A stretch of 64,000 bases of DNA from Streptomyces sp. NBC_01351 (lineage in GTDB: Bacteria; Actinomycetota; Actinomycetes; Streptomycetales; Streptomycetaceae): positions 2,232,001-2,296,000 of the forward strand of contig NZ_CP108356.1 in assembly GCF_036237315.1 (NCBI RefSeq), read 5' to 3'. The notes below the pieces were generated by a model. It made no database searches and had not been told where the DNA came from. It was given only the letters and a program-made list of their open reading frames with translations. The translations under genes and the position numbers were made by a program. Shown here in pieces: positions 1 to 64,000 of the stretch (positions within the stretch are counted from its first letter, which is position 1; each line of letters starts with the position of its first letter).

Positions 1-887
1 CCCGCACCCGGCCCACCGGGCCGCCCCGCATCCAGCCGCCCCGGCCGGCTCGGCTCCGGCTCACCGGGCCACCCCGCCGCCGGCCCGCCGCCCTCGCCCG
101 GGGCTTGAGCCCGCGTGGCCCCGCGCAGCACCCGCTCGTCCTGCGCCAGTACGGCCTGCTCCAACGCCACCAGCGCGGCGCCCGGATCCAGCCCCACCTC
201 CTCGGCCAGGATCGCCCGCGCCCGGCGCAGCGCCGCGAGCGCGTCGGCCTGTCGCCCCGCGGCCCACAGCGCGAGGGCGTGCAGCCGCCACGCCTCCTCC
301 CGCAGCGGCTCCTCGCGGGTCAGGAGCGCGGCCTCGGAGACCGCCCCCGTGATGTCCGCGACCCGCAGCCCGGCCTCGACGGCGAGTTCGCGCGCGGCCA
401 GTCGGAGTTCGTCGAGCCGCAGGATCTCCGCGTGGCTCCACGGCTCGTCGGCCGCCTCCGCGTACGCAGGCCCCTGCCACAGCGCCAGCGCCTCGCGGAG
501 CAGGCCCCGGGCGGTCTCCGGCTCGGCCGGGAGCAGCTCCCGGGACCGCCCGAGCAGCTCCTCGAAGCGCCAGGCGTCGACGGCGTCCTCGGGCAGCCGC
601 AACGCGTACCCGGGGGGCGCGCTGACCAGCAGCCGGGCGGGGGTACGCGGAGCCCGGCCCGGTTCGAGGAGCCGGCGCAGGTTGGAAACGTAGGCCTGGA
701 GGGAGGCGACGGCCCGGGCGGGGGCGGCCCCCTGCCACAGCTCCTCGATCATCCGGTCCATGGACACGACCCGGCCGCGCACGGAGACCAGCAGCGCCAG
801 GACGGAACGCTGGCGGTGACCGCCGAGCGGGATCGACTCGCCGTTCCGCTCGGCTGCGAAGGAGCCGAGTACGCGTATGTGGACCAT
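1..887 (-). CDS. SARP/AfsR-type transcriptional regulator (3' end beyond window)
   Basis: Reads leftward from an ATG at 887 and stays open to the window edge, giving at least 295 residues. It begins MVHIRVLGSF, followed by an OmpR-like winged-helix DNA-binding domain (about residues 1-95) with the typical GGHRQRSVLALL stretch. A bacterial transcriptional activation (BTAD) domain rich in amphipathic helices follows (about 100-245), then a Gly/Pro-rich linker. This order is that of Streptomyces antibiotic regulatory proteins, which bind direct repeats near the -35 region of target promoters. Whether it is a short SARP or a long AfsR-like protein with an ATPase cannot be decided because the C-terminus lies outside. 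It is divergent from the hemerythrin gene. No clear Shine-Dalgarno precedes the ATG, so the start is less certain than the family. Confidence 0.85.
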   Translation of the reverse strand, partial: MVHIRVLGSFAAERNGESIPLGGHRQRSVLALLVSVRGRVVSMDRMIEELWQGAAPARAVASLQAYVSNLRRLLEPGRAPRTPARLLVSAPPGYALRLPEDAVDAWRFEELLGRSRELLPAEPETARGLLREALALWQGPAYAEAADEPWSHAEILRLDELRLAARELAVEAGLRVADITGAVSEAALLTREEPLREEAWRLHALALWAAGRQADALAALRRARAILAEEVGLDPGAALVALEQAVLAQDERVLRGATRAQAPGEGGGPAAGWPGEPEPSRPGRLDAGRPGGPGA

Positions 888-1017
888 GATCTGTCCAACG
901 TAATCGGCTTCGATCAACTTCGGTCCGGATAACGCCAGATGCCGGCCACGGAAGCTTCCAAGCGGTTTCCAAGTGGACGCCAGGAACCCTCCATGAGCCG
1001 GCCTCCAGTCTTTTGCC

Positions 1018-1725
1018 ATGAAGACGACACGGACACCGACAAGCGCACAGGCCGGGCCGGACACCCACGAGATGGTGGTCATCCACCGCGGCCTGCGCCG
1101 CGAGGCACGGCTGCTGGTCGAACTGGTCGCGGCGGTCACCCCCGGCGACACCGCCCGGGCCCGGATCCTCGCGGACCACTTCCGCGACTACCTGCTCGGC
1201 CTCCACAACCACCACCACGGCGAGGACGAGCACCTGTGGCCGCCACTGCTCGCCCGCGTGGACCTCGAAGCCGACCTCGTGCTCCTGATGGACGAGCAGC
1301 ACGAGAGGGTCGCGGCGACGTTGTCCGCCGCCCAGCAGGCCCTGCCGGCCTGGGAGCGCACGGCCGGGGAGGCGGAGCGGGACACTCTCGTGGCCCGGCT
1401 CGTCGAACACCGGACCGTCCTCGTGGAGCACCTCGACGACGAGGAGCGCTCGCTCCTGCCGCTCGCCGCCCGGCACCTGTCCCGGAGCGAGTGGGACGCC
1501 ATGGGCGAGCACTTCCTGGAGAGAACGCCCAAGCCCAAACTGCTGTTCTTCCTCGGCATGGCCCTGGAGAACGCCGACCGGGACGAGCGCGCGTCGATGC
1601 TCGCCGCTCTGCCACGCGCCGCGCGACTGCTCTGGTACACGGTCGGACGCCCCGCCTACGCCCGCAGGATGCGCACCGTCCGCCGAACCACAGCCACTGC
1701 CGCAACCACGGCCACCTCTCGCTGA
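1018..1725 (+). CDS. Hemerythrin HHE-domain protein
   Basis: 235 residues, soluble. Histidines and acidic residues are spaced as in four-helix HHE cation-binding domains: H17 and H23, a dense cluster H63/H65/H66/H67 with E69 and H72, H95, then H131, H138 and E142/E143. Such proteins bind a di-iron centre and are implicated in oxygen or nitric-oxide sensing or iron handling; the actual role here is unknown. The C-terminal 60 residues (KPKLLFFLGMALENADRDER onward) are an extra helical tail. It is followed after 41 bases by a small membrane protein on the same strand, so the two may be co-transcribed. It is divergent from the SARP gene at 887. Confidence 0.8.
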   Translation: MKTTRTPTSAQAGPDTHEMVVIHRGLRREARLLVELVAAVTPGDTARARILADHFRDYLLGLHNHHHGEDEHLWPPLLARVDLEADLVLLMDEQHERVAATLSAAQQALPAWERTAGEAERDTLVARLVEHRTVLVEHLDDEERSLLPLAARHLSRSEWDAMGEHFLERTPKPKLLFFLGMALENADRDERASMLAALPRAARLLWYTVGRPAYARRMRTVRRTTATAATTATSR

Positions 1726-1766
1726 CCCCTGGCCCCTTCCCCTCCGACACATCCAGGAGATCCGCC

Positions 1767-2213
1767 ATGACCCTCAAGCACCTCGCCACCGCCCTGGCCG
1801 CCATCGGCGCCGCGTTCATCATCTACATCGGCCTCGCCTACCTCATCGCCCCGCAGGCCACCGCGCCCGACTTCGGCGTTCCGACCTGGCCGCAGAACGA
1901 CGGCACCGCCTTCCTCGCCGTCAAGGGCGTGCGGGACGTCGCAACCGGGCTCGTCGTCCTGGCCCTCCTGCTGACCGGACAGCGGCGGGCCCTCGGCTGG
2001 GCGATGGCTGCGATCGCCTTCATCCCGGCGGGCGACACGGCCGTCGTGCTGGCCGCCGGCGGATCCGCCGGCACGGCGTTCGGGGTCCACGGCTCCACCG
2101 CGCTCGCCGTGGCCTTCACCGCCGTCCTCCTGCTGCGCGAGCGCCCTGCCGCGGCGGCCGCCTCCACGCACCCCGCGGACCCCGCGGACCGCGCCGTCCT
2201 CGCCTCCGTCTGA
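1767..2213 (+). CDS. Small integral membrane protein, DUF4267-like
   Basis: 148 residues with about four hydrophobic segments: near residues 5-28, 53-70, 78-98 and 106-125. The layout (LAAIGAAFIIYIGLAYLIAP, then a conserved KGVRDVATG loop) resembles DUF4267 membrane proteins of actinobacteria, whose function is not known. The start ATG at 1767 is preceded by CAGGAG at a normal distance. It lies 41 bases after the hemerythrin gene and probably shares its transcript. The C-terminus is a short Ala/Pro-rich tail. Confidence 0.75.
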   Translation: MTLKHLATALAAIGAAFIIYIGLAYLIAPQATAPDFGVPTWPQNDGTAFLAVKGVRDVATGLVVLALLLTGQRRALGWAMAAIAFIPAGDTAVVLAAGGSAGTAFGVHGSTALAVAFTAVLLLRERPAAAAASTHPADPADRAVLASV

Positions 2214-2317
2214 CCGACGAGCCCGGCGACCCCACCGGTCCCACTGGCCCGAATGTGACAAGGGCGGCGCACCAGGGACGTTCCGCTTGTGCCGGAGCCG
2301 CCTTACCGTTGGTATCC

Positions 2318-3979
2318 ATGCGGTTCCCCCTCACGAGCGCTCGGCGGCTCGGGCTGCCCAGACGGGCCGTCTCACAGATCCTGCTGACCCAGCTGGCCAT
2401 CGCCGCCGGGGTCGTGGTGCTGGCCACCGGGCTGTTCCTGGCACCTCTCAGCACCCAGCTCGACGACCAGGCCATGCGACGCGCCCTGGCCATCGCGCAG
2501 AGCGCGGCGGCGGACCCGTCACTCGCCGCCGACCTCCTGGATTCCGGAGCGACGGCGGACAGCCCGGTGCAGGCGACGGCCGAGCGGCTCCGCCGGGCCA
2601 CCGGGGCCGAGTACGTGGTCGTCCTCGACCTGGACGGCATCCGCCGCTCGCACCCCAGCCCCGCCCGGATCGGACTGCCCGTCTCGACCGACCCGAGCGA
2701 GGCGCTGGCCGGCCGCGAGGTCATGGAGATCGACGAAGGCACCCTGGGTCGCTCCGCCCGCGGCAAGGTCCCGCTGCTCGCGTCCGACGGAGAGATCATC
2801 GGGGCCGTCTCGGTCGGCATCGCCTACGACGGCGTCCGCGACCGGCTGCTCGGGGCCATCCCCGGCCTCCTCGCCTACGCCGGCGGCGCCCTCGCGGCAG
2901 GCGCCCTCGTCGCCTACGCGCTGTCCCGCCGGATCCACCGCCAGACCCGGGACCTGGCCTTCTCCGATATCGCAGGGCTGCTCGCGGAGCGCGAGGCGAT
3001 GCTGCACTCCATCCGCGAAGGCGTGATCGCCCTCGACCGCCACGGCCGGGTCCGCCTGGTGAACGACGAGGCCGCCCGCCTGCTCGGTCTGGCCCCGCAG
3101 CCCCCGGGCGCACCCGCCTCCCCTGCCTCACCGGGCTCCCCCGACTCGGCGGGCAGCCTCGCCGGACGTCCGCTCGACGAGGTGATCGGCGCCTGCCGTA
3201 CCGCGGACGTACTGACCGGCCGGGTCACCGGCCGGGACCTCCTCACCGTCCAGGGCCCCCGGGTCCTGGTCGCGAACCGGATGCCCACCGAGGACGGCGG
3301 CGCCGTCGCCACCCTGCGCGACCGCACCGAACTGGAGCACTTGAGCCGCGAACTCGACTCGACCCGGGGCCTGATCGACGCCCTGCGCGCCCAGGACCAC
3401 GAGCACGCCAACCGTCTCCACACGCTCCTCGGCCTGCTGGAGCTGGGCCTGCACGAGGAGGCGGTGGAGTTCGTGACGGAGGTCGTCGGCGTGCACCGCA
3501 CCACCGCCGAGCAGGTCACCGAGAAGGTCCACGACCCCCTGCTGGCAGCCCTCCTGGTGGGCAAGGCCACCGTCGCGGCGGAGCGCGGGGTCCCCCTGCG
3601 CCTGGCCCCGGCGAGCCTCCTCCCCGACCGCCTGGTCGACCCGGGCGGCCTCGTCACCATCGTCGGCAATCTGGTGGACAACGCCCTGGACGCCGCCGCC
3701 GGCTCGGCGTCGCCCCTGGTCGAGGTGGAGCTGCGCGCCGAGGGCCGGGCGGCGGTTCTGCGGGTGCGGGACAGCGGCCCCGGGGTGCCGGCCGCACGCC
3801 GCGAGGAGATATTCACCGAGGGCTGGTCGACCAAGCAGCCCAGGGCCCACCGCGAACGCGGGCTGGGCCTCGCCCTCGTACGCCGCCTCGCGGAGCGGCA
3901 GGGCGGCAGTGTCCGGGCCGGCGAGGCAGAGGACGGAGGGGCGGAGTTCTCCGTCGTACTCCCGGAGGCCCTGCGATGA
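2318..3979 (+). CDS. CitA/DcuS-type sensor histidine kinase
   Basis: 553 residues from the ATG at 2318. Domains in order: transmembrane helix 1 (about 21-42), an extracytoplasmic PAS/Cache-like sensor (about 43-165), transmembrane helix 2 (about 168-190), a cytoplasmic PAS region (about 225-330, interrupted by a Pro/Ser/Gly insert), then the kinase core. The phosphoacceptor region reads AQDHEHANRLHTLLGLL, with H361 matching the His of DcuS and CitA. The HATPase has the N box NLVDNALDAA, G1 DSGPGVP and G2 GLGLALVRRLAE. This family senses di- or tricarboxylates and related small acids. The stop overlaps the response-regulator start (ATGA), so the pair is translationally coupled. The convergent DUF485/acetate-symporter operon is a reasonable target, by inference. 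Confidence 0.92.
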   Translation: MRFPLTSARRLGLPRRAVSQILLTQLAIAAGVVVLATGLFLAPLSTQLDDQAMRRALAIAQSAAADPSLAADLLDSGATADSPVQATAERLRRATGAEYVVVLDLDGIRRSHPSPARIGLPVSTDPSEALAGREVMEIDEGTLGRSARGKVPLLASDGEIIGAVSVGIAYDGVRDRLLGAIPGLLAYAGGALAAGALVAYALSRRIHRQTRDLAFSDIAGLLAEREAMLHSIREGVIALDRHGRVRLVNDEAARLLGLAPQPPGAPASPASPGSPDSAGSLAGRPLDEVIGACRTADVLTGRVTGRDLLTVQGPRVLVANRMPTEDGGAVATLRDRTELEHLSRELDSTRGLIDALRAQDHEHANRLHTLLGLLELGLHEEAVEFVTEVVGVHRTTAEQVTEKVHDPLLAALLVGKATVAAERGVPLRLAPASLLPDRLVDPGGLVTIVGNLVDNALDAAAGSASPLVEVELRAEGRAAVLRVRDSGPGVPAARREEIFTEGWSTKQPRAHRERGLGLALVRRLAERQGGSVRAGEAEDGGAEFSVVLPEALR

Positions 3980-4674
3980 ACGAGACCCCGATTCACGTAT
4001 TGGTCGTCGACGACGACGTGCGTGTTGCCCTGATCAACGCGGCGTACGTGGCGAAGGTTCCCGGATTCCGCGTGGTGGCGCAGGTCCATTCCGCCACCGA
4101 GGCACTGGAGTTCCTCACCGCGCATCCCGTGGACCTGGTCCTGCTGGACCACTACCTGCCCGACGAGAACGGCCTGGACCTGGTCCGTCGCATGCGCCAG
4201 CTCGGCCACGGCACCGACGTGATCATGGTCACGGCCGCCCGCGACCTCGCCACCGTCCAGGCCGCCATGCGCCTCGGCGCGCTCCAATACCTGGTCAAAC
4301 CCTTCACCTTCGCGGGCCTGCGCTCCCGATTGGAGGCGTACGGCGCCCTCCGCCGCACGCTGGACACCGGCGGTGAGGCCGAGCAGGCCGAGGTGGACCG
4401 GATCTTCGGGGCCCTGGCCGCCGCCGGATCCCCGAACGAGCTCCCCAAGGGCCACTCCACGACCACCGCGGAACTGGTCCGCCAGGTCCTGCGCTCCGCC
4501 GAGGGCCCTCTGTCCACCCAGCAGATCGCCGACCGCGCGGGCATCAGCCGCCAGACCGCACAGCGCTACTTGAAGCTCCTCGATCGCACCGGCCGCGTCA
4601 CCCTGGCCCTGCGCTACGGCGAGACCGGCCGCCCGGAGCACCGCTACACCTGGCTTCCCTCCGAGGGAGCGTGA
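3976..4674 (+). CDS. CitB/DcuR-type response regulator
   Basis: 232 residues. The receiver domain (about 1-120) carries the acidic triad D12-D14, phosphoacceptor D58 in LVLLDHYLP, T86 and K108 in YLVKPF. The C-terminal output domain (about 150-225) is the winged helix of the CitB subgroup, with a TTAELVRQVL helix and recognition region SRQTAQRYLKLLDRTGRV. The ATG overlaps the kinase stop by four bases. The gene ends four bases before the end of the convergent symporter gene, so transcripts from both sides must overlap or terminate inside the neighbours. Confidence 0.93.
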   Translation: MNETPIHVLVVDDDVRVALINAAYVAKVPGFRVVAQVHSATEALEFLTAHPVDLVLLDHYLPDENGLDLVRRMRQLGHGTDVIMVTAARDLATVQAAMRLGALQYLVKPFTFAGLRSRLEAYGALRRTLDTGGEAEQAEVDRIFGALAAAGSPNELPKGHSTTTAELVRQVLRSAEGPLSTQQIADRAGISRQTAQRYLKLLDRTGRVTLALRYGETGRPEHRYTWLPSEGA

Positions 4675-4678
4675 CCGC

Positions 4679-6271
4679 TCACACCGCCCCGGCACCGGTC
4701 AGCGAGCGGACCTCGGTCTCCGCGTGCTTCGCCTCGTCCGGCTCCTCCCCCGAGGTGACCGTGCCCAGCCAGCCCGCCAGGAAGCCCAGCGGGATCGAGA
4801 CGATCCCAGGGTTCTGGAGCGGGAAGTACTGGAAGTCCACCCCCGGGAACAGCGACTCGGCGCTCCCCGACACCACCGGGGAGACCAGGACCAGCAGCAC
4901 CGCGGGCACCAGGCCGCCGTAGACCGACCAGACAGCTCCGCGGGTGGTGAAGCCGCGCCAGAACAGCGAGTACAGCAGCACGGGCAGATTGGCCGAGGCG
5001 GCCACCGCGAAGGCCAGCCCCACCAGGAACGCCACGTTGAGGTTCTGGGCGAGCAGCCCGAGGGCGATGGCCACCGCCCCGATCCCGACGGCCGCGACCC
5101 GGGCCACCGCGACCTCGCTGCGCTGCTTGGCGTGCCGTCGCTTGAGGGAGGCGTACAGGTCGTGCGCGACGGAGGCGGAGGAGGCCAGGGTGATCCCGGC
5201 GACCACGGCCAGGATGGTGGCGAAGGCGATGGCGGCCACGAACGCGAACAGCACCGTGCCCCCGGTCGAGCCGGCCCCGCCGCCGAGGAATGCGGCGAGC
5301 AGCGGAACGGCCGTGTTCCCGGAGGCGTTGGAGGCCCGTACCTCGTCCGGCCCCACCAGCGCGGCCGCCCCGAAGCCGAGCACGATGGTCATCAGGTAGA
5401 AACCGCCGATCAGGCCGATCGCCCACACCACCGAGCGGCGGGCCGCCCGCGCGGTGGGCACGGTGTAGAAGCGCGACAGGATGTGCGGCAGCCCGGCGGT
5501 CCCGAGGACCAGGGCGAGACCGAGGCTCATGAAGTCGAAGCGAGCGGTCCAGTCCCCGCCGTATTTGAGCCCGGGACCCAGGAACCGGGCCCCGTGGCCG
5601 CTGCGTTCGGCGGCGGTGCTGAGCAGCTGGTCGAAGTTCCCGTGGAAACGCAGGAGTACGAGTGCGGTCAGGGTGACGGCCCCGCCCATGAGCAGTACGG
5701 CCTTGACGATCTGGATCCAGGTGGTGGCTCGCATCCCGCCGAAGGACACGTACACGACCATCAGCGCGCCCACCCCGACGACGGCCAGGGTCCGGGCCAT
5801 GGCGCTCGAACTGCCCAACAGCAGGCCGACGAGGCTGCCCGCACCGACCATCTGCGCGACGAGGTAGAGCACGGAGACGACGACCGAGGAGGTACCGGCC
5901 GCGATCCGCACCGGCCGTTCGCTCATCCGCGCGGCGACCACGTCGGCGAGGGTGAAGCGCCCGCAGTTGCGGACCAGTTCGGCGACGAGGAACAGCACGA
6001 CGAGCCAGGCGACGAGGAAGCCAACGGAGTAGAGCATGCCGTCGTAGCCGAAGAGGGCGATCAGCCCGGAGATGCCGAGGAAGGAAGCGGCTGACATGTA
6101 GTCGCCCGCGATGGCGAAACCGTTCTCCAGCGGCGAGAACAGCCGGCCGCCGGCGTAGAACTCCTCCGCCGACCCGTGCCGGTTGCGGCTGACCCAGGTG
6201 GTGATGCCCAGGGTCACCGCGATGAAGACGCTGAACAGGATCAGCGCGAGGCTCTGGTGCTCGGTGGTCAC
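4679..6271 (-). CDS. actP: Cation/acetate symporter, SSS family (ActP/MctC-like)
   Basis: 530 residues with about 13 transmembrane segments, the usual size for sodium:solute symporters. Family signatures are visible near the N-terminus (GRLFSPLENGFAIAGDYMSA, a substrate and sodium-site region of acetate permeases) and in the GMRATTWIQIVKA segment. It should import acetate, propionate or pyruvate-like monocarboxylates with a cation. The GTG start at 6271 overlaps the upstream DUF485 stop (GTGA), the same pairing as yjcH-actP in enterobacteria. The convergent two-component genes may control it. Confidence 0.88.
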   Translation of the reverse strand: MTTEHQSLALILFSVFIAVTLGITTWVSRNRHGSAEEFYAGGRLFSPLENGFAIAGDYMSAASFLGISGLIALFGYDGMLYSVGFLVAWLVVLFLVAELVRNCGRFTLADVVAARMSERPVRIAAGTSSVVVSVLYLVAQMVGAGSLVGLLLGSSSAMARTLAVVGVGALMVVYVSFGGMRATTWIQIVKAVLLMGGAVTLTALVLLRFHGNFDQLLSTAAERSGHGARFLGPGLKYGGDWTARFDFMSLGLALVLGTAGLPHILSRFYTVPTARAARRSVVWAIGLIGGFYLMTIVLGFGAAALVGPDEVRASNASGNTAVPLLAAFLGGGAGSTGGTVLFAFVAAIAFATILAVVAGITLASSASVAHDLYASLKRRHAKQRSEVAVARVAAVGIGAVAIALGLLAQNLNVAFLVGLAFAVAASANLPVLLYSLFWRGFTTRGAVWSVYGGLVPAVLLVLVSPVVSGSAESLFPGVDFQYFPLQNPGIVSIPLGFLAGWLGTVTSGEEPDEAKHAETEVRSLTGAGAV

Positions 6272-6747
6272 CGGCCGGTCCCCCTCGCGCGGGTCCGCTC
6301 CTGGCCGCGCTCCTGCTCGAAGACGGTCCAGCGCAGGTCGAGCGCCGCCCGGTCCCGGCGCAGCCGCGCGTGCCGGGCGTAGGCCCAGGTCAGGAGGAAG
6401 GTGCTGAGGAACTGGCCGAGCCCCGCGAGCATGGCCACGTTGACCGCGCCGACCACCGGCCGGGCCATCACACCGGGCGCGACGGTGGCGGCGACCACGT
6501 AGGCCACGTACCAGAGGAGGAAGCCCGTGGTCGCGGGGACGACGAACCCCCGATAGCGGCTGCGCACCTCCTGGAAGGCGGGACTGCGCTGCACTTCGAG
6601 GTAGATGTCGGACGCGCCGGGGGCAGGACGGGCCGGGGGCGCGGCCGACGGCTCGCTCTCGCTCTCACCCCACCCGACGGCCAGCGCGTCGTACCAGGGG
6701 TCGTCGAGCCGGATCGTTCCGGCATCGGGACCATCGTGCTTGTCCAC
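6268..6747 (-). CDS. DUF485 membrane protein (YjcH-like), partner of the symporter
   Basis: 159 residues starting at GTG 6747 behind AAGGAGA. After a polar, Pro/Ala-rich 60-residue N-terminus there are two transmembrane helices (about 68-89 and 98-122) flanking a short loop, then a basic tail (YARHARLRRDRAALDLRW). This two-helix layout with FLLTWAYARHA is that of DUF485 proteins, which are nearly always encoded directly upstream of ActP-type symporters. The role is unproven; a stabilising or regulatory subunit is usually assumed. First gene of a two-gene operon. Confidence 0.85.
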   Translation of the reverse strand: MDKHDGPDAGTIRLDDPWYDALAVGWGESESEPSAAPPARPAPGASDIYLEVQRSPAFQEVRSRYRGFVVPATTGFLLWYVAYVVAATVAPGVMARPVVGAVNVAMLAGLGQFLSTFLLTWAYARHARLRRDRAALDLRWTVFEQERGQERTRARGTGR

Positions 6748-6826
6748 CGAACTCTCCTTGTCCGCTGCCGCATTGGCCGCGTGCCCACAAGGATGTGCGG
6801 AACGAACGTTTCAAGACTGGTGTCCG

Positions 6827-6866
6827 GGTGCTCTTCACTCCTTCAGGTGATGGAGTGAAGAGCACC
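6827..6866 (-). terminator. Perfect 15-bp hairpin downstream of parE
   Basis: GGTGCTCTTCACTCC at 6827-6841 and its exact reverse complement at 6852-6866 enclose a 10-base loop. It lies 60 bases past the parE stop and 80 bases before the DUF485 start, so it probably terminates parE transcription. There is no T-tract on the minus strand, as is common for Streptomyces terminators. Confidence 0.65.
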
Positions 6867-6876
6867 TCACCGACGA

Positions 6877-6916
6877 ACCGAGCCGGACCGAGCCGGACCG
6901 AGCCGGACCGAGCCGG
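6877..6916. repeat. Short tandem decamer repeat (GAGCCGGACC)
   Basis: Three near-perfect copies of a 10-base unit followed by a diverged fourth copy, directly between the parE stop and the terminator hairpin. The unit is not part of any reading frame. It may be a slippage-prone spacer. Confidence 0.7.
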
Positions 6917-6926
6917 TCCCGAGGCG

Positions 6927-9047
6927 TCAGGCGTCGATGCGCGAGCGGTCCAGGGTGGCCGCGGAGCTGGTGATGAACTCCTTGCGCGGGGCCACCTCGT
7001 TGCCCATGAGCAGGTCGAAGACCGTCTCGGCCGAGTCCAGATCGCCGATGTTGATCCGGCGCAGGGTGCGGAAGCGGGGGTCCATGGTGGTCTCCGCCAG
7101 CTGGTCCGCGTCCATCTCGCCGAGGCCCTTGTAGCGCTGGATCGAGTCCTTGTACCGGATGTTCTTGCGCTGGTACTCCAACAGGGTCTGGCGCAGTTCG
7201 TTGTCCGAATACGTGTACACGTACTTGTCCTGGCCCTTCTTGGGCTGGACCAGCTCGATCCGGTGCAGCGGCGGCACGGCCGCGAAGACCCGGCCCGCCT
7301 CGACCATCGGCCGCATGTACCGCTGGAAGAGCGTGAGCAGCAGGCAGCGGATGTGCGCGCCGTCGACATCCGCGTCGACGAGCAGGACGATCTTGCCGTA
7401 GCGGGCGGCGTCGAGGTCGAAGGTCCGGCCCGAGCCGGCTCCTATGACCTGGATGATCGCCCCGCACTCGGCGTTCTTGAGCATGTCCGAGACGGACGAC
7501 TTCTGAACGTTGAGGATCTTGCCGCGGATCGGCAGCAGCGCCTGGAATTCGGAGTTCCGGGCGAGCTTCGCCGTACCGAGGGCGGAGTCGCCCTCGACGA
7601 TGAAGAGCTCGCTGCGCTCCACGTCGTCGCTGCGACAGTCGGCCAGCTTCGCGGGGAGCGAGGAGGTCTCCAGCGCGGTCTTGCGGCGCTGTGCCTCCTT
7701 GTGCTGACGGGCCGCGATCCGGGTCCGGGCGGCCGCGACGATCTTCTCCATCACGGCGCGGGCCTGCTGCTTGTCGTCGCGCTTGGTGGAGGTCAGGAAG
7801 GCCTTGAGCTCCTTCGCGACCACGGCCGCGACGATCCGGGTGGCCGCGGAGGTGCCGAGGACCTCCTTGGTCTGACCCTCGAACTGCGGCTCGGCGAGGC
7901 GGACGGTGACGACGGCCGTCATGCCCTCCATCGCGTCGTCCTTGACCACGTCGTCCTCGGCGACGCGCAGCAGCTTCGCCGAGCGCAGCACCTCGTTCAC
8001 GGTCTTGGCGATCGAGCGCTCGAAGCCGGAGACGTGGGTGCCGCCCTTGGGGGTGGCGATGATGTTGACGAAGGACTTGACGTTGGTCTCGTACCCGGTG
8101 CCCCAGCGCAGGGCGATGTCCACGCCGAGCTCGCGGGTGACCTCGGTGGGCGTCATGTGGCCACGGTCGTCGAGGACCGGGACGGTCTCCTTGAAGGTGC
8201 CCGTGCCGGTCAGTCGCAGCACGTCGCAGACGGCCTTGTCCTGGGCAAGGTACTCGCAGAACTCGCTGATGCCCCCGTCGAAGCGGAAGGTCTCCTCGGT
8301 CTTGCCAGCCCCGTCGATGCCCCGCTCGTCGCGGACCACCAGGGTCAGCCCGGGGACGAGGAAGGCGGTCTGGCGGGCACGCTGGTAGAGGGTCTCCAGG
8401 CCGAGCCGGGCGTCCTTGAGGAAGATCTGGCGGTCGGCCCAGTAGCGGACCCGGGTGCCGGTCTTGCCCTTGGTGATCCGCTTGATCTTGCGCAGGCCGT
8501 TGGCGGGGTCGAAGGGGCTGTCGGCGCCCTGCTCGGTGAACATGCCGGGGACGCCCCGGCGGAAGCTGATGGCGTGCGTGGAACTGCCGCGGTCGACCTC
8601 GACGTCCAGACGGGCGGAGAGGGCGTTGACCACGGAGGCACCGACGCCGTGCAGGCCGCCGGAGGCCGCGTAGGAGCCACCGCCGAACTTTCCGCCCGCG
8701 TGCAGCTTGGTCATGACGACCTCGACGCCGGACAGGCCGGTCTTGGGCTCGACGTCCACGGGGATGCCGCGGCCGTTGTCCCGGACCTCCACGGAGGCAT
8801 CCTCGTGGAGGATCACCTCGATGTGGTCGCAGTAGCCGCCCAGGGCCTCATCGACGGAATTGTCGATGATCTCCCAGAGGCAGTGCATGAGGCCCCGGCT
8901 GTCCGTGGAGCCGATATACATGCCGGGGCGCTTGCGGACGGCCTCCAGCCCCTCGAGGACGAGCAGGTGCCGCGCGGTGTAGTTGGAACCGTCCCGGTCT
9001 GCTCCGGACAGCAGCGCGCTGGAAGGCACGGACGTGTCGGCGGTCAC
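6927..9047 (-). CDS. parE: DNA topoisomerase IV subunit B (ParE; GyrB-like)
   Basis: 706 residues from GTG 9047, which has GAGGAG eight bases upstream. The N-terminal GHKL ATPase shows the QTK-type opening VRKRPGMYIGST, the IIDNSVDEA ATP-site helix, DNGRGIPV, and the GGLHGVGASVVNALS lid. The C-terminal half has the Toprim signatures FIVEGDSALG and DADVDGAHIRCLLL, then the gyrase B C-terminal domain with QRYKGLGEMDADQL. Together with a ParC subunit (not in the window) it decatenates daughter chromosomes. Length and sequence fit the second GyrB-type protein of Streptomyces, annotated as ParE. Adjacent gyrB/recF are absent, which argues against housekeeping GyrB. Confidence 0.93.
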   Translation of the reverse strand: MTADTSVPSSALLSGADRDGSNYTARHLLVLEGLEAVRKRPGMYIGSTDSRGLMHCLWEIIDNSVDEALGGYCDHIEVILHEDASVEVRDNGRGIPVDVEPKTGLSGVEVVMTKLHAGGKFGGGSYAASGGLHGVGASVVNALSARLDVEVDRGSSTHAISFRRGVPGMFTEQGADSPFDPANGLRKIKRITKGKTGTRVRYWADRQIFLKDARLGLETLYQRARQTAFLVPGLTLVVRDERGIDGAGKTEETFRFDGGISEFCEYLAQDKAVCDVLRLTGTGTFKETVPVLDDRGHMTPTEVTRELGVDIALRWGTGYETNVKSFVNIIATPKGGTHVSGFERSIAKTVNEVLRSAKLLRVAEDDVVKDDAMEGMTAVVTVRLAEPQFEGQTKEVLGTSAATRIVAAVVAKELKAFLTSTKRDDKQQARAVMEKIVAAARTRIAARQHKEAQRRKTALETSSLPAKLADCRSDDVERSELFIVEGDSALGTAKLARNSEFQALLPIRGKILNVQKSSVSDMLKNAECGAIIQVIGAGSGRTFDLDAARYGKIVLLVDADVDGAHIRCLLLTLFQRYMRPMVEAGRVFAAVPPLHRIELVQPKKGQDKYVYTYSDNELRQTLLEYQRKNIRYKDSIQRYKGLGEMDADQLAETTMDPRFRTLRRINIGDLDSAETVFDLLMGNEVAPRKEFITSSAATLDRSRIDA

Positions 9048-9495
9048 GCAGTTCGCTCCTCGCTGAATTTCTTTTCTGGCCCGGTCGGGCACAGGGGTGG
9101 CTCGGGTGCCGGTCGAAGGGTACCGAGGCCAGGTAGAGCCGATGCAACGCCACCCTCGCGCATTCCTCACCCTAGTCCAGATCCGCACGGGTGTTCGATC
9201 CCCCGTGGGAGTGAAGCAAACATCACGTTCCCTTCCGCGCATGAACCATTTAGGGTTCGGGCACGTCCTCATGAACAACCTGGCACTCACGCCGGGGGAG
9301 GATGGAACTGCGACAAGCGCACGACTGACAACGCGAAACCGTAAAGCAACGCATTACGGCTCCTTCGCCGCCAACCGGCAACAGCCGGCCAGCTTCGGAA
9401 GGAAGTTTCGAGGAAAAGCCGCGAGCGGGAACGTTTTCGGCCTGGTTGGATGTTGACCCTGGTACGACAGCTCGTCGAGCTAGAGAAGAGGCGAC
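9048..9495. other. 448-base divergent intergenic region between parE and the small zinc-ribbon gene
   Basis: This should hold both promoters, but I cannot place either confidently. Visible elements are a TTGACC hexamer at 9453-9458, upstream of the 9496 gene without a well-spaced -10, and a small inverted repeat CCGTAA/TTACGG at 9339-9344 and 9354-9359. No ORF here has plausible coding character. Confidence 0.5.
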
Positions 9496-9729
9496 GTGAC
9501 TACTGTTCTGACACCCGCGACCCCGCTGACGGCCGCTGACCGATGCGACCGTTGCGGCGCCCAGGCATATCTGCGCGTCGTCCTGCTGAGCGGCGGTGAA
9601 CTGCTCTTCTGTGCCCACCACGGGCGCAAGTTCGAGCCGGAACTCAAGAAGATCGCCGCGGAAATACAGGATGAGACCGAGCGGCTCACGTCCGCTCCGG
9701 CTGCCGAAGCCGACACCGAGGACCGCTGA
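9496..9729 (+). CDS. Small zinc-ribbon-like protein (DUF7455 type)
   Basis: 77 residues from GTG 9496 behind AGAAGAGG. It contains a CDRCGAQAY element and a later CAHHGRKF element (a CxxC plus CxxH pattern), which could bind one zinc ion, followed by an acidic helical tail. Small proteins of this type are conserved next to hrdB and parE in streptomycetes, but no function is established to my knowledge. It is expressed away from parE and convergent with the serine protease gene. Confidence 0.75.
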   Translation: MTTVLTPATPLTAADRCDRCGAQAYLRVVLLSGGELLFCAHHGRKFEPELKKIAAEIQDETERLTSAPAAEADTEDR

Positions 9730-9778
9730 CACAGGCCTGTTCCTCGCATCCGACGAGCCAGGACCGGCCACGCCGGTC

Positions 9779-9817
9779 GACGGGCGGCATCTCTGAGACC
9801 CAGGGAAGCCGCCCGTC
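9779..9817. terminator. Inverted repeat between convergent genes
   Basis: GACGGGCGGC (9779-9788) pairs with GCCGCCCGTC (9808-9817) across a 19-base loop. It sits between the ends of the small zinc-ribbon gene (9729) and the serine protease (9883), and may serve both. Confidence 0.45.
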
Positions 9818-9882
9818 CTCACGTCCACGCCCGGAAGGCCGCCCGCCCGTCCAGGGCCCCGGCCTCCGGCCGTCGGCGCCGC

Positions 9883-10833
9883 CTACCGCAGCTCCCCCCG
9901 GACCGGCTCATCCGTTCGATGCCCCTCCACGGCCCCTGCTGCCGGTGCGGAGCCGCTCCGGGCACCCGCCGCGACGTCCGGGACCCCGCCCTGCCGCACA
10001 GCGCTCTCAGGGCCCTTCACGAACTCGGCCAGCGGAGCGATCCGTGTGTACACCCCGGGGCTGTCGGCGCGCCCGCAGCCACGCCCCCACGACACCAGCC
10101 CGATGAGACGGCCCTTGGCGACCAGCGGGCCCCCGCTGTCGCCCTGGCAGGCGTCCTTGCCGCCCCCGTCGTCCCCCGCGCACACCATGGACTCCCCGCG
10201 GTACTGGCCGTCGGCGTCCCCCGGGTAGGCACGCCCGCAGGCCTCGTCCGAGAGGACCGTCACCCGCGCCGTGCGCAGCGCGTACGCGTAGTCACCAAAG
10301 CCGCTCGTATCGCCCCAGCCGTACACGGCAGCCGCGGTCCCCGCCGCGTACGCGGTGTCCCCCGGCCCGGCCATCGGGAGCACGTGGTCTGCGGGAACCG
10401 CCTCGGCGAGCTCCAGGACGGCGAGGTCCCCGGCGTTGCTCGCCGGGTCGTAGGCCGGGTTCACCCTGGCCGCGCGCACCGCGATCTCCCTGCCGTCCGT
10501 CGCGCGCAGCTCCGTACGCCCGGCGATCACCCGGAGGTCGGGGACGGTCTCGACGGGGCCGCCGAGCACCTGGCGGCCCAGGCAGTGGGCCGCGGTGAGG
10601 ACCGTGGTGGGAGCCACGACGACGCCCCCGCAGAACTGCCCGCCCCGCGTACCCCCGAACCGGTCACGGCTGGCGAGGGCCACGACCCACGGACTGTCGG
10701 CCACCTTCACCGGCTTACCGCCGATCACCACACTGTCCGCGGCTGCCTGCGGCGCCTGGGCCAGCGGCGCTGCGGCCGCTCCCGCCGCCAGGGTCAGCGC
10801 TCCCGCCAGAGCACGGGCAAAGGGACGACGCAT
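9883..10833 (-). CDS. Secreted trypsin-like serine protease (S1 family)
   Basis: 316 residues from ATG 10833, preceded by a strong AGGAGG. A Sec signal peptide (MRRPFARALAGALTLAAGA, cleaved around residue 32) precedes an S1 protease domain with catalytic H83 (TAAHC), D136 (GDLAVLEL) and S233 (GDSGGP). D227, six residues before the serine, occupies the S1-pocket position of trypsin, predicting cleavage after Arg or Lys. There is no long activation propeptide, and the mature N-terminus VVIGGKPV is close to the classic IVGG. A 40-residue Ala/Gly-rich tail follows the domain. It lies directly downstream of hrdB on the same strand but is separated from it by a hairpin. Confidence 0.9.
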   Translation of the reverse strand: MRRPFARALAGALTLAAGAAAAPLAQAPQAAADSVVIGGKPVKVADSPWVVALASRDRFGGTRGGQFCGGVVVAPTTVLTAAHCLGRQVLGGPVETVPDLRVIAGRTELRATDGREIAVRAARVNPAYDPASNAGDLAVLELAEAVPADHVLPMAGPGDTAYAAGTAAAVYGWGDTSGFGDYAYALRTARVTVLSDEACGRAYPGDADGQYRGESMVCAGDDGGGKDACQGDSGGPLVAKGRLIGLVSWGRGCGRADSPGVYTRIAPLAEFVKGPESAVRQGGVPDVAAGARSGSAPAAGAVEGHRTDEPVRGELR

Positions 10834-10884
10834 GAGGCCTCCTGACTCCGAGTGTGCATGACTCCACCCAGAGTGGGATGACCA

Positions 10885-10912
10885 GTGGCCGTGCGCACCC
10901 GCGCACGGCCAC
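10885..10912 (-). terminator. hrdB terminator hairpin
   Basis: GTGGCCGTGCGC (10885-10896), loop ACCC, then GCGCACGGCCAC (10901-10912) form a perfect 12-bp stem 30 bases after the hrdB stop and 52 bases before the protease start. Confidence 0.65.
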
Positions 10913-10942
10913 CGAGGTACGGTCCCCCGCCGCGCCTGCCGG

Positions 10943-12526
<1,584 letters not shown>

Positions 12527-12647
12527 GAACAACCTCTCGGAACGATGGAAACGGCTTCCGACCCCGGGCCTCGTGGTGCTGGACCGGAGCCGACGACCAC
12601 CGACTGGGGATGGGCCGGCGGCGCGGGCAGGGGCCGGGGAGCTGCAC

Positions 12648-12673
12648 AGCACCCACAAGGGCTGCTGCATTCC
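12648..12673 (-). promoter_or_regulatory. Candidate sigma-R-type promoter of hrdB
   Basis: On the minus strand GGGAAT ends at 12669 and is followed, after 18 bases, by GCT at 12650-12648. The sigma-R (SigR) consensus is GGGAAT, 18 bases, GTT, so the -35 is perfect and the -10 has one mismatch. In S. coelicolor hrdB is reported to have a SigR-dependent second promoter, which supports this reading. Transcription would start roughly 115 bases before the GTG. Confidence 0.45.
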
Positions 12674-12847
12674 CTCCGTCGGCCATCACCTCTTAGGTCA
12701 TCGCGAGACCTCGCGGAGCGTTACGCCCAATCTTCGTGGCCCGAGTCACACCCCGTATGCACGGATGCCGGTCATAGGGTCATACGCCCGGATCAGGACA
12801 CGGGCGCGGCGCAGGCCCGGGGGAACGGGAAAGGCGCCGCACGCCGG

Positions 12848-12877
12848 TGTCGCCGGACCCGACCGGGCCCGGCGACA
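12848..12877 (-). terminator. whiH terminator hairpin
   Basis: TGTCGCCGG (12848-12856) pairs with CCGGCGACA (12869-12877), with further inner pairing CCC/GGG around a short loop. It begins 28 bases after the whiH stop. Confidence 0.6.
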
Positions 12878-12904
12878 TGACGTGCACCCCCGCGCGTCCG
12901 CCCG

Positions 12905-13792
12905 TCAGTGCTCGCGCGGGGCGGGGACCACGCGCTCGACCTCCGGATGCACCATCAGGAGCTGGCGCATGGCGTTCTCGGCGCCCGTCGCGTCTCCGGC
13001 GGCCAGGGCCTCGACCATCCGCGCGTGGTGCGCGACGCAGGCCTCGCTCGGGCGGTCGCAGGCGGTGACCGGGCTGCCGGAAACCTGGAGCGCGGAGCCG
13101 ACGATGCCGGAGAGGTGCTCCAGCATGCGGTTGCCGGCGACCTGGATCAGGAGCGCGTGGAACTCGTTGTCGGCGCGCGCGAAGGTGATGGAGTCGCCCT
13201 GGCCGAGTGCGTGGCCCATGATCTCGACCATGTCGGCGAGCCGCTGCTGGATGTCGGGGCGGCCGTGGCCCGCGGCGAGGCGGGCGGCGAGCGGTTCGAT
13301 GGTCCAGCGGAGTTCGTTCAGCTCGCGGCGCTGGTCATCGCGCTGGGGGCCGAAGGCCCTCCACTCGATGATGTCGGGGTCGAGCAGGTTCCAGTCGGCG
13401 ACGGGCCGGACCCGAGTGCCCACGTTGGGGCGGGCACTGACGAGGCCCTTGGCCTCCAGGACCCTCAGCGATTCTCGGACGACCGTGCGGGAGACCTCGA
13501 ATCGCTGGCCGATCTCCTCGGGGACCAGGGGGCGGTCCGCGCCGAGGTCGCCGGAGACGATCATCTGGCCGAGCTGCTGAACGAGTTGGCCGTGCAGGCC
13601 GCGGCCGCGGCTACCTGCCGCGCGTCGGCCCACACGGCTCAACTCGACGTCGGCACCGTCCCAGTGGGGGGCTCCGGCGCGGTCGGACCCGGGGGTGTCC
13701 GCGTAGGGGTAGCGGTCGAGTTCGCCCGGGCCGGCGAGGCCGGAATCGGCATGGCGGGCGGTGGTCATCATGGTGTGCGCAAGGGTACTCAC
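12905..13792 (-). CDS. whiH: Sporulation regulator WhiH (GntR/FadR family)
   Basis: 295 residues from GTG 13792. After a variable 60-residue N-terminus comes a GntR winged helix (about 66-130: VPEEIGQRFEVSRTVVRESL as recognition core, GTRVRP wing) and a FadR-like FCD ligand domain (about 150-275) with metal- or ligand-site histidines in DNEFHALL and AHHARMVEAL. In Streptomyces the GntR protein next to hrdB is WhiH, an early-sporulation regulator needed for normal septation in aerial hyphae. Its ligand is unknown to me. An internal ATG at 13771 has no Shine-Dalgarno; the chosen GTG has a close AAGGA. The length agrees with known WhiH. A WhiG-like promoter lies upstream. Confidence 0.9.
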   Translation of the reverse strand: MSTLAHTMMTTARHADSGLAGPGELDRYPYADTPGSDRAGAPHWDGADVELSRVGRRAAGSRGRGLHGQLVQQLGQMIVSGDLGADRPLVPEEIGQRFEVSRTVVRESLRVLEAKGLVSARPNVGTRVRPVADWNLLDPDIIEWRAFGPQRDDQRRELNELRWTIEPLAARLAAGHGRPDIQQRLADMVEIMGHALGQGDSITFARADNEFHALLIQVAGNRMLEHLSGIVGSALQVSGSPVTACDRPSEACVAHHARMVEALAAGDATGAENAMRQLLMVHPEVERVVPAPREH

Positions 13793-13884
13793 GAATCCTT
13801 TGTCGGCCGCGCCTCCATGACCCTTGAGGTCTTTGGTGAAAAGCACACGAAAGGGTGATCGGTGCCACCTACGCAATTGACGAC

Positions 13885-13909
13885 TTATCGTAAAGAACCG
13901 GGCCTTTTA
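13885..13909 (-). promoter_or_regulatory. Candidate sigma-WhiG promoter for whiH
   Basis: On the minus strand TAAA (13909-13906) is followed by 15 bases and then CGATAA (13890-13885). The WhiG/FliA-class consensus is TAAA, about 15 bases, GCCGATAA. The match to TAAA and CGATAA is exact, but the spacing to the full -10 is two bases short and GC is replaced by TA. whiH is a known WhiG-dependent gene in S. coelicolor, and transcription from here would give a leader of about 85 bases. Confidence 0.55.
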
Positions 13910-13915
13910 CGGGGA

Positions 13916-13949
13916 GTTGCGGTCCGCTTCCCGCGAGGCGGACCGCAAC
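13916..13949 (-). terminator. Terminator of the fused ABC transporter gene
   Basis: GTTGCGGTCCGC (13916-13927) and GCGGACCGCAAC (13938-13949) form a perfect 12-bp stem with a 10-base loop, 35 bases after the transporter stop. It borders the whiH promoter and separates the two same-strand genes. Confidence 0.7.
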
Positions 13950-13983
13950 GATCCCGTACGCGACTTCTCCCGCATCGGAACGA

Positions 13984-15849
13984 TCACCAACGGACCCTGC
14001 TGCGCAGTCCGGTGAACCCATAGGCGCACAACAGGACCATCAGCGACAACACGAGCGCCGTTCCGACGGGTTGGGCCATCACCCGCAAGGCCCCGAGGAA
14101 CAGGCGGTCCGCCTCGGGCGGCCACTGCACCCAGGCCAGGCCGCGCAGCCGGGGCCCGAGTCCGGTCATCGGGTAGGCGGACGAGCCCTCCAGCGCCCGG
14201 CGCACCAGCGGGACCACGATCACCGGTACGGCGAGCACCGCGGCCAGGCCGGCGGTGGCGGACCGGAAGACACCGGAGGCGAGGACGCCGGCCCAGGCGC
14301 AGCCGACGAGCAGACCGGCCCAACTCGCGGCCGGGGCCACCCACTCCGCCGGGGTGCGCAGCGGACCGCTGTCGAATACGAGGGCCAGGGCGGCGGCGTC
14401 GGCCGTGACGGCCAGGGCGCCCAGCAGGAGGGCGAGGAGCGCGGCGACGCCGAGTTTGGCGGCGAGCAGTCCCATCCGGCGGGGCACGGTGCCACGGTCG
14501 GCGGCGAGTGCCGGGTAGCGGTACTCCTCGCCGAACGCGAGGGCGCCGAGCAGTCCCGCCCCGAGCGCGGCGGGCGGCAGCGGGAGCAGCTCCGGCCAGG
14601 CGGCGAGGAGCCGGTTCTGCGGGGTGTGCCCGGCCCTGGCCAGCACCAGGGCGGTGAGGACGGACACGGCCAGGACGAGGGCGGTCGTGAGGACGGGGGT
14701 GGCGGTGCCGAAGACCCGGAGCAGCTCGTAGCGCAGCGGCCGGAGCGGTCCGCCGACGCGGCGCACCGCCGAGACGGGCCGCCGGGACCGTGCGTGCCGG
14801 GCCCGGCCACCGGGGAGTTCCTCGGCGCCCTCGCCGACGGCCGATCCGGCGTCGCGGCCCGGCGCCGCATCGCGGACCGGGTCGGTGACGGCGTCGGAGC
14901 CGGCGGTCGAGGCCACGCCGGAGACCGGAGGGGGTCCGGCCGCGGATCGGGCGTTCGGCAGCGGTGGCGGCGGCGCGCCGGCGTCACCCGTCTCGTCGGC
15001 GAGCCGGTGGACCAGCACCCCGTGCCGGAACGCCGCCTCGCCGACCTCGGCGCAGTTGCTCCCGTACACCGACAGGCGGCTGCCGCTCTCCTCGACGATC
15101 TCCACGGAGCGCTGGGAGGCCCGGGCCTCGCGGCCCAGCACGTCGGCCAGCCGGGCCGCGTGCGGGGTGCGCACGGCGACCCTCGGCCGCAACCGGGTCC
15201 GGGCGAACTCGGCGGCATCCTGGTCGGCGACGAGTCGGCCAGCCGCGATGCTGACCACCCGGTCTGCGCTGCGCGCGGCCTCCTTGGCGTCGTCGGTGGT
15301 GAAGAGCACCGCTCCGCCGAGGGAGGCGTGGCCGCGCAGCAAAGCGTGCAGCCAGCCGCGTTCGCGGGGGGACAGCCCTGCGCCAGGCTCGTCCAGGAGC
15401 AGGGTGCACGGATCGGCCAGCAATGCCGCGGCCAGCGCGACCCGCCGCTCCATGCCGAGGGAGAGCGAACCGAGCCGCTGGTCACGCAGACCCGAGATCC
15501 CGACGACCTCCAGCATGGTGTCGGCCCGCGCGGCCGGGACCCCGGCGGCGGCGCAGAGCATCCGCAGCTGGTTGCGGACGGTGCGGGCGGGGTTGCCGGG
15601 GACATCACCGAGCAGCACGCCGACCTCACGGCCGGGGTGCGGGATCCGGTGCAGCGGGCGGCCGCGGAAGTAGGTGACGCCGCGGCCCGGTTCGAGTTCG
15701 AGCATGAGCCGCAGCGCGGTGGTCTTGCCCGATCCGGGCTCGCCGAGAAGGGCGGTCACGGTCCCCGGGCGAGCCTCGAAGGTGAGGTCGTCCACGAGGG
15801 GCGGGGCATCGTGGCGGGGGGTGCTGGTGAGTCCGATGGCCTGGAGCAT
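13984..15849 (-). CDS. ABC transporter, ATPase fused to membrane domain
   Basis: 621 residues from ATG 15849. Residues 1-215 form an ABC ATPase: Walker A GEPGSGKTT (36-44), signature LSLGMERR, Walker B LLLDEPGAGL. A degenerate accessory region follows (to about 285), then a Pro/Ala-rich linker (about 290-370). The C-terminal 240 residues hold about six hydrophobic segments of an ABC-2-like permease. Most bacterial ABC-2 exporters encode these as two proteins, so this is an in-frame fusion in the half-transporter style but with the ATPase first. The substrate is unknown. In the Walker A region a Glu-Pro replaces the more usual residues, but the GKTT core is intact. Confidence 0.82.
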   Translation of the reverse strand: MLQAIGLTSTPRHDAPPLVDDLTFEARPGTVTALLGEPGSGKTTALRLMLELEPGRGVTYFRGRPLHRIPHPGREVGVLLGDVPGNPARTVRNQLRMLCAAAGVPAARADTMLEVVGISGLRDQRLGSLSLGMERRVALAAALLADPCTLLLDEPGAGLSPRERGWLHALLRGHASLGGAVLFTTDDAKEAARSADRVVSIAAGRLVADQDAAEFARTRLRPRVAVRTPHAARLADVLGREARASQRSVEIVEESGSRLSVYGSNCAEVGEAAFRHGVLVHRLADETGDAGAPPPPLPNARSAAGPPPVSGVASTAGSDAVTDPVRDAAPGRDAGSAVGEGAEELPGGRARHARSRRPVSAVRRVGGPLRPLRYELLRVFGTATPVLTTALVLAVSVLTALVLARAGHTPQNRLLAAWPELLPLPPAALGAGLLGALAFGEEYRYPALAADRGTVPRRMGLLAAKLGVAALLALLLGALAVTADAAALALVFDSGPLRTPAEWVAPAASWAGLLVGCAWAGVLASGVFRSATAGLAAVLAVPVIVVPLVRRALEGSSAYPMTGLGPRLRGLAWVQWPPEADRLFLGALRVMAQPVGTALVLSLMVLLCAYGFTGLRSRVRW

Positions 15850-15951
15850 CGCTTCTCTCGCGGGGGGTGAGACCGCTCTGCGGCAGGGTGAGTACCGCAA
15901 ACAAGATAACGCGATATGTCCGATTTTCGGCGCAACGTGCCCGTCGGGGCG

Positions 15952-16698
15952 TCAGACTTCCGGACGCAGCATCGGCGGATTGAGCAGTGTGGCCCCGCCT
16001 GCCCTGAACAGCTGGGCCGGACGGCCGCCCTGACGGGTCGTCGTCCCTCCTGCCGGCACGAGGAATCCGGGGGTGCCGGTGACCTTGCGGTGGAAGTTCC
16101 GTGGGTCCAGGGCGACGCCCCAGACGGCCTCGTAGACCCGGCGCAGCTCACCGACGGTGAACTCCGGCGGGCAGAAGGCGGTGGCCAGGGAGGAGTACTC
16201 GATCTTCGAGCGGGCCCGCTCCACGCCGTCGGCGAGGATCTGGGCGTGGTCGAAAGCGAGTCCCGCAGAGGCTTCGTCCGCGGAGGCCAGCAGCTCGTCG
16301 ACGGGAGCCCAGCGGGCGCTGTTGGCGTCGCCCCCGGCCCTGGGCGCAGGCAGGTCCGGAGCCAGCACCAGGTGCGCCACGCTGACGACACGCATCCGCG
16401 GATCCCGCTTCGGATCGCCGTAGGTCGCCAGCTGTTCGAGATGCGCCCCGTTGTCCACGCCCGGTGCGGCGGGGTCATGGGCGCAGAGCCCGGTCTCCTC
16501 GGCGAGCTCCCGGGCCGCTGCCGCGCCCAGGTCCTCGTCTCCCCTGACGAAGCCTCCGGGCAGCGCCCAGCGCCCCTGGAACGGTGACTCACCCCTGCGG
16601 ACCACCAGCGCGCACAGCGCATGGCGCCGCACGGTGAGCACGACCAGGTCGACGGTGACGGCAAAGGGCGGAAAGGCCGACGGGTCGTAGGGCGACAT
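15952..16698 (-). CDS. Nudix-domain regulator/hydrolase, NrtR-like
   Basis: 248 residues. The N-terminal Nudix domain has an intact Nudix box at residues 49-71 (GFVRGDED then RELAEETGL), so hydrolase activity is possible. The C-terminal 80 residues (FTVGELRRVYEAVWG, NFHRKV, then a basic wing RQGGRPAQLFR) form the winged helix of NrtR-type proteins, which repress NAD-metabolism genes and bind ADP-ribose. Many NrtR proteins have lost the catalytic box; here it is kept, so enzyme, regulator or both remain open. Single gene, same strand as its neighbours. Confidence 0.8.
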   Translation of the reverse strand: MSPYDPSAFPPFAVTVDLVVLTVRRHALCALVVRRGESPFQGRWALPGGFVRGDEDLGAAAARELAEETGLCAHDPAAPGVDNGAHLEQLATYGDPKRDPRMRVVSVAHLVLAPDLPAPRAGGDANSARWAPVDELLASADEASAGLAFDHAQILADGVERARSKIEYSSLATAFCPPEFTVGELRRVYEAVWGVALDPRNFHRKVTGTPGFLVPAGGTTTRQGGRPAQLFRAGGATLLNPPMLRPEV

Positions 16699-16767
16699 GC
16701 CGCGATCATAGTCGTCTGCCTGACGATAAACAGCTCTTTGGTGACCTTGGAAACACTGTTCCGGGGG

Positions 16768-18756
16768 CTAGCCTCCCAGTTGGAGCGCATCGGCCGCCTC
16801 CTCCACCATGGCGAGGCCCAGCCTGCTGATCCGGACGGTGAAGGGCTCCCCCGCCACGCGCAGGTTGGAGAGCCTCAGCGCCCCAAGGGGGGCACCGGCG
16901 AGGGGGACGAGCGCGACCGTGCCGGCGGGGGCGTCGGGGCGGATTCCGACCAGGGCGGTCAGCGCGTGGATCCCTGCCGCGGCGGCCACCGCGGCCGGTC
17001 GGCATGCCGCCGGGTGCGGGAGCGGGGCGCCGGTGACGCTGCGCTGCTCGGCGGCGAACATCTCGGGCAGCCTGTATCCGAAGGCCTCCGCCGCGTCCAG
17101 CAGGCCTCCGAGGAGGCCCGCGGCCTCCCGCTCGAAGCCCGCCCTGGCCAGGCCGGCCACCGCCACCGCGCTCTCGTACGGGCGTACCGCCCCGGAGCGG
17201 TGGCCGAACGGGTTGTGCCCGGGCTCCTTGACCGCCATGCTCCGCAGCCCCCATCCGCAGTCCATGGCGGGGGCTCCGAGCAGCCGGGCCAGCTGCTCCG
17301 TTCCGGCCCGGTCCAGCAGCCCCTGGGCGAAGCGGCCGTCGCCGAGCAGTCCGGTGTCGAGCAAGTGGGCGGCGGCCCCCGTGAGCCGGGGCAGGGGCCT
17401 GCCGTCGGGGTGCAGGGCCGCCGCGGGCCGGCCTCCGTCCGGGCCGTCGATCCAGAACCCGGCCCGGAACCGCTCCCGCAGGGCTGCCGCGCGCTCCTGC
17501 CACTCCTCGGCCCCCGGGCGCCCGCACGCGGCGAGGAGGTCGGCCCCGAGCAGGGCGGCCCGGTGGGCGTGGGCCTGGGTCTCGCACCGCCGCGGTCCGG
17601 GATCGGGATCGGCCAGGAAGCCGTCCTCCCCGAGCGCTCCGCGCAGCCACTCCAGGCACCTCTCCGCGGCCGGGAGCAACCGGGCCAGCTCCTCCTCCGG
17701 CATCCCCCAGAGCCTGGCTTCGGCGAGCACCGCCGGGAAGGCCAGCGTCGCCTCCGTGCCGGTGCACCCCGGGGGAAGCTGCGGGCCCGCTCCGCGCAGG
17801 GGCCCCGGGATCTTCCCCGCCTCGGGCCCCCGCCCGCCGGTCTGGGTCCGCGCCAGGACGCGCAGGGTGGCCGCCGCGAGCCCGGTGCCGAGCGGCAGCG
17901 CCATCCGGGCGGCCCAGAGGGCCTCGGCCGGGGCCAGCCCCAGCCGCCAGGGCACACCCGCCGCGGCGAAGGAGTCGCCCGGTTCCCCGGGGTCCCTCAG
18001 CAGCAGCGCGCCCAGATCCTCGACACTGGTCCCGAACCAGGCCTCGACCCGTGGGTCGTCCCCCTCGGCCCGGGCTTCGGCGAGCGGGTTCGCCACCTGG
18101 CCGGCGGGCGCCCGGGCGACGCGGTCCTGTGTGGTCCGCAGTTCGATGGTGCGGGATTCGCCGGGGCCCAGTTCAAGCTGCCACCGCAGCAGGCCGGCCG
18201 AGGCCAGCGCGTCGTCCGGCGGCGGATCGGCGGCGGTGACGGCCTGCGCCTCGCCGGTGCTCCAGCGCAGCCCGGCGGCATGTACGCCGGCGGGCAGTTC
18301 CGGCCCGGCCCGGCCTGCGGCCACCGCGGCCAGCTCGGCCAGGTCGGTGCCGAGCAGCACCTCCACGGGGAGGCGTACCGGACGGGCCGTGAAGCTGCGC
18401 AGGGTGATCCGCTCGGTGCCGTCCGCGTGCCGGACCCGTTCCACGCCGATGTCCGGATCCGGGCCGGGCTCGGCCCCCGTGCGCACCGTCGCGGTGAAGA
18501 CAGCGCGGTCCGCGCCGAGGCTGCGCCCCTGGACGGCGACCGGGTCCCGGCCGCCGACGCGCAGGACGCAGCGGGACAGCAGCCGCCGCCCGGAGCGGTA
18601 GATCCCGTCGATCCCCCGTCCGGTGAGCTGGCCGTGCTCCGGCGAGATGACCAGGCAGGGGGCGGCGACGCAGATGACGGCGCCGTGTACGGGTGGCAGC
18701 TCGGGCCTGCGGGCGGCGGGCACCCCGGCTGAGCGGGGAGGTGCGGGGTGAGACAT
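16768..18756 (-). CDS. Glycogen-debranching N-terminal-domain protein (amylo-1,6-glucosidase-like)
   Basis: 662 residues from ATG 18756 with AAGGCG upstream. The N-terminal 240 residues are a beta-rich domain (SPEHGQLTGRGIDGIYRSGRR start) found in glycogen-debranching-type proteins. The remaining 420 residues have the repeated helical pattern of an (alpha/alpha)6 barrel, with GWGLRSMA and GHRSGAVRPYESAVAV near the C-terminus, typical of the amylo-1,6-glucosidase fold. Catalysis on branched alpha-glucans is likely but the substrate is unproven, and no other glycogen gene is nearby. The very high Ala/Gly/Arg content makes exact catalytic residues hard to assign by eye. Confidence 0.8.
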   Translation of the reverse strand: MSHPAPPRSAGVPAARRPELPPVHGAVICVAAPCLVISPEHGQLTGRGIDGIYRSGRRLLSRCVLRVGGRDPVAVQGRSLGADRAVFTATVRTGAEPGPDPDIGVERVRHADGTERITLRSFTARPVRLPVEVLLGTDLAELAAVAAGRAGPELPAGVHAAGLRWSTGEAQAVTAADPPPDDALASAGLLRWQLELGPGESRTIELRTTQDRVARAPAGQVANPLAEARAEGDDPRVEAWFGTSVEDLGALLLRDPGEPGDSFAAAGVPWRLGLAPAEALWAARMALPLGTGLAAATLRVLARTQTGGRGPEAGKIPGPLRGAGPQLPPGCTGTEATLAFPAVLAEARLWGMPEEELARLLPAAERCLEWLRGALGEDGFLADPDPGPRRCETQAHAHRAALLGADLLAACGRPGAEEWQERAAALRERFRAGFWIDGPDGGRPAAALHPDGRPLPRLTGAAAHLLDTGLLGDGRFAQGLLDRAGTEQLARLLGAPAMDCGWGLRSMAVKEPGHNPFGHRSGAVRPYESAVAVAGLARAGFEREAAGLLGGLLDAAEAFGYRLPEMFAAEQRSVTGAPLPHPAACRPAAVAAAAGIHALTALVGIRPDAPAGTVALVPLAGAPLGALRLSNLRVAGEPFTVRISRLGLAMVEEAADALQLGG

Positions 18757-18968
18757 GTGTCGCCTTGTCTGCGCTCCGGTGGGTTCGGCTGGGCAGCGGC
18801 GCGTCCGGGCCCCCGCCACCCTCCAGTGGAACGCCCCCACCCCCACCCGGGTCACGGGCCCCTGCGCCGGGTGGGCGTGCCCGGGACGGAGCGGGTGCCT
18901 CGGAATCAGGTCCAGGGCGCTCCGGATCCGGTGCACCGGGGTACCGCCCGCGGGTGGCCGACGCGGGC

Positions 18969-20234
18969 TCACTGGTCGCTCCTCGCGGTGCGGCGGGACT
19001 CGCGGCGGGTGGTGCTCCGGTCCCGGCGGCCGGGCGGACGGGTACCCGCCTTCGGGCGCCCGCGCCGTGGCTCGCGGCGGCCGCGCTCCTCCCGCAGGCA
19101 CTGCCGCAGCCCCTCGGGGTCGATGCCCTCGTTGCAGGCGTGGTGGAGCAACTGGGCGAAGCGGTACTCGGCGTCGGCTCGCAGGGCCAGTCCGAGGGCG
19201 ATGCGGGCGGTCGGTTCGTCACCGGTGGACCAGGAGACCCAGCCGGCGAGGGTGAGCGGGGCCGCCGCGTGCTCGCCGTAGGCCCCGACGCACCGCCGGG
19301 CCAGGGACCGCCACAGTCGTAGGGCGGGCGCGGCCTCCTCGCCCTCCATCCACTCGGCGGCGACGTCCCGGATCTCGCGGTCCTGGAGGCCGAGGATCAG
19401 CGCGGCGGCCTCGTCGTGGGTGAGCAGCGCGTCGTCCCATTCGTCGGCGCGGGGCCCGCTTTCGGCGGGCGCGGCGAGGGTCATGCGCCGCATCAGGCTC
19501 CCTGCCAGCGCGATGGTCTCGGCGCCGACCTCCTCCCGGGTGGCCCCGTCGAGGATCTTCGGGACCAGGGCGGCGGCGGCCCGGTCCAGGGCCCGCTCCA
19601 TCTCCCCGGCGACGGCCCCGCGCAGGGGCGCCAGCCGCCGTTCGATCTCCTTGAGGGAGCCCCTGACCTGGAGGCCCGCGAAGGTGGCGGCAGCGGCCAG
19701 CACCGAGGTGCCGGCGGCGGCCATGGGGCTGCCCTCCGCCGGGCAGCAGCGCTCGTCGGGGCATACGTAGGACCAGAGCCGGCCCGCCGAGATGCACAGG
19801 GCTTCCAGCACGGGCACGTCCAAAGCGCCGCAGGCCAGGCGGATCCGCTGGGCGAGCGGGCGCAGCCGCGTCATCACCCGCTGCCCGCTCTCCTCCCCGC
19901 GCGGCTCCTGGCAGAGGAAGACGACGATGCCGTCGGGCTTGCCGCCGCGCCGTGCGCTGCCGCGGATCAGGCAGTCCGCGACCTGTCGCGCGGTGTCCTC
20001 CCATTCGGAAGCGGTGGCGGGGATGCCGACGCGGAGCCGGCCGCCGAAGCGGCCGCCCTCACCGTGCACGGCGACCATGACGAGGGAGTCGGTCGGGTGG
20101 AACCCGAGCATGTAGGGCAGCGCGTCGGCCAGTTCGGCCGGGCTGCGCAGGGTGATCTGCGGTTCGGGCGCGGCTCCGGTCGTGCTGCTGGAGGGCCGCT
20201 CGGACGGGTTGCGTGATTCGTGGCTGTTCGTCAT
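18969..20234 (-). CDS. DUF4192 protein
   Basis: 421 residues from ATG 20234. The N-terminal region has the DUF4192 pattern: ELADALPYMLGFHPTDSLVM, then RLRVGIPA, and a C-terminal ALGLALRADAEYRFAQLL followed by a basic tail rich in Arg, Gly and Pro. DUF4192 is an actinobacterial family of unknown function; a distant resemblance to nucleic-acid or nucleotide-binding proteins cannot be judged here. It is divergent from recQ across a 131-base region that holds DnaA-box-like sites, which suggests shared regulation. Confidence 0.82.
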   Translation of the reverse strand: MTNSHESRNPSERPSSSTTGAAPEPQITLRSPAELADALPYMLGFHPTDSLVMVAVHGEGGRFGGRLRVGIPATASEWEDTARQVADCLIRGSARRGGKPDGIVVFLCQEPRGEESGQRVMTRLRPLAQRIRLACGALDVPVLEALCISAGRLWSYVCPDERCCPAEGSPMAAAGTSVLAAAATFAGLQVRGSLKEIERRLAPLRGAVAGEMERALDRAAAALVPKILDGATREEVGAETIALAGSLMRRMTLAAPAESGPRADEWDDALLTHDEAAALILGLQDREIRDVAAEWMEGEEAAPALRLWRSLARRCVGAYGEHAAAPLTLAGWVSWSTGDEPTARIALGLALRADAEYRFAQLLHHACNEGIDPEGLRQCLREERGRREPRRGRPKAGTRPPGRRDRSTTRRESRRTARSDQ

Positions 20235-20271
20235 GCCACGAAGATCCCGTGGTCGATCAGATCCCGAAAGC

Positions 20272-20316
20272 CCTGTGGATAACCGACAGATCTGTACACA
20301 TTTCAACATCCACAGG
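20272..20316. promoter_or_regulatory. Inverted pair of DnaA-box-like sites between DUF4192 gene and recQ
   Basis: CCTGTGGAT (20272-20280) and ATCCACAGG (20308-20316) are perfect inverted copies. The left one continues to TGTGGATAA (20274-20282), which is the reverse complement of the consensus DnaA box TTATCCACA; the right one reads ACATCCACA (7 of 9). A ten-base palindrome ACAGATCTGT (20286-20295) lies between them. Confidence 0.55.
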
Positions 20317-20365
20317 CTCAGAGCGGCATTGGCGCGATGTCAGACGCATCGGGTTGCATGGGGGC

Positions 20366-22525
20366 ATGAACGCAGACCTGAGGTCCTCGGCCGACTCCGT
20401 ACTAGCCCGTCTCGTGGGCGATCCCACGGGCACCGCTCGGCTGCGTGAGGACCAGTGGGTTGCGATCGAGGCCCTCGTCGCGCACAAGCGGCGGGCGCTG
20501 GTGGTGCAGCGCACGGGCTGGGGCAAGTCCGCGGTCTACTTCGTCGCGACCTCGCTGCTGCGGGCGAGCGGCGCCGGACCCACCGTGATCGTCTCCCCCC
20601 TCCTCGCGCTGATGCGCAATCAGGTCGAGGCCGCCGCCCGGGCCGGCATCCGCGCCCACACCATCAATTCGGCCAATCCCGAGGAGTGGGAGGGGATCCA
20701 GGCCGAGGTCGAGGCGGGTGAGGTCGACGTGCTGCTGGTGAGCCCGGAGCGGCTGAACAACCCGGACTTCCGTGACCAGGTCCTGCCCAAGCTGTCCGCC
20801 GCTACCGGCCTGCTCGTCGTGGACGAGGCCCACTGCATCTCCGACTGGGGACACGACTTCCGTCCCGACTACCGCCGGCTGCGCACCATGCTCGCCGACC
20901 TCCCGCCGGGCGTGCCCGTGCTGGCCACGACCGCCACGGCCAATGCGCGGGTGACCGCCGACGTCGCCGAACAGCTGGGCACCGGAGCCGGTACGGACGC
21001 TCTGGTGCTGCGCGGCCCGCTCGACCGCGAGAGCCTGAGCCTGGCGGTGCTGACCCTGCCCGACGCCGCGCACCGGCTGGCCTGGCTCGCCGACCACCTC
21101 GGGGAACTGCCCGGCTCCGGAATCATCTACACGCTGACCGTCGCGGCGGCCGAGGAGGTCACCGCGTACCTGCGCCACCGTGGGCACACCGTCTCCTCGT
21201 ACACGGGCAAGACGGAGAACGCCGACCGCCAGCAGGCGGAGGAAGACCTCCAGGCCAACCGGGTCAAGGCCCTGGTGGCCACCTCCGCTCTCGGCATGGG
21301 CTTCGACAAGCCCGACCTGGGCTTCGTCGTGCACCTGGGCTCACCCTCCTCCCCCATCGCCTACTACCAGCAGGTGGGCCGCGCGGGCCGTGGCGTGGAG
21401 CACGCGGAGGTGCTGCTGCTGCCGGGCCGCGAGGACGAGGCGATCTGGCAGTACTTCGCCTCGGTGGCCTTCCCCCCGGAGGAGCAGGTGCGCCGCACCC
21501 TTCACGTCCTCGCGCAGGCGGGCCGCCCGCTCTCGCTGCCCGCCATGGAGCCGCTGGTCGACCTGCGCCGGACCCGCCTGGAGACGATGCTCAAGGTCCT
21601 CGACGTGGACGGCGCCGTCCACCGGGTCAAGGGTGGCTGGACCTCGACGGGCGAGCCCTGGGTGTACGACTCCGAGCGCTACGCCTGGGTGGCCCGCCAG
21701 CGGGCCGCCGAGCAGCAGGCGATGCGCGACTACGCGGCGGCCACCGGTTGCCGGATGGAGTTCCTGCGCCGCCAGCTCGATGACGAGGAGGCCGCGCCCT
21801 GCGGCCGCTGCGACAACTGCGCGGGGGCCCGGTTCACCGCGGACGTCTCCACCACCGCGCTGGACACCGCGCGCGGCGAGCTCGGCCGGCCCGGTGTGGA
21901 GCTGGATCCCCGCAAGATGTGGCCGACCGGCCTCGCGGCGGTCGGCGTGGACCTCAAGGGACGCATCCCGGCAGGCGAGCAGGCCTCGACGGGCCGGGCC
22001 CTGGGCCGGCTGTCCGACATCGGCTGGGGCAACCGGCTGCGGCCGATGCTCGCGCCGCAGGCTCCGGACCAGCCGGTCCCGGACGACGTGGCGCAGGCCG
22101 TGGTGGCGGTCCTGGCCGACTGGGCCCGGGGCCCGGGCGGCTGGGCCTCGGGCGCACCGGGCGCGCCCGCGAGGCCGGTGGGCGTGGTCGCCCTGCCTTC
22201 GCGCTCCCGGCCCCAGCTGGTCGGCTCGCTGGCCGCCCGGATCGCGGAGGTCGGGCGGATGCCCCTGCTCGGGACCTTGGCTTACACGGATGAGGCCCCG
22301 GAGTTCGGACTGCCGTCCTCGAACAGCGCCCAGCGGGTGCGCGGGCTCCACCAAGCCTTGACCGTTCCCCCGGAGCTGGCCGGGACACTCGCGGAGGCAG
22401 CGGGTCCGGTGCTGCTCGTGGACGACCGTGCGGAGAGCGGCTGGACCCTGGCCGTGGCTGCCCGGCTGCTCCGGCGAGCGGGCGCGCGCGAGGTGTTCCC
22501 CCTGGTGCTCGCGCTCCAGGGGTAG
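20366..22525 (+). CDS. recQ: RecQ-family DNA helicase with C-terminal phosphoribosyltransferase-like domain
   Basis: 719 residues from ATG 20366. SF2 helicase motifs: TGWGKS (50-55), DEAH (153-156) within LLVVDEAHCISDWGHDFR, TTAT, and QVGRAGRG. The RecQ zinc site is complete (C462, C479, C482, C485). No RQC winged helix or HRDC domain is evident. Instead the C-terminal 200 residues contain GPVLLVDDRAESGWTLAVAA (about 681-700), the PRPP-loop pattern of type I phosphoribosyltransferases such as the ComF family. It should unwind 3'-tailed duplexes; the role of the tail is unknown. Another ATG at 20358 is out of frame. The Shine-Dalgarno is weak. Confidence 0.9.
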   Translation: MNADLRSSADSVLARLVGDPTGTARLREDQWVAIEALVAHKRRALVVQRTGWGKSAVYFVATSLLRASGAGPTVIVSPLLALMRNQVEAAARAGIRAHTINSANPEEWEGIQAEVEAGEVDVLLVSPERLNNPDFRDQVLPKLSAATGLLVVDEAHCISDWGHDFRPDYRRLRTMLADLPPGVPVLATTATANARVTADVAEQLGTGAGTDALVLRGPLDRESLSLAVLTLPDAAHRLAWLADHLGELPGSGIIYTLTVAAAEEVTAYLRHRGHTVSSYTGKTENADRQQAEEDLQANRVKALVATSALGMGFDKPDLGFVVHLGSPSSPIAYYQQVGRAGRGVEHAEVLLLPGREDEAIWQYFASVAFPPEEQVRRTLHVLAQAGRPLSLPAMEPLVDLRRTRLETMLKVLDVDGAVHRVKGGWTSTGEPWVYDSERYAWVARQRAAEQQAMRDYAAATGCRMEFLRRQLDDEEAAPCGRCDNCAGARFTADVSTTALDTARGELGRPGVELDPRKMWPTGLAAVGVDLKGRIPAGEQASTGRALGRLSDIGWGNRLRPMLAPQAPDQPVPDDVAQAVVAVLADWARGPGGWASGAPGAPARPVGVVALPSRSRPQLVGSLAARIAEVGRMPLLGTLAYTDEAPEFGLPSSNSAQRVRGLHQALTVPPELAGTLAEAAGPVLLVDDRAESGWTLAVAARLLRRAGAREVFPLVLALQG

Positions 22526-22740
22526 CCGAATGCGTCATCTTCGGCGTGGCGGGGCAAGGATATGAGCGGCATACCGATGGATTCCGGTCGGCGGCGGCAA
22601 TTGCTCGTTGCCGCGCGCTCGGAGGCCACGCGAGAATTGGAGTGCTCCCGCTCGGCTCTCCGGCGCTCTCTTGGGCCACGCCGCGGCGCGCCCGAACTCC
22701 AGCAGTGCCCGTCCGCGGGCGTGTACCCGAAGGGAGGACC

Positions 22741-23370
22741 GTGGCCTTCGGATCCGCCCCGCCCTCGACCACGTCGCTGACGACGGCCACCGGCGGCACC
22801 AGCCGGCACGGCAGACTGCTGGAACCCTCCGAATGGACGGCATCGGGCATTCCCCTCCTCCGCAACCCCCGCGAGGTCGTCGGCGGGCTGCACTCCCGGC
22901 ACGCCCCGGTGCCCTCGACGGCGGTCATCGCCGTCCTCGGCCCGGAGGAACAGCTCGTGGCGAGCGCCTCCTTCGTACAGCGGTCGGTTTCGGCCGACGG
23001 CTGGGAGTACCGCAACGCCCTGCTGTCCCGGCTACGCCGGGTCCTCCCGCACGACCTGCGGCGGCGCACCCCGGTGCGGACCGCGGTGCTGCTCTACTGC
23101 CGCGAGGGCGACGAGCGGTGGACCGAGGAGGACGGGGCATGGATGTGGGGGCTGCGGGACGCCTGCACCCTGCACGGGCTGCGCTGCGGCGCGTACATCA
23201 CCCTGACCCGTGGCGGCTGGCAGGTACTGGGCGAAGGCCGGGGCGGCCGGCGGCCCAGCTCCGACTCGCGGCCGCAACGCCTCGGCGACACCGCTGCCGA
23301 GTTCGCCCCGCTCGCCCTGCACAGCGGCGGCGGCGCGGCCGAGGCCCTGCGTCGGACCGCGGCACGCTGA
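22741..23370 (+). CDS. Conserved hypothetical protein
   Basis: 209 residues from GTG 22741, well supported by AAGGGAGG just upstream. The middle part alternates strands and helices (STAVIAVLGPEEQLVASASF, then VRTAVLLYCREGD, then CGAYITLTRGGW), which suggests a small alpha/beta domain. The C-terminal 50 residues are Gly/Arg/Ala-rich and probably disordered. I do not recognise the family; no catalytic motif stands out. It lies 215 bases after recQ on the same strand and converges with the gene at 23570, so a link to recQ is possible only by position. Confidence 0.65.
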   Translation: MAFGSAPPSTTSLTTATGGTSRHGRLLEPSEWTASGIPLLRNPREVVGGLHSRHAPVPSTAVIAVLGPEEQLVASASFVQRSVSADGWEYRNALLSRLRRVLPHDLRRRTPVRTAVLLYCREGDERWTEEDGAWMWGLRDACTLHGLRCGAYITLTRGGWQVLGEGRGGRRPSSDSRPQRLGDTAAEFAPLALHSGGGAAEALRRTAAR

Positions 23371-23515
23371 CCCCGGTTCACTCACCGAGGCGAGGCACGC
23401 CGACCACCGCGCGCACGGACCTCCGCCCACCGACACCTCCGCGTCCTGCCCGCGGGCAGGCCTAACGGCCGTACACCCTGAAGCGGGCGTACGGCGGATC
23501 AGGCCTCGGGCTTCA

Positions 23516-23547
23516 GTGGGGCGGGCTCACGCCCTGCCCCGCCCCAC
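23516..23547. terminator. Bidirectional terminator-like hairpin
   Basis: GTGGGGCGGG (23516-23525) and the nearly complementary CCCGCCCCAC (23538-23547) enclose a 12-base loop in the gap between two convergent genes (ends at 23370 and 23570). Confidence 0.55.
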
Positions 23548-23569
23548 GCCCGTACCCGGGTAGGGGGCG

Positions 23570-24259
23570 TCAGACGCCCGCACCCAGCACGGAGTTGATC
23601 TGCTGCGGGTCGCCGCACACGATCATCAGCGCACCGGCCCGCGCGAGCGCGACCGGCAGGGCTCCGGCGAGGGCGTCGACCGCTCCGCCATTGGCCGCGA
23701 GGACCACGACGGGGCGCCCGGCGGCACGCCGGACCTGCTCCGCGTCCGCATAGAAGATGTCGTCCCCGGCGTCGTGGAGGGCCCAGTACGCGGCCTCGCC
23801 GAAGGACAGCTCGTGCGCGGCCCACGGGTGCGGGTCCCCTGTCGTGAGCACCAGGATGTCGCCGGGCGCGCGCCCGGTGTCGAGCAGCAGGTCCACGGCC
23901 TCTTCGGCCGCGTCCAGCGCGCCCTCGGCGGAGGCCGGGATCAGCTGGATCTGCGGCACCGCCGCCGAGACGGACGGTGCGGTGGGAGCGGTGGGGGCTG
24001 CGGGAACGGGTCCGGGGGTGGCCTGCGGCGCACGCTGCGCGGGCGGTGCGGGCCGGACGGGACCGGGGCGTCCGGGCCGGGGTACGGCTGCGGGACGCGG
24101 ACCAGGTACGGGGCGGGGGGTCGGCGCGGTGCGGCCGGCGGCCGGCGTGACGCGGGGACCCTGGGCACTCTCGTGAATCTGAGGCTCCTCGATGGCGGGG
24201 TGAGAGGCGAGCTGATGTCTATCAAACACCGGTACGAAACGTACCGGCCGGTGGCACAT
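23570..24259 (-). CDS. Unknown protein with helicase-C-terminal-like domain, downstream of rnhB
   Basis: 229 residues from ATG 24259, eight bases after the rnhB stop. Residues about 30-110 are a Pro/Arg/Ala-rich linker (PAPPAQRAPQATPGPVPAAP type). The C-terminal 120 residues read like the C-terminal half of a UvrD/PcrA-type helicase: DILVLTTGDPHPWA, a polar helix, RPVVVLAANGG, and a final LMIVCGDPQQINSVLG resembling motif VI surroundings. No Walker A is present, so it could not act as a helicase alone. This similarity is my reading and not a confirmed family. Start choice is uncertain because no Shine-Dalgarno is visible. Confidence 0.6.
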   Translation of the reverse strand: MCHRPVRFVPVFDRHQLASHPAIEEPQIHESAQGPRVTPAAGRTAPTPRPVPGPRPAAVPRPGRPGPVRPAPPAQRAPQATPGPVPAAPTAPTAPSVSAAVPQIQLIPASAEGALDAAEEAVDLLLDTGRAPGDILVLTTGDPHPWAAHELSFGEAAYWALHDAGDDIFYADAEQVRRAAGRPVVVLAANGGAVDALAGALPVALARAGALMIVCGDPQQINSVLGAGV

Positions 24260-24267
24260 GGGTGCGA

Positions 24268-24978
24268 TTAGAAATCGAAGCCGAGTTGGCCTCCGTTTTC
24301 CAGCTCCATCGCTTCCTCGCTCCGGCGCACCTTCTTCAGATGGCGCCACCTGGGCAGCGCGTCGAGGTACGACCACGAGAGCCGGTGGTACGGGGTGGGT
24401 CCCCGTTCCTCAAGTGCCGCCCGGTGCACGGGCGAGGGGTATCCGGCGTTGGCGGCAAAAGCGAAGTCTTCGATTCCGCCGCCCTGTTGGCCGAGTTCGG
24501 CCATCATCCGGTCGCGTCGGACCTTGGCGATCACCGAGGCCGCCGCGACGGCGACGCAGGACTGATCGCCCTTGATCACCGTACGAACCCGCCAGGGCGG
24601 GCCGAGATAGTCGTGCTTGCCGTCGAGTATCACCGCGTCGGGCCGCACCGGGAGGGACTCCAGGGCCCGCTCCGCGGCGAGCCGCAGGGCGGCCGTCATC
24701 CCCAGCTCGTCGATCTCCTCGGGGGAGGCGTGCCCGAGGGCGTACGCGGTGACCCAGCCCTCCAGGACCTCGACGAGGGCATCACGGCGCTTCGGCGTGA
24801 GCAGTTTGGAGTCGGTGAGCCCTGCGGGCGGCCGGCGCAGACCGGTGATCGCCGCGCACACGGTGACGGGACCGGCCCAGGCCCCTCGTCCGACTTCGTC
24901 GACCCCGGCGATGACCTTGGCGCCGATGGTTGCACGGAGGGAGCGTTCGACGGTGTGGGTGGGTGCTTCGTACGGCAT
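24268..24978 (-). CDS. rnhB: Ribonuclease HII
   Basis: 236 residues from ATG 24978. The RNase HII signature is clear: [16 protein letters not shown] with D27 and E28, LTDSKLL, a second carboxylate in [11 protein letters not shown], and [16 protein letters not shown]. It removes ribonucleotides from DNA and RNA-DNA hybrids in the cytoplasm. The downstream gene starts eight bases after its stop, so both are probably one transcript. Confidence 0.95.
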
Positions 24979-25094
24979 GGCGCCAGCAAGGTTACGCCGC
25001 CCCGCGCCGCCTGCACACCCCGGCCCACCTCCCGCTCCAGCGCGACCCGCACCGGAGCCCCCGCCGGACCGCCGCGGGACCCGGCCGCCACGTC

Positions 25095-25700
25095 TCACAC
25101 CCTGAGCACCGGCACCATCACCTCGTCGATCATCGCCCCGATCTCCGGGTCCCTCCATTCGCTCCCGCGCACCTTGGCGCCGTACATCAGAAGCGCCGGA
25201 ATGACGTCCACGACGAACGGACCCGTCGCGTCCGCCCGTACGTCGCCCCGCTCGATCCCCCGCCGCAGCAGCTCCCTGATCAGCTGCTGGGCCGGCGCGT
25301 GCAGCCCCGACGTGATCACCCCGTGGAACCGGCCGGCGTGCGCGTGGTCGCATTCGTGAAGCACCGACCTCAGGGCCAGCCCGGCCCGCGAGCCCATGAC
25401 GTCACGCATCCGCACGCACAGGAAGAACAGGTCCTCACGGATCGATCCGAGATCGGGGACCTCGCCGATCGGAGGCAGGCCGGACCGCAGCACATCGGCC
25501 ACCAGGTCCGCCTTCGAGGTCCAGCGCCGGTAGAGCGCGGCCTTGCCCGTCTGCGCGCCCGCCGCGACGCCCTCCATCGTGAGCGCGTTCCAGCCGACGG
25601 TGCTGAGCTGCTCCAACGCGGCGTCGAGAATCGCCCGTTCGAGTTCGGGACCTCGCCTGCGTCCCGACGACGCCCCCGACCAGCGTGAACCCACCATCAT
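25095..25700 (-). CDS. TetR-family repressor, probable regulator of the divergent exporter
   Basis: 201 residues from ATG 25700 behind GGGAGG. The N-terminal helix-turn-helix (about 20-66) reads [20 protein letters not shown] and [13 protein letters not shown], the TetR pattern. The C-terminal ligand domain is alpha-helical and ends VMVPVLRV. It is divergent from an MFS exporter, and two identical-architecture palindromes lie between them, so it most likely represses the exporter (and itself) until a drug-like ligand binds. Confidence 0.9.
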
Positions 25701-25759
25701 CCGAACCTCCCACCGCCTTGCACGCCCACCGAGCGCCCCGCGCACTCATTTTCGGTCTT

Positions 25760-25779
25760 AGTGAACGCTTGCGTTCACT
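25760..25779. promoter_or_regulatory. TetR operator 1
   Basis: AGTGAACG, four bases, CGTTCACT. It is the core of a larger perfect palindrome (15-base arms, 25754-25785). The exporter -35 candidate TTGCGT (25769-25774) lies inside it, with TACCGT (25793-25798) as a possible -10, so repressor binding would block the promoter. Confidence 0.75.
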
Positions 25780-25805
25780 AAGACCGGGCTCCTACCGTGG
25801 ACCTC

Positions 25806-25825
25806 AGTGAACGGATGCGTTCACT
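25806..25825. promoter_or_regulatory. TetR operator 2
   Basis: AGTGAACG, four bases (GATG), CGTTCACT: the same half-sites and spacing as operator 1, 46 bases further downstream. It covers the region where exporter transcription should begin, 24 bases before its GTG. Confidence 0.75.
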
Positions 25826-25848
25826 ATTTCACTTTGGGGGGATCCTCA

Positions 25849-27402
25849 GTGACAAGCTCTCAACTCGCCACACCCCGAATAGCGGGCGCGGCCCGCCGGG
25901 AGGGGCGCCCCGGAGTGGCGCTCGCCGTCATCGCCGCATGCCAGCTCATGGTCGTCCTCGACGCGACCATCGTGAACATCGCCCTCCCCCACATCCAGAC
26001 CGCCCTCGCCTTCAGCACCACCGACCTCTCCTGGGTGCTCAGCGCCTACACCCTCACCTTCGGCGGCCTGCTCCTGCTCGGCGGCCGGGCCGGCGACATC
26101 CTCGGCCGACGCCGCGTCTTCATGGCCGGAATCCTGCTCTTCACGCTGGCCTCCCTCCTCGGCGGTTTCGCCCAGGAGCCCTGGCAGCTGCTCGCCGCCC
26201 GCGCCCTGCAGGGCGTCGGAGGCGCCATCGCCTCACCGACCTCCCTCGCGCTGATCACCACCACGTTCGCCGAGGGCCCCGAACGCAACCGTGCCTTCGG
26301 GGTGTTCGCCGCCGTCTCGGCCGGCGGTGGCGCGATCGGCCTGCTCGCGGGCGGCATGCTCACCGAGTGGCTCGACTGGCGCTGGGTGCTCTTCGTCAAC
26401 GTGCCGATCGGCGTGCTGATCGCCGTCCTCGCCCCCCTCTACATCAGCGAGTCCGAGCGCCACCCGGGCCGCTTCGACATCGCCGGGGCCCTCACCTCCA
26501 CCGGCGGCATGGCCTCGCTCGTCTACGGATTCATCCGCGCCTCCGAGGAGGGCTGGCGCGACTCCCTCGCCCTCGGCTCGTTCGCCGCGGCCATCGTCCT
26601 GCTCACGCTGTTCGTGGCCATCGAGTCCAAGGCCCGCGAGCCGATCATCCCACTGCGGATGTTCGCCGACCGCAACCGCGCCGGCACCTACGTGATCATG
26701 CTCAGCCTCGCCGCGGCGATGTTCGGCATGTTCTTCTTCATCGTCCAGTTCGTACAGAACGTACTGGGCTTCACCCCGATCCAGTCCGGGCTCGGCTTCC
26801 TGCCCGTGACCGTCGCCATCGTCACGGCGGCCGGCCTCTCGCAGCGCTTCCTGCCGCGCCTCGGACCGAAGCCGTTCATGCTGACCGGAACGGCCCTCGT
26901 CGGTATCGGGCTGACCTGGCTGGCCTTCCTGCGGACCGACAGTTCGTACGTCTCAGGGGTGCTCGGGCCGATGGTGCTGTTCGGTTTCGGCATGGGCCTC
27001 AACTTCGTGACGCTCACCCTCACCGCCGTCTCCGGCGTCGAGCCGAGGGAAGCCGGCGCGGCCTCCGGGCTGCTCAACGCCAGCCAGCAGGTCGGCGGCT
27101 CACTCGGCCTCTCCATCCTGGTCACCGTCTTCGGCACGGCCACCCGCGGCGAGGCCGAGAAGCAGACCCGGGCCTTCATGGCCCAGGCCGATCCCGGTCA
27201 GCTGGCCGCCGCCGAGGAGTCCGGGCGGCTGCCCGACCCCTGGGGGGACCTCGTACTCGCCCACGGCATCTCCACCTCGTTCCTCGCAGCCGTGGCCATG
27301 GCGGGTCTCGCCCTGGCCACGGCCGTGCTGGTGATCCGGGTGCGCAAGAGCGACCTGGACGCCCTCAACGGCGCCGCAGCGAAAGCCGGTCCGGCCGCCT
27401 GA
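25849..27402 (+). CDS. MFS multidrug exporter, DHA2 (EmrB/QacA) family
   Basis: 517 residues from GTG 25849 behind GGGGGG. About 14 transmembrane segments are visible. Family signatures: LDATIVNIALP in helix 1 (DHA2 motif D1), GGRAGDILGRRRVF (motif A), and AAVSAGGGAIGLLAGG (antiporter motif C region). It should export hydrophobic drugs against protons. It is divergent from the TetR gene with the two operators between them. Confidence 0.92.
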   Translation: MTSSQLATPRIAGAARREGRPGVALAVIAACQLMVVLDATIVNIALPHIQTALAFSTTDLSWVLSAYTLTFGGLLLLGGRAGDILGRRRVFMAGILLFTLASLLGGFAQEPWQLLAARALQGVGGAIASPTSLALITTTFAEGPERNRAFGVFAAVSAGGGAIGLLAGGMLTEWLDWRWVLFVNVPIGVLIAVLAPLYISESERHPGRFDIAGALTSTGGMASLVYGFIRASEEGWRDSLALGSFAAAIVLLTLFVAIESKAREPIIPLRMFADRNRAGTYVIMLSLAAAMFGMFFFIVQFVQNVLGFTPIQSGLGFLPVTVAIVTAAGLSQRFLPRLGPKPFMLTGTALVGIGLTWLAFLRTDSSYVSGVLGPMVLFGFGMGLNFVTLTLTAVSGVEPREAGAASGLLNASQQVGGSLGLSILVTVFGTATRGEAEKQTRAFMAQADPGQLAAAEESGRLPDPWGDLVLAHGISTSFLAAVAMAGLALATAVLVIRVRKSDLDALNGAAAKAGPAA

Positions 27403-27444
27403 GCGCGACCGTCCGGCCGTACGGGGGGCAGCCGGCCGTACGAA

Positions 27445-27480
27445 GGCCACGGGCGCGGGGTCACTCCCGCGCCCGTGGCC
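27445..27480. terminator. Bidirectional terminator between exporter and DUF4173 genes
   Basis: GGCCACGGGCGCGGG (27445-27459) and its exact complement (27466-27480) with loop GTCACT. A perfect 15-bp stem between the convergent ends at 27402 and 27495. Confidence 0.75.
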
Positions 27481-27494
27481 CCGTAGGCGAACCG

Positions 27495-29267
27495 CTAGTA
27501 CTCGACGCGGCTGCCGAAGGCGCCGAGGCGCGAGCACTCCGCGTACGAAACGGTCACCGGCCGCTCCCGCAGGATCTTCCGGGCCCGGTACTCGCCCAGG
27601 CTCATGGCGTACCAAGGGACCTCGCCGGCCCGCGCCATCTCGTCGTTGATCCCCCTCAGGGCGCAGGACCGCTGCGGCTCGGGCAGCCCGTCGAGGGCGG
27701 GCACCGCGTCGGCGGACAGGGACTGGAAGTAGGCGAGGTCGATCTTCTTGTCGGTCTCGTAGCGGGCCACGTTGCGCTCGGCGACCATCCCGTCCGGGGA
27801 CAGCAGGCCGAAGGCGAGGACGGTCGCGGCCGCACTGCCGGCAACGGCGCGCGGCAGCCAGCGTGCGCCGAACACCCCTGCCGCCATGATCAGCACGATG
27901 ACCAGCCCGAGCCACAGCTCCATCGCGGCCACCGACACGCGCAGCCGGGTCAGCCCGTACGCGTCCACGTAGAGGTCCATCCGACGCAGCGCGGACGCCA
28001 CGACCACAAGCGTCAGCGCGCACAGCACCCCGAGGACGACCCGGACGAAGCGGCGGTCGCCCGCTCCGGAGCGCGGGGCCCAGCGCAGGGCGAGCGCGAT
28101 GACGACGAGGGTGAGAAGGGTGGCCCAGAGCAGCTGCCAGAAGCCCTGCCGGGCGTACTCGGCGTAGGTGAGATCGGTGCTGGCGAGCACCTTGTCGTAA
28201 CCGCCGAACAGGACGGCCAGCTGAACGGCGTTGAAGCCCGCGAAGAGCAGGTTGAGCACGATGAGCGGAAGCGCCCATTCGACGCGGGAGCGCGGCTTGC
28301 CCGGGGTGACCTCGATCCGGTCCCAGCGCAGCGGGGCCGCGGCCGTACGGGCGGCGGCGAGCGCGAGGACGGCGCCGAGGACGAAGAGGACGGTCCGCAC
28401 GGGCCCGTCCCCGAGGGAGACCTCGGGCATGAGGTCGCCCACCAGATCGGCGAAGGCGGCGTCGGCGGAGGCGAACAGCGTGCCGAAGAGCACCAGCAGC
28501 GCCACGGCCACGGCGGTCGCCTTCACGAGGGGCAGCCAGCGGTCCTTGCTGATGCTCCCACTGCGCGAGCGGAGGCCCGCCCAGGCCCAGCCGGTGCCGG
28601 TCACGGCGGACTCGGCGAGGCCGAACGGGCTGAGCAGCACCCCGTGCCAGGTGCGGCTCCCGTGTAGGGCGAGCGCCCCGAGCAGGACGGCGGACAGGAT
28701 CGCGAGCGTGGCCGGCCAGGCGGAGTCGCGCAGGGCCGGTACGACGAGCAGGGCGAGGCAGCCAACCGCCCAGACCAGGGTCCAGGGGCGGGGCGCCCGA
28801 CCGGCCGCGCGGGCGGCGACGTACGCGGCGACGACGGCGGGCAGCACCGCGAGCGGCAGCCCGGGGCCAAGGCCGTCGCCGAGGAGCAGCGCGGCGGTGA
28901 GGCCGGCCACGAGGGCAGCGACGAGTGTCGCGGTCCGCACGGGAGCGGCTTCGGCCGGGCGCACCCGTACGACCCATGAGGGCGGGGCGGAGGCCCTGGC
29001 GAGGGATTCGGCCCGGGCTCGCTCGTGGTACGCCTGCCAGGCCATCTGCGCGGCGACCTCCGGAGGCACAGGGGCCGGTGGCGAAGCGGACGGGGTCGGA
29101 GCGGACGGCGGCGAAGCTGACGGGGCACCGGGAGACCCTCCGGGCTGCGCACCGACCGCCGCACCGACCGCCGGCCCGGTCGCCCCGCCGACCGACCCGC
29201 CGCCCGGCGCGGCTCCGGCGGTGGCCTCGGACGCGGTTCCGTCCGCGCCGTCGGTGTTCTCTGACAT
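27495..29267 (-). CDS. DUF4173 (DUF4153-like) multispanning membrane protein
   Basis: 590 residues from ATG 29267 behind GGGAGGGG. An acidic and then Ser/Pro/Ala-rich N-terminus (about 1-65) contains repeated SPPSAPTPSAS-type segments. About a dozen transmembrane helices follow (from about residue 110 to 490), then a soluble C-terminal domain with DKKIDLAYFQSLSADAVPAL. The DGPVRTVLFVLGAVLALAAA and FAGFNAVQLAVLFGG segments match DUF4173 proteins of unknown function. Single gene between a terminator and a separate hairpin. Confidence 0.8.
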   Translation of the reverse strand: MSENTDGADGTASEATAGAAPGGGSVGGATGPAVGAAVGAQPGGSPGAPSASPPSAPTPSASPPAPVPPEVAAQMAWQAYHERARAESLARASAPPSWVVRVRPAEAAPVRTATLVAALVAGLTAALLLGDGLGPGLPLAVLPAVVAAYVAARAAGRAPRPWTLVWAVGCLALLVVPALRDSAWPATLAILSAVLLGALALHGSRTWHGVLLSPFGLAESAVTGTGWAWAGLRSRSGSISKDRWLPLVKATAVAVALLVLFGTLFASADAAFADLVGDLMPEVSLGDGPVRTVLFVLGAVLALAAARTAAAPLRWDRIEVTPGKPRSRVEWALPLIVLNLLFAGFNAVQLAVLFGGYDKVLASTDLTYAEYARQGFWQLLWATLLTLVVIALALRWAPRSGAGDRRFVRVVLGVLCALTLVVVASALRRMDLYVDAYGLTRLRVSVAAMELWLGLVIVLIMAAGVFGARWLPRAVAGSAAATVLAFGLLSPDGMVAERNVARYETDKKIDLAYFQSLSADAVPALDGLPEPQRSCALRGINDEMARAGEVPWYAMSLGEYRARKILRERPVTVSYAECSRLGAFGSRVEY

Positions 29268-29394
29268 CGGTTCCCCTCCCTGCAGGCCGCCCCGGCGATC
29301 CGGTTGGGGGCGGCTGAGCAGCCAGAGTAGGCCGGTACAAGTTGGTTTTGAACAGGATCAAAAGAGCTCTGTGGCAGGACCGTGACAAACGGAA

Positions 29395-29420
29395 GGGGGC
29401 ACCCCATCAGGGGTGCCCCC
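29395..29420 (-). terminator. Terminator of the ADP-ribosylglycohydrolase gene
   Basis: GGGGGCACCCC (29395-29405), loop ATCA, GGGGTGCCCCC (29410-29420): a perfect 11-bp stem 20 bases after the glycohydrolase stop at 29440. Confidence 0.7.
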
Positions 29421-29439
29421 AGCCCGACTTGGTCGGCTC

Positions 29440-30357
29440 CTAGCCCGCCGCCGCCTCCGGCAGCCAGGCCGGCAGGGCCTCGGTGCGCGCCAGCCACGCG
29501 GCCGGCAGTCCGCCGTCTCCCCGCGCGCCCAGCACACCGCCGACGATGGCGCAGGTCGTGTCGACGTCGCCGCCCACCTGCGCGGTGGTCCAGAACGCCC
29601 GCTCGTAGTCGTCCAGCGAACGCGCCGCCGACCACAGGGCGAAGGGCACGGTGTCGTGGGCGCTCGTGCGCCGCCCGCAGCCCAGTACCGCCGCGACCGT
29701 GGTCGCGTCGCCGTAGTCCAGCATGTCCCGTGCCCGCCGCAGCCCGGCACCCACCGCGCTGCGCGGCACCAGCGCGATCACCCCGTCCAGCAGGTCGGCG
29801 GCCTTCGGCGGACCGGCCGGAGCCGCCGCGAGCGCGGCCGCCGCGGCGACGGCCATGGCCCCGCACACCGCCTCGCGGTGCTGGTGGGTGGTGTAGGCGG
29901 AGATCTCCGCCTGGTGCGTGGCCTGCTCGGGGTCGTCGGCGTACCAGGCGCCGAGCGGAGCGATCCGCATGGCGGCGCCGTTGCCCCAGGAGCCCTGCCC
30001 GTTGAACAGTTCGGCGGCCAGCGTGCGCCAGTCCGCGCCTTCCCGGACCAGACGCAGCATCCGGTTCACAGCGGGCCCGTAGCCCCGGTCGAAGTCGTGG
30101 TGGTGGGCGAAGGAGCTCGCGAGCGCGTCCTGGTCGATGCGGCCGTGCCGGGCGAGCACGGCCACGACCGAGCAGGCCATCTCGGTGTCGTCGGTCCACT
30201 GCCAGGTCTCGGTACCGGCGGGCAGTTCGCGCCGCTTGAGCAGCGGGTAGTTCACGGGGACGAAGTACTGGGAGCCCAGGGCGTCGCCCAGGGCCAGGCC
30301 TCGGAGGCTGGACATGGCGCGTGCGTAGCGCCGTTCGGGAGTGGAGTCAGGCGTCAT
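29440..30357 (-). CDS. ADP-ribosylglycohydrolase family protein (DraG-like)
   Basis: 305 residues. The family's dinuclear metal site is intact: TDDTEMA at 55-61 near the N-terminus and GGDVDTTCAIVGGVLGA near the C-terminus, plus GLALGDALG at the start. These enzymes remove ADP-ribose from proteins or small molecules. No DraT-type transferase is nearby, so its substrate is open; a macromolecular ADP-ribose eraser is one choice. Twelve bases separate it from the upstream histidine phosphatase, so the two may be co-transcribed. Confidence 0.9.
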   Translation of the reverse strand: MTPDSTPERRYARAMSSLRGLALGDALGSQYFVPVNYPLLKRRELPAGTETWQWTDDTEMACSVVAVLARHGRIDQDALASSFAHHHDFDRGYGPAVNRMLRLVREGADWRTLAAELFNGQGSWGNGAAMRIAPLGAWYADDPEQATHQAEISAYTTHQHREAVCGAMAVAAAAALAAAPAGPPKAADLLDGVIALVPRSAVGAGLRRARDMLDYGDATTVAAVLGCGRRTSAHDTVPFALWSAARSLDDYERAFWTTAQVGGDVDTTCAIVGGVLGARGDGGLPAAWLARTEALPAWLPEAAAG

Positions 30358-30368
30358 TGCGGGCCACT

Positions 30369-31028
30369 CTAGCCGTCGAGGTCATAAGGCTCGGGTGTGG
30401 TCCACCGCTCAAATGGGCGGTCCATCCGGTACCGGCCGTCCGGGCCGCGCATGAGGACCCGGAATTCGCCGTTCCCGGGATTGGACAGGGCTTCGAACTC
30501 GGCCACCGACCAGTGGAACCACCGCATGCAGAACAGCCGCATCGTCAGCCCGTGCGTCACCAGGAGCACGTTCTCGGGGTGGTCGGGGGCCTCGAAGCTG
30601 CGGTAGAGGCTCTCCAGGAAGGACCCGACCCGGTCGTACACGTCGGCACCCGACTCGCCCTGGGCGAACCGGTAGAAGAAGTGCCCGTACGCGTCCCGGT
30701 AGGCCTTCTGGAGGCGTACGTCCTCCCTCTCCTGCCAGTTTCCCCAGTCCTGCTCGCGCAGCCTCGGCTCCTCGCGCATCCGGACCCGGGCCGGATCCAG
30801 CCGCAGTTCCCGGAAGGTCTGCAAGGTCCGCCGGTACGGGGACACGTACGCGCTGATCGTCTCGTCGCCGAAGAGTTCGCGCAGCCGGTCGCCGGCCGCC
30901 GCGGCCTGTGCGCGCCCCCTCTTGGTCAGCCGCAGGGCGTGGTCGGGTTCCCGCTCGTACACCGAATCGTCGGCGTTGCCCTCCGATTCCCCGTGCCGGA
31001 CAAGGACGATGCGACGTGGTCGAGACAT
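30369..31028 (-). CDS. Histidine phosphatase (phosphoglycerate-mutase-like) protein
   Basis: 219 residues. The catalytic RHG (R11-H12-G13) is in IVLVRHGESEGN, and the second histidine lies in LLVTHGLTMRLF. Several Arg-rich segments (SPYRRTLQTFRELR) fit the phosphate pocket. The substrate cannot be read from sequence; small phospho-metabolites are common. It ends 11 bases before the ADP-ribosylglycohydrolase start, suggesting an operon. Confidence 0.88.
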   Translation of the reverse strand: MSRPRRIVLVRHGESEGNADDSVYEREPDHALRLTKRGRAQAAAAGDRLRELFGDETISAYVSPYRRTLQTFRELRLDPARVRMREEPRLREQDWGNWQEREDVRLQKAYRDAYGHFFYRFAQGESGADVYDRVGSFLESLYRSFEAPDHPENVLLVTHGLTMRLFCMRWFHWSVAEFEALSNPGNGEFRVLMRGPDGRYRMDRPFERWTTPEPYDLDG

Positions 31029-31119
31029 CCCATGACCCTATTCGGCCACCGGCGGGCCGCTCGACGGGCACGCCGGTCAGCCCTCCGGCCCGCCCACAGA
31101 TCGTCGTACGGCCATACCG

Positions 31120-31725
31120 TCACACCGTCCAGGACGGTTCCAGGTCGACTACGTCACCGGTGAGGGCCTCGACGTCGGCCTGGATCTGGGCGCGCAGGGA
31201 GAGCCGTTCCACCCGCTCCTGCCGGTACTTGCCGTGCTCGGCGGCCGCGTGCCACATCGACAGCACCAGGAACTCCCGGCCGGGGGCCTCGCCGAAGAGG
31301 CCACGGATCATCCCGGGCGAGCCCGCCATGGCCGGGTTCCACACCTTCTCCTGCATGAGGGCGAAGTGGTCGACCCGACCCTCGCGGATCTTGGTGTGCG
31401 CGACCCGTACGACGTCGGCGTCGGTGAACCGGGGCTCGAAGCCCGTCTTCACGTCGAAGCGGTGATCGAAGAGGGTGACCCGCAGATCGGTGTAGGTGCC
31501 GTTCTGCGAGGCGGCCAGCCGGTCGTGGCTGCGGGCCATGAAGGAGTCGTAGAAGGAGCGGCTCTCCCAGAACGCGAAGACATGCGCGACCCCCTGCCGG
31601 CCCCGGCTCCAGCCGCCGCCCTGCCCCCGGAATCCCGGCTCGCCCGGCAGCCCCGCCCATTTACGCTGCCCGCGCTCGAACCCGCGTCGGTCCGTCACCG
31701 TGCAGCGAATCCACTTGACCAGCAC
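31120..31725 (-). CDS. YdbC-like protein (DUF4937 type)
   Basis: 201 residues from GTG 31725 (VLVKWIRCTVTDRR). The protein has two ferredoxin-like alpha/beta repeats: GVAHVFAFWESRSFYDSF in the first half and FLVLSMWHAAAEHGKYR in the second, with WESRSFYDSFM and WHAAAEHGKY in matching positions. This is the layout of dimeric alpha-beta barrel domains of monooxygenase or sulphur-handling type. A biochemical role is not established. It sits between the phosphatase and the N-acetyltransferase genes; 31733 also has an ATG but in another frame. Confidence 0.7.
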   Translation of the reverse strand: MLVKWIRCTVTDRRGFERGQRKWAGLPGEPGFRGQGGGWSRGRQGVAHVFAFWESRSFYDSFMARSHDRLAASQNGTYTDLRVTLFDHRFDVKTGFEPRFTDADVVRVAHTKIREGRVDHFALMQEKVWNPAMAGSPGMIRGLFGEAPGREFLVLSMWHAAAEHGKYRQERVERLSLRAQIQADVEALTGDVVDLEPSWTV

Positions 31726-31757
31726 TGCGCCATCGTACGGTCCCGGCGGGTCCCGGG

Positions 31758-32597
31758 TCAGTCCCCGGCGCGGTGGATCGCCACCACTTCCGCCCCGTCC
31801 CGCCCGGACAGCCGAAGCCCGAACTCCCGGTCGAGCACGGCGAGCAGCTCGTCCGGTGCCACGGTCTCCCGCTCGACCCGCCCGTCGGGGAGCAGCCGGG
31901 TGAGCTCCCGCCCGACCAGCGCCAGGCGGGCACGCTCGCCCGGCCGCTGTACGACGACCCGCGAGACGAAGGCGGAGCGGGGGTGCGTGGAGCTGTAGTG
32001 GTTCAACACGAGGTAGTCGACGGGGTGGTAGGGCTGCGGGGAGAACGCGTACAGGTCCCGCCAGGCCCCCTCGCGCAGCAGGCACAGCACGAGGACGCCG
32101 TCCTCCTCCTCGCGGACGCGGTACGTCCACTCCCCCTGCCGCACCTCGACACCGGGCCGCCCGAGCGGGACGGGCTCGCTGGGCCCCTGGTAGCCGAACC
32201 CGGCGTCGCACAGCCATGGTTCGCCCTCGACCGTGACGACGAGGACGGCGTGCGTCACGGGCGTCAAGGACTCCCCGCGGGTGCGGTTGCGGGCACCGCG
32301 CCCGGAGACCTCGAAGCCGATCCGCTCCAGGGCGGCGGCCAGCAGCGAGTTCTGCTCGTAGCAGTACCCGCCGCGGCGGGCGTGCACGAGCTTGCCCTCG
32401 ATCGCCTTCATGTCCAGCTCGACGGGGCGGCCGAGCAGGACGTCCAGGCTCTCGAAGACGACGGCGGCGGTGTGGGCGCGGTGCACTTCGTACAACGTCG
32501 CCAGGTCCGCCCGGAGTTCCCCGCCCCCGACCGCACTTCCCCGCATTCCGATCCGCGTCAGGTACGCGTCCAGATCCAGCTCGTCACCGCTCCACAT
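31758..32597 (-). CDS. nat: Arylamine N-acetyltransferase
   Basis: 279 residues. The catalytic triad is visible: C79 in RRGGYCYEQN, H116 in THAVL and D131 in LCDAGFG, at the spacing usual for NAT enzymes. They transfer acetyl from acetyl-CoA to aryl amines, hydrazines or amine precursors of antibiotics. The remainder follows the family length. Its gene ends 32 bases before the YdbC-like gene starts, with the same direction. Confidence 0.93.
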   Translation of the reverse strand: MWSGDELDLDAYLTRIGMRGSAVGGGELRADLATLYEVHRAHTAAVVFESLDVLLGRPVELDMKAIEGKLVHARRGGYCYEQNSLLAAALERIGFEVSGRGARNRTRGESLTPVTHAVLVVTVEGEPWLCDAGFGYQGPSEPVPLGRPGVEVRQGEWTYRVREEEDGVLVLCLLREGAWRDLYAFSPQPYHPVDYLVLNHYSSTHPRSAFVSRVVVQRPGERARLALVGRELTRLLPDGRVERETVAPDELLAVLDREFGLRLSGRDGAEVVAIHRAGD

Positions 32598-32684
32598 GAC
32601 TCCCCCGTCTTCCCGTGACGTCTGCCGTCACGCTGTCACTGCTGCCGTGAAACCCAGGGGCGTTCTCGCACCGCACCCCGCACA

Positions 32685-33653
32685 ATGATCGCCATGACGG
32701 CCCTGCACACCAACCCGCTCTTCACCCGCCTCGCGGACGCCGAACGCGTCCTGGTCACGGGCGCGGGCGGCGGCTTCGACATCTACGCCGGGCTCCCCAT
32801 CGCCCTCTCCCTCATGCACCAGGGCAAGGAAGTCCACCTGGCGAACCTCTCCTTCAGCGCGCTCGCCGGCCTGCCCGTAGAGGAGTGGGCGGCCCCCGAC
32901 CTCGCCGTCGTCACCCCGCGCTCGGCGCCCCACCAGGCCTACTTCCCCGAGCGCACCCTGGCCCAGTGGCTCCACATCCACGGCTACCCGGCCACCGTGT
33001 ACGCCTTCCCCCAGGTCGGGGTCCAGCCGCTGCGGGCCGCCTACCGGGCCCTGATCGACCTCCACCGCATCGACGCGGTCGTACTCGTCGACGGGGGCAC
33101 GGACATCCTGATGCGGGGCGACGAATCGGGCCTCGGCACCCCCGAGGAGGATCTGACCAGCGTCGCGGCACTGGCCGCGCTGGACGACGTAGCGGAACGC
33201 CTCGTCGTGTCGGTGGGCTTCGGGGTGGACGCGTACCACGGGGTGAACCACGCCCTGGTGCTGGAGAACATCGCGGCACTGGAGCGCGACGGCGCGTACC
33301 TCGGCGCGTTCTCGATCCCGCGCGCCACCCGCGAGGGCGCGCTCTTCCTCGACGCCGTGGCCCACGCCCAGGACCACACCCCGGACCGTCCCAGCATCGT
33401 GAACGGCTCCATCGCCGCCGCCGTCCGAGGTGACTTCGGGGACGTCCGGTTCACCACCCGCACCAGCGGCAGCGAGCTCTTCGTCAACCCACTGATGTCA
33501 CTCTGCTTCGCCTTCGACCTGCCCGGTCTGGCCGCGCGCTGCCTCTACCTGGACCGCATCGAGGACACCCACCTGATGCGCCAGGTCCACTCGCGGATCG
33601 CCGAATTCCGCGAGGACCTGGTCACCCGTCCGCCCCGCCGCATCCCGCACTGA
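32685..33653 (+). CDS. DUF1152 protein
   Basis: 322 residues from ATG 32685 (a second ATG at 32694 is an alternative; the first has no better Shine-Dalgarno). A glycine-rich ERVLVTGAGGGFDIYAGLP near the N-terminus is a nucleotide-binding-like loop. VVLVDGGTDILMRGDE and SELFVNPLMSLCFAFD are other conserved blocks of DUF1152. Function is unknown. It is divergent from the acetyltransferase and ends four bases from the convergent gene at 33658. Confidence 0.8.
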   Translation: MIAMTALHTNPLFTRLADAERVLVTGAGGGFDIYAGLPIALSLMHQGKEVHLANLSFSALAGLPVEEWAAPDLAVVTPRSAPHQAYFPERTLAQWLHIHGYPATVYAFPQVGVQPLRAAYRALIDLHRIDAVVLVDGGTDILMRGDESGLGTPEEDLTSVAALAALDDVAERLVVSVGFGVDAYHGVNHALVLENIAALERDGAYLGAFSIPRATREGALFLDAVAHAQDHTPDRPSIVNGSIAAAVRGDFGDVRFTTRTSGSELFVNPLMSLCFAFDLPGLAARCLYLDRIEDTHLMRQVHSRIAEFREDLVTRPPRRIPH

Positions 33654-33657
33654 CGCC

Positions 33658-34758
33658 TCAGCTGCTCCTGAACGCGCGGAGCCCCAGTTCCGCCCCGTGG
33701 TAGCGGGCGAGCCACAGCATCGTCTCGTCCTCCTCGGCGAGGGCCTCGCGCGCGGTCCGGATCCACGCGTCCCGGTCGAGCAGCGCCGTGTACGTCTCCC
33801 TCAGCGCCCCGTGCTGCTCCTCCGTGCATCCGGCGGCCTGCGGCGACTTGGTGGTCAGCTGCAGGGCCAGCAGGGTGCACGTCACGAACCGCTGGGCGGT
33901 CGGGCCCAGCGGGCCCACGTGGCGTGCGTGGGCTTCCAGCACGGCAGCCGCGTGGGGATAGTCGGCGAGAGTCAGGCCCCTCCCGTCGCAGCTGTGCATG
34001 AGATAGAGGATGCGCCCGATGTGGTCGACCAGCTCGGCGTCGGTGTCCAGGCCCCCGAGTTCCTCGTGGAGTCCGACGTGGACGGCCACCTGGCCGGCAA
34101 AGTAGCTGTTGAGGAAGTCACCGTCGCAGGATCTGCGCAGCAGCCAGGCCCGGACCTGCGGCTCGTCACGGCTGCTGAGGGCGTGCACGACATCTACGCG
34201 TCCCCAGCCGGTTACCCGTTCGGCGTACCACAGCAGTGACTCGGCCGCTCCCGGGAGGCGTTCGAGGGCCTCCACCGCGAGAGGGCCGAACGGGGCGGAC
34301 AGCAGCCCGATCATCTGGATGAACGGGATGTCGTCGGTCGTTCCCACCTCCGCGAGCAGGGCGAGCCCCACGGTGACCGCACAAGAGTCGATCCCGTTGC
34401 GGACCAGCCACCGGCCGGTGCGGAGCACGCGGTCCAGGTCCGCCCGCCGTGCGGCGGCGGCGATGTGCTCGTTGCGGTGGCTCGGGAGGCACAGCTTGTG
34501 GAAGGAGAAGGCCAGTTCGCGCGGTTCGGCGGCGGCCCGGGCGAAGTGCGCGTCCAGGACACGCGCCACGTCCTCGCCGATCAGGCTGCGGTCGGCAGGA
34601 GCTTCGGGGCTGTCACGGCCGCGGTGGACCGATTCGTCGGGATACGGCTGGCCCTCGCGCGCGAAAGGCCTGTCCGGGGAGGCCCGATGGAGCCGGAGCG
34701 CGTGGTCGAACAGCGTGATCGGTGCTCGGCGGACTGGCTTCCCGGTCGTCCCGCTCAT
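33658..34758 (-). CDS. Unknown helical protein
   Basis: 366 residues from ATG 34758; GTG 34806 is an in-frame alternative (382 residues). It is almost entirely helical, with repeated Leu/Ala-rich helices (RVLRTGRWLVRNGIDSCAVT, IQMIGLLSAPFGPLAVEALE, VRAWLLRRSCDGDFLNSYFA) that look like HEAT- or TPR-like solenoid repeats. No signal peptide or catalytic motif is seen. It precedes nrdJ on the same strand but beyond a strong terminator. I do not recognise the family. Confidence 0.65.
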   Translation of the reverse strand: MSGTTGKPVRRAPITLFDHALRLHRASPDRPFAREGQPYPDESVHRGRDSPEAPADRSLIGEDVARVLDAHFARAAAEPRELAFSFHKLCLPSHRNEHIAAAARRADLDRVLRTGRWLVRNGIDSCAVTVGLALLAEVGTTDDIPFIQMIGLLSAPFGPLAVEALERLPGAAESLLWYAERVTGWGRVDVVHALSSRDEPQVRAWLLRRSCDGDFLNSYFAGQVAVHVGLHEELGGLDTDAELVDHIGRILYLMHSCDGRGLTLADYPHAAAVLEAHARHVGPLGPTAQRFVTCTLLALQLTTKSPQAAGCTEEQHGALRETYTALLDRDAWIRTAREALAEEDETMLWLARYHGAELGLRAFRSS

Positions 34759-34831
34759 CGGCGGACGGCGGACTCGATTCTTTTGATCATGCTCCGAGGG
34801 TGCCACATGCCGTCCGGAAAGACCAGGAACG

Positions 34832-34868
34832 GCGGAGGGGACCGATCTTGGCGATCGGTCCCCTCCGC
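34832..34868 (-). terminator. nrdJ terminator
   Basis: GCGGAGGGGACCGATC (34832-34847), loop TTGGC, then the exact complement (34853-34868). A perfect 16-bp stem 20 bases after the nrdJ stop. Confidence 0.8.
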
Positions 34869-34888
34869 TTCCTACAGGTCAGCCGCTA

Positions 34889-37780
34889 TCAGCTGCAGCC
34901 GCTGGTGGAGCCGCAGCCCTCGCAGATGTAGCAGGAGCCGGCGCGCTGCATCTTCGTACCGCAGGAGAAGCAGAGCGGGGCGTCGGCGGAGACACCCAGC
35001 TGCATCTCGACCAGTTCGGCGTTGCTGTGCGCCGTCTTCGGGGCCGGGACCGGGGCGGTGACCTCGGCCGGCTTCGGGGCCGACGGCACCGCGGCGAGCG
35101 GGGCCGACTGGGCCAGCGACTCGGTGTCCAGCTCGTCCTCGAGGGGCTCGTAGGAGCCGGTCTCCAGGTGACGCTGGCGCTCCTCGGCGGTGTGGATGCC
35201 GAGGGCCGAGCGGGTCTCGAAGGGCAGGAAGTCCAGGGCCAGGCGACGGAAGATGTAGTCGACGATCGACTGCGCCATCCGCACGTCCGGGTCGTCCGTC
35301 ATGCCGGCCGGCTCGAAGCGCATGTTCGTGAACTTCGAGACGTAGGTCTCCAGCGGCACGCCGTACTGGAGGCCGACCGAGACGGCGATCGAGAAGGCGT
35401 CCATCATGCCCGCGAGGGTCGAGCCCTGCTTGGACATCTTCAGGAAGACCTCGCCCAGACCGTCGTCCGGGTAGGAGTTGGCCGTCATGTAGCCCTCGGC
35501 GCCGCCCACCGTGAAGGAGGTGGTGATGCCCGGGCGGCCCTTGGGGAGGCGCTTGCGGACGGGGCGGTACTCGATGACCTTCTCGACGGCGGCGCGGATG
35601 GTCTCCTCCGTCTTGGCGGTGACCTCCTCCTTCTCCTCTTCCTTCTTCTTCGCGGAGAGGGGCTGGCCGACCTTGCAGTTGTCGCGGTAGATCGCGAGCG
35701 CCTTGACGCCCAGCTTCCACGCCTCGAAGTAGATCTCCTCGATCTCCTCGACGGTCGCCGTCTCCGGCATGTTGACCGTCTTCGAGATCGCGCCGGAGAT
35801 CCAGGGCTGGATCGCGGCCATCATGCGGACGTGGCCCATCGCGGAGATGGAACGCTCACCCATCGCGCAGTCGAAGACCGAGTAGTGCTCCTGCTTCAGG
35901 CCCGGGGCGTCGACGACCACGCCGTGCTCGGCGATGTGGGCGACGATCGCCTCGATCTGCTCTTCCTGGTAGCCCATGCGGCGCAGGGCCTGCGGAACGG
36001 TGCCGTTGACGATCTGCATCGAGCCGCCGCCGACGAGCTTCTTGAACTTGACCAGGGCCAGGTCCGGCTCGACACCGGTGGTGTCGCAGGACATCGCGAG
36101 ACCGATGGTGCCGGTCGGCGCGAGGACGGAGGCCTGGGAGTTGCGGAAGCCGTTCTTCTCGCCGAGGCGCAGGACGTCCTGCCAGGCCTCGGTGGCCGCG
36201 GCCCAGATGACGTTGTCCAGGTCCTCGGTGCGCGGCGCGACGGCGTTGGCGTCGGCGTGCTGCTTCATGACGCGCTTGTGCGACTCGGCGTTGCGGGCGT
36301 AGCCGTCGTACGGGCCGACGATGGCGGCCAGCTCGGCGGAGCGCTTGTACGCGGTGCCGGTCATCAGCGAGGTGATCGACGCGGCGAGGGTGCGGCCGCC
36401 GTCCGAGTCGTACGCGTGGCCGGTGGCCATCAGCAGGGCGCCGAGGTTGGCGTAGCCGATGCCCAGCTGGCGGAAGGCGCGGGTGTTCTCGCCGATCTTC
36501 TGCGTCGGGAAGTCCGCGAAGCAGATGGAGATGTCCATCGCGGTGATGACGAGCTCGACGACCTTGGAGAAGCGCTCGGCGTCGAAGGACTGGTTGCCCT
36601 TGCCGTCGTCGTTCAGGAACTTCATCAGGTTGAGCGAGGCGAGGTTGCAGGACGTGTTGTCCAGGTGCATGTACTCGCTGCAGGGGTTGGACGCGGTGAT
36701 GCGGCCGGACTCGGGGCAGGTGTGCCAGTTGTTGATCACACCGTCGTACTGGATGCCCGGGTCGGCACAGGCCCACGCGGCCTCGGCGAGCTTGCGGAAG
36801 AGCGCCTTGGCGTCGACCTTCTCGATGACCTCGCCGGTCATGCGGGCACGCAGGCCGAACTCGGTGCCGTTCTCGACGGCCGTCATGAACTCGTCGTTCA
36901 CACGGACGGAGTTGTTGGCGTTCTGGTACTGGACGGACGTGATGTCGTCGCCGCCCAGGTCCATGTCGAAGCCCGCGTCGCGCAGGGCGCGGATCTTCTC
37001 CTCTTCCTTCACCTTGGTCTCGATGAAGGCCTCGACGTCCGGGTGGTCCACGTCCAGGACGACCATCTTCGCCGCGCGGCGGGTGGCGCCACCCGACTTG
37101 ATCGTTCCTGCGGACGCGTCGGCTCCGCGCATGAAGGAGACCGGACCGGAGGCGTTGCCGCCGGAGGAGAGGAGCTCCTTGGAGGAGCGGATGCGGGAGA
37201 GGTTCAGGCCGGCGCCGGAGCCGCCCTTGAAGATCATTCCCTCTTCCTTGTACCAGTCGAGGATCGACTCCATGGAGTCGTCGACGGCCAGGATGAAGCA
37301 GGCGGAGACCTGCTGCGGCTGGGGCGTGCCGACGTTGAACCACACCGGGGAGTTGAAGCTGAAGATCTGGTGCAGGAGGGCGTACGTGAGCTCGTGCTCG
37401 AAGATCTCCACGTCGGCGGGCGACGAGAAGTAGTCGAAGTCCTCGCCGGCCTTCGTGTACGTCTTCACGATCCGGTCGATGAGCTGCTTCAGACCGGTCT
37501 CGCGCTGCGGGGTGCCGACCGCACCGCGGAAGTACTTGCTGGTGACGATGTTGACCGCGTTCACCGACCAGAAGTCGGGGAACTCGACGCCGCGCTGCTC
37601 GAAGTTGACCGAGCCGTCGCGCCAGTTGGTCATGACGACGTCACGGCGCTCCCAGCTCACCTCGTCGTACGGGTGCACGCCGGGGGTGGTGTGGATGCGC
37701 TCGATACGCAGGCCGCCCTTGGCAGTCTTGGTCCCCTTGGCGCGGGAACCTCGTGCCGAGCCGCTCGCCGTCTCTGTCAT
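34889..37780 (-). CDS. nrdJ: Adenosylcobalamin-dependent (class II) ribonucleotide reductase
   Basis: 963 residues from ATG 37780 with GGGAGGAA upstream. Class II signatures: FNSPVWFNVG, then GGSGAGLNLSRIRSSKE, NPCSEYMHLDNTSCNLASL (active-site Cys/Asn/Glu region), and NCKVGQPLSAKKKE late in the chain. The C-terminal tail has CFSCGTKMQRAGSCYICEGC and ends SGCS: a zinc-ribbon plus the cysteine pair that recycles the active site. It makes dNTPs using B12 without oxygen or iron. It is the second gene of the nrdR-nrdJ unit. No B12 riboswitch motif is visible in the 145-base gap, matching the view that the class Ia enzyme, not this one, carries the switch in streptomycetes. Confidence 0.96.
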   Translation of the reverse strand: MTETASGSARGSRAKGTKTAKGGLRIERIHTTPGVHPYDEVSWERRDVVMTNWRDGSVNFEQRGVEFPDFWSVNAVNIVTSKYFRGAVGTPQRETGLKQLIDRIVKTYTKAGEDFDYFSSPADVEIFEHELTYALLHQIFSFNSPVWFNVGTPQPQQVSACFILAVDDSMESILDWYKEEGMIFKGGSGAGLNLSRIRSSKELLSSGGNASGPVSFMRGADASAGTIKSGGATRRAAKMVVLDVDHPDVEAFIETKVKEEEKIRALRDAGFDMDLGGDDITSVQYQNANNSVRVNDEFMTAVENGTEFGLRARMTGEVIEKVDAKALFRKLAEAAWACADPGIQYDGVINNWHTCPESGRITASNPCSEYMHLDNTSCNLASLNLMKFLNDDGKGNQSFDAERFSKVVELVITAMDISICFADFPTQKIGENTRAFRQLGIGYANLGALLMATGHAYDSDGGRTLAASITSLMTGTAYKRSAELAAIVGPYDGYARNAESHKRVMKQHADANAVAPRTEDLDNVIWAAATEAWQDVLRLGEKNGFRNSQASVLAPTGTIGLAMSCDTTGVEPDLALVKFKKLVGGGSMQIVNGTVPQALRRMGYQEEQIEAIVAHIAEHGVVVDAPGLKQEHYSVFDCAMGERSISAMGHVRMMAAIQPWISGAISKTVNMPETATVEEIEEIYFEAWKLGVKALAIYRDNCKVGQPLSAKKKEEEKEEVTAKTEETIRAAVEKVIEYRPVRKRLPKGRPGITTSFTVGGAEGYMTANSYPDDGLGEVFLKMSKQGSTLAGMMDAFSIAVSVGLQYGVPLETYVSKFTNMRFEPAGMTDDPDVRMAQSIVDYIFRRLALDFLPFETRSALGIHTAEERQRHLETGSYEPLEDELDTESLAQSAPLAAVPSAPKPAEVTAPVPAPKTAHSNAELVEMQLGVSADAPLCFSCGTKMQRAGSCYICEGCGSTSGCS

Positions 37781-37925
37781 GCCGCTTCCTCCCATATGCG
37801 GGCAAAAACGCCCTAAAGTGCCAGCGCTATTCCGCGGCACGGTGCTGTGTATCTGTATCTACGTCTCTTCGCACGACTCACCGGCCACACCGCGGCGCCT
37901 GAGCGCCGGGGCGAGGGCCGTCCGG

Positions 37926-38438
37926 TCAGTCGGCGGCGGAGGCGGGCACGGGGACCGAACCGGTCCCACCGGGCCCGCACTCTTCGGGGTGAGGCCGCCG
38001 GTCGCGCAGTTCCACGATGGCGGTCTCGAAGTCTTCAAGGGTGTCGAACGCTTTGTAAACGGATGCGAACCGCAGGTACGCGACCAGGTCGAGCTCCTGC
38101 AACGGGCCGAGGATGGCCAGACCCACGTCGTGGGTGGTCAGCTCGGCGCTCCCGGTGGCGCGCACCGCCTCCTCGACCCGCTGGCCGAGCTTGGCGAGGG
38201 CGTCCTCGGTGACCGGCCGCCCCTGGCACGCCTTGCGCACGCCGGAGATGACCTTGGTACGGCTGAAGGGTTCGGTCACCCCGCTGCGCTTGATCACCAT
38301 CAGCGAGGCCGTCTCCACCGTCGTGAAGCGACGGGAGCAGTCGGGGCACTGACGGCGCCTGCGGATCGACGTGCCGTCGTCCGTGGTGCGGCTGTCGACG
38401 ACGCGGCTGTCGGGGTGCCTGCAGAAGGGGCAGTGCAT
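37926..38438 (-). CDS. nrdR: Transcriptional repressor NrdR
   Basis: 170 residues. The N-terminal zinc ribbon has C3, C6, C31 and C34 ([18 protein letters not shown]). The ATP-cone domain follows ([24 protein letters not shown]). NrdR senses ATP/dATP and represses ribonucleotide reductase operons by binding paired NrdR boxes about three helical turns apart. It is upstream of nrdJ, and boxes of that kind lie in its own promoter. Confidence 0.95.
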
Positions 38439-38570
38439 GGTTCCCTCACCCTCCCTGATGGCACGACCGAATCACCCCACGAGGCCCCTGAACGACGGAG
38501 ACAAGCTCTGCCGGGGGCTCGTGAAGCAGCCACCAGCATATGCGATGTCGGGACCCTCGGCAGACCGAGG

Positions 38571-38618
38571 ACCACAACTTCTGGGTGGCAGCGCTTATCC
38601 AACCACTAGATCTTGGGT
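38571..38618 (-). promoter_or_regulatory. Candidate NrdR-box pair upstream of nrdR
   Basis: Two related 16-base elements, ACCACAACTTCTGGGT at 38571-38586 and CCACTAGATCTTGGGT at 38603-38618, have centres 32 bases apart (three helical turns). NrdR boxes are AT-rich palindromic 16-mers of ACAC/GTGT type with this spacing. The match to the consensus core is partial. They lie 130-180 bases upstream of the nrdR ATG. Confidence 0.5.
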
Positions 38619-38828
38619 TGCGGCGGATTTACCCCACTCCGCGTGTCGCACCGTCCGATAGGCGGATACGGGGTCCCGCGGTGCCACACTGGGCACGGCC
38701 CGGCCGGTGACGACCCGACCGGGAAGGGTACCGTAAGCAGCGGACACCGAGCCGAACCCGCGTTCGGCGAACCGAGCGTCTATACACCCCTCGAAATACC
38801 CACGCAGGACGATCTGCGATTTTTCACT

Positions 38829-38842
38829 CGAACGTGTGTTTG
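38829..38842. promoter_or_regulatory. LexA (SOS) box upstream of lexA
   Basis: CGAAC, four bases, GTTTG: one mismatch from the actinobacterial/Gram-positive box CGAAC-N4-GTTCG. It lies 64 bases before the lexA GTG, where autorepression is expected. Confidence 0.7.
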
Positions 38843-38905
38843 GCGCAACCTTTCGAAAGCTACTACCGTTGTCCAGCTAGGGAGAACATTTCGAGAGGGG
38901 CCGAC

Positions 38906-39700
38906 GTGACCACGACCGCAGACAGTGCCACCATCACTGCCCAGAACCGCTCCCAGAGCCGACTCGAGCCGGTGCATGCCATGAACGACGCAAACCCGAA
39001 CCCGGAGGCGGAGCCCGTCGTACGCCCCGCGCGCTCGCTGCCAGGTCGACCTCCGGGCATCCGCGCCGACAGCTCCGGACTCACGGACCGGCAGCGGAGG
39101 GTCATCGAGGTCATTCGCGACTCCGTGCAGCGCAGGGGCTACCCGCCGTCCATGCGGGAGATCGGCCAGGCCGTCGGCCTGTCGAGCACGTCGTCCGTCG
39201 CCCACCAGCTGATGGCTCTGGAGCGCAAGGGCTTCCTGCGGCGCGACCCTCACCGCCCCCGGGCGTACGAGGTGCGCGGTTCCGACCAGCCCAGCTCGCA
39301 GCCCACGGACACCACGGGCAAGCCCGCCGCGTCCTACGTTCCCCTGGTCGGCCGGATCGCGGCCGGCGGCCCGATCCTCGCCGAGGAGTCCGTCGAGGAC
39401 GTGTTCCCGCTCCCCCGCCAGCTGGTGGGGGACGGCGAGCTCTTCGTCCTCAAGGTCGTCGGCGACTCGATGATCGAGGCCGCCATCTGTGACGGGGACT
39501 GGGTCACGGTCCGCCGCCAGCCGGTCGCGGAGAACGGGGACATCGTCGCCGCGATGCTCGACGGCGAAGCCACCGTCAAGCGGTTCAAGCGCGAGGACGG
39601 CCATGTCTGGCTCCTCCCGCACAACGCCGCCTACCAGCCGATTCCCGGCGACGAGGCGACCATCCTCGGCAAGGTCGTGGCCGTACTGCGTCGGGTCTGA
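38906..39700 (+). CDS. lexA: SOS repressor LexA
   Basis: 264 residues from GTG 38906 behind AGAGGGG. The N-terminal winged helix (about 60-125) has [14 protein letters not shown] and the recognition helix [10 protein letters not shown]. The cleavage site A153-G154 is in GRIAAGGP, with catalytic S188 (VVGDSMIEA) and K225 (ATVKRFKR). RecA filaments trigger autocleavage and derepress DNA-repair genes. The 50-residue N-terminal extension before the helix is longer than in E. coli; an ATG at 38981 is the alternative start. A LexA box lies upstream and a terminator downstream. Confidence 0.95.
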
Positions 39701-39717
39701 CCCCCGCCGCCTCCATC

Positions 39718-39760
39718 CAGCCCCCGGGACCCACTGCGCCGGTCCCGGGGGCTGTTTTGT
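39718..39760. terminator. Strong rho-independent terminator after lexA
   Basis: CAGCCCCCGGGACC (39718-39731), nine-base loop, exact complement (39741-39754), then TTTTGT. This is the most classical intrinsic terminator in the window, and it separates the convergent lexA and dinG-like genes. Confidence 0.9.
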
Positions 39761-39791
39761 GAAGATGGTTGGCGCTCGCGCTCCCGAGGAA

Positions 39792-41762
39792 CTACTTTCC
39801 GTCGGCCTTCGCCGCGGCGTCGATCGAGGCGAGCGAGCGGCGGGCCTGGTTGCGGTCCGTGGTGAACCAGAAGTCCGGCAGCGTGGCCCGCAGGAAGCTC
39901 CCGTACCGGGCCGTGGCCAGTCGGGGGTCCAGCACGGCGACGACACCCCGATCGTCCATGGCCCGTACGAGGCGACCCGCGCCCTGGGCCATCAGCAGGG
40001 CGGCATGGGTGGCCGCGACGGCCATGAAGCCGTTGCCCCCGTGCTCCTCCACCGACTTCTGGCGGGCGCTCATCAGCGGGTCGTCGGGGCGCGGGAACGG
40101 GATCCGGTCCATGACCACGAGCTGGCAGCTGGGACCGGGCACGTCCACGCCCTGCCAGAGGGACAGCGTCCCGAACAGGCAGGTCTTCGGGTCGGCCGCG
40201 AATGCCTTGATCAGCTCGCCGAGCGTCTCTTCGCCCTGGAGCAGGATCGGGTTGTCGAGCCGGCCTCGCAGTTCCTCGGCGGCCGCCTTGGCGCCGCGCA
40301 TGGAGGAGAACAGCCCGAGGGTGCGGCCGCCGGCCGCTTCGATCAGCTCGGCGAGCTCGTCCATCATGTCGCCGCGGGTGCCCTCACGGCCGGGTGTGGC
40401 CAGGTGCTTGGCGACGTAGAGGATTCCCTGCTTCGGGTAGTCGAAGGGCGAGCCGACGTCCAGCCCCTTCCAGAGCGGTACGTCCTCCCCTTCCACTCCC
40501 TCGGGGGAGAGCCCCATCGAGGCCGCGACGCCGTTGAAGTCGCCGCCGAGCTTGAGGGTGGCCGAGGTCAGGACCACCGACCGGTCCTCGAACAGCTTCT
40601 CGCGCAGCAGACCGGACACGGACAGCGGGGCGACCCGGAGGGTGGCGCCGAAGCGGTCGTGGCGCTCGTACCAGACGACGTCGTACTCGGAGCCGTTGCT
40701 GATCCGCTCGGCCACCGTGTGGATGCTCTCCACCGCGGCCAGGGCCTGCTTGCGGACCGCATCCTCGTCGTGGACGGACTTGTCACGGGTCGCACCGATC
40801 GCGGAGATCACGTTGCGCGCCGCGTCCCGCAGGGCCATCAGCGCGTAGCCGAGGTCCTCGGGGACCTCTTCCAGCCGGCCGGGGAGCGCCAGCTCCATGA
40901 CGCGTTCGAAGGATTCGGAGGCAGTCTGGAGGGCGTCCGCGACCTTCTCGTCGACCAGCTTGGCCGCACGCTTCACGGCCCGGTTGACCTGCCCTGGGGT
41001 GAGCTCGCCGGTGGCGACCCCGGTCACCCGGGAGACCAGTTCGTGCGCCTCGTCAACGATCAGTACCTCGTGCTGGGGCAGCACGGGTGCGCCCTCGATG
41101 GCGTCGATGGCGAGCAGGGCGTGGTTGGTGACCACCACGTCCGCGAGCTTGGCCCGCTCGCGGGCGGCCTCGGCGAAGCACTCGGCCCCGTACGCGCACT
41201 TCGTCGCGCCCAGACACTCGCGGGAGGAGACCGAGATCTGACCCCAGGCCTTGTCGGAAACGCCCGGGGTGAGGTCGTCGCGGTCGCCGGTCTCCGTCTC
41301 GTCCGCCCAGTCGCGCAGGCGCAGCAGGTCCTTGCCGAGCTTGCTCGTGGGGGTGGCCGCTTCGAACTGGTCGAAGAGGCCTTCCTCCTCGTCCTGCGGC
41401 GCACCCTCGTGCAGACGGTGCAGGCACAGGTAGTTGGACCGGCCCTTGAGCATGGCGAACTGCGGGCGGCGGCGCAGCTGTGGGTGCAGCGCCTCCACCG
41501 TCCGCGGCAGGTCGCGCTCGACGAGCTGCCGCTGGAGGGCGAGGGTCGCCGTGGCCACGACCACGCGCTCACCGTGAGCGAGGGCCGGCACCAGGTAGCC
41601 GAGGGACTTGCCGGTGCCGGTACCGGCCTGGATGAGCCGGTGGGAGTTGTCGTCGATCGCTTCGGCGACGGCTTCGGCCATGGCCACCTGGCCGGGGCGC
41701 TCCGTGCCGCCGACGGCGGAGACGGCGGCGTGCAGCAGGTCGGGGAGGGAGGGCTTCGTCAT
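39792..41762 (-). CDS. dinG: DinG-type Fe-S superfamily 2 DNA helicase
   Basis: 656 residues from ATG 41762. Helicase motifs: GTGTGKS (47-53), DEAH (237-240), TSATL, and a final QGAGRLVR motif VI. Four cysteines, C113, C183, C189 and C195, lie between motifs I and II as in XPD/DinG, and should hold a [4Fe-4S] cluster. It unwinds 5'-tailed and forked DNA and RNA-DNA hybrids. The nearby lexA suggests damage-related expression, but I saw no LexA box before this gene. Other names for the family are YoaA and ChlR1-like. Confidence 0.9.
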   Translation of the reverse strand: MTKPSLPDLLHAAVSAVGGTERPGQVAMAEAVAEAIDDNSHRLIQAGTGTGKSLGYLVPALAHGERVVVATATLALQRQLVERDLPRTVEALHPQLRRRPQFAMLKGRSNYLCLHRLHEGAPQDEEEGLFDQFEAATPTSKLGKDLLRLRDWADETETGDRDDLTPGVSDKAWGQISVSSRECLGATKCAYGAECFAEAARERAKLADVVVTNHALLAIDAIEGAPVLPQHEVLIVDEAHELVSRVTGVATGELTPGQVNRAVKRAAKLVDEKVADALQTASESFERVMELALPGRLEEVPEDLGYALMALRDAARNVISAIGATRDKSVHDEDAVRKQALAAVESIHTVAERISNGSEYDVVWYERHDRFGATLRVAPLSVSGLLREKLFEDRSVVLTSATLKLGGDFNGVAASMGLSPEGVEGEDVPLWKGLDVGSPFDYPKQGILYVAKHLATPGREGTRGDMMDELAELIEAAGGRTLGLFSSMRGAKAAAEELRGRLDNPILLQGEETLGELIKAFAADPKTCLFGTLSLWQGVDVPGPSCQLVVMDRIPFPRPDDPLMSARQKSVEEHGGNGFMAVAATHAALLMAQGAGRLVRAMDDRGVVAVLDPRLATARYGSFLRATLPDFWFTTDRNQARRSLASIDAAAKADGK

Positions 41763-41814
41763 AGCACTGCCAACCCTACGGGGCCCCACCGACAGTGAGC
41801 GCACCGGCGAGCTT

Positions 41815-43737
41815 TCATGGTCGGTACAAGGGGTTGGGTACGGTGCCGTGCTGCACGGCGTGCGGGCGGTCGGGGCGGTCGCGGTAACCGTCCTCATAGA
41901 GCCGGTTCCGGTTCAGGCAGAGCCGTCCGATGCTTTCGCCGAGCAGGTCGAAAAGCTCGTAGCGGTCCTTGAGCTCCGGGAAGCGGGCCTGGTGGCGGAC
42001 GATCTCCGCCCGGACGAGGGACCAGAACTCGGCCTCCGGGACGTCGAGCCGCTCCTCGCACAGGGCCGAGAGGTAGCGGAAGACTCCCACGAAGAGCCCG
42101 GAGTGGATGAACTGGGGCAGGAAGTCCGCGGGCTCGGTGAGCAGGACGGACCGGACCTCTTCGGGAAGCGAGGCCAGCTCGGGAAGGGGCTCGTCGGTGA
42201 TGTTGATGTCGTCCACGAAGTCCTTCACCGCCAGCCGGACGGGCACCTCGCGCTCGTCGAAGATCACGACGGTGTTCTCCCCGTGCGGCGAGAAGACGGT
42301 CCCGTAGCGGTAGAGGAAGTGGAGCAGCGGGGGCAGGACGGCGGCGAAGAGGTGCTGGAGCCAGACGGCCGGGGCCAGCCCGGACCGGGCGACGAGTTCC
42401 GCGGTGAAGGAACGTCCGCGCGGGTCGGTGTGGAGGAGCGAGGCGAGGGTACGGGCGCGCTCGCCGGGGGCGAGGCGGCCGGTCAGGGGCTCGCGCCAGA
42501 TCGCGCCGAGGAGCTCCTTGTACTGGTACGGGACCTCGGGCAGCTCGTCGTAGACGGGATGGCGGACGGTGACGGAGGCGACCTCGCCGAGCAGGATCAC
42601 CCCGCATTCGTCGCGGAGGAAGGGGTCGCCGTCACGGAGGGAGTGGATCCAGGCGGTGACGGCGGGGGCGGCGAGGGCCAGGTCGGAGGGCAGGCCGCGC
42701 CAGACCATGGTGTTGAAGACGGAGAGCGGCAGTTTGACGCTGTGCCGGTCGGGGCGCGTGAGGTTGAGGAAGGTGCGGATCGACTGCTGTGGCAGGCGCA
42801 CGTCCGGGTCGGCGGGGAGCGGGACGAGGGTGCCGGCGGCGAGGGCCGGAGCGAAGAGTGGGAGGACCACCTCGTCCCACTGCCAGGGGTGGACCGGGAA
42901 GTAGAGGTAGCCGAACGGGTCCAGTCCACGGTCGCGCAGGGTCTGGTCGAAGGCGGCGCGGGTGCCGGGGTCGAGCTCGGCGGAGTAGAGGCGGGCGGGG
43001 TCCTCCAGGCCCGCGGTGCCGCGGTAGACGGCGAGGGAGGTGTGGGCGGCGAGCCAGGGCAGCTGCTGGCGGGTGCGGGCCTCGGGTGCCCAGGCCGCGG
43101 TGTCGGAGGCGGAGAGACCGATGCGGCCCTTGTTGAGGACGAGCCAGGGGTGACCGGTCTGGTGGCCTTCGAGGGCGGCATAGTCGAGTTCCGCGAGGAC
43201 ATCGGCGGTGAGCGCGGTGTGGTCGATCCGGGCGTCTGCGGCGAGCGTGGCGCTGAGTTCGCGGACGAGGTGGCCGAGGGTCGCGCCGTCGAGGCCGAGG
43301 AGGGTGCGGGCGCGGATGAGGAAGGCGTACGGGTCCCCGAAGGCGATCGGCGGCTGGGTGGAGGGCGGCGCCGGGGTGAGGGTGATGCTGTCCGGGCCGA
43401 CGTGCCAGCTGCCGTAGGCGCGGCGGCGGGCCCGGAAGCCGAGGCTGCTGCCGTCGTCGAGGGTGAGGGTCCAGGCGTCACCGGCCCGGACAGGGGACGG
43501 GGCAGGGACGGCCGCTGAGACGGCGGCTGAGACGGGGACTGGGATTGAAACTAGGACTGGGACTGGGACTGGGCTGATGATCTCCTCGTAGGCGAACTCG
43601 GAGAGCATCTTCGCGAGCAGTCGGCGGGACGCGAAGTCCCAGGTCGGGCCGTTGAGTTCGGGTGGCGTACAGGGGTGCTGGGGCGAGGGAGGCACGGGCG
43701 GTTCGGTGGAGTCGGGGTCTGTGGGGAAGTTCGGCAC
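41815..43737 (-). CDS. NIS siderophore synthetase (IucA/IucC family), second of two
   Basis: 640 residues. The family is shown by LEGHQTGHP, PVHPWQWDEVV, SPHGENTVVIFDE and VKDFVDDINI, the residues that form the ATP and carboxylate pockets. It should ligate an amine to a citrate- or dicarboxylate-derived acid with ATP. The first 100 residues include a Val/Pro/Ile-rich insert (PVPVPVLVSIPVPVSAAV) absent from typical members. It is the last gene of a four-gene operon (gap 97 bases from the acyltransferase). Sub-type (A, B or C) needs a tree. Confidence 0.92.
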   Translation of the reverse strand: MPNFPTDPDSTEPPVPPSPQHPCTPPELNGPTWDFASRRLLAKMLSEFAYEEIISPVPVPVLVSIPVPVSAAVSAAVPAPSPVRAGDAWTLTLDDGSSLGFRARRRAYGSWHVGPDSITLTPAPPSTQPPIAFGDPYAFLIRARTLLGLDGATLGHLVRELSATLAADARIDHTALTADVLAELDYAALEGHQTGHPWLVLNKGRIGLSASDTAAWAPEARTRQQLPWLAAHTSLAVYRGTAGLEDPARLYSAELDPGTRAAFDQTLRDRGLDPFGYLYFPVHPWQWDEVVLPLFAPALAAGTLVPLPADPDVRLPQQSIRTFLNLTRPDRHSVKLPLSVFNTMVWRGLPSDLALAAPAVTAWIHSLRDGDPFLRDECGVILLGEVASVTVRHPVYDELPEVPYQYKELLGAIWREPLTGRLAPGERARTLASLLHTDPRGRSFTAELVARSGLAPAVWLQHLFAAVLPPLLHFLYRYGTVFSPHGENTVVIFDEREVPVRLAVKDFVDDINITDEPLPELASLPEEVRSVLLTEPADFLPQFIHSGLFVGVFRYLSALCEERLDVPEAEFWSLVRAEIVRHQARFPELKDRYELFDLLGESIGRLCLNRNRLYEDGYRDRPDRPHAVQHGTVPNPLYRP

Positions 43738-43834
43738 GGGTCTCCTCGGGGCTCGGGAACTTTGCCGCGTGGCGCGGAGTTTTCGAAGGGAGAGGTGCGA
43801 AGCGGCGGAACGGTCGGGGCCTGCGGGGCGGCAG

Positions 43835-44533
43835 TCAGAGGAGATTGCGCAGCGCCCGCTCCCGGATCATCAGGGCGGCTCGCTTCTCGGGAAGGTCGAT
43901 TTCCGCGAAACAGCGGAAACCCGAGCCCAGGAAGGCTGATACGGAGGGGGTGTTGCGAATGTCCGGTTCCGCGATGACGCGTGTGCAGCGAGGTCGGTTG
44001 TCGAGCACCAGGTCGGCGACGGCGCGCAGCAGCGTGGTGCCCAGGCCCCGGCCGCGGTTCGTGCCGTCTCCGATCAGCAGGTGGATACCCGTGTCGTGGG
44101 GGCGCGCCGGGTAGTACCGGGACAGCGGGTCGAGGTCGGCCCGGTAGATCTCCCAGTAGCTCATCGGCGTGCCGTCGAGGAGGCCGAGGCAGGGGATGCT
44201 GCGGCCGTCCCCGTCGAGTTGGGCCCGTAGGTGGGCCTCGGTGACGGCTGCGGGGCCGGCGAGTTCCCAGGAGGCGTCCACTTCGGGGTCGTTCATCCAG
44301 CCGGTCAGCAGCTCCAGGTCCCGGTCCGCTCGTACGGGTTCCAGGCGGAAGGCGCCGGCGGGGGTGTCGGTGCTGCCCCAGATCGCCGGGGAGTCGAGCA
44401 GGTCTGCCTCGGCGAGCAGGGGCAACAGGTCCACGGGGAGCCGTAGTTCGACGGTGTCGTCGATGGCGCGGAGGTTGCCGAACGCGCGGGTGGCGGAGCC
44501 GACGGGATCGGCGGGTGTTTCGGTGGAGGGCAT
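43835..44533 (-). CDS. GNAT N-acyltransferase of the siderophore operon
   Basis: 232 residues. The C-terminal domain (about 60-225) is a GNAT fold of the IucB/RhbD/AlcB type, with FRLEPVRADRDLELLTGWMN, PMSYWEIYRAD, the acetyl-CoA loop RGRGLGTTLLRAVADL, and GFRCFAEIDLPEKRAALM. Members acylate a hydroxylamine or amine during siderophore assembly. No hydroxylase is present in the operon, so the acceptor could be an unhydroxylated amine. 33 bases downstream of the longer synthetase gene. Confidence 0.9.
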   Translation of the reverse strand: MPSTETPADPVGSATRAFGNLRAIDDTVELRLPVDLLPLLAEADLLDSPAIWGSTDTPAGAFRLEPVRADRDLELLTGWMNDPEVDASWELAGPAAVTEAHLRAQLDGDGRSIPCLGLLDGTPMSYWEIYRADLDPLSRYYPARPHDTGIHLLIGDGTNRGRGLGTTLLRAVADLVLDNRPRCTRVIAEPDIRNTPSVSAFLGSGFRCFAEIDLPEKRAALMIRERALRNLL

Positions 44534-44566
44534 CAGGGGGCTCTTCTCCGTGTCAGCGCTGACGCG

Positions 44567-47023
44567 TCAATCGTGAAGGGGGTTGGCGATGGTGACGTAG
44601 ACGGACTGGGTGTCGACGGGGCCGACCAGCTCGTCGAGGCCGCCCAGGCGGGTGAGCAGGTTGGCCTTGCAGCGCAGGGTGGGTGAGTCGAGCAGCCGCG
44701 CAGGGAGCGGGCCGAGGTGGGCGGCCTTGCCGAGGAACCGGCGGAAGGCGGCGAGCAGTACGCGCTCGTCGGCGAGCCGTTGGGAACCGAAGGCGCCGAT
44801 GAGGCCGAGCACGTTGTTGATGCCGAGGTAGTAGGCGAAGCGTTCGTCGGTGACGGCGTCGGAGACGAAGGTGTCGCTGGCGCTGCCGATCCCGGGGAGC
44901 CGCTGCTCCAGTTCCGTGCGGCGGGATGCGCGGAAGTAGTAGCCCTGGTTGTCGCGGAATCGGCCGCCGACCGGCCAGCCGGCCGGGTCGAGGAGTACCA
45001 GGGTGTTCTGCTGGTGGGCTTCGAGGGCGATGCCGGCGAGCGCGTCGAAGGCGAGCACCGGCAGGACCACGTGGTCGAGGTAGCGCAGGAACCACTCGGC
45101 GGCGACGGCCGAGGTGGGACGTCCGGTGGTGGCGGCGAGGCGTGCGACGGTCTCGGCGAGCCGGGAGCTGAAGGTGGTCCGGCCGGGCCACGGGCGGGGA
45201 GCGGTCAGAGCGGCGACGCAGACGGCGTCGTCGGAGGAGCGGAAGGGGTTGTGGCGGAGCAGGGCGTCGAGTCCGGGGACGGGGGTGCCGTCCGGGGCGT
45301 CGACGGCGACCCAGGCCGGGTCGCGGACGATGTCGAAGCCGGGGTGGCCTGTCTGCCACTGCTCGGCAAGGCCGGTGCGGAGCAGCCGGTGCACCTCGAC
45401 GCCGCGGTGGAGTTCCTTGCGGAGGTTCTCGCGGCGGGAGTTGGTGATGCGAAGGCCCAGGGAGAGCTTGAGCATCGCGGGGGCGCCGGGGCGGTGGACG
45501 GTTCGTACGGAGGAGGTGGGGTACCAGGAGTCGCCGTGGGGGCCCAGGTTGTGCAGGAGTCCCGCGTCGAGGAGGGCGGCGACGGCGGGGCGCTGGAGCA
45601 GGTCGCGGGCCTGCCAGGGGTGAAGGGGCAAGGGGGTGGCACCATCGGGCACCGGAAGGCCGGGGGCGAGCCGGCCGAGGAGCTGGGCGGTGGAGACGGG
45701 GCGGCCTCGTTCGGTCCAGGCCGATTCCGTGGCGAGGGCGGAGGGTTCGACGGCGAACCAGTGCAGGGGGAAGGAGCCGTGCAGTTCGGGTGAGTAGCGG
45801 CGCACTTCGGTCTCGGAGAGCCCTTCGCGGCTCTTCGGGTCCGGCTGGAGGGGGTGGCCGAGGAGGAGGGACTGCTCGGCGGTGAGGAAGCGGTCCCCGC
45901 CCACGGGGGCCGGGGCGGTGGGGCGTTCGCGCCGGTCCGCGATGAACTCGGCGGTGCGGCGGACCGAGTCGGCCACGCGGGCCACGAGGTCGGCGGAACT
46001 GCGGTCGCTGTCGGCGGGGGTGCGGTTGCCTTCGCGGGCGAGGAGGGCCGCAAGGGTTACGGCGTCCAGCGCGGGCGCGGTGGTGGGCGCGGCTTCCAGT
46101 CGCGCCGGGCCGAAGCGGTGCCAGCCCGCCGGGGACCAGTAGCGGACGGCGACGAGCAGGGCCGCGCCGGAAGCGGGCAGGGGGATGCGCAACCGGGTCC
46201 CCGTCGGACCGTCGGGCCGGCGGAGTCCGGCTTCGCGAACCCAGCAGCGGAGCAGGTTCTCGACGGCCGCGGCCTCGGCGGCGACCGCCGGGTCCGGGTG
46301 GTCCAGGAGCTCGGGCGGCCCGGCCGGCTCCGACCGGGTGAAGTCGCTCCGGCTCGTGCGGGGCGGGGCCGTGCCGTCCTTCTGCCGCGGCACTGTGGTC
46401 GCCGCGGGGACCTCCGCCGCCGGTGCCCGTCGGTGCGGGTCGCCGATGGTCGCGTACGACCCGTCGGCCCCGGCCGCGGACTCGGCGGGCGTGGCCCAGG
46501 GTTGGGCGGCCTCGGGGGGGTTACCCCACGGGGTGGCGAACCCGGGGGGTGCGATCTCGGGCTGGGCCGGCTCAGGGGGTGTGGCCCACGGGTTGGCGGG
46601 CTCGTTCGCCGGAGCCGACGGCTGCGCGGGTTCCGCTGGTCGGGCCGACGGCTGCGCGGCTTGCCCCGGCTGCACGCTCTCCGTGGGGGCGGTCCACGGC
46701 GATCCCGGCTGCGCCGACCGGGCCAGTGTCGGCGCCGTTTCACCCGGGGCGGTCCCCGGCCGCGCTTGCTCCGCCGGCTGGGCCGGGGGCTGCGCGCTCT
46801 CCGTGATTGCGGTCCGCGGCGGCGCGGGCTCGACTGGCCGGGCATGAGGCGGCGCGGTCTCCCAAGGGCCGGGGCCGGGGGTCTGCGGTGACGGCGGCTG
46901 CCCCGTGGGGGCGGAGGGATGGTGCTGCGCCGTGGGTGTTGGTGTGGCGGGCGTTGGGGGCAGGAGCCGGCTCTCGTCGCCGCCGGGGCCGGGAGTCGGG
47001 GTGGCATGGTGCGCGTCGGGCAT
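44567..47023 (-). CDS. NIS siderophore synthetase (IucA/IucC family), with long Pro/Ala-rich N-terminus
   Basis: 818 residues, about 200 longer than usual. Residues 1-240 are low-complexity, with repeated PAEPAQP- and PAESA-like units and little predicted structure. From about 245 on it is an IucA/IucC protein: LLLGHPLQPDPKSREGL (with Gln where HPxHP normally has His), PLHPWQ, LKLSLGLRITNSRREN, and ALEAHQQNTLVLLD. It is the second gene of the operon, 21 bases after the aminotransferase. The long N-terminus is compositionally in frame with GC bias, so it is probably translated, but a downstream start is also possible. Confidence 0.9.
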   Translation of the reverse strand: MPDAHHATPTPGPGGDESRLLPPTPATPTPTAQHHPSAPTGQPPSPQTPGPGPWETAPPHARPVEPAPPRTAITESAQPPAQPAEQARPGTAPGETAPTLARSAQPGSPWTAPTESVQPGQAAQPSARPAEPAQPSAPANEPANPWATPPEPAQPEIAPPGFATPWGNPPEAAQPWATPAESAAGADGSYATIGDPHRRAPAAEVPAATTVPRQKDGTAPPRTSRSDFTRSEPAGPPELLDHPDPAVAAEAAAVENLLRCWVREAGLRRPDGPTGTRLRIPLPASGAALLVAVRYWSPAGWHRFGPARLEAAPTTAPALDAVTLAALLAREGNRTPADSDRSSADLVARVADSVRRTAEFIADRRERPTAPAPVGGDRFLTAEQSLLLGHPLQPDPKSREGLSETEVRRYSPELHGSFPLHWFAVEPSALATESAWTERGRPVSTAQLLGRLAPGLPVPDGATPLPLHPWQARDLLQRPAVAALLDAGLLHNLGPHGDSWYPTSSVRTVHRPGAPAMLKLSLGLRITNSRRENLRKELHRGVEVHRLLRTGLAEQWQTGHPGFDIVRDPAWVAVDAPDGTPVPGLDALLRHNPFRSSDDAVCVAALTAPRPWPGRTTFSSRLAETVARLAATTGRPTSAVAAEWFLRYLDHVVLPVLAFDALAGIALEAHQQNTLVLLDPAGWPVGGRFRDNQGYYFRASRRTELEQRLPGIGSASDTFVSDAVTDERFAYYLGINNVLGLIGAFGSQRLADERVLLAAFRRFLGKAAHLGPLPARLLDSPTLRCKANLLTRLGGLDELVGPVDTQSVYVTIANPLHD

Positions 47024-47044
47024 CGCGGGTCCTCGGGGTACGGG

Positions 47045-48520
47045 TCAGTGGGGCTGGCGGGCGGCTGCCGGGATGGCGTCGGCCAGGCGGTCGAGGACCG
47101 CCGCGGCCTGCTCGTCGGTCAGGGTCAGCGGGGGTAGCAGGCGGACGACAGCGGAGTGGCGGCCGCCGAGTTCGACGATCAGCCCGCGGTCCAGGCACTC
47201 CTGGCGGACGGCCGCGGCGAGGGCGGGGGCGCAGGCTCCGGTGTCGGGGTCGACGAGTTCGACGCCGATCATCAGGCCGCGGCCCCGTACGTCCCCGATG
47301 CAGGGGTGAGCGGAGGCGAGGCCGCGCAGGGCCGTGAGCATCCGCTCGCCCAGGGCGGCGGCGCGCTCGGCGAGACGGTGCTCGCGGACGTAGGCGAGGG
47401 TGGCGGTGCCGGCCGCCATGGCCAGCTGGTTGCCCCGAAAGGTGCCGGCGTGCGCGCCGGGAGCCCAGACGTCCAGGCTCGCCCGGTACACGATCACCGC
47501 GAGCGGCAGGCTGCCGCCGATCGCCTTGGACAGGACGAGTACGTCGGGCACCACCCCGGCGTGGTCCACCCCCCAGAAGGCGCCGGTCCGACCGACCCCC
47601 GTCTGCACCTCGTCCGCGATCAGTGGGATCCCCCGCGCCTGGGTGATCTCGCGCATCCGGCGCAACCAGGCGTCGGGGGCCGGGAGGACCCCGCCCTCAC
47701 CCTGGACGGGTTCGATGATCATCCCGGCGGGTGCGGGGACCCCGCCCTTGGGGTCGTCCAGGAGGTTCTCCGTCCAGCGGGCGCCGAGTTCGGCACCCTC
47801 GACACCGCCGACGCCGAACGGGCAGCGGAAGTCCTGCGGGTACGGGAGCCGGGTCACCCGTACGTCCGCGGCTCCGCCCGAGGCGTCCAGGGCTCCGGCG
47901 GTCATCCCGTGGTAGGCACCCGTGAAGGCGAGCAGCCCGGAACGCCCCGTCGCGGTGCGGACCAGTTTGAGGGCCGCCTCCACCGCGTCCGTGCCGGCCG
48001 GTCCGCAGAACTGGATCCGGGCGTCGGCGGCCAGGGCGGGCGGCAGATTGGCGAAGAGCTCGGTGGTGAACGCGTCCTTGACCGGGGTCGCGAGGTCCAG
48101 CACGTGTAGCGGAGCCCCGGAGTCGAGGATGCCCCGGATGGCTTCCAACACCACGGGGTGGTTGTGCCCGAGGGCGAGGGTGCCGGCACCGGAGAGGCAG
48201 TCGAGGTAGCGCCGTCCGTCGGCGCCCTCGATGGTCAGGCCGCGGGCGCGCACCGGGACGATGGGCAGGGAGCGCGCGTACGTCCGTGCGGCGGACTCCC
48301 GTTGGGCCTGCCTGCGCAGGATGCCGTCGGCGGCGCCGGGGGTCCGCCGTGGCCGACTGCCCTGGGGCGGCACCTGTGCCACGGATGACGCGTCCACGGA
48401 CACGGACACGGACGCGGAAGCGACGGACGCGGACGCCGACGCGTCCACCGCCGGCTCGGTCAAAGCCACGAGTGTCGGACCTCCCACACTGATTGCTCTT
48501 CCGGATTGCGCCTCGAACAT
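47045..48520 (-). CDS. Diaminobutyrate--2-oxoglutarate aminotransferase (siderophore type)
   Basis: 491 residues from ATG 48520 with GGGAGC upstream. A class-III PLP aminotransferase: GTDAVEAALKLVRTATGR, FTGAYHGMTAGALDASGG, the VLVLSKAIGGSLPLAV lysine, and a HAGTFRGNQLAM tail of the active site. It converts aspartate semialdehyde (with glutamate) to L-2,4-diaminobutyrate, as does RhbA in rhizobactin synthesis. The N-terminus has a Ser/Ala/Val repeat (SASASVASASVSVSV). It begins the operon. There is no decarboxylase gene next to it. Confidence 0.88.
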   Translation of the reverse strand: MFEAQSGRAISVGGPTLVALTEPAVDASASASVASASVSVSVDASSVAQVPPQGSRPRRTPGAADGILRRQAQRESAARTYARSLPIVPVRARGLTIEGADGRRYLDCLSGAGTLALGHNHPVVLEAIRGILDSGAPLHVLDLATPVKDAFTTELFANLPPALAADARIQFCGPAGTDAVEAALKLVRTATGRSGLLAFTGAYHGMTAGALDASGGAADVRVTRLPYPQDFRCPFGVGGVEGAELGARWTENLLDDPKGGVPAPAGMIIEPVQGEGGVLPAPDAWLRRMREITQARGIPLIADEVQTGVGRTGAFWGVDHAGVVPDVLVLSKAIGGSLPLAVIVYRASLDVWAPGAHAGTFRGNQLAMAAGTATLAYVREHRLAERAAALGERMLTALRGLASAHPCIGDVRGRGLMIGVELVDPDTGACAPALAAAVRQECLDRGLIVELGGRHSAVVRLLPPLTLTDEQAAAVLDRLADAIPAAARQPH

Positions 48521-48721
48521 CAACGCTGCTCCCCCATCCCCCGTACGTACCAACGACGGTGACGGCGGCGGATCACGGGTGGGCCCAAGATCCTTGCCCT
48601 TCGAGGGGCGAGACACCCCGGCGAGTCAGGAACCACGGCCCCGGGCTGTGCCGTCCCCAACGTCGGCGGCATAGTGGGTTGCTGCACTCGACGCCTCGAA
48701 TCCACCAGGGGGACGAACGAC

Positions 48722-49891
48722 ATGCGACCGAACCGACCGGTCACCGCGCTGCTGTGCGCGGCCGCGCTCGCGCTGACCGCCGCGGCCTGCGGCCCCGGCG
48801 ACGATCAGGCCGGCGGCGACGCCAAGCCGACCGTGGCACAGAGCAGTCCGGGCACGGGCGGGATCAAGATCCCGGACCAGCTCAAGGACAAGCTCAAGGA
48901 GCACGGCATCGACCTGGAGAAGTGGAAGGGGGGCGAGTGGAAGAACTGGAAGAAGGAGGACTGGCTCCGCGAGGCGGGCGACTACATCAACCCGATCATC
49001 GAGGGCCTGTGGGACCCCGACCGCATGCGTGATGCCGAGCAGCCGAAGCCGCCCTCCGTGGACCCGGACGCGGGCAAGGACCAGGGCGTCACCGACCCGA
49101 CCCCGGCGCCGGTGGCCGCCAAGCCGGCGACCCCGCCCTACCACCAGAGCGTTCCGGCTTCCGGCAAGGTCTTCTTCGACGGGCCCGAGGGTTCGATGGT
49201 CTGCTCGGCGACCGTGATCAAGGACCCGGCGCACCCCGGCAAGTCCAACATGGTGTGGACGGCCGGCCACTGCGTGCACGCGGGCAAGTCCGGTGGCTGG
49301 TACCGCAACATCGCGTTCGTCCCGTCCTACAACAACGCGGGCAAGCCGGCCGCGCAGCTCAAGGGCGCGCCCCGGGAGCAGGTGGCTCCGTACGGCGTGT
49401 GGTGGAGCGACTGGGCGCAGACCTCCGACCAGTGGATCGCGACCGGCGGTCCGACCGGCGGTGCGGGTGCCCCGTTCGACTTCGCGGTGCTGCACGTGAC
49501 CCCCGAGCAGGGCAGCGGCAAGTCGCTCGAGGAGACGGTCGGTTCGGCGCTTCCGGTGGAGTTCAACGCTCCGGCGGTGCCGAAGGTCGCGAACATCACC
49601 GCGACCGGCTACCCGGCTGCGGCCCCCTTCGACGGCCAGAAGGCCTACCAGTGCGCTGACAAGCCGGGGCGGCTGTCGCTGAACTCGACGGACCCGGTGA
49701 TGTACCGCATCGGCTGCACCATGACCGGCGGTTCCTCCGGCGGCGGCTGGGTCGCGGCGGGTGCCGACGGCAAGCCGGCGCTGGTGTCGAACACCTCGAT
49801 CGGCCCGGCCAAGGCGGGCTGGCTGGCCGGACCCCGTCTGGGCCCGGAGGCGAAGGGCATCTTCGACGCCGTGAGCGCCAAGTTCAAGTAG
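48722..49891 (+). CDS. Exported trypsin-like serine peptidase
   Basis: 389 residues from ATG 48722 with GGGGGA upstream. An N-terminal signal (residues 1-28) ends LALTAAACGPGDD; the cysteine resembles a lipobox but -3 is Ala, so lipid anchoring is uncertain. A charged helical segment follows (KDKLKEHGIDLEKWKGGEWKN), then the peptidase domain with catalytic His (TAGHCVH), Asp (FDFAVLHV) and Ser (GGSSGGGW). This order and motifs are those of the glutamyl-endopeptidase-like S1 group. It is divergent from the siderophore operon. Strong terminator downstream. Confidence 0.85.
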   Translation: MRPNRPVTALLCAAALALTAAACGPGDDQAGGDAKPTVAQSSPGTGGIKIPDQLKDKLKEHGIDLEKWKGGEWKNWKKEDWLREAGDYINPIIEGLWDPDRMRDAEQPKPPSVDPDAGKDQGVTDPTPAPVAAKPATPPYHQSVPASGKVFFDGPEGSMVCSATVIKDPAHPGKSNMVWTAGHCVHAGKSGGWYRNIAFVPSYNNAGKPAAQLKGAPREQVAPYGVWWSDWAQTSDQWIATGGPTGGAGAPFDFAVLHVTPEQGSGKSLEETVGSALPVEFNAPAVPKVANITATGYPAAAPFDGQKAYQCADKPGRLSLNSTDPVMYRIGCTMTGGSSGGGWVAAGADGKPALVSNTSIGPAKAGWLAGPRLGPEAKGIFDAVSAKFK

Positions 49892-49900
49892 TCCTGTGGA

Positions 49901-49943
49901 AACGGCTGAGGGCCCCCGCTCACCGCGGGGGCCCTCAGCCGTT
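49901..49943. terminator. Bidirectional terminator between the peptidase and hflX
   Basis: AACGGCTGAGGGCCCCCGC (49901-49919), loop TCACC, exact complement (49925-49943). A perfect 19-bp stem between convergent genes, the longest in the window. Confidence 0.8.
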
Positions 49944-49981
49944 CGGTCGGCTCAGCCGAGCCGATTCCGGCTCAGCTCAGC

Positions 49982-51496
49982 TCAGCGCTTCGCGAGCGCG
50001 TACGGAGCCAGGTCCGCCGCCAGTTCCTGGTGGACCCGCGCCTTGAGCAGGGTGCCCTCCGCGGTGTGCTCCTCGGAGATCACCTCGCCCTCGGCGTGCG
50101 CCTTGGCCACCAGCGAGCCGAGCGTGTAGGGCACCAGGGCCTCCACCTCGACCTCGGGCCGGGGCAGCTCGGTGTCGATGAGCGCGAGCAGTTCCTCGAT
50201 GCCCAGGCCCGTCCGCGCCGAGACGGCGATGGAGTGCCGCTCGATCCGCAGCAGCCGCTGCAGGACGAGCGGGTCCGCCGCGTCCGCCTTGTTGATCACC
50301 ACGATCTCGGGCACGTTGACCGCGCCGACCTCGCGGATCACCTCGCGCACGGCCGCCAGCTGCTCTTCCGGCGTCGGGTGCGAGCCGTCCACGATGTGCA
50401 GGATGAGATCGGCGTCGCCGACCTCCTCCATCGTGGAGCGGAACGCCTCGACGAGGTGGTGGGGCAGGTGCCGGACGAAGCCGACCGTGTCGGCCAGGGT
50501 GTAGATCCGGCCGCTCGGCGTCTCGGCCCGGCGCACGGTCGGGTCGAGGGTGGCGAACAGCGCGTTCTCCACCAGTACACCCGCGCCCGTGAGGCGGTTG
50601 AGGAGCGAGGACTTCCCGGCGTTGGTGTAGCCGGCGATGGCGACCGAGGGCACCTTGTTGCGACGCCGTTCCTGCCGCTTGATGTCGCGGCCGGTCTTCA
50701 TGTCCGCGATCTCCCGGCGCATCTTCGCCATCTTCTCGCGGATCCGGCGCCGGTCGGTCTCGATCTTGGTCTCACCGGGACCGCGGGTCGCCATGCCGCC
50801 ACCACCGCCGCCACCCATCTGGCGGGACAGCGAGGCACCCCAGCCGCGCAGTCGCGGCAGCATGTACTGCATCTGCGCGAGCGCGACCTGCGCCTTGCCC
50901 TCTCGGGACTTGGCGTGCTGGGCGAAGATGTCGAGGATGAGGGCGGTCCGGTCGACCACCTTCACCTTGACGACGTCTTCGAGCGCGATGAGCTGACCGG
51001 GGCTGAGCTCGCCGTCGCAGACGACGGTGTCGGCTCCGCTCTCCATGACGATGTCACGCAGCTCGCGCGCCTTGCCCGAGCCGATGAAGGTGGCCGGGTC
51101 CGGCTTGTCGCGGCGCTGGATCACGCCGTCGAGGACGAGAGCACCTGCCGTCTCGGCGAGCGCCGCGAGCTCCGCTAGGGAGTTCTCCGCGTCGTTCACC
51201 GTGCCGGAGGTCCAGACACCGACGAGTACGACGCGCTCCAGGCGCAGCTGTCGGTACTCGACCTCGGTGACGTCTTCGAGCTCGGTGGAGAGGCCGGCCA
51301 CGCGGCGCAGAGCCGCGCGCTCGGAGCGTTCGAACTGCTCGCCGTCCCGGTCTCCGTCGATCTCGTGGCTCCAGGCGACGTCCTCTTCCATCAGGGCATC
51401 GGCCCGAAGGCTCTCGGTGAAGCTCTGCGAGTCGCGCACGTCCTGAGCGTCCTGTGCGTCCCGCGCGTCCTGGGAAGGGGAAGAAGAGGAGGTCAT
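49982..51496 (-). CDS. hflX: GTPase HflX
   Basis: 504 residues. The N-terminal HflX domain reads LVLDGVIQRRDKPDPATFIGSGKARELRD and then the glycine-rich SRQMGGGGGGGM loop before the GTPase. G motifs: GYTNAGKSS (289-297), DTVGF and NKADA. HflX rescues stalled or heat-damaged 70S ribosomes by splitting them. The extra N-terminal 80 residues (acidic, repeated RDAQDAQDVRD) are Streptomyces-like. Single gene, converging with the peptidase. Confidence 0.95.
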   Translation of the reverse strand: MTSSSSPSQDARDAQDAQDVRDSQSFTESLRADALMEEDVAWSHEIDGDRDGEQFERSERAALRRVAGLSTELEDVTEVEYRQLRLERVVLVGVWTSGTVNDAENSLAELAALAETAGALVLDGVIQRRDKPDPATFIGSGKARELRDIVMESGADTVVCDGELSPGQLIALEDVVKVKVVDRTALILDIFAQHAKSREGKAQVALAQMQYMLPRLRGWGASLSRQMGGGGGGGMATRGPGETKIETDRRRIREKMAKMRREIADMKTGRDIKRQERRRNKVPSVAIAGYTNAGKSSLLNRLTGAGVLVENALFATLDPTVRRAETPSGRIYTLADTVGFVRHLPHHLVEAFRSTMEEVGDADLILHIVDGSHPTPEEQLAAVREVIREVGAVNVPEIVVINKADAADPLVLQRLLRIERHSIAVSARTGLGIEELLALIDTELPRPEVEVEALVPYTLGSLVAKAHAEGEVISEEHTAEGTLLKARVHQELAADLAPYALAKR

Positions 51497-51658
51497 TGGA
51501 TCCTTACGTCGATTCGAATAGCACGGTCACGTCAGCCGTCAGGTCCAACGTGGAACTGTCACGTCCAACGTGTCACACCGCCCGGGGATTCCCCGAAGGG
51601 GCCCCGCCGCAGTGACTCCATCGATGGTGACATGCCCGTTCCTCACCGGTCACACCCT

Positions 51659-53107
51659 TTATTCGACGGGCGCGGCCCCGCTCCATTCCGGGTGTCCCGG
51701 CATCGCCGGGGTCGTCTTCCCGTACAGCCACGGCTCCAGGAAGGCCTTCAGGTCCCGGCCCGCCTCCTGCGAGGCCAGGCGTACGAAGTCCTCGGTGCCC
51801 GCGACGGAGTCCCGGTGCTCGGTCACCCAGCGCCGTTGGATCCGGTCGAAGGCCGCGGTGCCGATCTCCTGGCGCAGCGCGTAGAGGATCAGCGCGGACC
51901 CGTCGTAGACCACCGGCCGGAACAGCCCGATCTTCTCCCCGGGGGCGGCTGCCTTCGGGGCGGCCGGGGGACCGCCCGCGGCCCGCCACTGGTCGGAGCG
52001 CTGGTACGCCTCGCGCATGCGCCGCTCCAGGGAGTACTTGCCGAGGCCGTCGGCGTACAGGGCCTCGTACCAGGTGGCGTGGCCCTCGTTGAGCCACAGG
52101 TCGGACCAGGTCCGCGGGCTGACGCTGTCGCCGAACCACTGGTGGGCGAGCTCGTGCACCATCACTGATTCCACGTACCACTCGGGGTAGCCCTCTCCGG
52201 AGAAGAGGCTGTGTTCGAAGAGCGAGAGGGTCTGGGTCTCCAGCTCGAAGCCGGTGTTCGCCCGTGCGATCAGGATCCCGTAGTTCTCGAAGGGGTAGCG
52301 GCCGACGCGCTCCTCCATCCACGCGACCTGGCCGGCGGTCTTCTTCAGCCAGGGGGCCAGCCGCTCCCGGTCCGCCGCGGGCACCACGTCGCGCAGCGGC
52401 AGCCCGTGCGGGCCGGTGCCGTGGACGACGGCGGACTTGCCGACGGAGACCTGGGCCAGCTCGGTGGCCATGGGGTGCAGGGTCCGGTACGTCCAGGTCG
52501 TCCCGCCGGCCGCGCGGGGGGCGGGCAGGGCGCCGGGCACCCCGTTGGCCACGGCCGTGAGCCCGGCCGGGGCGGTGATCCGGAAGGTGAAGTACGCCTT
52601 GTCGGCGGGGTGGTCGTTGCAGGGGAAGACCCGGTGGGCGGCGTCCGCCTGGTTGGCCATGGCCAGGCCGTCCTCGGTGGGCACCCAGCCGCCGTCCCCC
52701 CGGCCGCGCGGGTCGCTGGTGTGCCGGACGGTGATGTGCAGCGGCACGTTGCGCGCGATGGGGCGTGCGGGGGTCAGTACGAGGTCCTCGCCCGCGGTCT
52801 CGAACCGGGCCGGCTCCCCGTTGACCTCGACGGACGACACCTTGCCGTGGGTGAAGTCGAGGTTGATCAGCTCCATCGGCCGCAGGGCGCGGGCTTCGAT
52901 GACGGTGACCGCGTCGAGGGGGCTCTTGTTGTCCTTGTACGTGAAGGACAGGTCGTACGAGAGCACGTCGTACCCGGGGTTCCCGAGCTCCGGGAACAGC
53001 CGGTCGCCGATGCCCAGCGGCGTCGGCGCGGGCAGGACGGCGGCGACGAGGGTGAGGGAGGCCGCGGCGAGCAGGGCGGCGCGCAGGCGGGGGGAGGTGA
53101 GCTGCAT
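51659..53107 (-). CDS. Exported M1-family metallopeptidase
   Basis: 482 residues from ATG 53107. A signal peptide or uncleaved anchor (MQLTSPRLRAALLAAASLTLV, about 1-28) precedes the N-terminal beta domain (TVIEARALRPMELINLDFTHG) and the catalytic domain: zinc motif HELAH at 318-322 with the third ligand E341 in NEGHATW, as in aminopeptidase-N-like gluzincins. The GAMEN-type exopeptidase motif is not evident, but a GFELET segment may take its place. Shorter than classical aminopeptidase N, lacking the C-terminal superhelix, as with other actinobacterial secreted M1 enzymes. Confidence 0.88.
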   Translation of the reverse strand: MQLTSPRLRAALLAAASLTLVAAVLPAPTPLGIGDRLFPELGNPGYDVLSYDLSFTYKDNKSPLDAVTVIEARALRPMELINLDFTHGKVSSVEVNGEPARFETAGEDLVLTPARPIARNVPLHITVRHTSDPRGRGDGGWVPTEDGLAMANQADAAHRVFPCNDHPADKAYFTFRITAPAGLTAVANGVPGALPAPRAAGGTTWTYRTLHPMATELAQVSVGKSAVVHGTGPHGLPLRDVVPAADRERLAPWLKKTAGQVAWMEERVGRYPFENYGILIARANTGFELETQTLSLFEHSLFSGEGYPEWYVESVMVHELAHQWFGDSVSPRTWSDLWLNEGHATWYEALYADGLGKYSLERRMREAYQRSDQWRAAGGPPAAPKAAAPGEKIGLFRPVVYDGSALILYALRQEIGTAAFDRIQRRWVTEHRDSVAGTEDFVRLASQEAGRDLKAFLEPWLYGKTTPAMPGHPEWSGAAPVE

Positions 53108-53260
53108 CCACCACCGCTTACCAGCGCCCGCCGCACGGCCGCGCACGGCGCGCGACGGGACCACCCGAACGGGACCTTCCGGGGGCCGCCCGCTGACACG
53201 TCAGGGGCCCCTGGCAGCGGCCGGCGGAGCTGGGCGCGGCTACGCCCGGCTGAGGCCCGG

Positions 53261-55339
53261 CTACACCCGGCTGACGTCGTAGACGCCCGGGACGTCGCGC
53301 ATCGCCCGCATCAGGGCGGGCAGCCCGGCCGCGTCGGGCAGCTGGAGGGTGTAGCTGTGCCGGACCCGCTGTTCGACCGGGGGTTCCACGGTCGCGGAGA
53401 CGACCTCGACGCCCTCCCGGGCGATGGCCTCGGTGAGGTCGGCCAGCAGGTGGGGGCGGCCGAACGATTCAGCGAGCAGGGTGACCCGGCAATCGGCGGT
53501 GGCCCGCCAGTGCACGGCCACCGAGGTCCGCCCCACGGCCCGCATCTGCGCCACCGCCGCGCAGTGGATGCGGTGCACGGTGACGGCCCCGCCGCGGACG
53601 ACAAACCCGGCGACCGCGTCCGGCGGCACCGGGGTGCAGCACCCGGCGAGCCGTACGGGGGCGTCCGGCAGGTCGGCGACGGCGTTGGCGCCGCCGCCGC
53701 GGGCGCCGACGACCGAGAGGGGTGCCCGCGCGGCGGAGGTGGTGGAGAGGGCCCGGTCGGGGTGGGCTTCGAGCCAGCTGCTGATGGCGATGCGGGCGGC
53801 CGGGGTCTTCGCATGGTCCAGCCATTCGGCGGCCGGTCCCGAGGAGGCGTCCTGCGCGAGCAGCAGCTGCACGGTGTCGCCGTCGGAGAGTGCGGAGGAG
53901 AGGGAGGTGAGGCGCCCGTTGACCCGGGCGCCGATACAGCCGTGGGCCGCCTCGCCGTGCTGCGCGTAGGCGGCGTCGATACAGCTGGCCCCGGCCGGCA
54001 GGCCCAGCGTGCCCCCGTCCGCGCGGAAGACGGTGATCTCCCTGTCCTGGGCCAGCTCCGCGCGGAGGACGCTCCAGAAGGTGTCGGGGTCGGGCGCGGA
54101 CTGCTGCCAGTCGAGCAGCCGGGACAGCCAGCCGGGGCGGGTCGGGTCCACCCGTTCCTCGTCGCATTCGGCGGCGTCCGCCGAGGCGGTGACGTAGGGG
54201 TTGCCGAGGGCCACGACGCCCGCCTCCGCGACGCGGTGCATCTGCCGGGTCCGCACGATGACCTCGGCGACGTAGCCCTCGGGGGTGGCGACTGCGGTGT
54301 GCAGCGACTGGTAGAGGTTGAACTTGGGGGCGGCGATGAAGTCCTTGAACTCCGAGACGACCGGGGTGAAGCAGGTGTGCAGCTCCCCCAGCACGGCGTA
54401 GCAGTCGGCGTTCTCGCCGACGAGGACGAGGACGCGGCCGAAGTCGGAGCCGCGCAGCTCGCCGCGTTTGAGGGCGACGCGGTGCACGGAGACGAAGTGC
54501 CGGGGGCGGACCTGTACCTCGGCGGCGATGCCGGCCTCGCGCAGCACGGTCCGTACGGAGTCGGCGATGGCGGGCAGCGGGTCGTTCTCGCCCGCGTGGG
54601 CGGCGATGAGCGCGCGGGTGTGCTCGTACTCCTCGGGGTGCAGGATCGCGAAGACGAGGTCTTCCAGCTCGGTCTTGAGGGCCTGGACGCCGAGCCGTTC
54701 GGCGAGCGGGATGAGGACGTCGCGGGTGACCTTGGCGATGCGGGCCTGTTTCTCGGGGCGCATCACGCCGAGGGTGCGCATGTTGTGGAGCCGGTCGGCG
54801 AGTTTGATGGACATCACGCGGACGTCGTTGCCGGTGGCGACGAGCATCTTGCGGAAGGTCTCGGGTTCGGCGGCGGCGCCGTAGTCGATCTTCTCGACCT
54901 TGGTGACGCCGTCGACGATGAAGCAGACCTCGTCGCCGAACTCCTCGCGGACCTGATCGAGGGTCACGTCGGTGTCCTCGACGGTGTCGTGGAGGAGAGA
55001 GGCCGTCAGGGTGGTGGTCTCGGCGCCGAGTTCGGCGAGGATCAGGGTGACGGCGAGCGGGTGTGTGATGTACGGCTCACCACTTTTTCGCATCTGACCG
55101 CGGTGCGAGGTCTCCGCGAGCAGATAGGCGCGCCGCAAAACGGACAGGTCGGCGTCCGGATGGTGGGCGCGGTGTGCTTCCGCGACATGCCCGATGGCGT
55201 CCGGAAGTCGGTCGCGAGACGTCGGCCCGAGCAGGGCCGCGCGGCCGAGCCGGCGCAGATCCAGCCTGGTCCGGCCACGTCTGCGGAGCTCAGGGCGCAC
55301 TTCGGGGTGTGCTTCGGGGTTCGTGGCCTCTGCACTCAT
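53261..55339 (-). CDS. rshA: RelA/SpoT homologue, RshA type
   Basis: 692 residues from ATG 55339 behind GGAGGTG. Domains: HD hydrolase (about 70-220) with H93, H117-D118 (HDTVEDTD), and DRLHNMRT; synthetase (about 265-375); TGS (near 425-490); and a C-terminal ACT. Hydrolase residues look intact. In the synthetase the SIYRKM-type loop is SVHRVA and the arginine of DLxxxR is Leu304, while D299 and E359 remain. So hydrolysis is likely and synthesis uncertain. It regulates (p)ppGpp. It is the second Rsh of Streptomyces besides RelA, which is elsewhere. Confidence 0.9.
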   Translation of the reverse strand: MSAEATNPEAHPEVRPELRRRGRTRLDLRRLGRAALLGPTSRDRLPDAIGHVAEAHRAHHPDADLSVLRRAYLLAETSHRGQMRKSGEPYITHPLAVTLILAELGAETTTLTASLLHDTVEDTDVTLDQVREEFGDEVCFIVDGVTKVEKIDYGAAAEPETFRKMLVATGNDVRVMSIKLADRLHNMRTLGVMRPEKQARIAKVTRDVLIPLAERLGVQALKTELEDLVFAILHPEEYEHTRALIAAHAGENDPLPAIADSVRTVLREAGIAAEVQVRPRHFVSVHRVALKRGELRGSDFGRVLVLVGENADCYAVLGELHTCFTPVVSEFKDFIAAPKFNLYQSLHTAVATPEGYVAEVIVRTRQMHRVAEAGVVALGNPYVTASADAAECDEERVDPTRPGWLSRLLDWQQSAPDPDTFWSVLRAELAQDREITVFRADGGTLGLPAGASCIDAAYAQHGEAAHGCIGARVNGRLTSLSSALSDGDTVQLLLAQDASSGPAAEWLDHAKTPAARIAISSWLEAHPDRALSTTSAARAPLSVVGARGGGANAVADLPDAPVRLAGCCTPVPPDAVAGFVVRGGAVTVHRIHCAAVAQMRAVGRTSVAVHWRATADCRVTLLAESFGRPHLLADLTEAIAREGVEVVSATVEPPVEQRVRHSYTLQLPDAAGLPALMRAMRDVPGVYDVSRV

Positions 55340-55479
55340 GGGCACCTCCGGCGGCTTCGACCGGCGGTGGCGGGCATGGGGTGAGCCCTCAGGGCCGGTG
55401 CCTGATGTTACCGACCCCACCACGTGGCGCAGTCCACCTCTCGCTGAGCGTGAAACGGATCACCCATTAGAGGGAAGCT

Positions 55480-56355
55480 TCAGCCGAAAGCCGTTTCGGT
55501 GAGCCAGGCCGCGTCGAACTCGCCCGCAGCCACGATCACGGCCGGTCCGGTCATGTCGATCCGGCCGTCGGGGTGTTCCGTGATGACGAGCGTGCCGCCG
55601 GGGAGGTCGACGGTGTACGTGACCGATTCGCCGGTGGCGGCCGGGTCCGCGCCGTCGCGGCGGATGGTGGCGACGGCGACGGCGCAGGCGCCGGTGCCGC
55701 AGGAGCGGGTCTCGCCGGAGCCGCGCTCGTGGACGCGCATGGCGACGTGCCGGGGGCCGCGGTCGACGACGAACTCGACGTTGACACCCGTCGGGTAGGC
55801 GGACGCCGGGCTGAAGTCGGGGGCGTCGTACAGCTTCCCGGCGTCGTCGAGGCTTTCAACGAAAGCCACGGCGTGCGGGTTCCCCATGTTCACGTTCCGC
55901 GCGGGCCAGCTCCGCGAGCCGACGCCGACGGTGACCTCGCCCTCGGGGAGTTCGGCGCGGCCCATGGAGACCGTGACGTCGCCCGCCTTGTCGAGGTGTA
56001 CGCGCTTGACGCCCCCGCGGGTGGCGACGGCGAGGTCGCCGGGCTCCACGTGGCCGGCGTACTGGAGGTAGCGGGCGAAGACGCGTACGCCGTTGCCACA
56101 CATCTCGGCGACGGAGCCGTCGCTGTTGCGGTAGTCCATGAACCACTCCGCCTCGTCGGCCAGGTGGGCCGCCTCGGGGTGCGCGGCGGACCGGACGACG
56201 TGCAGGACGCCGTCCGCGCCGATCCCGGCCCGCCGGTCGCACAGCTTCGCGACGGCGGAGGCCGGCAGCTCGATGGCGTTGTCCGGGTCCGGGACGATCA
56301 CGAAGTCGTTCTCGGTGCCGTGGCCCTTGAGGAAGGAGAGGGTGGTCTGCGTCAC
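55480..56355 (-). CDS. dapF: Diaminopimelate epimerase
   Basis: 291 residues. The two active-site cysteines are C86 (MCGNG) and C219 (SCGTGA), each in the conserved context. It converts LL- to meso-diaminopimelate for lysine and peptidoglycan. Note that Streptomyces walls contain LL-Dap, so this enzyme mainly supplies lysine synthesis. Single gene, 140 bases from rshA in the same direction. Confidence 0.96.
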   Translation of the reverse strand: MTQTTLSFLKGHGTENDFVIVPDPDNAIELPASAVAKLCDRRAGIGADGVLHVVRSAAHPEAAHLADEAEWFMDYRNSDGSVAEMCGNGVRVFARYLQYAGHVEPGDLAVATRGGVKRVHLDKAGDVTVSMGRAELPEGEVTVGVGSRSWPARNVNMGNPHAVAFVESLDDAGKLYDAPDFSPASAYPTGVNVEFVVDRGPRHVAMRVHERGSGETRSCGTGACAVAVATIRRDGADPAATGESVTYTVDLPGGTLVITEHPDGRIDMTGPAVIVAAGEFDAAWLTETAFG

Positions 56356-56445
56356 CGGCCCATCGTACCGACCCCCTGGTCAGCGGCGCGGAGCCGTCCG
56401 ATGGGCGGTCAGCGGCGCGGGTCGGGCAAGATCCGGAAGAGACGC

Positions 56446-57012
56446 CTAGCGGAGCCGCGCCACCCGGTACACGGCGAGCGCTACGACGGCCAGCGCGACC
56501 GCCGCGTACAGCGCGGCCATCCGCCAGTCGGGGCGGCGGCCGCTCCCCCGGGCCGGGAGTCCGGGCCAGGTGTAGCCCACGCGGCGGGCGGCCATCATGC
56601 CCCAGCCGCCGGCGCAGCAGCTGATGAGGAAGCCGAGCATCGCGACCACGGCTCCGCCGTCGCCGAACTCGAAGGCGAGCGGGAAGGCGAACATGAGCGA
56701 ACCGGCGGTGGCCAGCATCACGATCGGGGCGATCTGCCACACGCGCAGGCGGCGCTGCGGGCGCAGCTCGACCTCGACCTCGGGTCCGGCGGCGGCTTCG
56801 GCCTCCGCGGAGTCGGGGGTGTCCGGGCCGTCGGGGGTCAGCCGCAGGGGACCCACGGGCAGCCCGAGGGTATCGGGGCCGTCCGAGTCGTCGGGCAGCT
56901 GCGGGCCGTCGGGCCGCTGCGGGCCGTCTGATCCGCCAGGCCGGTCGAGAAGCGTCGGGTCCGCTTCCCGCCGGGTGTCGTCCCGCCCGGTGTCACGAGG
57001 GCCGGCCTCCAT
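56446..57012 (-). CDS. Small membrane protein of unknown function
   Basis: 188 residues from ATG 57012 (in-frame GTG at 57018 is an alternative) with GGGAGGG upstream. The N-terminal 90 residues are polar with repeated DGP units (GGSDGPQRPDGPQLP). Three hydrophobic segments follow (APIVMLATAGSLMFAFPLAF, GAVVAMLGFLISCCAGGWGM, and a C-terminal AALYAAVALAVVALAVY). No family recognised. It lies between dapF and miaA on the same strand and may be part of that transcript. Confidence 0.65.
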   Translation of the reverse strand: MEAGPRDTGRDDTRREADPTLLDRPGGSDGPQRPDGPQLPDDSDGPDTLGLPVGPLRLTPDGPDTPDSAEAEAAAGPEVEVELRPQRRLRVWQIAPIVMLATAGSLMFAFPLAFEFGDGGAVVAMLGFLISCCAGGWGMMAARRVGYTWPGLPARGSGRRPDWRMAALYAAVALAVVALAVYRVARLR

Positions 57013-57146
57013 CGCCACGCGCCCTCCCCACTCGGATTCCAGTACGCCGCCGTTCACCGCGGGTGACCGCACCCGCAGTGAATTTGATGATGGCACGCCC
57101 CCGGGCCCGGTACGGGCGCGCGGGTCGTCCCGATGCCATCACGTGA

Positions 57147-58085
57147 TCAGGCTGTGACCGCTCGTTCGACCAACGACTGCGCGAGTCCGGTGAGTTCCCC
57201 ACGGTCGGCGACGGCCCCGCTGAGCCAGTGGACACGCGGGTCGCGCCGGAACCAGGAGTCCTGGCGGCGGGCGAAGCGCTTGGTCGCCCGAACGGTCTCG
57301 GCCCGGGCCTCTTCCTCGGTGCATTCCCCGGCGAGCGCGGCGAGCACCTGCTGGTATCCGAGCGCCCTGGAGGCGGTGATTCCGTCGCGCAGGCCGCGGG
57401 CTTCCAGTGCGCGCACCTCGTCGACGAGCCCGGCCTCCCACATCCGGTCCACCCGGAGCGCGATCCGCTCGTCGAGCTCCGGCCGGGCCACGTCGACGCC
57501 GATCTGGACGGTGTCGTAGACGGACTCGTGGCCGGGCAGGTTGGCCGTGAAGGGGCGGCCGGTGATCTCGATGACCTCCAGCGCGCGCACGATCCGGCGG
57601 CCGTTGCTGGGCAGGATCGCCGCGCCGGCGGCCGGGTCCGCGGCGGCGAGGCGCGCGTGCAGGGCGCCGGAGCCGCGCAGGGTGAGCTCGCCCTCCAGCC
57701 TGGCTCGGACCTCGGGGTCGGTGCCGGGGAACTCCATGACGTCCAGGGCGCCCCGGACGTAGAGGCCGGAGCCTCCGACGAGGACGGGGGTACGGCCCTC
57801 GGCGAGCAGTTTGTCGATCTCGGCGCGGGCCAGGCGCTGGTACTCGGCCACGTTGGCGGTGTCGGTGACGTCCCAGATGTCGAGGAGGTGGTGCGGGACC
57901 CCGCCGCGCTCCTTGGTCGTCAGCTTGGCGGTGCCGATGTCCATCCCCCGGTACAGCTGCATGGAGTCGGCGTTGACGACTTCGCCGTCGAAATGACGGG
58001 CCAAGGCGACGCCCAGGTCGGACTTTCCTGCCGCGGTGGGACCGACGACGGCGATGACCCGCTGGGCGGGGGCTGCTTTCCTCAC
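57147..58085 (-). CDS. miaA: tRNA dimethylallyltransferase
   Basis: 312 residues from GTG 58085. The P-loop GPTAAGKS is at 15-22, followed by NADSMQLYRGMDIGTAK, GGSGLYVRGALD, and a C-terminal helical domain with RATKRFARRQDSWFRRD. It adds the dimethylallyl group to A37 of tRNAs that read UNN codons, the substrate for MiaB. miaB is also in the window, on the same strand, with the small genes between. Confidence 0.96.
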   Translation of the reverse strand: MRKAAPAQRVIAVVGPTAAGKSDLGVALARHFDGEVVNADSMQLYRGMDIGTAKLTTKERGGVPHHLLDIWDVTDTANVAEYQRLARAEIDKLLAEGRTPVLVGGSGLYVRGALDVMEFPGTDPEVRARLEGELTLRGSGALHARLAAADPAAGAAILPSNGRRIVRALEVIEITGRPFTANLPGHESVYDTVQIGVDVARPELDERIALRVDRMWEAGLVDEVRALEARGLRDGITASRALGYQQVLAALAGECTEEEARAETVRATKRFARRQDSWFRRDPRVHWLSGAVADRGELTGLAQSLVERAVTA

Positions 58086-58249
58086 CGCCCCAGTCTCGCA
58101 GCCCTTCCGGTCAAGACACTGACATGTACCCGATCGAGCTACGTGACGGGGTGGGGGCGGGGTCGTTGCCCTGGCGAGGTTCGGCCCGGTGGAGGCCCCT
58201 GCGGCCAAGGCGGAACTTCACTCACACGAGTAACGTTATAGGAGGAGAC

Positions 58250-58480
58250 ATGGGCGTTTTTGATCGGCTTTTTCGCCGTAAGGACGCGGTCGTGACCGAG
58301 GAGGTCGCCGCCGGGTCCCCGACGGCGGAGTCCGGTTCGGCCGAGGAGACCGAGGCCGGGACGGCTGAGGAGGCGACGGCTGCCGTGGCGGCTCCGGCGG
58401 CGGAAGCCGTGGAGATCCCGAAGCAGCAGTCGGCCGAGGTGGCCGTGGACAGCGAAGCCGGCGAGGGTGCCCGTACGTAG
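58250..58480 (+). CDS. Small acidic hypothetical protein
   Basis: 76 residues behind a near-perfect GGAGGAG Shine-Dalgarno. The N-terminus is a basic amphipathic stretch (MGVFDRLFRRKD), the rest an acidic, Ala/Glu-rich tail with no predicted fold. The opening looks like a membrane- or protein-anchoring helix. It lies 23 bases before the MT0933-type antitoxin gene and is probably co-transcribed with it. No family recognised. Confidence 0.6.
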   Translation: MGVFDRLFRRKDAVVTEEVAAGSPTAESGSAEETEAGTAEEATAAVAAPAAEAVEIPKQQSAEVAVDSEAGEGART

Positions 58481-58503
58481 CGACCGCCAACGGAAGGTGA
58501 CCC

Positions 58504-58752
58504 ATGGGCCTGCTGGACAATCTGAAGGCCAAGCTCGGGCCGGCGAAGGACAAGGTCGGCGACCTCGCCCAGAAGAACGAGGGCAAGATCGCCGAAGGTC
58601 TGGACAAGATGGCCAAGGCCGTGGACTCCAAGACCCACGGCAAGTACAGCGGCCGGATCACGAGCGGCACGGGCAAGGCGAAGGACGCCCTGGGCAAAAT
58701 CGCGCACAAGGACACCCCCGGCAGCGGTCCGACGCCGCCGACGGCTTCCTGA
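58504..58752 (+). CDS. MT0933-type antitoxin-like protein
   Basis: 82 residues behind GGAAGGTGA. It is a basic, Lys-rich helical protein: LDNLKAKLGPAKDKVGDLAQ, KIAEGLDKMAKAVDSKTHGK and KAKDALGKIA, the pattern of the MT0933/Rv0909 antitoxin family. In M. tuberculosis that family sits before the SRPBCC-fold Rv0910 toxin. No such toxin lies next to it here, so it may be an orphan or have another role. A hairpin follows. Confidence 0.75.
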   Translation: MGLLDNLKAKLGPAKDKVGDLAQKNEGKIAEGLDKMAKAVDSKTHGKYSGRITSGTGKAKDALGKIAHKDTPGSGPTPPTAS

Positions 58753-58764
58753 CGCGGTACGGGA

Positions 58765-58804
58765 AAGGGGCGCGGCACCGGCGACTGCCGGTCCCGCGCC
58801 CCTT
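58765..58804. terminator. Terminator after the antitoxin gene
   Basis: AAGGGGCGCGG (58765-58775) pairs with CCGCGCCCCTT (58794-58804), with an inner ACCGGC/GCCGGT stem and loop GACT. Placed between convergent genes ending at 58752 and 58832. Confidence 0.75.
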
Positions 58805-58831
58805 CCTCGTATGTGCGGCGCCTACCGGGTT

Positions 58832-59539
58832 TCAGGACCAGGCGGCGACGAAGTACCCCACGCCGTACGGCGCGTCCTCGTACAGCAGCCGCCCGTCGAG
58901 GCCGGCGCCCTCGGCGGCGCCGGCCAGGACCTGCCAGGGGGCCCTGCCGGCGGCCTGGAGTTCGGTGGCGAGTTCGGCGTCGAGGGCGGCGAGGGCGGCC
59001 ACGTCGGCGGCGGCGAGGGCGCGGGCGGCGGCCGCGTCGAAGGCGGCGGCGCGTCCGTCGAGGTAGCCGGGGGCCTTCAGGGTCCGTTTGGCGCTGCCGT
59101 CACCCATCACGAGCAGCGCGACCCGCTCGTCCCGCGCCGCGAGTTCCCGGCCGGCCCGGAGGCACCGGGCGGTGTCCAGCGGCTCGGCGACCCCGAGCCC
59201 CTCGACGGGGGCGGCGCCCCACCGCGCGTGGTGCAGCAGCCAGGCGCCGACGGCGAGCGAGGCCGGCAGCAGGCGCGGCCCCTCGTCACCCTCCCCGAGC
59301 TGTACGTCGGCCTCGACCCCGAATCCGCGGAAGCTGCCGCGGGCGCCCTGGGGGTAGGGCCCGCCGTGGTCCCCGTCGGCGGGACCTACGACGACCAGCA
59401 GGTCGGGCCGGGACGCGGCGAGCACCGCCAGCGCGTCGGAGCAGGCGGTACGGGCGTCGCCGAGTTCGGCGGCGGCTCCCGCGGCGACCTCCGGCACGAG
59501 CAGCGGTGGGGCGGGGCAGACGGCAGCGGCTACGAGCAT
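58832..59539 (-). CDS. Class III extradiol dioxygenase subunit B-like protein
   Basis: 235 residues from ATG 59539. It has the LigB/MEMO-like alpha/beta start (LVAAAVCPAPPLLVPEVA), PDLLVVVGPADGDHGGPYP, and VALLVMGDGSAKRT. The metal histidines of true dioxygenases are only partly matched, so activity is unproven. Streptomycetes usually encode this gene near miaB. It is convergent with the antitoxin gene and 189 bases from miaB, with a dispersed repeat in that gap. Confidence 0.8.
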   Translation of the reverse strand: MLVAAAVCPAPPLLVPEVAAGAAAELGDARTACSDALAVLAASRPDLLVVVGPADGDHGGPYPQGARGSFRGFGVEADVQLGEGDEGPRLLPASLAVGAWLLHHARWGAAPVEGLGVAEPLDTARCLRAGRELAARDERVALLVMGDGSAKRTLKAPGYLDGRAAAFDAAAARALAAADVAALAALDAELATELQAAGRAPWQVLAGAAEGAGLDGRLLYEDAPYGVGYFVAAWS

Positions 59540-59632
59540 GATCCGCAGCCTAACCGCAGAGCGGCTCGGACGGTGCCGGTCCGGGGTGCCGGTGCGGCTG
59601 GGGGTGGCGCGCCCCGAACGGCCCGGTGCGGG

Positions 59633-59688
59633 TTCAAGCCCTGGGGCTCCGCCCCAGACCCCGCGCCTCAAACGCCGGCGGGGCTGGA
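59633..59688. repeat. Dispersed Streptomyces hairpin repeat
   Basis: A run beginning TTCAAGCCCTGGGGC and containing CTCCGCCCCAG, CGCGCCTCAAACGCCGGCG and GGGCTGGA. I recognise this as a short non-coding repeat scattered through many Streptomyces genomes between genes. It folds into hairpins (GGGGC/GCCCC; GCCGGCG). It sits in the miaB downstream gap. Its copy number here cannot be seen. Confidence 0.75.
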
Positions 59689-59728
59689 ATTGCCCTCCAG
59701 GCAACCCGGCCCCGCCTGACGGCCTGCG

Positions 59729-61249
59729 TCAGCTCTGCGGCGCCGCGCAGCCCGAAGTGGCCACGGGCAGGGGGGCCGGGACGCCGAGCGTCGGGATGCC
59801 GAGCATGACGCCCGCCGGTTGGGCCGGGGCGGCGTTGCGCTTCTCCCAGGCGTCGCCGGCGCGCGTGCGCCGCACGCTCAGCGTCGGGCCCTCGGCCAGG
59901 AGGTGGTGCGGGGCCGCGTAGGTGATGTCCACGGTGACCACGTCACCCGGTCGGACCTCCGCGTCCGGCTTCGTGAAGTGCACCAGGCGGTTGTCGGGGG
60001 CGCGGCCGGACAGGCGGTGTGTGGCCCCGTCCTTGCGGCCCTCGCCCTCCGCGACCATGACCTCCAGCGTGCGGCCGACCTGCTTCTTGTTCTCCTCCCA
60101 GGAGATCTCCTCCTGGAGGGCGACCAGGCGCATGTAGCGGTCCTGAACGACCTCCTTGGGGATCTGCCCGTCCATGTCGGCGGCGGGGGTGCCGGGCCGC
60201 TTGGAGTACTGGAAGGTGAAGGCGTTCGCGAAGCGGGCCTCGCGCACCGCGTGCATCGTCTGCTGGAAGTCCTCCTCCGTCTCGCCGGGGAAGCCCACGA
60301 TGATGTCGGTGGAGATCGCGGCGTGCGGGATCGCGGCGCGGACCTTCTCGATGATCCCGAGGAAACGCTCCTGCCGGTACGAGCGGCGCATCGCCTTGAG
60401 GATCGGGTCCGAACCGGACTGCATCGGCATGTGCAGCTGCGGCATCACGTTCGGGGTCTCCGCCATCGCCGCGATCACGTCGTCCGTGAAGTCGCGGGGG
60501 TGCGGCGAGGTGAAGCGGACCCGCTCCAGGCCCTCGATCTGGCCGCAGGCGCGCAGCAGCTTGCTGAAGGCCTCGCGGTCGCCGAGGTCGGAGCCGTACG
60601 CGTTCACGTTCTGGCCGAGCAGGGTGATCTCGGAGACGCCCTCGGCGACCAGGGCCTCCACCTCGGCGAGGATGTCGCCGGGACGGCGGTCCTCCTCCTT
60701 GCCGCGCAGCGCCGGGACGATGCAGAAGGTGCAGGTGTTGTTGCAGCCGACGGAGATCGAGACCCACGCGGCGTAGGCGGACTCGCGGCGGGTCGGGAGC
60801 GTGGAGGGGAACGCCTCCAGCGACTCGGCGATCTCGACCTGCGCCTCTTCCTGGATGCGGGCGCGCTCCAGCAGCACGGGGAGCTTGCCGATGTTGTGCG
60901 TACCGAAGACGACGTCGACCCAGGGGGCCCTCTTGACGATCGTGTCGCGGTCCTTCTGGGCGAGGCAGCCGCCGACGGCGATCTGCATGCCGGGGCGCTT
61001 CGTCTTCATCGGGGCCAGCCGGCCGAGGTTGCCGTACAGCTTGTTGTCGGCGTTCTCGCGGACCGCGCAGGTGTTGAAGACGACGACGTCGGCGTCGCCG
61101 TCGGAGCCCTCGGGCGCCCGGACGTAGCCGGCGTCCTCCAGCAGACCGGAGAGCCGCTCCGAGTCGTGCACGTTCATCTGGCACCCGTAGGTGCGCACCT
61201 CGTAGCTTCGCTTCTCGTCCACTGCCTGGCTCCGGTCGCTGCTGGTCAT
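59729..61249 (-). CDS. miaB: tRNA-2-methylthio-N6-dimethylallyladenosine synthase
   Basis: 506 residues. The N-terminal MTTase domain has the three cluster cysteines C23 (YGCQMN), C61 (NTCAVRENA) and C95 (GGCLAQ). The radical SAM cysteines are C169, C173 and C176 (GCNNTCTFC). A TRAM domain (about 410-470) ends the body. It adds the methylthio group to i6A37 of tRNA, using two [4Fe-4S] clusters, after MiaA. The last 40 residues ([18 protein letters not shown]) are an extra tail common in actinobacteria. Confidence 0.96.
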
Positions 61250-61392
61250 ACGACAAGGGTAGGCGGTACCCGGGAGCCCTCCGGTCCCGCGTTCTGCAGG
61301 AGGCCGGAGCCGGGGGCTCGGGGTGTGGTGGGGGTGCGGTGGCGGCGGGGTGGGGCGTGACAGGAAGGGGGGTGGGTGGGAGGATCGCCGGC

Positions 61393-62388
61393 ATGGCTCT
61401 CGTACCGCCCCGGATCGGCAGGCGCCACGCCCTGCGGGCCGTGGTGGCCCTGCTCGTCGTGCTCGGGGCTCTGGTGTGGTGGCTGCGGCCCTTCGGGGAG
61501 CCCGAGCTCAAGGGTGAGCTGACCTTCAGCACCGGCGTCCGGACCGGGGTCTACCACCTCTACGGGGAGCTGCTGGAGCAGGCGCTGAAGCAGGACGTGC
61601 CCGGGGTGAAGGTGCGGCTGGACCCCAGTGAGGGTTCGCAGCAGAACCTCGCGCGGGTGGCCGCCGGCGAAGCCGATTTCACGGTGGCGACGGCCGACGC
61701 GGTCGCCAAGTACCGGCTCGACGGGAAGCCCGGCGCCTCCAGTCTGCGCGGGGTCGCCCGGCTCTACGACGACTACGTCCAGCTGGTGGTCCCGGCCGGG
61801 TCCCCGGTGCAGTCGGCGCGGGACCTGCGCGGCAAGCGGGTCGCGGTGGGCCAGCCCGGTTCCGGCGTGCGGCTGATCTCGGAGCGGCTGCTGGCCGCGG
61901 CCAAGCTGGATCCGGCCCGGGACGTCACCACCGTGGCCATCGGCATCGACACCATGCCGGCCGAGCTGGAGGCCGGTCGGATCGACGCCTTCTTCTGGTC
62001 GGGCGGCCTGCCCACCAACGCGGTGCGCGAGCTGTCGGAGCGGTTCGAGATCCGGCTCGTGCAGCTCGGCGACCTGGTGGCGGAGCTGCAGGGCGGCGGC
62101 AGCCCGGCGCGCTACTACCGGGCGGCGGTGATGCCGCAGGACGCGTACGCACGGGCCCGGAACACCAGCTCGGTGGCGACCCTGGCCGTGCCGAACCTGC
62201 TGGTCACCACCGAGGGGACGGACCCCGAGCTGACGGAGCAGTTCACCCGCACGGTGATCGCCAGCCGTGACCGCATCGGCGGCGAGGTGCACGCGGCGCA
62301 GCTGGTGGACCTCCGGACGGCGATCTACACCGATCCGCTCGACCTGCACGAGGGTGCGGGCCGGTACTACCGGTCGGTCAAGCCGTAG
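61393..62388 (+). CDS. TAXI-family TRAP solute-binding protein
   Basis: 331 residues from ATG 61393 behind GGGAGG. An N-terminal membrane anchor or signal ([18 protein letters not shown], about 14-31) precedes a substrate-binding domain: [33 protein letters not shown], and [18 protein letters not shown], the TAXI pattern for dicarboxylate/glutamate-like ligands. No TRAP membrane gene lies nearby, so it may work with a distant permease or as a sensor. Divergent from miaB. Confidence 0.85.
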
Positions 62389-62401
62389 GAATCGGTGGCG
62401 G

Positions 62402-63397
62402 TCAGGACGGCAGCAGCATCGTCGCCGCCGCGGCCGCTCCGATGAGGCCCGCGTGGGTGCCGAGGGTGGCCGGAACCACCTGGAGGTCCCGGACGAAGGA
62501 CAGGGTCGCGTACGAGGCCAGGTGCCGCCGGATCGGTTCGAAGAGGGTGTCTCCGCTGGCGGCGACCCCGCCGCCGATGACCGCGATGTCGGTCTCGACG
62601 AGCGTGGCGGTGGCCGCGATGGCGGCGGCCAGGGCGCGGCCCGCGCGGTCGAAGGCGGCCAGCGCGACCGGATCGCCGGCTTGCGCGGCGGCGGCCACTC
62701 CCGCCGCGGTGGCGTCGTCCGCCGGGGTCCAGCCCTGGGCCAGGGCCCAGCGGGCGATGGCCGTGCCGGAGGCGATCGACTCGACGCAGCCGTGACCGCC
62801 GCACGCGCACGGCTCCCCGTCGAAGGCCACGCTGATGTGGCCGATGTGGCCCGCGTTGCCCGTGGGGCCGGGGTGGAGCTGGTTGTTCAGGATGAGGCCG
62901 CCGCCCACGCCCGTGGAGACCACCATGCACAGCGCGTTCGCGTGCCCCCGGGCCGCGCCCAGCCAGTGTTCGGCCGCGGTCATCGCCACGCCGTCCCCGG
63001 CCAGCACGGTCGGCAGCTCGGCCCCGCGCGCGGCGAGCTCCGCCTCGACCCGGGCCTGGAGGGGAAACTCCCGCCACGCGCCGATGTTGACCGGGCTGAC
63101 CGTCCCGCGCGAGGCGTCCACCGGGCCGGCGCTGCCGATGCCGCAGCGGACCGCCGAGGACCACAGCGGCGAGTCGGACAGCTCTGCGACGACCTCGGCC
63201 ACCGCCCCCATGACCGCGTCCGCGCCGGCCCCATCGGCCCCGCGCGGGGTCGGGCGGCGGGTCGTGGCCGTCATCGTGCCGTCGGGGTGCACGAGCGCAC
63301 CGGCGATCTTCGTACCGCCGATGTCGATGGCCACCGTCAGTCCGGCGACCGCCGCGGCGGCTCGCGGTGCGGGGAAGGGCGCGGTGGGGATGATCAC
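62402..63397 (-). CDS. ROK-family sugar kinase
   Basis: 331 residues. The ATP-binding loop is DIGGTK (25-30). The ROK zinc site is CACGGHGC (197-204) within the PCACGGHGCVES region, and the catalytic Asp is D135 in AGDGVA. ROK kinases phosphorylate glucose or N-acetylated hexosamines; there is no helix-turn-helix, so it is a kinase and not an Nag/Xyl repressor. The substrate is uncertain. It converges with the TAXI gene; 13 bases separate their stops. Confidence 0.88.
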   Translation of the reverse strand: MIIPTAPFPAPRAAAAVAGLTVAIDIGGTKIAGALVHPDGTMTATTRRPTPRGADGAGADAVMGAVAEVVAELSDSPLWSSAVRCGIGSAGPVDASRGTVSPVNIGAWREFPLQARVEAELAARGAELPTVLAGDGVAMTAAEHWLGAARGHANALCMVVSTGVGGGLILNNQLHPGPTGNAGHIGHISVAFDGEPCACGGHGCVESIASGTAIARWALAQGWTPADDATAAGVAAAAQAGDPVALAAFDRAGRALAAAIAATATLVETDIAVIGGGVAASGDTLFEPIRRHLASYATLSFVRDLQVVPATLGTHAGLIGAAAAATMLLPS

Positions 63398-63913
63398 GGT
63401 GGCGGCTCCAGGAAGGGGTCAGGATTCAGTATGCGCCGGGGGCGGCGCGGTGCTCTCGCGCGCGGCTCCAGCCACGGCTGCCCGCCGCTGCGAACCCTGC
63501 CCGGGTGCCCGGGTGCCCAGTGGCCCCGGCCGCGCCGACCGTGGGCACCTCGGCCGGTTCCTTCGGATCAGGCCGGTGGGGGGGGCGGCCCACCGGGGGG
63601 CCGGGCCGGTGTGGGGGCGGCCCACCGGGGGGCCGGGCCGGTGTGGGGGCGGCCCACCGGGGGCGGCCCGGCCGTGGCCGGGCGCGCGCCGGGGCGTCTC
63701 CTCGGGCGTCGACCGGTTCGAGGGGTCGGTGGGCCGAGGGGGCCCGGTTCGACGCCCTGCGGGGACGCCCCGACACACACCCGGCCCCGTCCGAGCCGGC
63801 GGGTGTTTCGGACTGGGGGACACGGTCTAAGAGCCGGCGGCCGCGATCGAGGTGCGGGCCGTGGACGAGCGGGCTGTACGAGGTCTCCGCGCCGGTAGCC
63901 GCAGGTGGCCGGC
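63398..63913. other. 516-base non-coding stretch with tandem repeats
   Basis: Between the ROK kinase start (63397) and the partial sensor kinase stop (63914). It contains the tandem repeat at 63571-63663. The minus-strand open frames here translate to Pro/Arg-rich low-complexity sequence and are probably not real. The ROK promoter must lie near 63420, but I cannot place it. Confidence 0.6.
63571..63663. repeat. GC-rich tandem repeat, about three copies of 32 bases
   Basis: Unit (63601-63632): CCGGGCCGGTGTGGGG, then GCGGCCCACCGGGGGG. A second copy follows at 63633-63663, and a truncated, variant copy precedes (63571-63600). The copies are nearly identical. Confidence 0.85.
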
Positions 63914-64000
63914 TCAGACTCTGTGCGGGTCCGTGCGGGGGACGCGCACCGTCACCCGCAGTCCGTGCGGCGGGTTCGTCTCGTACGACAGGGACCCGCC
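63914..64000 (-). CDS. C-terminal end of a sensor histidine kinase (5' part beyond window)
   Basis: Last 28 codons, entering from the right edge and ending at TGA (63914-63916). The peptide begins GGSLSYETNPPHG and ends VTVRVPRTDPHRV, which matches the end of a HATPase domain, where a final GG-loop and beta-strand close the fold. S. coelicolor has a sensor kinase/response regulator pair next to this ROK/TAXI/miaB block, which supports the call. Confidence 0.6.
   Translation of the reverse strand, partial: GGSLSYETNPPHGLRVTVRVPRTDPHRV

Follow-up and report, generated by a model that had tools for sequence, protein, structure and literature searches.

A rhizobactin/schizokinen-type siderophore pathway probably split between two distant loci in Streptomyces sp. 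NBC_01351

How can a siderophore operon work when the locus holds only part of the expected enzyme set? This question is raised by a stretch of 64,000 nucleotides from Streptomyces sp. NBC_01351 (hereafter the window), in which one operon carries counterparts of the rhizobactin genes rhbA, rhbC, rhbD, and rhbF. The initial annotation found neither a decarboxylase (RhbB) nor an N-hydroxylase (RhbE) there or in the flanks, and proposed that diaminobutyrate itself is the building block and an amino-carboxylate the product, with dependence on enzymes elsewhere as a fallback. Our results favor the fallback as the better reading: a decarboxylase gene and an N-hydroxylase gene of the right phylogenetic kind (B and E) lie side by side 4.0 Mb away, and E co-occurs with C and D of the operon in the genomes examined, both of which speak against the amino-carboxylate proposal.

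Results

The operon in the window

ORFs and Pfam matches, the latter well above cut-off, define a minus-strand operon of four genes: gene A (ORF 47045..48616), a RhbA-like diaminobutyrate-2-oxoglutarate aminotransferase; gene C (44567..47023), a RhbC-like IucA/IucC synthetase; gene D (43835..44533), a RhbD-like GNAT acyltransferase; and gene F (41815..43737), a second, RhbF-like IucA/IucC synthetase. A single operon is plausible because the gaps along A-C-D-F are only 21, 33, and 97 bases. Gene A probably starts at the ATG at 48520, which has a GGGAG stretch ahead of it; the N-terminal ~200 residues of C are Pro/Ala-rich, and its start codon call is uncertain. A scored 479.8 bits against TIGR00709 (cut-off 401.6), as expected of a diaminobutyrate aminotransferase, and D scored 160.8 bits against PF13523. 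Membership in the staphyloferrin B family was rejected (SbnF model: 181 bits, cut-off 900; SbnC: 52 bits, cut-off 700).

Among the proteins compared, the nearest counterpart of each window protein was the respective A, C, D, or F. A is 52-57% identical to A of the Halobacterium and Picosynechococcus clusters and 53% identical to that of S. meliloti, while C and D share 38-45% and 37-41% identity, respectively, with their reference counterparts. Protein F is 44-47% identical to F of the reference clusters vs. 33% to the genome's own DesD. In the gene trees, C groups with C of schizokinen/rhizobactin-type clusters and F falls in the diaminopropane-cluster clade, with the DesD/DfoC sequences separate at 100/100, so that F does not qualify as a DesD-type synthetase. 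The operon thus has one RhbC-type synthetase, one RhbF-type synthetase, and an RhbD-type GNAT, and ORFs, Pfam, TIGR00709, and identities together bear out the rhbA-, C-, D-, and F-like gene content first proposed.

A distant decarboxylase-hydroxylase pair

The decarboxylase (PF00282) and N-hydroxylase (PF13434) families were absent from the 64-kb window, as initially annotated, and present in the rest of the genome, where profile searches returned six PF00282 and 10 PF13434 matches. A decarboxylase and a hydroxylase gene are adjacent at only two places, desAB and the B-E pair (C1:6280098-6283018), 4.0 Mb from the window operon. The pair, a PLP decarboxylase and an FAD N-hydroxylase whose genes overlap by 4 bases, is flanked by pepN and pyruvate kinase, and B adjoins E in every locus looked at (53/53 and 19/19).

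In the gene trees, B is nested among its counterparts from one-locus Streptomyces clusters (100/100), and E falls into a clade formed by E proteins from actinobacterial clusters (100/99), within which its sister is not settled; DesA/DfoJ and DesB/DfoA separate from B and E at 100/100. The genome thus holds an RhbB-type decarboxylase and an RhbE-type N-hydroxylase. Outside the pair's own locus, the nearest relatives found belong to one-locus Streptomyces clusters (B: 47-60% identity; E: 53-54%), with the exception of one E at 65% in genome G182. NCBIfam models did not discriminate B from DesA or E from DesB (RhbB equivalog model: DesA 413 bits, B 294 bits, both below the cut-off of 900), and B and E match the schizokinen type at two of three and five of six desferrioxamine-discriminating residues, respectively, too few to weigh.

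Conservation across Streptomyces

E is near-core, being present in 180 of 199 genomes. A tie between E and F was sought and not found (E in 97/104 F-positive and 83/95 F-negative genomes, P = 0.23); in presence and absence, E is tied to C and D, not to F. Among 76 F-negative Streptomyces genomes, C occurs in 68/69 E-positive vs. 1/7 E-negative genomes (Fisher's exact test: P = 2.2e-7), D occurs in 67 of the 69 E-positive genomes, and C and E were lost together about four independent times. The tree-corrected C-E test is too small for significance: only three well-supported independent pairs differ in C (sign test: P = 0.25 at best), and over 200 pairings all three differ in E in the same way in 127 and two do so in 73.

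The majority of these 76 genomes have A-C-D plus B-E without F, with A not found at the operon locus in nine of the 69 E-positive genomes. F is missing or a remnant in many genomes, and the window's F has a match of at least 66% identity in 27 of 33 genomes carrying the B-E pair. Seven F-positive genomes have no E orthologue at the threshold used; all four fetched loci of such genomes keep A-C-D-F. In seven F-positive relatives A, D, and F have near full-length matches (63-91% identity), except that G201 yielded no A; C in this comparison and in the one-locus clusters was identified via the Rhodococcus C protein. In 68 F-negative genomes, C retains a median of 97.5% of 120 invariant residues (lowest: 77%, in G084).

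The leaders

The leader of A (48521..48673, minus strand) separates it from a divergent secreted-protease-like gene. A DmdR iron box, allowing up to three mismatches, occurs nowhere in the window, and a profile built from the genome's own iron boxes reached at best -9 bits in 48400-48760 vs. 37 bits at the des cluster, where the pattern has a perfect match; the initial report of no iron box ahead of 48520 holds. Nor was an iron box found ahead of B in this genome. Among 56 leaders of A, one (L291) scored 18 bits, two scored 6.5-7.0, and the others lower (random stretches: 99th percentile 5.1 bits, maximum 7.9); the 73 leaders of B, which included one mistakenly taken as 11 kb long, reached at most 8.8 bits. 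For a Zur-like box, the best match in this genome's operon and B-E leaders had seven mismatches in 15, and 8-10-mer counts revealed no motif common to the A and B leaders. Alignment of five relatives shows an 11-base inverted repeat, CAAG-GAT-CTTG, in the A leader (48586-48596), and 37 of 59 A leaders contain AAGGATCTT. The decarboxylase and hydroxylase envisaged earlier as co-regulated elsewhere were thus found as a pair; their co-regulation with the operon was not detected by sequence.

Discussion

We consider it probable that the window operon and the two-gene B-E operon together encode one schizokinen/rhizobactin-type NIS pathway, the former supplying A-C-D-F. We call the pathway a variant of that type because its six genes do not share one locus, A-C-D-F and B-E lying 4.0 Mb apart. 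Sequence comparison supports the gene content, the orthology class, the wide conservation of both loci, and the tie of E to C and D, and by the same comparison the putative split arrangement occurs in many Streptomyces species. A would form diaminobutyrate from aspartate semialdehyde, B (L-2,4-diaminobutyrate decarboxylase) would convert it to 1,3-diaminopropane, and E (1,3-diaminopropane N-hydroxylase) would hydroxylate the latter. D would then acylate the hydroxylamine, with an acyl group yet to be assigned, to a hydroxamate, and C and F, in whichever order, would link citrate to two of these arms; the resulting schizokinen, or a close relative of it, would presumably be exported and taken up again. 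On the best reading, the product would be an N-hydroxy-1,3-diaminopropane citrate siderophore, schizokinen-like where F is present.

The operon might instead work alone, building a non-hydroxamate metallophore from citrate and diaminobutyrate, with or without acylation of the latter, and with B-E serving some other core function. The presence of E in most F-negative genomes, which means that E is not tied to F, and the absence of a co-regulation signal between the loci in the leader k-mer comparison would fit this. We nevertheless regard it as improbable, since E-positive F-negative genomes keep C and D, the losses of C and E coincide, D is a PF13523 GNAT nearest to RhbD-type enzymes, which act beside an N-hydroxylase, and B and E fall in clades of NIS-cluster enzymes.

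Supply of the arm by DesA/DesB from cadaverine, leading to an arthrobactin-like product, or by another decarboxylase at 5.60 or 7.84 Mb appears very unlikely. DesA and DesB are present in the genome and belong to the same families as B and E, and iron-box control of des would provide an iron signal, but the predicted product of A is diaminobutyrate, which is no cadaverine precursor, and C and F sit in diaminopropane-cluster clades and not with DesD; neither of the decarboxylases at 5.60 and 7.84 Mb has an adjoining PF13434 match, and with the RhbB model they reach only 113 and 112 bits, respectively. The lack of an iron box and the frequent loss or decay of F could suggest a relic operon, silent or decaying, but this is extremely unlikely in view of the near full-length A, D, and F in relatives and the retained invariant residues of C; moreover, transcripts of SCO5799 and SCO5801 were detected in S. 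coelicolor, according to the part of PMC3610822 dealing with these genes.

If the split pathway holds, the missing chemistry is located, the product becomes predictable, and cluster mining confined to one locus would misread the pathway in many Streptomyces species. That F is often missing while the other genes remain raises the question of which product and which metal the one-synthetase version handles. It is possible, though we propose it tentatively, that in F-negative species with A-C-D and B-E the single synthetase yields a dedicated one-armed product, citryl-N-acyl-N-hydroxydiaminopropane, and that F-positive species make the two-armed form. Equally speculative is that such a one-armed citrate hydroxamate would be a metallophore new for these species, outside DmdR iron-box control, and the product of SCO5799-SCO5801.

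Comparison with known systems

SCO5799-SCO5801 of S. coelicolor, which we take to occupy the same genomic place as the window operon, beside lexA/dinG, comprises an aminotransferase gene and siderophore genes, as does the window operon; going by gene number, its three genes would fit A-C-D without F. In the passages on this locus, the S. coelicolor literature names it merely as a putative siderophore locus (PMC7324645, PMC3224560). The desferrioxamine genes desABCD have decarboxylase, hydroxylase, GNAT, and NIS synthetase families in common with the split pathway; they differ in being clustered at a single locus that has a perfect iron box, and their decarboxylase, hydroxylase, and synthetase fall in separate clades. 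The one-locus A-B-C-E-F clusters of other Streptomyces (L302, L303, L305-L308, L310) have no D match, and in L303, the one cluster checked for both features, E is separated from F by an MFS transporter and F is followed by a glutamine-synthetase-like gene. Schizokinen has been reported by LC-MS, mostly tentatively, from three other strains, S. anulatus RLA103, S. mutomycini SL02, and Streptomyces sp. SL03, in the portions of PMC11865988 and PMC13136089 covering these strains.

The rhizobactin 1021 cluster rhbABCDEF (S. meliloti pSymA) has counterparts of A-F at 38-53% identity to the Streptomyces proteins, in one locus as opposed to two; rhizobactin 1021 itself has an unsaturated fatty acyl group in place of one acetyl, as described in the relevant section of PMC6562677. 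In Halobacterium NRC-1 (pNRC200), A-B-C-D-E-F lie in one run, and the window has the same order minus B and E. The haloarchaeal schizokinen-type operon (Haloferax volcanii HVO_B0041-46, Halobacterium) has all six enzyme classes in common with the Streptomyces set. In the part of PMC7407949 concerned with H. volcanii, the operon is single and induced by iron starvation, whereas in Streptomyces sp. NBC_01351 B-E lies 4.0 Mb off and an iron box is seen at neither locus; for H. volcanii, the six-enzyme schizokinen route is a bioinformatic proposal, and a quadruple iuc deletion abolished siderophore production.

The operon in the window

C1, at 8.46 Mb the largest contig of an 8.9-Mb genome, contains the window, whose minus strand carries, from 48616 down to 41815, four genes denoted A, C, D, and F after their RhbA-, RhbC-, RhbD-, and RhbF-like products: a diaminobutyrate aminotransferase, an IucA/IucC synthetase, a GNAT, and a second IucA/IucC synthetase, with intergenic gaps of 21, 33, and 97 bases. 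The operon is adjoined by dinG on one side; on the other is a divergent gene without a Pfam match, which we take from its own sequence to be secreted-protease-like, and beyond it hflX, likewise assigned by sequence. The initial annotation had noted the near-match to rhbA, C, D, and F and the lack of decarboxylase, hydroxylase, and iron box. This observation was right, because neither PF00282 decarboxylases nor PF13434 hydroxylases were found in the window by family search, nor a DmdR box by a pattern search that did return a perfect box elsewhere in this genome, at the desferrioxamine (des) cluster. Over its first ~200 codons (window 46400-47023), C is Pro/Ala-rich with weak codon-position bias, so that the true start may lie downstream of the ORF start, or the protein may have a disordered tail.

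A decarboxylase-hydroxylase pair elsewhere in the genome

Across the whole genome, family searches returned six decarboxylases (PF00282) and ten PF13434 matches. Four of the PF13434 matches are strong, with E-values of 1e-107 or better; the other six, at 1.5e-8 or worse, are weak and probably represent other flavoproteins. A decarboxylase and a hydroxylase are neighbors at only two places. One is desAB, at 5.45 Mb. The other, at C1:6280098-6283018 (L020:6099-9019), holds the genes denoted B (PLP decarboxylase, 504 residues) and E (FAD N-hydroxylase, 469 residues), which overlap by 4 bases; it is separated from the operon by 4.0 Mb, with pepN (PF01433) before it and pyruvate kinase (PF00224) after it. 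Two other loci carry related families: at C1:7840659-7844384 (L026:2660-6385) there is a PF00282 decarboxylase gene upstream of one for an apparently EctB-like class-III aminotransferase, a possible second source or user of diaminobutyrate; and the third strong PF13523 GNAT of the genome (166 bits), at C1:2584181-2586814, has an iron-box-like site with two mismatches some 2.2 kb away. A third NIS (IucA/IucC-type) locus, at C1:438850-442774 (L022:4851-8775), has two short divergent IucA/IucC genes (513 and 515 aa) and then a methyltransferase.

We built trees of 25 B proteins (one B row with a misassigned reading frame being left out) and 27 E proteins, with DesA/DfoJ and DesB/DfoA as outgroups, which separated from the remainder at 100/100. 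The Streptomyces B from the pepN place formed a group (100/100) with three B from one-locus clusters of the genus, to which four further B of such clusters were sisters (93/89), and the corresponding E fell within a 21-row clade (100/99) with E of actinobacterial clusters; its nearest relative inside that clade had low support (69/40), except for one E of an E-F locus in Streptomyces G182 (100/99). Long branches were flagged for Smel_rhbE, Hbact_E, Synech_E, and Pant_dfoA, and for Smel_rhbB. Against the RhbB class of B counts the NCBIfam RhbB model, which scored DesA (413 bits) above B (294 bits), both below its 900-bit cut-off. We also compared residues that are invariant within three DFO-type and within four schizokinen-type proteins but differ between the two sets: B had the schizokinen-type state at 2/3 sites and E at 5/6, too few sites to weigh.

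The pair is conserved among close relatives, to which our search was confined. In the genome collection, E adjoins B in 53/53 loci, and no match to A, C, D, or F of the window occurs near B in any of them (flanks up to 10 kb, some shorter). pepN lies beside the pair in 46/53 loci and pyruvate kinase in 48/53; contig ends truncate the seven loci without a pepN match and four of the five without pyruvate kinase, the fifth being L080. B was beside E in all 19 real loci among 20 further stretches, 15 of these from genomes without full F. F was sought in 33 of the 53 genomes: it is present at 66% identity or more in 27, is a fragment in one, is represented by a 48% relative in one, and had no match in four. 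One-locus arrangements also occur: L303 (Streptomyces G123) is an A-B-C-E-F cluster with no D match, in which E and F are separated by an MFS transporter gene and F is followed by a glutamine-synthetase-like gene; a gene of the latter kind is present too at the E-F locus of G182 (L304). A ligase of this kind might take the place of the GNAT, joining carboxylate to hydroxylamine.

Presence and absence of F, E, C, and D in Streptomyces

Among 199 Streptomyces genomes, F was matched in 111 at E <= 1e-115, or 104 after removal of seven fragments and distant relatives. An E orthologue (E <= 1e-160; no genome's best match fell between 1.9e-153 and 7.5e-170) was present in 180. The counts speak against a simple requirement of F for E, E being found in 97/104 genomes with F vs. 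83/95 without full F (P = 0.23). We therefore inspected the dinG-hflX place in 76 of the 95 F-negative genomes (19, mostly poorer assemblies, were left out) and in four F-positive genomes without E (G043, G074, G103, and G227; G083, G114, and G147 were left out).

C goes with E in F-negative genomes, because it was present in 68/69 E-positive vs. 1/7 E-negative genomes (Fisher's exact test: P = 2.2e-7, kinship ignored). The E-positive loci carried A-C-D (59), C-D (8), A-C (1), or none (1), and the E-negative loci none (5), A alone (1), or C-D (1), the last in G132, a draft of about 1020 contigs. D was present in 67/69 E-positive vs. 1/7 E-negative genomes; inclusion of the four F-positive genomes makes the second figure 5/11, with P = 3.8e-5 for that comparison. 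Those four keep A-C-D-F with a best E match of only 6.6e-123 to 3e-151, scores that would fit E of another clade.

Relatedness weakens the association between C and E. On the DinG/HflX tree, C and E each changed five times, with about four lineages of joint loss (G060 with G165; G163 with G175; G125; G045). Only three well-supported independent pairs differ in C, a number that cannot reach significance; all three differ in E in the same way in 127/200 pairings, and in the remaining 73 two do so and one shows no difference.

In 68 F-negative genomes, C kept a median of 97.5% of the 120 residues invariant in four references (lowest 77%, G084; next lowest 94%), and in the close relative G206 D is about 70 bases from dinG with no F between. 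Next to dinG, a C-terminal remnant of F persists in L199 (G045) and L201 (G057), which suggests that these genomes once had F and lost it. Together, A-C-D and B-E thus appear to form a functional set that has a single synthetase. The putative siderophore locus SCO5799-SCO5801 of S. coelicolor, next to lexA/dinG, is described as three genes, aminotransferase first, which we infer to be A-C-D without F.

Regulation

Profile scoring of leaders found no iron box before A or B in the window's genome, and in the relatives' leaders such boxes are rare or absent. AAGGATCTT stands before A in 37/59 leaders, and a different block, GGCGGTTACC, before B in 28/70; no motif common to the two sets was found. 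An 11-base inverted repeat, CAAG-GAT-CTTG (window 48586-48596), precedes the likely start of A by 66 bases. For S. coelicolor, a published expression table gives SCO5799 and SCO5801 as up at 48 and 72 h (log2 1.3 to 1.8), when the desferrioxamine gene SCO2782 (-3.7, -3.2) and the coelichelin genes in the table are down, all of them being up at 24 h (PMC3610822). The opposite later course agrees with control of SCO5799-5801 outside the iron-box regulon; in an SCO3201 over-expression strain, however, all three siderophore loci fell together (PMC7324645).

Proposed pathway and comparison with known systems

Haloferax volcanii reportedly makes no siderophore after quadruple iuc deletion, and bioinformatic analysis led to the proposal of a six-enzyme schizokinen route there (PMC7407949). 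Carried over to the window's genome, A would form diaminobutyrate, B 1,3-diaminopropane, E N-hydroxydiaminopropane, and D the hydroxamate, and C and F would join two arms to citrate. Genomes with F would be expected to make schizokinen or a variant differing in its acyl group; those lacking F may make a one-armed citrate amide or may draw on another synthetase. LC-MS reports of schizokinen, each tied to a gene cluster, exist for S. anulatus RLA103 (PMC11865988) and, with the identification tentative or putative, for S. mutomycini SL02 and for Streptomyces sp. SL03 (PMC13136089). The same kinds of genes in S. tricolor HM10 (transaminase, IucA/IucC, FhuF-like, and GNAT) were taken for a catechol pathway (PMC9268400), and a schizokinen-like siderophore was suggested for an Arthrobacter cluster with relatives of RhbB, E, D, and F/C (PMC3534580). 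Titles, abstract starts, and passages of the open literature, outside which most subscription papers lie, gave no account of a split pathway, a weak sign of novelty.

A, C, D, and F are each nearer in sequence to their own counterpart in known A-to-F clusters than to desferrioxamine enzymes. Identity to the counterparts in Halobacterium, Picosynechococcus 7002, and Rhodococcus pSID (which has no annotated diaminobutyrate aminotransferase beside its siderophore genes) is 52-57% for A, 38-45% for C, 37-41% for D, and 44-47% for F, and S. meliloti pSymA counterparts share 39-53% with the window proteins. Phylogenetically, the window's C and F group with C and F of A-to-F clusters, DesD/DfoC rows being separated at 100/100 in the F tree. 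The gene order in Halobacterium is A-B-C-D-E-F, and the window has the same order without B and E.
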